DNA of 22,128 nt from a virus: IMG/VR virus record IMGVR_UViG_3300043773_000707, positions 1 to 22,128 of that record; one strand, written 5' to 3'. A program made the position numbers and the translations under genes. Shown here one piece after another: positions 1 through 22,128 of this stretch. The notes under the pieces were generated by a model that saw only the letters and a list, made by a program, of their open reading frames with translations, did no database searches and was not told where the DNA came from. How positions within the stretch are numbered: the first letter of the stretch is position 1; every line of letters starts with the position of its first letter.

Positions 1-64
1 ATTGCAGTATTCTCATATGGTCTCCGTAAAAACTTATGAATAATGCAATGTAGTGCTATTATAG

Positions 65-92
65 CCCACCCAAAGTTCTGTTGAACCCACCC
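65..92 (-). other. G-run pair flanking a small hairpin (possible quadruplex)
   Basis: On the minus strand two GGGTGGG blocks (complement of 86-92 and 65-71) are separated by 14 bases that contain GTTC-AACA-GAAC, a 4-bp hairpin. Four G-triplets with 1-nt, 14-nt and 1-nt loops fit an intramolecular G-quadruplex with a hairpin loop. It lies downstream of the leftward gene and its terminator, in otherwise AT-rich, apparently non-coding DNA at 17-142. Folding is inferred; only the runs are seen. Confidence 0.35.
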
Positions 93-132
93 TTATATAT
101 AGGTGAAGTTGTTTTGGTGGTTGCTGTAATCG

Positions 133-162
133 TAATAACAAAGACTTCCCTGTTAAGGGAAG
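133..162 (-). terminator. Leftward intrinsic terminator after the 133-aa gene
   Basis: A perfect 7-bp stem, CTTCCCT (145-151) with AGGGAAG (156-162) and a 4-nt loop, is followed in the leftward direction by TCTTTGTTATT. It starts 15 bases after the stop codon of the leftward gene. The 9-bp word GCCTTGTTA is tandemly duplicated at 162-179, between stop codon and stem. Together this looks like the end of a leftward transcript. Confidence 0.65.
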
Positions 163-176
163 CCTTGTTAGCCTTG

Positions 177-578
177 TTAGAACGAAGCGTTTGCAAGTGT
201 TGCAATAGCACTCTCGCTTAAGCCTGCTGAAGTTGCTTGTGTTTGGATTGCTTGTTGAATCTCAATGTCAAGTAATCTGCTATCAGCGTGTGCTTGCGTA
301 ATCTCGTTCTTGGTCTTGAAAGCACTCAATGCTGTTAAACGCTCTGACTTGATTTCAACACCCTCTTTGTCCACAACAGGTGTACCGTCTGCATTCAAAG
401 CACCAATTAGTTTAGTTTCTGCAATGCAGAAGAATGGAAATTGAACGTCTGCTGTTTGTTCCCAACCTAACGCATTCATTTGGCGTTTGTGTAAGTGAAC
501 GCGAACACCTAACGCAGTGTAGCCACTAAAATTTCCATTTCCTGTAAAAGCACCGTTGTTAATTACATAGTTTTTCAT
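177..578 (-). CDS. Unknown 133-aa leftward protein
   Basis: I do not recognise this protein. The open frame extends upstream to 656, but the ATG at 578 is the better start: it is preceded by an A-rich leader (AACAGAAACAAA) of the type used by the other genes here, and the extra 26 residues are Lys/Arg/Ile-rich and look non-coding. The protein has a Gly/Asn-rich N-terminus (NNGAFTGNGNFSGY), a middle that looks beta-rich, with VRVHLHKRQMNALGW, and a C-terminal helical part rich in Ala, Gln and Glu. No membrane segment or catalytic motif is visible. Its DNA looks richer in G+C than the rightward genes. It ends at its own leftward terminator and lies in the block transcribed away from the structural genes, so an early or replication-side role is possible but unproven. 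Confidence 0.7.
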   Translation of the reverse strand: MKNYVINNGAFTGNGNFSGYTALGVRVHLHKRQMNALGWEQTADVQFPFFCIAETKLIGALNADGTPVVDKEGVEIKSERLTALSAFKTKNEITQAHADSRLLDIEIQQAIQTQATSAGLSESAIATLANASF

Positions 579-632
579 TTTGTTTCTGTTTTTAATTAAT
601 ATTAATGATTTATGTACTCGATATGTGAAAAA

Positions 633-672
633 GGTTTTGGGACGGATTATCCTCAAAGTGAATAGGTTTTGG
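633..672 (-). repeat. Two copies of the CCAAAACC motif between the leftward genes
   Basis: On the minus strand CCAAAACC occurs at 640-633 and 672-665. Both copies continue as CCT plus a T/A-rich stretch and then TTCAC. They sit 55-62 and 87-94 bases upstream of the ATG at 578. No TAnnTTTG-type promoter was found for that gene in 579-694, so the motif may be an alternative promoter or regulatory element. That role is inferred from position only. Confidence 0.4.
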
Positions 673-694
673 TAGAAAGAATCAATAGCGTTTG

Positions 695-904
695 TTACAA
701 CGCTATCAATTCCTCAATGTTCTTGTTAGGCATTACATCATTAAGATTGATTGTAATCAGTTCTCCTTGGTCTATTGCAATGTTGTGAAACTCACAATAG
801 AGATTGTAGGTTTGCCACGTTGCAGGTGCTGCAATGTAATGATTGTTAAAGTAGAGTATCACTTCGTGTGTATCTCTAATGTACCTAATGTTAGTTAGTT
901 CCAT
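695..904 (-). CDS. Unknown 69-aa leftward protein
   Basis: This is a small acidic protein with no recognised family. The sequence MELTNIRYIRDTHEVILYF reads like a short alpha/beta domain, and the C-terminus (NLNDVMPNKNIEELIAL) is probably helical. The start at 904 follows an A/T-rich leader (AAAACATAATCATT) with no Shine-Dalgarno sequence, as for its neighbours. The overlapping rightward frame at 692-898 is Cys/Val-rich with no plausible leader and looks like a shadow. It is the most upstream leftward gene next to the divergence region, so it would be the first gene of the leftward transcription unit. A CCAAAACC motif lies 32-39 bases upstream of its start. Function is unknown. Confidence 0.65.
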   Translation of the reverse strand: MELTNIRYIRDTHEVILYFNNHYIAAPATWQTYNLYCEFHNIAIDQGELITINLNDVMPNKNIEELIAL

Positions 905-935
905 AATGATTATGTTTTAATTAGTATGTTCAAAA

Positions 936-943
936 GGTTTTGG
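936..943 (-). repeat. CCAAAACC motif upstream of the 69-aa gene
   Basis: On the minus strand this copy reads TACCAAAACCTTTTGAACA, sharing TACCAAAACCT with the copy at 665-672. It lies 32 bases upstream of the ATG at 904, a distance compatible with a promoter element. Confidence 0.4.
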
Positions 944-1032
944 TAATAATAATAATAAATAGCAGTCCAACTTATCACAGACATTTAATGTTAGGTTCGC
1001 ACGAAACTTCAGCCTAACAACTATTTATTAAT

Positions 1033-1059
1033 AAAAAATTAAGGCTTGCACTCCTTAAT
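1033..1059 (-). terminator. Orphan leftward intrinsic terminator
   Basis: ATTAAGG (1038-1044) and CCTTAAT (1053-1059) form a perfect 7-bp stem with an 8-nt loop. In the leftward direction it runs into TTTTTTATTAATAAATAG, a good U-tract; in the rightward direction there is none. No convincing leftward gene ends here, so either a short leftward RNA from 1060-1400 stops at this site or it blocks leftward read-through from the structural side. Confidence 0.55.
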
Positions 1060-1135
1060 GACATACTGTTTACTCTCGTCTTTACGGTGAGTAACTCAAT
1101 AGTGAATGATTTTAGGCTCACAACACCTAATTGTT

Positions 1136-1177
1136 GGGGGGATACTCCAACTCTCAAAATGTTATGGGGGGTTTTGG
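1136..1177 (+). other. Two G6 runs overlapping a GGTTTTGG copy
   Basis: Two six-base G runs (1136-1141 and 1166-1171) lie 24 bases apart in an AT-rich genome. The second runs straight into GGTTTTGG (1170-1177), which on the minus strand is the fourth copy of the CCAAAACC motif. Such G-runs are not seen in the coding regions of this window. A protein-binding or quadruplex role is possible. Confidence 0.35.
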
Positions 1178-1246
1178 TTAGAATAGGTCTACAAAGGCAC
1201 ACACACAATAGGTTTCCAAGTTTTGAAAAAAAATTTTGGAAAAAAG

Positions 1247-1279
1247 TTTGGAGCATATTGAAAATATGTTATACCTTTG
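1247..1279 (+). promoter_or_regulatory. Bacteroidota-type promoter P1 of the late operon
   Basis: TTTG (1247-1250), a 21-nt spacer and TACCTTTG (1272-1279) match the -33 TTG / -7 TAnnTTTG pattern of Bacteroidota primary-sigma promoters. Transcription would begin a few bases later, in or next to the G-run cluster at 1279-1293, giving a leader of roughly 125 nt before the first gene. The A8T4 / A6 tract (1226-1245) just upstream could act as an upstream bending element. Confidence 0.55.
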
Positions 1280-1293
1280 GCTGGGTGGGTGGG
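1279..1293 (+). other. G-run cluster at the predicted transcript 5' end
   Basis: The sequence GGCTGGGTGGGTGGG has runs of 2, 3, 3 and 3 G with loops of 2, 1 and 1 nt. It lies immediately after the -7 element of P1, so a P1 transcript would begin inside or just before it. Short-loop G-runs of this kind can form a two-layer or bulged quadruplex in RNA or DNA. That it does so here is inferred. Confidence 0.4.
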
Positions 1294-1359
1294 TATGTCT
1301 ATATAGATAGATTCTATTCCATAATATAGCATAGGAATAAAATATTTCTTCTTAATGTA

Positions 1360-1389
1360 TTGATTATAAGTTTTTATTATATATCTTTG
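1360..1389 (+). promoter_or_regulatory. Bacteroidota-type promoter P2 of the late operon
   Basis: TTG (1360-1362), a 19-nt spacer and TATCTTTG (1382-1389) fit TTG / TAnnTTTG exactly. The expected start is near 1396, about 18 nt before the ATG at 1414. P1 and P2 are a tandem pair giving long- and short-leader transcripts for the same operon. Confidence 0.65.
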
Positions 1390-1413
1390 TCCTTAGAATG
1401 TCAAAACTAAATT

Positions 1414-1845
1414 ATGACTCCAATTAAGATTATAGTACAAAGACTGAAGAAAGACATATCTAGTGATATGGAATTAGCACAGAAATACTACAGTGTTTTA
1501 TCTGCTATAAACAATCTTGGTCTTACAGAAAGAGAAATTCAATTGATATCCTTTACAGCTATTAAGGGAAACATTACATATGCTAATGTGAGAGAAGAGT
1601 TTTGTAAGACTTATAATAGTACATCTCCTTCTATCAATAACATCATATCCAAACTTAAGAAGGTGGGTATATTTATTAAGGAGAATGGAAAGGTGAAGGT
1701 CAATCCTATTATAGTGGTTGATTTCAGAAATGATTTAACGTTAGAAATAAAACTTGTACATGGAGAAGCCAATATCAATGTCAGTGAAAGAGTGGATAAT
1801 CAAGAGGATGTCCATCAGCATGGTGAAGTCGGAGAAGATAATTGA
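1414..1845 (+). CDS. Winged-HTH-like DNA-binding protein, first gene of the late operon
   Basis: This 143-aa protein is probably DNA-binding. Residues about 36-98 (LTEREIQLISFTAIKG, then TSPSINNIISKLKKVGIFIKE) read as a winged helix: three helices, a recognition helix around SPSINNIISKLKKVG, then a KENGKVKVNP wing. The C-terminal 45 residues are acidic and low in complexity, and their DNA also encodes the start of the next gene in another frame (68-nt overlap from 1778). The gene lies directly behind two consensus promoters, so it would be the first product of the operon. A role as a late regulator is inferred from fold and position; a DNA-recognition role in packaging (TerS-like) is an alternative. 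The exact family is not recognised. Confidence 0.8.
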   Translation: MTPIKIIVQRLKKDISSDMELAQKYYSVLSAINNLGLTEREIQLISFTAIKGNITYANVREEFCKTYNSTSPSINNIISKLKKVGIFIKENGKVKVNPIIVVDFRNDLTLEIKLVHGEANINVSERVDNQEDVHQHGEVGEDN

Positions 1846-2122
1846 TGCTGTTGTAACACATCAGTTTGATTCAGCCAATGATGCTTTGAATGAGAATGAT
1901 AGTGTGGAGATTTCTGGATTTGGTAAGTTTTTGTTTAATGCAAAGAAGGCACAATTACATTATAATAAACTTTTACAAATAAGACAAGCATACGAGAACA
2001 TTCTAGCAGATCCAAATACGACAGATAAGAAAAGAAGATCAACAGAACTTAGAATGAATACAGTGCTTACAGATATTAAAATTTTAAAACCAAAAATACA
2101 TGAGCCTGGGACAGATATATGA
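1778..2122 (+). CDS. IHF/HU-like nucleoid protein (phage-type, arm reduced)
   Basis: This 114-aa protein aligns without gaps to the HU/IHF core. SVKEWIIKRMSISMVKSEKI matches the first two helices, and FDSANDALNENDSVEISGFG corresponds to bacterial HU FDTITEALRKGDKVQLIGFG. The ATG at 1778 gives the N-terminal length expected for HU; upstream in-frame starts (1754 TTG, 1760 ATG) would add residues that do not fit. After GFGKF the usual basic beta-ribbon arm (RxxRxGxNPxTG) is missing and is replaced by a helical Lys/Arg-containing tail of about 60 residues, so DNA bending by arm intercalation may be lost. IHF-like genes are common in crAss-like phages. It overlaps the previous gene by 68 nt and the next by 23 nt. 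Likely roles are genome condensation or packaging architecture. Confidence 0.8.
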   Translation: MSVKEWIIKRMSISMVKSEKIIDAVVTHQFDSANDALNENDSVEISGFGKFLFNAKKAQLHYNKLLQIRQAYENILADPNTTDKKRRSTELRMNTVLTDIKILKPKIHEPGTDI

Positions 2123-2384
2123 GGGATGGAAGAATCACCTTCTTCCTGAGGAGAGAAATAAAGCTTTCATAGAACATGTTAGTGCAGAAAGACTAGCTGT
2201 ATGTGAAGCTTGCGAAGAACACTCTTCTAATAAGAAAGATTATAAGTCATTCAGACGCGATGCACATTGCACAAATTGTGGATGTACATTGTCTGCTAAG
2301 ACAAAATGTTTAACCTGTGAATGTCCATTAAAGAAATGGCTTCCACAATCAATTACAGAAGACAATGATACACCCTCTACGTAA
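2100..2384 (+). CDS. Small zinc-ribbon protein (CxxC...CxxCxC...CxxCxCPxxKW)
   Basis: This 94-aa protein has three paired cysteine motifs: CEAC at about 35-38, CTNCGC at about 57-62 and CLTCECPLKKW at about 70-80. The spacing and the terminal CPLKKW box resemble the small cysteine-cluster proteins common in phages of Bacteroidota and Firmicutes (DUF6171-like, assigned from memory). They are presumed zinc-binding, with no established activity. An N-terminal amphipathic segment (MSLGQIYEGWKNHLLPEERN) precedes the cluster. The start overlaps the IHF-like gene by 23 nt, and the end overlaps the next gene by 20 nt, so translation is probably coupled. Position between the IHF-like gene and the terminase suggests a role in DNA handling or packaging, without direct proof. 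Confidence 0.8.
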   Translation: MSLGQIYEGWKNHLLPEERNKAFIEHVSAERLAVCEACEEHSSNKKDYKSFRRDAHCTNCGCTLSAKTKCLTCECPLKKWLPQSITEDNDTPST

Positions 2385-2640
2385 AATTCCTTTGGAAATG
2401 CTTATTAATATCCTTCAAGATCTCTACGATGGTGGAGCTGATTATGTTGATATATCAGGAAACATTGATGAAGATGGAATGCCAAGAGATACTATTAAAC
2501 TTACAGTGAAACCTGAATATCTATCTGATTTTGATGAAGATAATACATTAAATCTAGAACATGAATTGGACTTAGAATGGTCAGAAGAAGACGATCTTCC
2601 TTCAAGTCTTTCTGATGAAGATATAAATGATTTAATATAA
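2365..2640 (+). CDS. Unknown 91-aa acidic protein
   Basis: I do not recognise this protein. It begins with a basic helix (MIHPLRKIPLEMLINILQDLY), followed by a predicted beta segment (ADYVDISGNIDEDGMPRDTI), and ends in a strongly acidic tail rich in Asp, Glu and Ser (LEWSEEDDLPSSLSDEDIND). The acidic tail may contact basic partners or mimic DNA, which is speculative. It overlaps the zinc protein by 20 nt and shares a TAATG stop-start with the next gene, typical of translational coupling. There is no membrane segment. Confidence 0.75.
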   Translation: MIHPLRKIPLEMLINILQDLYDGGADYVDISGNIDEDGMPRDTIKLTVKPEYLSDFDEDNTLNLEHELDLEWSEEDDLPSSLSDEDINDLI

Positions 2641-2915
2641 TGGCAAAACAACCAAACTATTACCGCCAGATTATAAGAACACTTCAGCGTTTAGAGAAGA
2701 GTCATCCTACGTATAATATAGGAAGACATCTATCTACAGCATTGTATGAGTATAATGACTTGTGGGGAGTGAGCGATAAAGAACTCCTATATGCTTTAGA
2801 GAAATATGAAATAGAGCTCAATATAGATTATCCACATATAGATGAAGAGGAACTTAAGGAGATTATAAAAGGTGGCATGAATTTGGAGAGAATGTTTGAT
2901 GAAGAGGATGACTAA
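2640..2915 (+). CDS. Unknown 91-aa helical protein
   Basis: No family recognised. The protein looks wholly alpha-helical: an N-terminal basic helix (YYRQIIRTLQRLEKSHPTYN), a conserved-looking stretch (IGRHLSTALYEYNDLWGVSD) and an acidic C-terminus (MNLERMFDEEDD). Its ATG overlaps the stop codon of the previous gene (TAATG), so the two are almost certainly co-translated. The gap of 11 bases to the next gene contains an A-rich leader. Its place three genes upstream of TerL makes a packaging-accessory or regulatory role possible. Confidence 0.75.
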   Translation: MAKQPNYYRQIIRTLQRLEKSHPTYNIGRHLSTALYEYNDLWGVSDKELLYALEKYEIELNIDYPHIDEEELKEIIKGGMNLERMFDEEDD

Positions 2916-2926
2916 AAAATAAAACA

Positions 2927-3259
2927 ATGGCATTAAATAAAACTACATACGTTAACACAGAGCTTGATTGGGCAGAACAACAACTTTCTTCTTGGAAGGA
3001 ATACGTTGATGCTAATCCACTACATCTATTAAAGGATAGAATAGAATGGAAGCCTACAGCTAAAGGAGGAATGTTACCTATGGTGATAGCCTCTATTGAA
3101 GCTCAAGGTAAGTTTGTCCAAGAGACAATGAAGAACTACCTAGCTCTTTTAGAACAAGTAGATAAACTACGTGAGAAAGAAGAGGCTAAGAAGATAGAGA
3201 CTAGAGGTGGCCAAGAACTTGGTTCTATGGCAGAAGACTTCTTAAAAGGTAGAGGATAA
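2927..3259 (+). CDS. Small protein directly upstream of TerL; candidate small terminase subunit
   Basis: This 110-aa protein is mainly helical. It has a Trp-containing N-terminal helix (ELDWAEQQLSSWKEYVDANP), a short segment LKDRIEWKPTAKGGMLPMVI, then a long predicted coiled coil (about 58-95, IEAQGKFVQETMKNYLALLE followed by Lys/Glu-rich turns) and a flexible end (GSMAEDFLKGRG). Its stop overlaps the TerL start codon (TAATG). Small terminase subunits are commonly encoded just upstream of TerL and contain a coiled-coil oligomerisation helix, which is the basis for the suggestion. No clear N-terminal HTH is visible, so the assignment stays tentative. It could equally be another packaging or head-assembly factor. 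Confidence 0.7.
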   Translation: MALNKTTYVNTELDWAEQQLSSWKEYVDANPLHLLKDRIEWKPTAKGGMLPMVIASIEAQGKFVQETMKNYLALLEQVDKLREKEEAKKIETRGGQELGSMAEDFLKGRG

Positions 3260-5283
3260 TGCAACTACATAATATAGAATATAAGGATTGGTTCATCAAT
3301 CAGGGAAGAATTCCAGATGAGAGTTCATCAGAATACAAGGCATTCTTCAATTTTCATAAGGAACTTTGTATGAATGGGTGTATGATGGATGGACAATATA
3401 TAAATCCATTTCTATATTGGCATTTAAACATATGGCATACAGAGGTAGACACCATAGATGAATATGGTAGGATAAATCAGAAGTATGCAAACCCTCTTCT
3501 TAGAGATAATGAATGGTTGGTAACAAACGAAATAGATAGAGCTCATAAGGAGAAGAAAGGCCTAGTTATACTAGGAATACGTCGTTTTGCTAAGTCTGTT
3601 ATTGAGGCATCATACATTGGTCAAGGAGCTACGTTTGATGAAAACTCACAGAACATTATTGCAGGACTGAATGCTCCCGATATAAAGCTTATTACAGATA
3701 AGATTGACAAAGGACTTAACTTCCTACCTAAAGCCTGGAGATGGCAGAGAGTAGAAGACAATTGGAAAAACCAAGTTACATTAGGGATCAAGACAAAAGC
3801 AGGAGAGAGAATCCCCTTTTCTCAGATCCTTATTCGTAACTTAGATGGTGGTAACAATGAAGAGGCTATTGCAGGTACGAAGCCTAGAAGGCTTATTATT
3901 GATGAGATAGGAAAAGGCTCATTTCTTAGAGGATTACAAGCTGCTGTACCAGGTTTTACAACACCATTTGGTTGGGGATGTTCGCCTATTCTTACAGGAA
4001 CAGGTGGAGATATGAAGATGTTCATGGATGCAAAGAGCTTAATGTTCGATGTTGAAAATTTCAACTTCTTAGAATACAACAATGCAAAGGATGATAAGAG
4101 AGTGCATGGATTGTTCATTTCACATAAATATAGAATGGAGGCCAAGGAAGAAAGTTCTCTTGGTGCATTCTTAGATAAACCAGCAAGTTCTTCTTTACAT
4201 GAAGTGAAGATGATGGTATCTAATGAAGAGAAAGCTACAGAGATTACTAATAACAATCTAGAGAAGCTTAAAAAAGCTGGCGATAGAATGGCCTATCTTA
4301 AAGAGAAGATGTACTACCCACAAGAAGTGGATGACATATTCTTGAATGAAGATACAAACATATTTGATATTGATGCAGCTAAGCGTCAGAAGACTAGACT
4401 GTTAGCTCAAGAAAGAACAGGAACACCTGTATTCTTATATGATGATGGAAATGGTGTAAAGCATGAGTTTACAGATAAACTTCCTATATCTAACTTCCCA
4501 TTAAAGAATACAGATCAAAAGGATGCTCCTGTAGTGATATATGAGTTTCCAATTGAAGCTCCTCCATATGGATTATATGTTGCAGGGATTGACCCTTATA
4601 GACAAGGAAAATCTGCATACAGTTCATCATTAGGATCTGTTTATATATACAAACGTATGCACGCTATTTCTGGAGAGAAGTATCAAGATATGTTTGTAGC
4701 TAGTTATTGTGCTAGACCAGATAAGAAAGAAACATGGGAAGAACAAGCTCGTTATCTTATTAAGTATTACAATGCTAGGGCCCTATGTGAGAATGATGAA
4801 ATCTCGTTCATTGACTATATGATAGCTAAAGGAGATGCTCATTACTTAGAGAGACAACCAGATTGGTTAAAAGAAATAGTTCCTAACACCACTGTAAGAC
4901 GTGATTATGGAATACATAGATCTTCTGAGAAAATACGAGACTTCCTTCATGGATGTCTTAAGAAGTATACAGAAGAAGCTGTGCATGTGGAGAAAGATGA
5001 TGATGGAAACATCATATCAGAAATAAAAGGAATGTCAAAGGTATTTGATCCTGTCCTATTAGAGGAGATGATCCAGTATAATGAACAAGGTAACTTTGAC
5101 CGTATCATTGCTGCAGAGCTTGCAATAGCTCTAGCTATGAAACTAGATCCTATTATGGGTAAAATAGGTGGAGAGGAAGATGGAAGAATGAAATCAATGT
5201 TCACTAAGAACAAAAAGAATACTCTGTTTACAGAAAGCAGAACAATGTTTAACACACCAAAGAAAAATAAATTGTTTAGATAA
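3259..5283 (+). CDS. terL: Terminase large subunit (packaging ATPase and nuclease)
   Basis: This 674-aa protein is the motor that translocates phage DNA into the procapsid and cuts the concatemer. The ATPase motifs are in order: a Walker A variant LGIRRFAKS (about 105-113), Walker B RLIIDEIG (about 211-218, with catalytic Glu after Asp) and coupling motif LTGTGG (about 245-250). The C-terminal RNase H-like nuclease is marked by GIDPYRQGKS with Asp445 and CENDE with Glu511 as probable metal ligands; I could not place the third acidic residue with certainty. An extra segment between the domains (about 255-420) is rich in Lys and Glu. The gene is coupled to its neighbours at both ends by TAATG overlaps (3259 and 5283). 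Length and motif order are normal for tailed phages. Confidence 0.95.
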   Translation: MQLHNIEYKDWFINQGRIPDESSSEYKAFFNFHKELCMNGCMMDGQYINPFLYWHLNIWHTEVDTIDEYGRINQKYANPLLRDNEWLVTNEIDRAHKEKKGLVILGIRRFAKSVIEASYIGQGATFDENSQNIIAGLNAPDIKLITDKIDKGLNFLPKAWRWQRVEDNWKNQVTLGIKTKAGERIPFSQILIRNLDGGNNEEAIAGTKPRRLIIDEIGKGSFLRGLQAAVPGFTTPFGWGCSPILTGTGGDMKMFMDAKSLMFDVENFNFLEYNNAKDDKRVHGLFISHKYRMEAKEESSLGAFLDKPASSSLHEVKMMVSNEEKATEITNNNLEKLKKAGDRMAYLKEKMYYPQEVDDIFLNEDTNIFDIDAAKRQKTRLLAQERTGTPVFLYDDGNGVKHEFTDKLPISNFPLKNTDQKDAPVVIYEFPIEAPPYGLYVAGIDPYRQGKSAYSSSLGSVYIYKRMHAISGEKYQDMFVASYCARPDKKETWEEQARYLIKYYNARALCENDEISFIDYMIAKGDAHYLERQPDWLKEIVPNTTVRRDYGIHRSSEKIRDFLHGCLKKYTEEAVHVEKDDDGNIISEIKGMSKVFDPVLLEEMIQYNEQGNFDRIIAAELAIALAMKLDPIMGKIGGEEDGRMKSMFTKNKKNTLFTESRTMFNTPKKNKLFR

Positions 5284-7868
5284 TGGCAATAATTAGATAT
5301 ACAAAAGATGCTACCATCAGGTATGCATACTTAAACATCTTCCCAGATCAGTTTAAAACTGAGAAGGAAAAACAGGATGAAAGTTGGATTAAAAATACAA
5401 TGGACTATTTCTCCAACAAAGCATATGCTGAGTATGTAAAGAATAGAGATACGTTCGTTAAGAATTATGATCTTATGAAAGGAATCTTACGTATGGAGGA
5501 TTTCTATCAAGAACCAGAGGTTAGAAGTTTCACAGATGTGCTTACAGCAGATTTAGAACTTCCTGCTTATGTGAAAATGTATTCTATTATTACCACTCCT
5601 GTTAATGAGTTGGTAGGAGAGATTTCTAAACGACCTGATACATTTAGAGTGAAAGCTTTTGATGATGATAGTCAAGCAGAAGAACTACAATTTAAAACAG
5701 AAACCTTACAAAAATATGTTATCACTCAAGCTAAACAAAAATTACTTGAGAGAGCTGCTATAGAAGGAGTAGAGATTCCTGAAGAAGAATTAGATCAAAT
5801 GACAATGGATCAAGTTAAAGATCAATTGGATAGCTATACATCTGTTGCTGAGAAGTGGGCAAACCACATTCTTACATGTCAAAAAGCTGAGTTTAATTTA
5901 AAAGAAAAATCTGAAGATGCTTTCAGAGACATGCTTATTTCTGCTAGAGAATTTTACCATATATATGAAGACAATTCGAAACTTGGTTTCAACATCGAAG
6001 TGGCTAACCCGAAGAACACTTGGTTTCTTACCACTCCTGATAGAAAATGGATATCTGATCCCACAGGTAGAGCTCAGGGAGCCTATGCTGCTGGTACAGT
6101 ACAAGTTATGGAGCTTTCGGAGATCATTGAAAGCATACCAGATCTTACAAAAGAGGAAATCGATCACTTACGTTCATCGTTACAAGACTATGGATTAATT
6201 AATGTACGTGAGTCAAATCTTGGTAATCCAGATGCTATTCCTGGACAAGACTCTGTAATGTATGATACATTTGATCCTCTTGTATTACAAACAAGAATGA
6301 TCATTGAATCAGAGATGAAAGAGAATAATGATGGACTTAAAGACTTTTTAGGACTTACTAATAATGTAAGTTCATTTGGTTATAAGTATGTTGTTGTGCG
6401 TAGCTATTGGATTTCTAAAAGAAAGATAGGTAAACTTATCTATGTAGATGAGATGGGTAATGAACAATCAACATTAGTTGATGAAACATATAAATCAGGA
6501 ACTATTCCTACACAAATTTCACTAGAATGGGGATGGATTAATGAATGGTACCAAGGAACTAAAATTGGTCCAGACATCTACCACATCAAACCATTTAAGT
6601 TATTAAACTATTGTCCTATTATAGGAACAACATATGAGGTGAAAAATACAGAGGCTAAATCTCTAGTAGACTTAATGAAGCCTTTCCAAGTGATATACAA
6701 TGTTTGTATGAACCAATTATACAAACTATTAGAAAAAGAAGTTGGTAAGGTTCAACTTATGTCATTGAGACATATTCCTATTCCTAAAGATGGAGATGCA
6801 CAAGATGCTCTTGATATATGGGAAATGGAAGCACGTAATAGAGGAGTGGTATTTGTTGATGATTCTCCAGAGAACTTAAAAGCTCCTAGTTCATTCAATC
6901 AATTTACATCTCTCGATCTTACACGTACACAGGAGATACAGTCTAGATATACATTAGCTCAACAAATGAAAGCTGAGTGTTGGGAACTTGTAGGTATGTC
7001 TAAACAACGTATGGGTGATATATCTGCTTCTGAAAGTGCTACAGGTACTAACACTGCTATGCAACAATCGTATTCTCAAACAGAACCATTGTTTGTAGCA
7101 CATGAATATGTAATGGGTCAATTATACCAAGCTATTATTGATGCCGCATTATATGTAGAGAGTGATAAACCACAATCTACACTTTCATATATTACAGGAG
7201 AAGGAGAATCTGCATTTGTACAAGTGAATGGTTCAGATCTTAAATTCCGTGACTTAAAAGTGTTCTTAACTAATAGACCTGAGGATCAACAAATGTTCAA
7301 TGAGCTTCGTGCATTGGCACAACCTTTGATGCAGAATGGTGGATCATTATATGATGTTATTGAATTGTATAGCACTAAGTCTATGAGAGAAATGAAGAAA
7401 ACATTCAAAGATCTTAGAGACCAACAGATTGCTCAACAACAACAAACTCAACAGCTTGAACAACAAAAACTTGAACAACAAGGTCAAGTGGCTCAAGCTC
7501 AAATGCAACAAGCTGTTCAATTGGCACAAGAACAACAAGCTCATGATGATTATCAAAATCAACTTGATAGATTATCTAAAGAGAAAATTGCTATTATTCA
7601 AGCTACAGGATTTGGAAAAGTGGAAAGTGAAGATGTTAATTCTAATGCTGTTCCTGATGTACTAGAAGTTAGTAGATTATCAAATGATCAATCTAAAGCT
7701 GCGCAAGATTATCAATTGAAGATGCAAGAGATACAAGGTAAGTTAAAAGAATCTAGTGACAAGAAACAAATAGAAATGGAAAAACTTAAAGTGGCTAGAG
7801 AAAATATGCAGAACGATTTAGCAGTGGCTAAAGAGAATGCTAAGGGCAGAAATAACAAAAAAGGTTAA
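5283..7868 (+). CDS. Portal protein (crAss-like, 861 aa)
   Basis: This is the probable dodecameric portal ring at the unique head vertex, through which DNA enters and to which the neck attaches. Position directly after TerL, size, and the mixed alpha/beta core are the main evidence. The stretch DLMKPFQVIYNVCMNQLYKL and the following conserved-looking RMGDISASESATGTNTAMQQ box read like portal clip and stem regions, where conserved SASEAATG-like motifs occur. The N-terminal third contains a long acidic helical insert (about 130-195). From about residue 713 the protein becomes Gln-rich (many QQ pairs to about 760) and then a Lys/Glu coiled coil to the basic end (AKGRNNKKG), possibly a barrel or DNA-contacting tail. 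The length fits the large portals of crAss-like phages. Confidence 0.88.
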   Translation: MAIIRYTKDATIRYAYLNIFPDQFKTEKEKQDESWIKNTMDYFSNKAYAEYVKNRDTFVKNYDLMKGILRMEDFYQEPEVRSFTDVLTADLELPAYVKMYSIITTPVNELVGEISKRPDTFRVKAFDDDSQAEELQFKTETLQKYVITQAKQKLLERAAIEGVEIPEEELDQMTMDQVKDQLDSYTSVAEKWANHILTCQKAEFNLKEKSEDAFRDMLISAREFYHIYEDNSKLGFNIEVANPKNTWFLTTPDRKWISDPTGRAQGAYAAGTVQVMELSEIIESIPDLTKEEIDHLRSSLQDYGLINVRESNLGNPDAIPGQDSVMYDTFDPLVLQTRMIIESEMKENNDGLKDFLGLTNNVSSFGYKYVVVRSYWISKRKIGKLIYVDEMGNEQSTLVDETYKSGTIPTQISLEWGWINEWYQGTKIGPDIYHIKPFKLLNYCPIIGTTYEVKNTEAKSLVDLMKPFQVIYNVCMNQLYKLLEKEVGKVQLMSLRHIPIPKDGDAQDALDIWEMEARNRGVVFVDDSPENLKAPSSFNQFTSLDLTRTQEIQSRYTLAQQMKAECWELVGMSKQRMGDISASESATGTNTAMQQSYSQTEPLFVAHEYVMGQLYQAIIDAALYVESDKPQSTLSYITGEGESAFVQVNGSDLKFRDLKVFLTNRPEDQQMFNELRALAQPLMQNGGSLYDVIELYSTKSMREMKKTFKDLRDQQIAQQQQTQQLEQQKLEQQGQVAQAQMQQAVQLAQEQQAHDDYQNQLDRLSKEKIAIIQATGFGKVESEDVNSNAVPDVLEVSRLSNDQSKAAQDYQLKMQEIQGKLKESSDKKQIEMEKLKVARENMQNDLAVAKENAKGRNNKKG

Positions 7869-7873
7869 AAAAC

Positions 7874-7893
7874 TTATCCTCTTCGGAGGATAA
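7874..7893 (+). terminator. UUCG-capped hairpin after the portal gene
   Basis: TTATCCTC (7874-7881), TTCG, GAGGATAA (7886-7893) is a perfect 8-bp stem with the especially stable C(UUCG)G loop in the rightward RNA. It begins 6 bases after the portal stop codon. It is followed by A's rather than a U-tract, so it may be an mRNA 3'-end stabiliser or processing point rather than a classic terminator. In the leftward direction it is followed by GTTTTTTAACC. Confidence 0.6.
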
Positions 7894-7947
7894 AAAAATG
7901 TTAATGCTATATTATCTGAAAAATTGAGCCACATTGGTTCATAACAC

Positions 7948-7978
7948 TTTGATATTAAATAGTGTTGTTATACTTTTA
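7948..7978 (+). promoter_or_regulatory. Probable promoter for the scaffold-capsid unit
   Basis: TTTG (7948-7951), a 19-nt spacer and TACTTTTA (7971-7978) match TTTG / TAnnTTTG except for the last base. It lies about 30 nt before the ATG at 8010 and after the UUCG hairpin. The spacer overlaps an inverted repeat, AACACT (7943-7948) with AGTGTT (7961-7966), which could be an operator. A separate promoter would allow extra transcription of scaffold and capsid genes. Confidence 0.4.
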
Positions 7979-8009
7979 CATAATAAACCAAACATAAATA
8001 CAACTACAT

Positions 8010-9293
8010 ATGGCTGATAATTTAGAAACTATGGGTAACTTTAGTATCCAGGATACTATGGAAATGGGGATGGGTAACCAAGAATTGTTACAAGACTTAT
8101 TTTCCCCTGAGACATCAACTTCTAATCCAGAAGACGTAACTGCAATTATAAAAGATGCAGATGCTCCTGCTGCACCAAGTGCACCAGCAGTACCAAAAGG
8201 TAAGGATATTGTTCCTCCTAAAAGCGTTGATGGTAAAACAGATGAAGAGAAATTAGATGGACAATCAATGATCTCTGATTTCTTAAGTGATTCTGATGAT
8301 GATGATGATGATGATGACAATGGTGCACCTGCAGCTCCAGCAGCAGCTAAACCAGCAGAAACATCTAACGATGATGATGATTCTGATGATGATGCTTCTG
8401 AAGGAACGCAATTCACTGCACTTTCAAATGACTTATTTAAGTTAGGAGTGTTTACATCAGAAGATGGAGAAGAAGAAACACCAATTTCTACAGCAGAAGA
8501 ATTCTTGGAAAGATTCAACAATGAAAAGAAAAAAGGTGCCTCTGAAATGGTTCAAAATTTCATAGGACAATTTGGAGAAGATTACCAAGAAGCTTTTGAA
8601 GCCATATTTGTAAAAGGAGTTAATCCAAAAGAATATTTTGGTACATATAACCAAGTGGTGAACTTTGCTGAAATGGATCTTTCAGATGAAACTAACCAAG
8701 TAAGAATAATGAAACAAGCATTGTCTGATCAAGGATTTGATCAAGAAGATGTGGAAACAGAAGTTGAAAGACTTAAAAATTACGGTGATTTAGAAAGCGT
8801 AGCTACTAAACATCACAAAGTGCTGGTTAAAAAAGAAGCAGCTAAGTTACAACAAATGGAAGCTAACGCTGAACAAGAGTTAAGACAAAAGCAAGCTATT
8901 AAGAATCAGTACATTACAAATGTTCAATCCATCTTACAAGATAAGATAAAGAACAAAGAGTTTGATGGTATTCCTATCAATCCAAAATTAGCAGGCGAAC
9001 TACAAGACTTCTTATTAGTTGATAAGTGGAAAACTCCTACAGGAGAAACTCTTACAGACTTTGACCGTGCTATTCTGGATATGAAGAAACCAGAAAACCA
9101 TGAGATGAAAGTTAAGTTAGGACTTCTTATGAAAATGTTAGAGAAAGATCCTACATTATCAACTATACAAAGAACAGGTGTGACTAAAAAGTCTAACCAA
9201 TTGTTCGGAGAAGTTGCAAGACAAGTTACTAAATCTAAAACAGGTACAAGTACTGGTGGTTCAAAAGCTAACCCTAGCTCATGGTTTTTATAA
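8010..9293 (+). CDS. Acidic scaffold-like protein between portal and capsid genes
   Basis: This 427-aa protein is a candidate scaffold or internal head protein. Residues 1-135 are disordered-looking: a Pro/Ala segment (DAPAAPSAPAVPKG) followed by two poly-Asp blocks (about 93-102 and 118-131) separated by an Ala/Pro linker. The middle (about 150-250) is acidic and helical, and about 255-330 contains a long coiled coil (KLQQMEANAEQELRQKQAIK). The end is basic with a Gly/Ser tail (GTSTGGSKANPSSWFL). An acidic, coiled-coil-rich protein encoded just before the major capsid gene is the usual pattern for a scaffolding protein, but no homologue is recognised. No protease motif is visible. It follows its own likely promoter and an A-rich leader. 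Confidence 0.7.
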   Translation: MADNLETMGNFSIQDTMEMGMGNQELLQDLFSPETSTSNPEDVTAIIKDADAPAAPSAPAVPKGKDIVPPKSVDGKTDEEKLDGQSMISDFLSDSDDDDDDDDNGAPAAPAAAKPAETSNDDDDSDDDASEGTQFTALSNDLFKLGVFTSEDGEEETPISTAEEFLERFNNEKKKGASEMVQNFIGQFGEDYQEAFEAIFVKGVNPKEYFGTYNQVVNFAEMDLSDETNQVRIMKQALSDQGFDQEDVETEVERLKNYGDLESVATKHHKVLVKKEAAKLQQMEANAEQELRQKQAIKNQYITNVQSILQDKIKNKEFDGIPINPKLAGELQDFLLVDKWKTPTGETLTDFDRAILDMKKPENHEMKVKLGLLMKMLEKDPTLSTIQRTGVTKKSNQLFGEVARQVTKSKTGTSTGGSKANPSSWFL

Positions 9294-9329
9294 CAAAAAA
9301 TAATTAATAATTAACAAAAACGAATAACA

Positions 9330-10892
9330 ATGGCAATTCAAACAATCCCTGGGTTAACAGGTTTTACTTACGCTCGTGTTGCATCTATGGATAAGCGTGC
9401 AGTAGGAAAACTTACAGACTCTAACCACTTGGAGTCTTTTCACTCCACTGAGCCAGCTGATTATGATAAAAAGATCATCTCTTTATATACTCAGAGCTCA
9501 TTGTACAGTAATGACTTCTTAGACATGATCAACAAAAGCACACCTTATTACATTGATAATAATAGTGATGCTTGGAAATGGCAAGTAGCTGTTCCTTACA
9601 AATTCCCAAAAATTATTGACATTCCTGCTTCTACTCAAACTTTAATTGATGCAGGTAAAACAGGTATTGATGGTCAAGAGTTCCAATTAGTATTAGATAC
9701 TAACGAGTTCTCTAAAAATGCTATCATCTCTGTAGGTACACGTCAGTATGGTCCACGTTTCTACGTGATCAAAGATCCAGTGCCTTGGAATATGGGATTC
9801 TTGTATTCATTTACATTAGTAACTGACAACCCAGTTGTAGACTTTGTAAACCCTGTATTTTTACAATATGGTGTTGAGCTAGAATTAGTTGATGCTGCTA
9901 TTGGTGAATTTGATCAAGACTTATTAGGTCTTCCAAGATTAGGTGAGCAAATCACTATGTTCGAATCTTTAGGTTCTGCATATGGATATGAGCACAAAAT
10001 TACTGAATGGGCTGATGACAAAATGATGAGAGATGCTTCTGGTAAACCATTAGACATTTTAGTTTATGCTCCTCAAAGACGTAACCAATTACCTTTAACT
10101 CGTAATGATGTTAAATGGGAACCGTTCATCGAATTCTGGATGCGTAAATCTATGTTAGAATTAAAAGTTAAACGTATGATCTGGGCTAAACCAGGTACAG
10201 TTAAAACTAACGGTTCTAAACAAGAATTGAAAAGAACATCTGCTGGTGTATACCACAGAATGCGTAACAATGGAAACTTAGTACAATACAACAGAGGTGA
10301 GTTCTCTGCTAACTTAATCCGTTCTGTATTTGGAGATTTATTCTACAGACGTGTGGACGTTAAAGATAGAAGTGTTAAAATGTATACTAATGAAGCTGGA
10401 TTCGATGTATTCCAACAAGCTCTTAAAAATGATGCATTAAACTCTGGATTAACTTTCATGGCTGATTCTGGAAACAGATATATGCAAGGTGAAGGACAAC
10501 ACATCACTTACAACTTTGCATTTGATGCAATGGTAACTCGTGAGACTGGACGTGTTGAATTAATCCACTTAAAAGAATTAGATTTACCACAATCTAACTT
10601 AGAGTTTGGACAAAACAAAAAATCTACTCCAGTATTTATGGTGTTTGATGTTTCTCCAATGTCTGATGGTTCAATGGTAAACAACATCCGTGAAGTACGT
10701 ATGAAGGGTGCACCTTCTATGACTTGGGGTTATATTGATGGTACTCGTCACCACTTAGGTTTTGCTAAATCTCAAGGTATGAGTTCTGCTAATAAATTCC
10801 CAGGATACGAAATCTGGATGAAAGATAGATGTGATGTATTTATCGAAGATCTTTCTAGAACTGTGTTGATTGAGGAAATGCCACAATTCTAA
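9330..10892 (+). CDS. Major capsid protein (crAss-like)
   Basis: This 520-aa protein is the best candidate for the HK97-fold shell protein. Support comes from its position after the scaffold candidate, its length (close to crAss-like capsid proteins), an N-terminal region with LESFHSTEPADYDKKI and a compact mixed alpha/beta composition without coiled coils or low complexity. Codon choice differs from the terminase and portal genes: CGT for Arg, AAC for Asn and TTC for Phe are much more common, as expected for the most abundant protein. It has few Cys residues, unlike the later structural genes. The leader AACAAAAACGAATAACA has no Shine-Dalgarno sequence. A structured RNA region follows the stop codon. 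Identification rests on context and remembered family resemblance, not on a search. Confidence 0.85.
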   Translation: MAIQTIPGLTGFTYARVASMDKRAVGKLTDSNHLESFHSTEPADYDKKIISLYTQSSLYSNDFLDMINKSTPYYIDNNSDAWKWQVAVPYKFPKIIDIPASTQTLIDAGKTGIDGQEFQLVLDTNEFSKNAIISVGTRQYGPRFYVIKDPVPWNMGFLYSFTLVTDNPVVDFVNPVFLQYGVELELVDAAIGEFDQDLLGLPRLGEQITMFESLGSAYGYEHKITEWADDKMMRDASGKPLDILVYAPQRRNQLPLTRNDVKWEPFIEFWMRKSMLELKVKRMIWAKPGTVKTNGSKQELKRTSAGVYHRMRNNGNLVQYNRGEFSANLIRSVFGDLFYRRVDVKDRSVKMYTNEAGFDVFQQALKNDALNSGLTFMADSGNRYMQGEGQHITYNFAFDAMVTRETGRVELIHLKELDLPQSNLEFGQNKKSTPVFMVFDVSPMSDGSMVNNIREVRMKGAPSMTWGYIDGTRHHLGFAKSQGMSSANKFPGYEIWMKDRCDVFIEDLSRTVLIEEMPQF

Positions 10893-10904
10893 TAATAAAA
10901 TTCC

Positions 10905-11010
10905 GAGAAGAATCCCCTCAACTCCTCTCCCTCCTACGAGGGGATGATTCTCAAACCAGAGTGATGGATTGGTGTAAACTGGTCGCTGCTTCCTTCGATG
11001 GGACCACTCT
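10905..11010 (+). other. Two-hairpin structured region after the capsid gene
   Basis: The first hairpin pairs 10905-10919 with 10938-10952: 13 of 15 positions match, interrupted by a 2x2 internal loop, with an 18-nt pyrimidine-rich loop. The second pairs AGAGTG (10958-10963) with CACTCT (11005-11010), or alternatively TGGTC (10980-10984) with GACCA (11002-11006). An inner TTCC-TTCGAT-GGGA hairpin is possible. G+C is clearly above the surroundings. There is no U-tract, so this is not a standard terminator; it may be a 3'-end stabiliser, attenuator or small RNA. It does not form a tRNA. Confidence 0.5.
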
Positions 11011-11046
11011 ACTAAATTAAACCAAACATTATTAAATAACTACATT

Positions 11047-12018
11047 ATGGGTAAAACAGGCAAAATTTCTACTATTAAGAGAGACTATTCAAATAGTGCT
11101 CAACTTCAAACAATGGATAGTGGATTATCACAGAAAGGAATGACAAGAATCCCTGGTACAGGTGTGTTCAAATATCCTTATAAAGAATTAGATGGTAAGT
11201 ACAGAACAGGACTTGATCCAGATGCTACATACATCAAAAGAATCGCAGATCCTACAGAAAAAGAACTTGAGATTGAAAGAGTTAACGCTCTTAGAAAAAA
11301 GCTTGAAGAACAAATAGGTGATATTGATCTTGGTCCTCGTTCTAAATTCTGGAACTATGGATTATCATTATCTCCAGATGATCAAACTCACGTACAAGCA
11401 GTTAAACTGTTAGATGGTGATAACTATTTTGATTTAGGAAATGCTTTTCAAGAAATAGCCTTTTCATGGTTAAGAGTACATCCAACCATTGCATCTTCTT
11501 ACCAAGCATGGGAAAGAGGAGAGTATCCAGCAGATACACAGTTTTATGTGGTAGATGATGAGATAGAGAATGCAGTGATCTTCAAGAAAAAACAATTGAT
11601 CAACAAAGCAATTGTTAAGTTTGATTCAATGACTCCTGAGAAGAAACGTAAAGTTGCAAGACTTTTAGGTCTTCCAGTATCAGAAGATTCAAAAGAAGAA
11701 GTGGTATACAACTTAGTAGATAACACATTGAAACAAACAGAATTTAAGAATGGTAAATATTCAGGATTAAATCCAGTTGAAGTGTTCAATAGATTTGCTG
11801 ACATGAAAGAAAGTTTACTCCATATTAAAGATTTAGTAAAACAAGCTGTAGCACATTCAGTATATAGAATCAAACCTAACGGTAAGGTTTATGAAGGTGA
11901 ATATGAAATAGCTAAAGATGAGGAAGATTTAATTAAATTCCTTGCTGATGATGATAACCAAGATGAGTTATTAACATTAGAAGGTAAATTAAAAACTAAA
12001 AAACTAGCTTCTATTTAA
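11047..12018 (+). CDS. Unknown 323-aa protein, probable virion or head-neck component
   Basis: I do not recognise a family. The protein starts with a basic Gly/Ser-rich segment (MGKTGKISTIKRDYSNSAQL), followed by a YKYPYKELDGKYRTGLDP-like stretch and a Glu/Arg helix (about 75-95). The central region (DQTHVQAVKLLDGDNYFDLG ... WLRVHPTIASSYQAWERGEY) looks like a compact alpha/beta domain. A basic helical segment, MTPEKKRKVARLLGLP, and an Asp/Glu-rich C-terminus follow. No transmembrane segment or catalytic motif is seen. Position directly after the capsid gene suggests a head or connector protein. Its stop codon lies inside a perfect hairpin (12000-12030), so termination of translation and RNA structure are linked. 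Confidence 0.75.
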   Translation: MGKTGKISTIKRDYSNSAQLQTMDSGLSQKGMTRIPGTGVFKYPYKELDGKYRTGLDPDATYIKRIADPTEKELEIERVNALRKKLEEQIGDIDLGPRSKFWNYGLSLSPDDQTHVQAVKLLDGDNYFDLGNAFQEIAFSWLRVHPTIASSYQAWERGEYPADTQFYVVDDEIENAVIFKKKQLINKAIVKFDSMTPEKKRKVARLLGLPVSEDSKEEVVYNLVDNTLKQTEFKNGKYSGLNPVEVFNRFADMKESLLHIKDLVKQAVAHSVYRIKPNGKVYEGEYEIAKDEEDLIKFLADDDNQDELLTLEGKLKTKKLASI

Positions 12019-12030
12019 GGAGCTAGTTTT
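12000..12030 (+). terminator. Stop-codon-spanning hairpin with terminal T-tract
   Basis: AAAACTAGCT (12000-12009) and AGCTAGTTTT (12021-12030) form a perfect 10-bp stem with an 11-nt loop that contains the TAA of the preceding gene. The 3' arm ends in TTTT and the 5' arm starts with AAAA, the pattern of a bidirectional intrinsic terminator. Because translating ribosomes would cover the 5' arm, it may work as a partial attenuator. The next gene starts 17 bases later. Confidence 0.55.
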
Positions 12031-12046
12031 AAAAATATAAAAGAAT

Positions 12047-12778
12047 ATGATACCAGTAGATAGTTTATTATATAAGATCGATCAGAAACTAAATAAACTA
12101 TCAACTAATGAGCACCAACAGATTCAATTAGAAGACAAAATCTTAGCTTTGAATGAGGCTCAGATTAAGTTGATAAAACAAAAGATCGATGGTATTAGTA
12201 CTATTAGTCAATTAGGACAAGATGCATTTAAAAAGCGTTATGAAGACTTACAAAGTCTTATAATGAATTATAATCATCAACCTTTAGATCTTACACTAAA
12301 GAATGTTGAATTAAATCAATGGTGCACGTATGTGCATAATCTTACTCCACAATATATGTTCTACATAGATTCATATTTGTTGGCAGATAAAGGAAGATGT
12401 AAAGATAGAAAGATTTGGATTAATAGAGATCTTGCTAAACATGGTGATCTTCAGTTCATATTAAATAATGATCATTATAGACCAAGTTTTGAATATCAAG
12501 AAACATTCAACTCTTTGTCATCAGATGAGATAAGTTACTTTACAGATGGTACATTTATCCCAACAAAAGTTTACATAATGTACATGAGATATCCTCAATA
12601 TATAAACAAAACAGGATATATAATGTTAGATGGGAATCCATCATTTGATCAAAATTGTGAACTTGAATTATATCTAGAAGATGAACTGTTAGATCTTACA
12701 GTACAAAATCTAGCAATGTATACTGAAAATGCTTCTGCAGCTCAGAGTGCTCAGTTCAGAATACAAACAAACGAATAA
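12047..12778 (+). CDS. Probable connector or ring-type structural protein
   Basis: This 243-aa protein has an N-terminal coiled coil (about 8-75, KIDQKLNKLSTNEHQQIQLE and following). The middle domain contains KDRKIWINRDLAKHGDLQFI and HYRPSFEYQETFNSL. The C-terminal part has KVYIMYMRYPQYINKTGYIM followed by NCELELYLEDELLDLTVQNL. Phage neck and ring proteins of crAss-like phages often carry a similar NCELPE-x-L-x-x-E-[IL]-[VL]-D-L-[AT]-V motif (from memory), which is the reason for the call. It lies between two other virion candidates. The extreme C-terminus (NASAAQSAQFRIQTNE) is flexible. Starts with ATG after the leader AAAAATATAAAAGAAT. Confidence 0.7.
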   Translation: MIPVDSLLYKIDQKLNKLSTNEHQQIQLEDKILALNEAQIKLIKQKIDGISTISQLGQDAFKKRYEDLQSLIMNYNHQPLDLTLKNVELNQWCTYVHNLTPQYMFYIDSYLLADKGRCKDRKIWINRDLAKHGDLQFILNNDHYRPSFEYQETFNSLSSDEISYFTDGTFIPTKVYIMYMRYPQYINKTGYIMLDGNPSFDQNCELELYLEDELLDLTVQNLAMYTENASAAQSAQFRIQTNE

Positions 12779-12806
12779 ACTTTATTAACATTTAAAATAA
12801 ATAAAA

Positions 12807-13979
12807 ATGGCTGATTTTTCATTAACCACGCTCTTCGTGGTTCCAGTGGGGCAAACTGCACTCCCTAGCTCTGGCTCAACACAAAACTTGACTGCAGGAC
12901 AAGTTGGTTTCTTCAGAAGCGATTATTCAATAGCTGATGCTGCAAATATTGCTGCGTCTCCTTACTTTTATGTAGCTCAAGGTAGAACAAACACTTATTT
13001 ACAAGGCTCTAAAAGATCTGACAAGATCAAAGGATGTCCTTCAGGATCTGGTTGTAACTCAAACGTAACAGAATGGTACAAAGTATCAGGATGTCCTACA
13101 GCTGCAAACCAAATTACTGATGTAACTGATTTCACTGTACAATGTGGAGAAGTTATCACGTTAACTTTACGTGCTCACTCTTCTTATATTGATACATTAT
13201 ATTTCAATGGATTTACACGTTCAGTAACTATACAAGCACCTTGTTGTGATTGTGACGCTAATCCATGTGCTGATGTAAGTACTAATACTATCATCAATGA
13301 ATTGATTTATCAATTAAACTTAAAAGCTCCAGGAAACAACCCTGACAACATTTCTTTCTCTACATTCTATACATTTGAAAATGTAGGTGGAACCATCTTA
13401 CGTATTACAGGAAAACCATTAACTAAATATGGACAACCTTGTGATATTGCAGCGTTCCCTTTTGAATATGACAGAATGTCTTTCAGAACATTTGTATACG
13501 CAGGTCCAGCTACTACTGCTGACTTTATCGTAGCAGATGCTTGTAACTTTGTTGCTCAACCAATCATCACTCAACGTGCTTCTTATGCTACTGGTACATC
13601 TGCAGAAATTGCTCAATTAGAGAAAAACTTCTACAGCTACCAAGCAGGTTACTTGAAACACCTTTACAGAATGAATGGATACAATGAGAACTTTGAGTCT
13701 TGGGTATCTGATGGTGTTACTTATGACACTTACTATATCAAATTCAACGAGTACAACAAATCTGAGTACCAATGGGGTGATTACATTATGGAAGACTCTA
13801 CAGTAATTATCGCTGCTCCAAATGCTACAACAAGTGGTATTTCTGCTGCAATTACTACTGTATTAGAAGCTGGTTTAGGTACTGTGGTAGATCAAGGTAT
13901 TCCTTGTATCACTACAACTACTACTACTTCTAGTGCTCCTGCAACTACAACTACTTCTACTTCTACACTTATCCCTTAA
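12807..13979 (+). CDS. Cys-rich virion protein with a Thr-rich C-terminal tail
   Basis: Family not recognised. This 390-aa protein has an N-terminal domain (about 1-145) with beta-strand character and several Cys pairs (KGCPSGSGCNSN, VSGCPTAANQ, VQCGE), a central cluster CCDCDANPCAD (about 147-157), and a C-terminal domain rich in Tyr and aromatic residues (YMNGYNENFESWVSDGVTYD-like stretch). It ends in a Thr/Ser tail of about 25 residues (TTTTTTSSAPATTTTSTSTL). Codon choice is partly capsid-like, with many AAC, TTC and some CGT codons, so it may be abundant: a decoration, tail-tube or major fibre protein are candidates. The 22-nt leader is identical to that of the gene at 17856. A strong terminator follows. 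Confidence 0.75.
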   Translation: MADFSLTTLFVVPVGQTALPSSGSTQNLTAGQVGFFRSDYSIADAANIAASPYFYVAQGRTNTYLQGSKRSDKIKGCPSGSGCNSNVTEWYKVSGCPTAANQITDVTDFTVQCGEVITLTLRAHSSYIDTLYFNGFTRSVTIQAPCCDCDANPCADVSTNTIINELIYQLNLKAPGNNPDNISFSTFYTFENVGGTILRITGKPLTKYGQPCDIAAFPFEYDRMSFRTFVYAGPATTADFIVADACNFVAQPIITQRASYATGTSAEIAQLEKNFYSYQAGYLKHLYRMNGYNENFESWVSDGVTYDTYYIKFNEYNKSEYQWGDYIMEDSTVIIAAPNATTSGISAAITTVLEAGLGTVVDQGIPCITTTTTTSSAPATTTTSTSTLIP

Positions 13980-14008
13980 GAATAAGAAGTAAAATTTAAA
14001 CAATAACC

Positions 14009-14056
14009 TATGCCAGGGGAAAGAGGATAACTCATATTCCTCTGGCATATTTATTT
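14009..14056 (+). terminator. Long intrinsic terminator
   Basis: TATGCCAGGGGAA (14009-14021) pairs over all 13 positions, with one G-U pair, with TTCCTCTGGCATA (14037-14049); an inner GAG/CTC can extend it. The stem is followed by TTTATTT. It lies 29 bases after the stop of the Cys-rich virion gene. No promoter was recognised between it and the next gene at 14067, so some read-through is expected. Confidence 0.75.
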
Positions 14057-14066
14057 AAAAAACAAC

Positions 14067-14630
14067 ATGGCAAACTTACAATTAGACATATTAGTAGTTC
14101 CTACTTATAGTGTATTTACACTTGGTATTACAGATGCTTCTGTATATCCTACTAATCCTCCAGTGGTGTCCGCACCATCTATTGAGATTAATATTCCAGG
14201 ATTTGGAACCAAAATATTACCATTCGTTCCTAATGAAACCAATGTATTTACATCATCTAATTTAGGGATAACAGATATTGGTTGTAATCAACCTCTTCCT
14301 GATGGAATTTATAGAATCAAATATTCTGTTGCTCCTGCATATGCAAACTATATAGAAAGAACAATATTACGTGTTGACAGACTTCAAGAGAAGTTTGACA
14401 ATGCGTTTTTACAATTAAACATGATGGAGTGCGACAGAGCACTTAAAACACAATCTAGTGTTACATTAAACACAATCAACTTCTTTATTCAAGGAGCAAT
14501 TGCAGCAGCTAATAACTGCGCAGAATTTGAATCCAATACATTATATGCTCAGGCAGATAATATGTTAGATAACTTTTTAAAAACCAATTGTGGTTGTTCA
14601 GGTAACAACTACCTAATAAACTTTTACTAA
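14067..14630 (+). CDS. Unknown 187-aa virion candidate
   Basis: No family recognised. The N-terminal half (about 1-100) looks like a beta-sandwich (LQLDILVVPTYSVFTLGITD, EINIPGFGTKILPFVPNETN, DGIYRIKYSVAPAYANYIER), similar in style to immunoglobulin-like phage head or tail domains. The C-terminal half is helical with a few Cys residues (MMECDRALKTQSSVT, AAANNCAEFESN) and ends with KTNCGCSGNNYLINFY. It lacks a Thr tail. It is the first gene after the terminator at 14009-14056 and is followed after two bases by a 31-aa cysteine peptide gene. A minor virion or fibre-adaptor role is likely from context. Confidence 0.72.
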   Translation: MANLQLDILVVPTYSVFTLGITDASVYPTNPPVVSAPSIEINIPGFGTKILPFVPNETNVFTSSNLGITDIGCNQPLPDGIYRIKYSVAPAYANYIERTILRVDRLQEKFDNAFLQLNMMECDRALKTQSSVTLNTINFFIQGAIAAANNCAEFESNTLYAQADNMLDNFLKTNCGCSGNNYLINFY

Positions 14631-14632
14631 TT

Positions 14633-14728
14633 ATGGCACAATGTAATTCATGCGGAGCTAAAGTGGGATGTGGATGTCAATTAACCAATGGGTTATGTGC
14701 ACACTGCGCATCCAAAGTTGAAAAATAA
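14633..14728 (+). CDS. 31-aa cysteine-rich mini-protein (zinc-knuckle-like)
   Basis: The ATG at 14633 opens a 31-codon frame that ends at TAA 14726-14728. The peptide has seven... more precisely CNSC (residues 4-7), CGC (13-15), C22 and CAHC's last Cys (C25), giving a CxxC-x5-CxC-x6-CxxC arrangement in which six Cys residues could bind zinc or form disulphides. It starts two bases after the previous stop codon and ends 12 bases before the next gene, filling the gap exactly, with a TTATGG start context like its neighbours. Similar tiny Cys proteins occur in flavobacterial phage structural operons (from memory). Function is unknown; metal binding is inferred. Confidence 0.6.
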   Translation: MAQCNSCGAKVGCGCQLTNGLCAHCASKVEK

Positions 14729-14740
14729 AAAACTCTGATT

Positions 14741-15106
14741 ATGTTATCACCAAGACTAACAAATTGCCCAGAATGTGCTAACATTCCTTCTTTACTTAAA
14801 AAAATAGATTGCAAGTTAGCAGAGCTTGGCAATAATTTGTACAACAATATTTCATATATGTTGAACAAACCTGTGCCTTCTAGTGACATACTTCAGCTGA
14901 TAGGATATAGAAGAATACTTATGTATAAGTATTGCAATCCTAGTTATGTAGAAAAATACTCTGTTCAAATGATTGCTAGTAGAGTGATTCGTTTGACATT
15001 GGGATGTGTAAGTAAATGTAATGAATTAGAACGTTGCTTAGAGGAGCCTTGTGACATTAAGATTGTATCAAATCCTACAACAACAACCACATCAACAATA
15101 GCTTAA
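14741..15106 (+). CDS. 121-aa protein with Cys pairs and a short Thr tail
   Basis: Unknown family. The N-terminus contains a CPEC pair followed by LLKKIDCKLAELGNNLYNNI, an amphipathic helix that resembles the helical part of the adaptor seen in the downstream fibre genes. The middle (SDILQLIGYRRILMYKYCNP and VIRLTLGCVSKCNELERCLE) is helical with more Cys residues, and the protein ends with a NPTTTTTSTIA tail. The gene sits between the cysteine mini-protein and the tail-collar fibre. It may be a fibre-base or chaperone-like component, which is inferred from the shared tail and position. Confidence 0.72.
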   Translation: MLSPRLTNCPECANIPSLLKKIDCKLAELGNNLYNNISYMLNKPVPSSDILQLIGYRRILMYKYCNPSYVEKYSVQMIASRVIRLTLGCVSKCNELERCLEEPCDIKIVSNPTTTTTSTIA

Positions 15107-15126
15107 ACCTTTTAAAAATTAATAAT

Positions 15127-16257
15127 ATGTCCAATTGCTCAAATTGTTATAACGGATGTACAGAGATTGTCTCTGACAGATGTGTTAAATATACAGGAAT
15201 AGATGTTCCTGTCCTAGGAATCCAAACAGGTGATTCATTATCATTTGTAGAACAAGCATTGATTACATTCCTTACATCTACATTAGATGGTACAGGAATT
15301 AAGATTGATCTTGGTACTACAGTTGTATGTAACCTTGTGCAACAATATCTTCCTACATGTGGAGATCTTTCTATTGTAGATATATCAAAAGCTCTTATAG
15401 AAGCTGCTTGTGATCTTCAAGAACAAATAGATGCTATTGATGCAGATCTTGCTATATTGAATGCTGATTACTCAATTGGATGTTTAACAGGTGTTACAGC
15501 TTCATCAGATACACATGCTATTGTACAAGCTGTTATAAATAAACTATGTCAAGTACAAGTTGATTTAACAGCATTAGCTTTAAATGTTTCTACAAACTAT
15601 GTAAGTATTGCAAATATAAATTCTTATATTCAAGCTTATTTAAATAGTATAAGTTCTTCTACATTAGTTAGTAATAAGATGGTTCCTTATACAGCAGTTC
15701 CTTATTTTGGACCATTGAGTTATTTTAATGGTACAGGAGCTGGTACAGGAGACTGGGTTAAGATCTATTTATGTAATGGTCAAAATGGAACTCCAGATTT
15801 AAGAGGAAGAACATTAGTTGGTACCACTACTGGAATGTTTGGAGGAGCATTAGATCCAGAAGTTGATCCTGCAAATCCTGCAAATCCTAATTATATAATA
15901 ACAACTGAAGTTGGAGCTAATGAAGTATTTTTGTCATCAACTCAAATACCTGCGCATACACATATTGCTACAGCAGTAGCAACTGTCACTCCAGCAACTC
16001 ATTCACATTTAACTGTGTCTGAGGGAACATCTGTTCCTTTAAATGTAGATGATCCAATTGATTCAGGATATTCTTCTGGAGGAAACTTAGGGTATTCCTT
16101 AAGATCTGCATCAGATACAATTGCAAACCTTGGTAAAACAAACGATGTTACTATAGGTGTAGGCGTTGCTGTATCAAATTCTTCAACAGGAGGAGGATTA
16201 GGTCATGCGAATATACAACCTTCTAGAGGATGTTATTATATCATTTATATACCTTAA
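15127..16257 (+). CDS. Tail fibre protein with a tail-collar domain
   Basis: This 376-aa protein is a fibre-type structural protein. Residues 1-20 have paired cysteines (CSNCYNGC). An adaptor follows at about 22-55 (VKYTGIDVPVLGIQTGDSLS) like that of the two downstream fibre genes. Then come helical, coiled-coil-like repeats (IEAACDLQEQIDAIDADLAI). The C-terminal domain (about 195-376) has the marks of the phage tail-collar / microcystin-dependent-protein family: GDWVKIYLCNGQNGTPDLRGR (around 208-228, with D224), PAHTH (H277, H279), THSH and a final NIQPS...YYIIYIP strand. Such domains occur at receptor-contacting fibre tips. No Thr linker is present. It starts the fibre cluster proper. Confidence 0.85.
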   Translation: MSNCSNCYNGCTEIVSDRCVKYTGIDVPVLGIQTGDSLSFVEQALITFLTSTLDGTGIKIDLGTTVVCNLVQQYLPTCGDLSIVDISKALIEAACDLQEQIDAIDADLAILNADYSIGCLTGVTASSDTHAIVQAVINKLCQVQVDLTALALNVSTNYVSIANINSYIQAYLNSISSSTLVSNKMVPYTAVPYFGPLSYFNGTGAGTGDWVKIYLCNGQNGTPDLRGRTLVGTTTGMFGGALDPEVDPANPANPNYIITTEVGANEVFLSSTQIPAHTHIATAVATVTPATHSHLTVSEGTSVPLNVDDPIDSGYSSGGNLGYSLRSASDTIANLGKTNDVTIGVGVAVSNSSTGGGLGHANIQPSRGCYYIIYIP

Positions 16258-16269
16258 TAAATTATCAAA

Positions 16270-17838
16270 ATGGCATATCCATATTTACCAGTAAATCCCT
16301 GTTGTACAGATGTAGTTTTGAATACACCTTGTGGATGTAGTTCTACAATTACTAATAGTGGTTGTAATAACAATAATCCATGTAGTACGCATTTAACTGC
16401 ATCTAGTACTATTGTTTATGATGGTCCTACACTTCCGTGTATAGTGGCTGAACCATGTGATACATTGAATGTAATTTTACAAAAGATAGATGAGATTATT
16501 TGTAATTTACTAACACAAGTAAACTATTTAACTAATCAAGTTACTAACATTACTAATCAAGTGATTGCCATCAATAGTGATATAATCAATATATATAACA
16601 TATTAGATGAATGTTGTGGTGCGACTACTACTACTACATCTACTACTGCAGTTCCTTGTGAAAGCTTCTCATTAGATAACACTGGAACTGAAACTGTTGC
16701 TATAATTATTACTGATTGTACTACAGGAGAATTAACTGCTGTAGTATTAGAACCAGGAGTTACAGATATTTGTGTTGAAACAGATAGCCCTTTAACTGTT
16801 CCTGGAACTGTTATAGCAACACCAAATGGTCCTTGTGGTCCAACAACTACAACTACCACTACACTTACCCCTCCAAGCACTACTACCACTACAACAACAG
16901 AAGCAATTCCTTGTGAATGTTTAACATTCTATAATGATGGTGATAGTGTTCATACTATCTCTTATACTGATTGTGATGATAATATTAATGGACCTATAGT
17001 TATAGAACCTAATGAAACTATACAAGTTTGTGGATGTTGTGGATTTGCTAGTGATGACCTTGTAACTATTTCGATTGGTGCAAATTGTATAGATGGAGAA
17101 TGTCCAGTTCCTACAACTACTACCACTACTACTGCTCTATGTAACTGTTTTGATACAGAGATCACTATATTATCAGAAACATTAGCTGCTACAGATAATA
17201 ATGAACTTACAGTGCTGTACGATGATTGCTTTACTAATCCATATATTAATACATACAATAGACCAGGTATTTATTCATTAGGTTGTGTAGATCAATCTGT
17301 AGGAATAACTGCATTAGGAGAAGTTGATGGTATAGAACAAGCTTTCTATATTGAAATTACAACAGATAGTCCTTGTTGCGATCTTACACCAACAACTACT
17401 ACTACAACTACAATAGCACCGACAACAACAACTACTACTACATTAGGTTGTAGCTGTGTGAATATAATTATTAGTCAAGATGATATTGATGATGCTACAG
17501 GAAACACTGTAACATTCTTTAATGGTAAAGTTAACTTATATCCAGATAAAAATATTACTTGTGAAGATGGAGATACTGATGCTTATTATTCAGTTGCAGG
17601 AACTTATTCATATTGTTTAAAAGGGGATTTGATTCCTACAATTATATTACAGTATGTAAAAGATAATGAAGTGGTAACTAGTGTACAGAGTGAAATTGTT
17701 AATTTGGAAACTGAATGTCTTGTTGATGGTGAATGTGTTCCAACTACTACCACCACAACAACAGTTACACCAACAACTACTACAACTAGTACAAGTAGTT
17801 CTACTACAACAACAACCACTACACTTGCGCCTGCTTAA
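16270..17838 (+). CDS. Modular beads-on-a-string adhesin with (Thr)n linkers
   Basis: This 522-aa protein has a Cys-rich adaptor with a coiled coil (1-117), then four domains separated by Thr linkers: linker 119-129, bead 1 130-189, linker 191-212, bead 2 215-279, linker 281-288, bead 3 291-372, linker 374-392, bead 4 394-489, Thr/Ser tail 491-522. Beads 1 and 2 are paralogues, sharing PCE, an N-x-G, a TDC box and an EP-x-x-T segment. Beads 3 and 4 share C-x-C, an I-x-I strand and AT-x-N. The coiled-coil part (TNQVTNITNQVIAINSDIIN) is repetitive. It is probably an extended host-binding fibre or head/tail decoration. The paired Cys at bead edges may lock domains by disulphides after release. 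No catalytic motif is seen. Confidence 0.8.
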   Translation: MAYPYLPVNPCCTDVVLNTPCGCSSTITNSGCNNNNPCSTHLTASSTIVYDGPTLPCIVAEPCDTLNVILQKIDEIICNLLTQVNYLTNQVTNITNQVIAINSDIINIYNILDECCGATTTTTSTTAVPCESFSLDNTGTETVAIIITDCTTGELTAVVLEPGVTDICVETDSPLTVPGTVIATPNGPCGPTTTTTTTLTPPSTTTTTTTEAIPCECLTFYNDGDSVHTISYTDCDDNINGPIVIEPNETIQVCGCCGFASDDLVTISIGANCIDGECPVPTTTTTTTALCNCFDTEITILSETLAATDNNELTVLYDDCFTNPYINTYNRPGIYSLGCVDQSVGITALGEVDGIEQAFYIEITTDSPCCDLTPTTTTTTTIAPTTTTTTTLGCSCVNIIISQDDIDDATGNTVTFFNGKVNLYPDKNITCEDGDTDAYYSVAGTYSYCLKGDLIPTIILQYVKDNEVVTSVQSEIVNLETECLVDGECVPTTTTTTTVTPTTTTTSTSSSTTTTTTTLAPA

Positions 17839-17855
17839 TTTTAAAATAAATAAAA

Positions 17856-18596
17856 ATGGCTAATTGCTCTCAGATAAATAACACAACTATAATAGGAACG
17901 AGTGCTGTCACATATGATGGCACTCAACTTCCTTGTACAGATGTAAATACATGTGATGGATTAAATACTATTCTTAGTAAGTTTGATGCTATTATATGTA
18001 GTGTATCAGCTAATGTAGCTACTATTACAGAAGATGTAACAAATCTTACAGAAGATGTTATGCTTATAACTGAAGATGTAACTAACATATATAATCAATT
18101 AGGTATATGTTGTCCTACAACAACTACTACTACTACACTTCCTATAACAACCACTACTACTACCACAGTACAGCCTACAACTACCACTACTAGTAGTAGT
18201 TCAACATCTACTAGTACATCAACTAGCACAAGTACATCTACTAGTACAAGTACTTCAACTAGCACATCTACTACTACAAGTACATCATCTACTAGCACAA
18301 CAACATCTACAAGTACATCTAGTACAACAACTACTACAACAACAGAAGCTTATGTTCTATATGAAGGATTGATATCAAATACTTCTGACTTTAGTAATGC
18401 ATGTCTTCTACCGTTAATTGATACAGTTTGGATAGAAGGAAATTACGTGAGAGTGTTTACAGATGCAGGTGGAACTATTCCATTTAATGGATCAAACGTA
18501 TATTGGCATTTACAAAAACTTGCAGACATTAACTCAGCAAGTTTCCCAATAGATGCAAGTGGATTTATTACAGGACCAGCAAGTCTTTGCTTATAA
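17856..18596 (+). CDS. Fibre paralogue: adaptor, coiled coil, Ser/Thr stalk, C-terminal domain
   Basis: This 246-aa protein duplicates the N-terminal plan of the previous gene. VTYDGTQLPCTDVNTCDGLN (about 18-37) parallels IVYDGPTLPCIVAEPCDTLN, followed by a TEDVTNLTEDVMLITEDVTN coiled coil of three similar repeats. A 77-residue stalk (87-163) starts with three Thr-run blocks and becomes an alternating Thr-Ser run. A C-terminal domain (164-246, AYVLYEGLISNTSDFSNACL ... TGPASLCL) has two Cys and beta-strand character. It is presumably a second fibre or adhesin using the same attachment site. The leader shares 22 identical bases, including ATGGCT, with that of the gene at 12807. The long antisense open frame over the stalk is an artefact of the repeat. 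Confidence 0.78.
   Translation: MANCSQINNTTIIGTSAVTYDGTQLPCTDVNTCDGLNTILSKFDAIICSVSANVATITEDVTNLTEDVMLITEDVTNIYNQLGICCPTTTTTTTLPITTTTTTTVQPTTTTTSSSSTSTSTSTSTSTSTSTSTSTSTSTTTSTSSTSTTTSTSTSSTTTTTTTEAYVLYEGLISNTSDFSNACLLPLIDTVWIEGNYVRVFTDAGGTIPFNGSNVYWHLQKLADINSASFPIDASGFITGPASLCL
18114..18344 (+). repeat. Low-complexity Thr/Ser stalk-coding repeat
   Basis: This stretch encodes the Thr and Ser-Thr stalk. Units such as TCTACTAGTACA and TCAACTAGCACA recur several times, but Thr codons ACA, ACT and ACC and Ser codons AGT, AGC, TCA and TCT are mixed. Mixed synonymous codons point to selection for the peptide rather than to very recent slippage. The repeat is still a likely site for recombination and length change. 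Confidence 0.8.
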
Positions 18597-18613
18597 TATA
18601 AAATCAATAACAT

Positions 18614-18925
18614 ATGACAGTATTAATAACATTAACAACAGCAGGAACTGATTCAGGTCCATTTGATTTGTATTCAAATTTAGATGGGTATGTATCAGCT
18701 TTTGAAACAGGAGTCTCTAAATCTGCTTTATTAGCAGGATATTCTTCTGCACTAGTTCCTGATTACACAACAATTATTAGAGTGAAGTCAGATGGTGTGT
18801 GTTTAAATTACGTAGATATTATATTAACATCTGCTACAACTACAACCACAACAACCGTAGCACCAACAACAACTACAACAACAACAGTTGTATCAACAAC
18901 AACTACGACTACTACAATACCTTAA
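18614..18925 (+). CDS. Short fibre-type domain with three (Thr)7 blocks
   Basis: This 103-aa protein has one domain (about 1-73, beta-rich: VLITLTTAGTDSGPFDLYSN and VSKSALLAGYSSALVPDYTT, with a CLNYVDIIL end). Its tail has three blocks of seven Thr separated by VAP and VVS and closed by IP. The same block pattern, T7 followed by three residues usually including Pro, appears in the two preceding genes. I recall similar short domains in Bacteroidota phage tail proteins, but no function is established. It could be an add-on cassette that can recombine with other Thr-linker genes. The block is closed by the terminator at 18965-18998. Confidence 0.72.
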   Translation: MTVLITLTTAGTDSGPFDLYSNLDGYVSAFETGVSKSALLAGYSSALVPDYTTIIRVKSDGVCLNYVDIILTSATTTTTTTVAPTTTTTTTVVSTTTTTTTIP

Positions 18926-18927
18926 AA

Positions 18928-18963
18928 CAACAAAAAATCTTGTTTTGTTGGTTTTACAAGATT
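18928..18963 (+). other. Overlapping hairpins with pseudoknot-like pairing
   Basis: CAACAAAA (18928-18935) pairs with TTTTGTTG (18943-18950) over 8 bp, leaving the 7-nt loop AATCTTG (18936-18942). That loop is fully complementary to CAAGATT (18957-18963). The two stems are therefore either alternatives or, with a strained zero-base linker, an H-type pseudoknot. It lies between the last fibre stop codon and the terminator. Significance is unknown. Confidence 0.4.
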
Positions 18964-18964
18964 T

Positions 18965-18998
18965 CTCCTAGTGATATTTATTGCTAGGAGTTTTTGTT
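18965..18998 (+). terminator. Strong intrinsic terminator of the fibre block
   Basis: CTCCTAG (18965-18971) and CTAGGAG (18984-18990) form a perfect 7-bp stem with a 12-nt loop, followed directly by TTTTTGTTT. This is the clearest Rho-independent terminator in the window and separates the fibre genes from the phosphoesterase unit. Confidence 0.85.
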
Positions 18999-19043
18999 TC
19001 TAACTATTTTAATTATAAATAATTAAGTCTCTAACTAAAATTA

Positions 19044-19076
19044 TTTGGAATATATAAAAACAATTGTTTATCTTTA
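19044..19076 (+). promoter_or_regulatory. Promoter for the phosphoesterase-connector unit
   Basis: TTTG (19044-19047), a 21-nt spacer and TATCTTTA (19069-19076) match TTTG / TAnnTTTG except for the last base. It lies after the terminator and about 28 nt before the ATG at 19105. A start near 19083 would give a short leader. Confidence 0.55.
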
Positions 19077-19104
19077 CAATATTTTTTAACTAATATGAGT
19101 ACAT

Positions 19105-20319
19105 ATGTCTGAAAATCAAAGCTTGTTACATCGATTAGAAGAGTTATTAAGTCAGAAGAAAAGTAAAAAATTCTATGCTGAAAAACTAGGAATAAGTGAA
19201 TTTGAAGTGGGTGAGCTCATGAAGGAGCTTAGAGAAAAAGATACAGAACCTGTATCAAGAAACTATACAGAAGAACGTAAAGTTAATGTTGAAAAAGGTA
19301 CAATAGAAAGTACAATTATATCAGACTTTGATCCTAAAGATGATATTGAATTAGCTAAGCTACATAAAATAAATCTAGACAAGTATGTAATTACAAACTA
19401 CTGGTCTAAGATGTTACCAAGTGGGAAGTTTACTTCCTCAGTCTTCTCCAAGAAGAAAGAAGCAAAAGATTACTCTCCTGAAGACTTTGCTAAGTTTTTA
19501 GAAAACTACAAACCAAATAACATAACAATCACTAAAGAGAACTATTCTATAGAGAAAGATTATGTAGATGTAGAAATCTCTATATCTGATTATCATTTAG
19601 CTAAAAAAACTGTAGATGGTGATAATGATCCTACAACAAGAGCTTTACGATATGTTACAATGGCTCAGTCTTTGATTGAAAAAGTAAAATCAAACTACAA
19701 CATAAACAATGTAGTGCTACCTATATCAAATGATTTCTTTCATACTGATAACTATCAACACCAAACTACAAACGGTACTCCACAGGACACTATAATGGAT
19801 TATCATTCAGAATACGAATTAGGATTTGCTGTTCTTGTAGATACAATAAACATGTTGAGAAAGTATGCTAGTAATGTAACAGTTATTCTTGTACAAGGAA
19901 ATCATGACAGAACTAAATCTTTTTATCTAGCTCATGCATTAGATGTATTCTTTAGAGATGCAATAGATGTAGAGTTTATAAGAGAACATTCTGTTATCAA
20001 AGGAATAACATTAGGAAATACATTCATTGGATGGCACCATGGTAATTGTAAGTTAGAAGACTTACCATTATTATTTGCAACACATCCAAAATATAGTCAC
20101 CAGTTTGGTGATGCTGTTTATAGAGAGGTACACACAGGAGATAAACACCACTACATGGCTAAAGAAGTCAAAGGTGTAAGAATACAACAAATGCCTAGTC
20201 TTTCAGGAACTGATAGATGGCACTTAGATAATAACTTCGTACATTCTGTACGTGCAGCTCTTGCTCTAGTTTATGATCGTAATCTAGGTAAAATAGCAGA
20301 GTTTGAAACTCGAATATAA
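19105..20319 (+). CDS. Metallophosphoesterase with N-terminal HTH-like segment
   Basis: This 404-aa protein has a calcineurin-type phosphoesterase domain with its metal ligands in order: SDYH (D162, H164), a variant second motif SNDFFH (D210; the usual Gly is Ser-Asn), GNHD (N266, H267, D268), WHHG (H311, H312) and HTGDKHH (H343 and H348 or H349, replacing GHxH). The family includes DNA nucleases such as SbcD/Mre11 and various phosphatases; the substrate here is not evident. Residues 1-45 (KKFYAEKLGISEFEVGELMK) read as a helix-turn-helix, which would favour a nucleic-acid substrate. It is the first gene after a new promoter and precedes connector-type structural genes. Possible roles are processing host or phage DNA, or virion-associated hydrolysis. 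Activity is inferred from retained ligands. Confidence 0.88.
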   Translation: MSENQSLLHRLEELLSQKKSKKFYAEKLGISEFEVGELMKELREKDTEPVSRNYTEERKVNVEKGTIESTIISDFDPKDDIELAKLHKINLDKYVITNYWSKMLPSGKFTSSVFSKKKEAKDYSPEDFAKFLENYKPNNITITKENYSIEKDYVDVEISISDYHLAKKTVDGDNDPTTRALRYVTMAQSLIEKVKSNYNINNVVLPISNDFFHTDNYQHQTTNGTPQDTIMDYHSEYELGFAVLVDTINMLRKYASNVTVILVQGNHDRTKSFYLAHALDVFFRDAIDVEFIREHSVIKGITLGNTFIGWHHGNCKLEDLPLLFATHPKYSHQFGDAVYREVHTGDKHHYMAKEVKGVRIQQMPSLSGTDRWHLDNNFVHSVRAALALVYDRNLGKIAEFETRI

Positions 20320-20321
20320 TT

Positions 20322-21050
20322 ATGGCAACATTAAGAAAATTAGTATCTGATGTTAGAAGTGTCCACAAGATACTTTCTACAGACAGTCTTATTACAGATA
20401 GAGCAATCGCATCTGAGATAAGAAACAATGCATTAATGCTAATTAAAAGAGAAACCAACCTAAGAAAACTTTGGGCCACTGATACACTATTCACTACTAT
20501 TCCTTGTTTAGAAATGATAGAAGTACCTATCTCTGAATGTTGTAACTATGTAGATGATTGTACAGTTGCTAGAACAAAACTTAAACTCCCACGTATATCA
20601 GAAGGTAATTACCAATATGTAATACAAGGAGTTTATTCTATTAATGCTATGAGTGGTCAAGGAAAAAAATTAAAAGAAATAACTATCAACAGATATATAA
20701 ATCTTTTAAAGCTTCCTATAATCAAGAAAGAAGAATACTATTGGATATCTAATGGATATCTATATGTAAACAATCCTTTGCTTAAAGCAATCAGATTTGT
20801 AGCTTTATTTGAAGAAGATGTGGAGAATGAAATTATGTATCCAGAATGTGGATGTGGAACTCCAGAATATACACTTGAGCAATTATGTATGAATCCATTA
20901 GATAAAGAATTTCCTCTTCCTGGATATTTAGAACAACAAACATTACAACTTACATCTCAAAAACTTCTATCTACATATTTCAATCTTAAAACAGATACTA
21001 GTGCAGAAGGAATAGATGGACAAGCGCCAAATTCAAAACCAACTAATTAA
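20322..21050 (+). CDS. Probable neck or ring structural protein
   Basis: This 242-aa protein opens with a helical segment (MATLRKLVSDVRSVHKILST) containing the stretch EIRNNALMLIKRETNLRKLW. It is followed by a beta-rich part with paired Cys (ISECCNYVDDCTVARTKLKL), a domain with NRYINLLKLPIIKKEEYYWI and NGYLYVNNPLLKAIRFVALF, then ECGCGTPEYTLEQLC. The C-terminal part (LPGYLEQQTLQLTSQKLLST) resembles the end of phage connector proteins. The start and the RETNLRKLW region recall crAss-like ring proteins (from memory), so a ring or tail-adaptor role is the best guess. It begins two bases after the previous stop and overlaps the next gene by one base, which argues for a shared transcript and complex. 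Confidence 0.78.
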   Translation: MATLRKLVSDVRSVHKILSTDSLITDRAIASEIRNNALMLIKRETNLRKLWATDTLFTTIPCLEMIEVPISECCNYVDDCTVARTKLKLPRISEGNYQYVIQGVYSINAMSGQGKKLKEITINRYINLLKLPIIKKEEYYWISNGYLYVNNPLLKAIRFVALFEEDVENEIMYPECGCGTPEYTLEQLCMNPLDKEFPLPGYLEQQTLQLTSQKLLSTYFNLKTDTSAEGIDGQAPNSKPTN

Positions 21051-21529
21051 TGAGAACAAAGGTTGATTGGAGAAGCTCTAGTAAAGAAAACTATAATCAG
21101 TTTTGTAAAAAACACCCTTCTATACAACTTTCGTATGATGAATGGAGAAACATTGTATACACTTACAATGAATCCTTTAAAGAATACATTTTAGAAACAG
21201 GTGAGAAAGCAAAGCTACCTTATGGATTTGGAGAGTTTTCAATTAACAAAAAGAAAAGAAGAAAGTTAAAGAATAGTGTAGATGGTAAAGAGTTTGTTAA
21301 TCTACCAATTGATTGGCAAAAGACTAGAGAAAAAGGAAAGGTGATATACAATTTTAATTACCACACAGAAGGATATTTTTTTGGATGGATGTGGTTTAAA
21401 CCTACAGCACGTTTTAAAAACTCTGGTTTCTGGTATTTCAAACCTTCTAGACTTACATCAAGACTTTTATCACATTACTTAAAGACCAACGACAAGTATC
21501 AATATATCTATAACGAATGGAAAAAATAA
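21050..21529 (+). CDS. Conserved-looking 159-aa protein, possible connector subunit
   Basis: Function not recognised. The protein is basic and rich in Lys, Tyr, Trp and Phe. It includes YDEWRNIVYTYNESFKEYIL, a short motif EKAKLPYGFGEFSINKKKRR followed by more Lys, and an aromatic C-terminal part (NYHTEGYFFGWMWFKPTARF and SRLTSRLLSHYLKTNDKYQY). The KLPYGFGEFSI segment followed by a basic run looks like a DNA- or protein-binding loop. Its start codon overlaps the stop of the ring-type gene (TAATG), and the next virion candidate starts 3 bases after its end. I recall similar small proteins between ring genes of crAss-like phages, but I cannot name the subunit. Confidence 0.75.
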   Translation: MRTKVDWRSSSKENYNQFCKKHPSIQLSYDEWRNIVYTYNESFKEYILETGEKAKLPYGFGEFSINKKKRRKLKNSVDGKEFVNLPIDWQKTREKGKVIYNFNYHTEGYFFGWMWFKPTARFKNSGFWYFKPSRLTSRLLSHYLKTNDKYQYIYNEWKK

Positions 21530-21532
21530 ATT

Positions 21533-22128
21533 ATGTCGTACTACTATAAATATAATTTCGTATCCCCAGAGCCTGTCTACTCAACAGTTAAAGAAGAGCT
21601 TAAAAGCTATTTTGATACTGGTGCAGTGGACGATCTTTTATTTCCTACTTACTTAGACAAGTGTCTTAAGAAGTTAGGAAGAACTACCTTTGTAATAAGT
21701 GAAGAAGTATTATTTATAGAAGACTTCCAAGCTAGACTCCCTGATAACTTTTATGCTGTAAGAGAAGCTTGGATGTGTACAGAAGTGGCAGGATATCCAT
21801 ATCAGACAGCTAATTCATTCTATTCTCAAGCAGCTAATGCAACTACTATACAAGTTGCTCCATTAACTATTGGAGGAACTCCTTGTAATAGACCTGGTTG
21901 TCAAGTTCCACAATGTGATGGTACATGTATGCCAGAGCTTGTACAAGCTGTATATAAAACAAATAACACTGTGGCTAGAGGATTTACTCACGAGTATTTA
22001 CTTAGACCTGGTAATATATCTGCAAGACAAAATTGTGGAGTGGAGTATACAAATAACTGGGACTTCTACGCAGAGGCTCCTCCTATTCATGAGTTCACTC
22101 CTGGTGCTGCTAGTTATGATTCATTTGA
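21533..22128 (+). CDS. Probable ring/tail-adaptor protein (partial, cut by window end)
   Basis: The frame from ATG 21533 stays open for 198 codons to the window end with no stop. The N-terminus (MSYYYKYNFVSPEPVYSTVK) leads into LKSYFDTGAVDDLLFPTYLD, LDKCLKKLGRTTFVISEEVL and FQARLPDNFYAVREAWMC, a pattern I associate with head-tail joining or ring proteins of crAss-like phages. A Cys-rich insert follows (GTPCNRPGCQVPQCDGTCMP). It lies 3 bases after the previous stop in the same operon. The missing 3' part probably holds the C-terminal assembly domain. Call by context and resemblance only. Confidence 0.75.
   Translation, partial: MSYYYKYNFVSPEPVYSTVKEELKSYFDTGAVDDLLFPTYLDKCLKKLGRTTFVISEEVLFIEDFQARLPDNFYAVREAWMCTEVAGYPYQTANSFYSQAANATTIQVAPLTIGGTPCNRPGCQVPQCDGTCMPELVQAVYKTNNTVARGFTHEYLLRPGNISARQNCGVEYTNNWDFYAEAPPIHEFTPGAASYDSF

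Follow-up and report, generated by a model that had tools for sequence, protein, structure and literature searches.

A conserved element precedes the first genes of the leftward block in a family of crass-like phages. With a probability of roughly 0.45, we interpret it as the promoter of the first leftward (non-structural) transcription units, the virion RNA polymerase (RNAP) of the phage being its most likely reader. In our best reading phage-specified machinery recognizes the element, and it is the choice of polymerase that we infer; the phage's RNAP or a helper protein may pick out the first leftward genes by means of it. As judged from sequence comparisons, the element serves only the head of the leftward block and not the block as a whole.

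Four copies of an 8-mer in the window

The window, i.e. the whole stretch of 22,128 bp analysed here, which is an entire virus record, contains CCAAAACC exactly four times, always on the minus strand and inside 545 bp (633-640, 665-672, 936-943 and 1170-1177), compared with 0.35 copies expected (sd 0.58) and with four or more in none of 100 shuffles of the window. The original prediction had listed these four positions and had noticed no copies among the rightward genes; the positions match exactly, and there is no further copy in the 22,128 bp. A longer contig of the same virus (G001, 73,907 bp, identical to the window at 15,280 of 15,280 compared bases) carries the same four copies and no fifth. 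The window and this contig end at the identical base on the side of window position 1.

Downstream of the core, three copies continue as CCAAAACCTTTTTCAC, CCAAAACCTATTCAC and CCAAAACCTTTTGAAC, and the copy at 1170 as CCAAAACCCCCC, in agreement with the earlier description of a T plus a T/A-rich stretch in three copies and a TTCAC end in two. Copies 1 (665-672) and 2 (633-640) start 94 and 62 nt before the ATG of the 133-aa gene, and copy 3 (936-943) ends 31 nt before that of the 69-aa gene, which is the placement that had been proposed (two copies before the former gene, one before the latter). The claim that both genes lack a TAnnTTTG box is likewise borne out, neither the copy at 633 nor that at 936 having one within 60 nt. 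Comparison with relatives places the 8-mer at the core of a longer conserved element, of which the copy at 1170 represents a different form. The features of the region are collected in Table 1. The upstream tandem copy is followed by TCACTTTG, one letter off TAnnTTTG, and the context of copy 3 was also found in one relative (L005).

Table 1. Features of the divergence region and the neighbouring genes (window coordinates)
Feature	Position	Strand	Basis
Form B element, copy 2 (core CCAAAACC 640-633), promoter-like, 133-aa gene	617..646	-	nhmmer match 649-617, 27.3 bits; motif columns
Copy 1 (core 672-665), in tandem 32 bp upstream of copy 2	650..678	-	sequence
Form B element, copy 3; its core (943-936) ends 31 nt before the 69-aa start codon	920..949	-	nhmmer 943-924, 14.1 bits, E 0.1
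Leftward element of the divergence region: copy 4, form A (core 1177-1170)	1145..1190	-	PWM, 41 bits
Hairpin GTTGG..CCAAC, immediately downstream of the form A element	1133..1151	-	stem analysis
133-aa leftward gene, putatively served by copies 1 and 2; predicted OB-fold, weakly SSB-like	177..578	-	20 relatives; AF2; fold matches
69-aa leftward gene, putatively served by copy 3	695..904	-	no family match above cut-off
Terminator-like hairpin between 69-aa gene and copy 1, without a clean T-run	685..706	-	sequence, by eye
143-aa protein encoded divergently; predicted winged helix, candidate regulator	1414..1845	+	relatives; AF2; fold match
TACCTTTG, rightward Bacteroidetes-type -7 box (contrast case)	1272..1279	+	sequence; relatives
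TATCTTTG, second rightward Bacteroidetes-type -7 box	1382..1389	+	sequence; relatives

Two forms of the element among relatives

Relatives were compared on the basis of the 133-aa gene (20 loci), the 143-aa gene (80 kept of 108) and the terminase (80 kept of 481). Of 80 fetched loci, 73 had at least 600 nt, and these yielded 61 distinct loci. The set used for form B comprises the 61 distinct loci plus ten taken in on account of the element or the 133-aa gene, which had already been seen in them, so its counts are enriched; one match (L023, position 198) was taken out by hand before counting. Both the PWM and the HMM were trained on loci that were scored later.

The block TCATCCATCCCAAAACCTTTTNNACA before the 133-aa gene is kept in near relatives, with variable surrounding sequence, and is absent from the seven most distant of the 20 relatives of that gene. 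Form B, represented in the window by the copy at 633 and more weakly by the one at 936, has the consensus TCCATCCCAAAACCYTTTNNACANNNNGAG over 25 distinct sites, and conservation is strong at most positions between -6 and +16; the motif columns of these sites show a contiguous block with no free spacer, and at 9 of the 25 sites there is a tandem upstream copy or half-copy. Form A, to which the copy at 1170 belongs, sits between the diverging gene blocks and is present in 59 of the 61 distinct loci. It reads AGACCACTCCATATCAAAACCCCCCATACAATTTGAGAGGTTGGGG in some relatives and is AGACCCATTCCAACCAACTACCCCACCTATTTTTTGG-like in others, and because its letters differ in this way CCAAAACC must be considered a lineage variant within form A. 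In all nine long records scanned (73.9-118.9 kb) form A is single-copy (41-59 bits each), and the next-best sites, when one-base shifts of the form A site are ignored, are form B (up to 21 bits) or chance matches (up to about 11). The general order is a contiguous block (TCCATCCCAAAACCYTTTNNACA), usually followed by GAG, an inverted repeat in most copies, an A-rich leader and the ATG.

Distance to gene starts

At 30 of the 31 form B sites an ORF of at least 35 aa starts 31-76 nt downstream, compared with a mean of 4.5 sites and a maximum of 12 for random positions on the same strands (2000 trials). For form A, the next ORF of at least 60 aa begins 64-82 nt further on in 37 of 59 cases. Among 37 downstream proteins, some of them taken after weak element matches, BLAST delineated groups of 18 (133-aa type), 9 (171-aa), 3 (114-aa) and 2, with five singletons including the 69-aa protein. 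Since several unrelated gene groups follow at a near-constant distance, the element goes with gene starts rather than with any one gene.

This association also bears on the possibility that the repeats and hairpins belong to an origin of replication, situated where two replichores diverge. In 9 of 9 records the minimum of the cumulative GC skew falls within about 1.1 kb of form A, and the region contains G-runs, A-tracts and hairpins. However, form B travels with gene starts at a near-constant distance, and divergent transcription alone could yield the skew minimum; we therefore consider an origin very improbable.

Relation to the host-type TAnnTTTG box

By the Bacteroidetes -7 box the two forms differ: TAnnTTTG is absent within 60 nt of all 31 form B sites, whereas form A carries the exact box at the matching place in 10 of 59 sequences (random windows: mean 0.47, maximum 4), the two of the 61 loci with no form A match having been left out and the ten carriers being partly close relatives. 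This hints, at the level of sequence, at a host-type -7 box in those copies. Some other form A relatives have no TTTG whatever at that place.

Between same-strand genes of the nine long records, TAnnTTTG occurs 93 times in sense and 33 times in antisense orientation; only these pooled counts are used, as an orientation test found nothing and the left/right labels are unreliable. This bias would be expected if the other genes of these phages had host-type promoters, and such boxes elsewhere in the genome would be read by the host polymerase. In the divergence region, the rightward boxes at 1272 and 1382 precede the 143-aa gene; 48 and 51 of the 61 relatives, respectively, retain their complements. 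A perfect E. coli-type sigma-70 consensus, TTGACA-N17-TATAAT (1404-1376, minus strand), was considered and rejected: it overlaps the rightward TATCTTTG in reverse, its first hexamer is lost in many relatives, and it is probably a chance overlap.

The same region contains other conserved stretches. Between the two tandem rightward boxes lies CATAATATAGCAT (1315-1339, plus strand) with flanks TATTCC/GGAATA, the most conserved stretch of the region; the core of its complement, GCTATATTAT, recurs in 60 of the 61 distinct relatives. Another one, GGGTGGGTGGGT (1283-1294, plus strand), of which complementary 9-10-mers are kept in 33-37 of the 61 relatives, is a possible G-quadruplex in the rightward leader.

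The product of the divergent 143-aa gene is predicted by AF2 to contain a winged helix (core pLDDT about 85-92, mean 72.5). Its top Foldseek match is the activation domain of T4 MotA (E 4.1e-3, 72 columns, 24% identity), a weak and generic match directly after which MarR-type proteins are ranked. The leftward element could accordingly be imagined as a site where a phage activator, possibly this very protein, binds the TCCATCCCAAAACC block and offsets a degenerate -7 box for the host RNAP. Such an arrangement would suit the ACA found at a fixed place and followed by TTCG/TTTG-like letters in some copies, the exact box in part of form A, the tandem upstream copies of form B and the MotA match itself; it sits poorly with the generic character of that match and with the several form A relatives that lack any TTTG. 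We regard it as possible but somewhat doubtful.

Hairpins and the leader

The best stem right after form A averages 16.8, compared with 10.8 for shuffled letters (59 sequences), with varied pair types, and in some relatives an outer stem encloses the hairpin. At many form B sites a shorter inverted repeat follows (GAGT..ACTC or a variant, for example GAGAATATTCTC); at others it is weaker, or lost as in copy 2 of the window. A conserved hairpin, which an N4-type promoter would have at a fixed place relative to its start site, was accordingly seen after form A but not consistently after form B. Wobble pairs in the stems after form A comprise 44 G-T and 29 A-C, a weak lean towards the leftward RNA strand that is too slight to decide the matter. 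If RNA starts at or near the GAG, as the virion RNAP reading would have it, the transcript would begin with a small hairpin.

The hairpin after form A with its varied pairs, the wobble counts and the near-constant distance to the ATG could also be explained by a function of the block and hairpin in the 5' untranslated RNA (in stability or translation), with the promoter located further upstream. This is unlikely in our opinion, as the block forms no common structure in the folds shown, the element has no Rfam match, and form B lacks TAnnTTTG within 60 nt. Searches with Rfam 15 at the gathering score gave nothing in window positions 1-3000, with one sub-threshold match at 135-239, and among ten relatives no match of the element, only a tmRNA. 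The tmRNA gene, in relative L061, lies at 1610-1941 on the minus strand (72.8 bits). Neither of the hairpins picked out by eye between the leftward units, one at 685-706 and the other at about 1030-1053, was scored as a terminator.

Family specificity and reach over the genome

As an unbiased check on the enriched form B counts, the 23-nt form B pattern TCCATCCCAARACCYTTYNNACA was scanned against 2.9 million viral contigs, yielding 22 matches in 21 stretches, and none for a rearranged control pattern. All 21 stretches hold a relative of the 143-aa, terminase or 133-aa protein of the window; four of the 21 contigs were new to the comparison. An ORF starts 27-75 nt past the pattern in 21 of the 22 matches, and the remaining one is cut by the stretch end. 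Among named phages, the element is absent from the examined stretches of Leptolyngbya phage Lbo-JY46 and Cellulophaga phage phi17:2, and from the first 50 kb (roughly the first half) of phi14:2.

With up to one mismatch, CCAAAACCTTTTNNAC occurs at 12 places in 7 of 25 records; form B at the head of the leftward block accounts for nine of these (six exact, three with one mismatch), and the remaining three, all with one mismatch, fall elsewhere. TTCCATCCCAARACCC, with up to two mismatches, has one match apiece in 8 of 30 records (control: 0). A PWM scan of three long records found nothing clearly above chance outside the divergence region, a result that rests on form A (26-28), as the best chance scores (12-13) overlap those of form B (8-16).

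The suggestion that the motif is a promoter or operator is thus well supported by its conservation, single orientation, near-constant spacing to the start codons of unrelated genes and family-specific occurrence. It does not extend to a genome-wide promoter of leftward genes, a candidate that we rejected, for in the long records the element is confined to the very start of the leftward block.

Phage identity and the putative reader

The phage is crass-like by its terminase, portal and head proteins (PHROG matches 6681, 6547 and 11589), and a relative (G002) encodes the crass muzzle protein PF25731 (E 1.2e-36). The giant protein of 4390 aa in G002 matches the virion RNAP of phi14:2 (6vr4_A, E 2.5e-22); its counterpart in the window's virus (G001) has 4580 aa, and the SDFDIDK motif (DxDxD type) of this giant RNAP is present in 9 of 9 records, G001 included. 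The assumption of a crass-like phage with its own large RNA polymerase was therefore correct. By terminase the closest named phage is PP438436.1 (L201; 39.6%), whose listed host, the cyanobacterium Leptolyngbya boryana, is odd for a crass-like phage. In another record of the window's virus (L181) we also noted a 2286-aa protein with collagen repeats (PF01391; 10157-17017, minus strand) and a 1146-aa protein with methyltransferase and glycosyltransferase domains (3321-6761, plus strand), the latter with an ORF of equal length in G002.

In its AF2 model (pLDDT 89) the 133-aa protein folds into a small beta-barrel followed by a helix at the C-terminus. Matches to known folds are weak (best PDB E 1.1e-2), SSBs ranking first in Foldseek; a second fold search retrieved OB folds generally (CspA, Rho, SSB; Z up to 7.0). 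Binding of single-stranded nucleic acid is plausible on the basis of this model.

A review describes a crass virion RNAP that is injected with the DNA and transcribes early and middle genes, the host polymerase transcribing late ones (PMC10136315); for crAss001, middle and late genes are assigned to the host polymerase (PMC8375218). Transcription of the early genes by the virion RNAP is common to both accounts (PMC10136315, PMC8375218). A polymerase that enters with the DNA would most likely need no more than a few promoters, placed where the early block begins. The element has no host box in form B and is unique to the head of the leftward block, and hence fits a virion-polymerase promoter. 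Against this reading stand the exact TAnnTTTG in 10 of 59 form A sequences, the lack of the element in the first 50 kb of phi14:2, which carries the characterised virion RNAP, and the broad early and middle range given for the polymerase in the review (PMC10136315), compared with an element found at the first units only. The resemblance of the 133-aa product to a replication protein, rather than to a classical immediate-early one, also counts weakly against it. That the element defines the promoter class of crass-type virion RNAPs, with a contiguous block and a start-site hairpin and a use restricted to the beginning of the early block, is a tentative proposal.

Comparison with known systems

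In the literature searched, to which the key phi14:2 paper does not belong, we found no description of a promoter for a crass-type virion RNAP. For these abundant phages, which inject a giant RNA polymerase, the element offers a short, family-specific promoter candidate, whose defined start-site predictions make the question testable in vitro and in metatranscriptomes.

The primary promoter of Bacteroidetes (TTTG / TAnnTTTG) is found in other intergenic regions of the phage and in some form A copies; however, form B is devoid of the box at 31 of 31 sites, and its conserved block occupies what would be the free spacer. With phi14:2 (PDB 6vr4) the window's phage family shares a clear sequence homologue of the virion RNAP, but not, within the 50 kb mentioned above, the element.

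In T4 middle promoters the activator MotA makes up for a weak basal box. A conserved upstream block, a weak basal box and a nearby winged-helix phage protein are reminiscent of this system, although the fold similarity of the 143-aa protein, predicted from a structure model, is weak.

The early promoters of phage N4, read by a T7-like virion RNAP, are present in few copies at the first-transcribed genes and have a hairpin beside a conserved block. N4 differs from the present family in its T7-like enzyme; moreover, the hairpin of the present element follows the block and is not alike in the two forms, and the promoter role is putative. Nevertheless, the phages of the window's family resemble N4 in the few copies at putatively first-transcribed genes, in the hairpin by the block and in carrying a virion RNAP.
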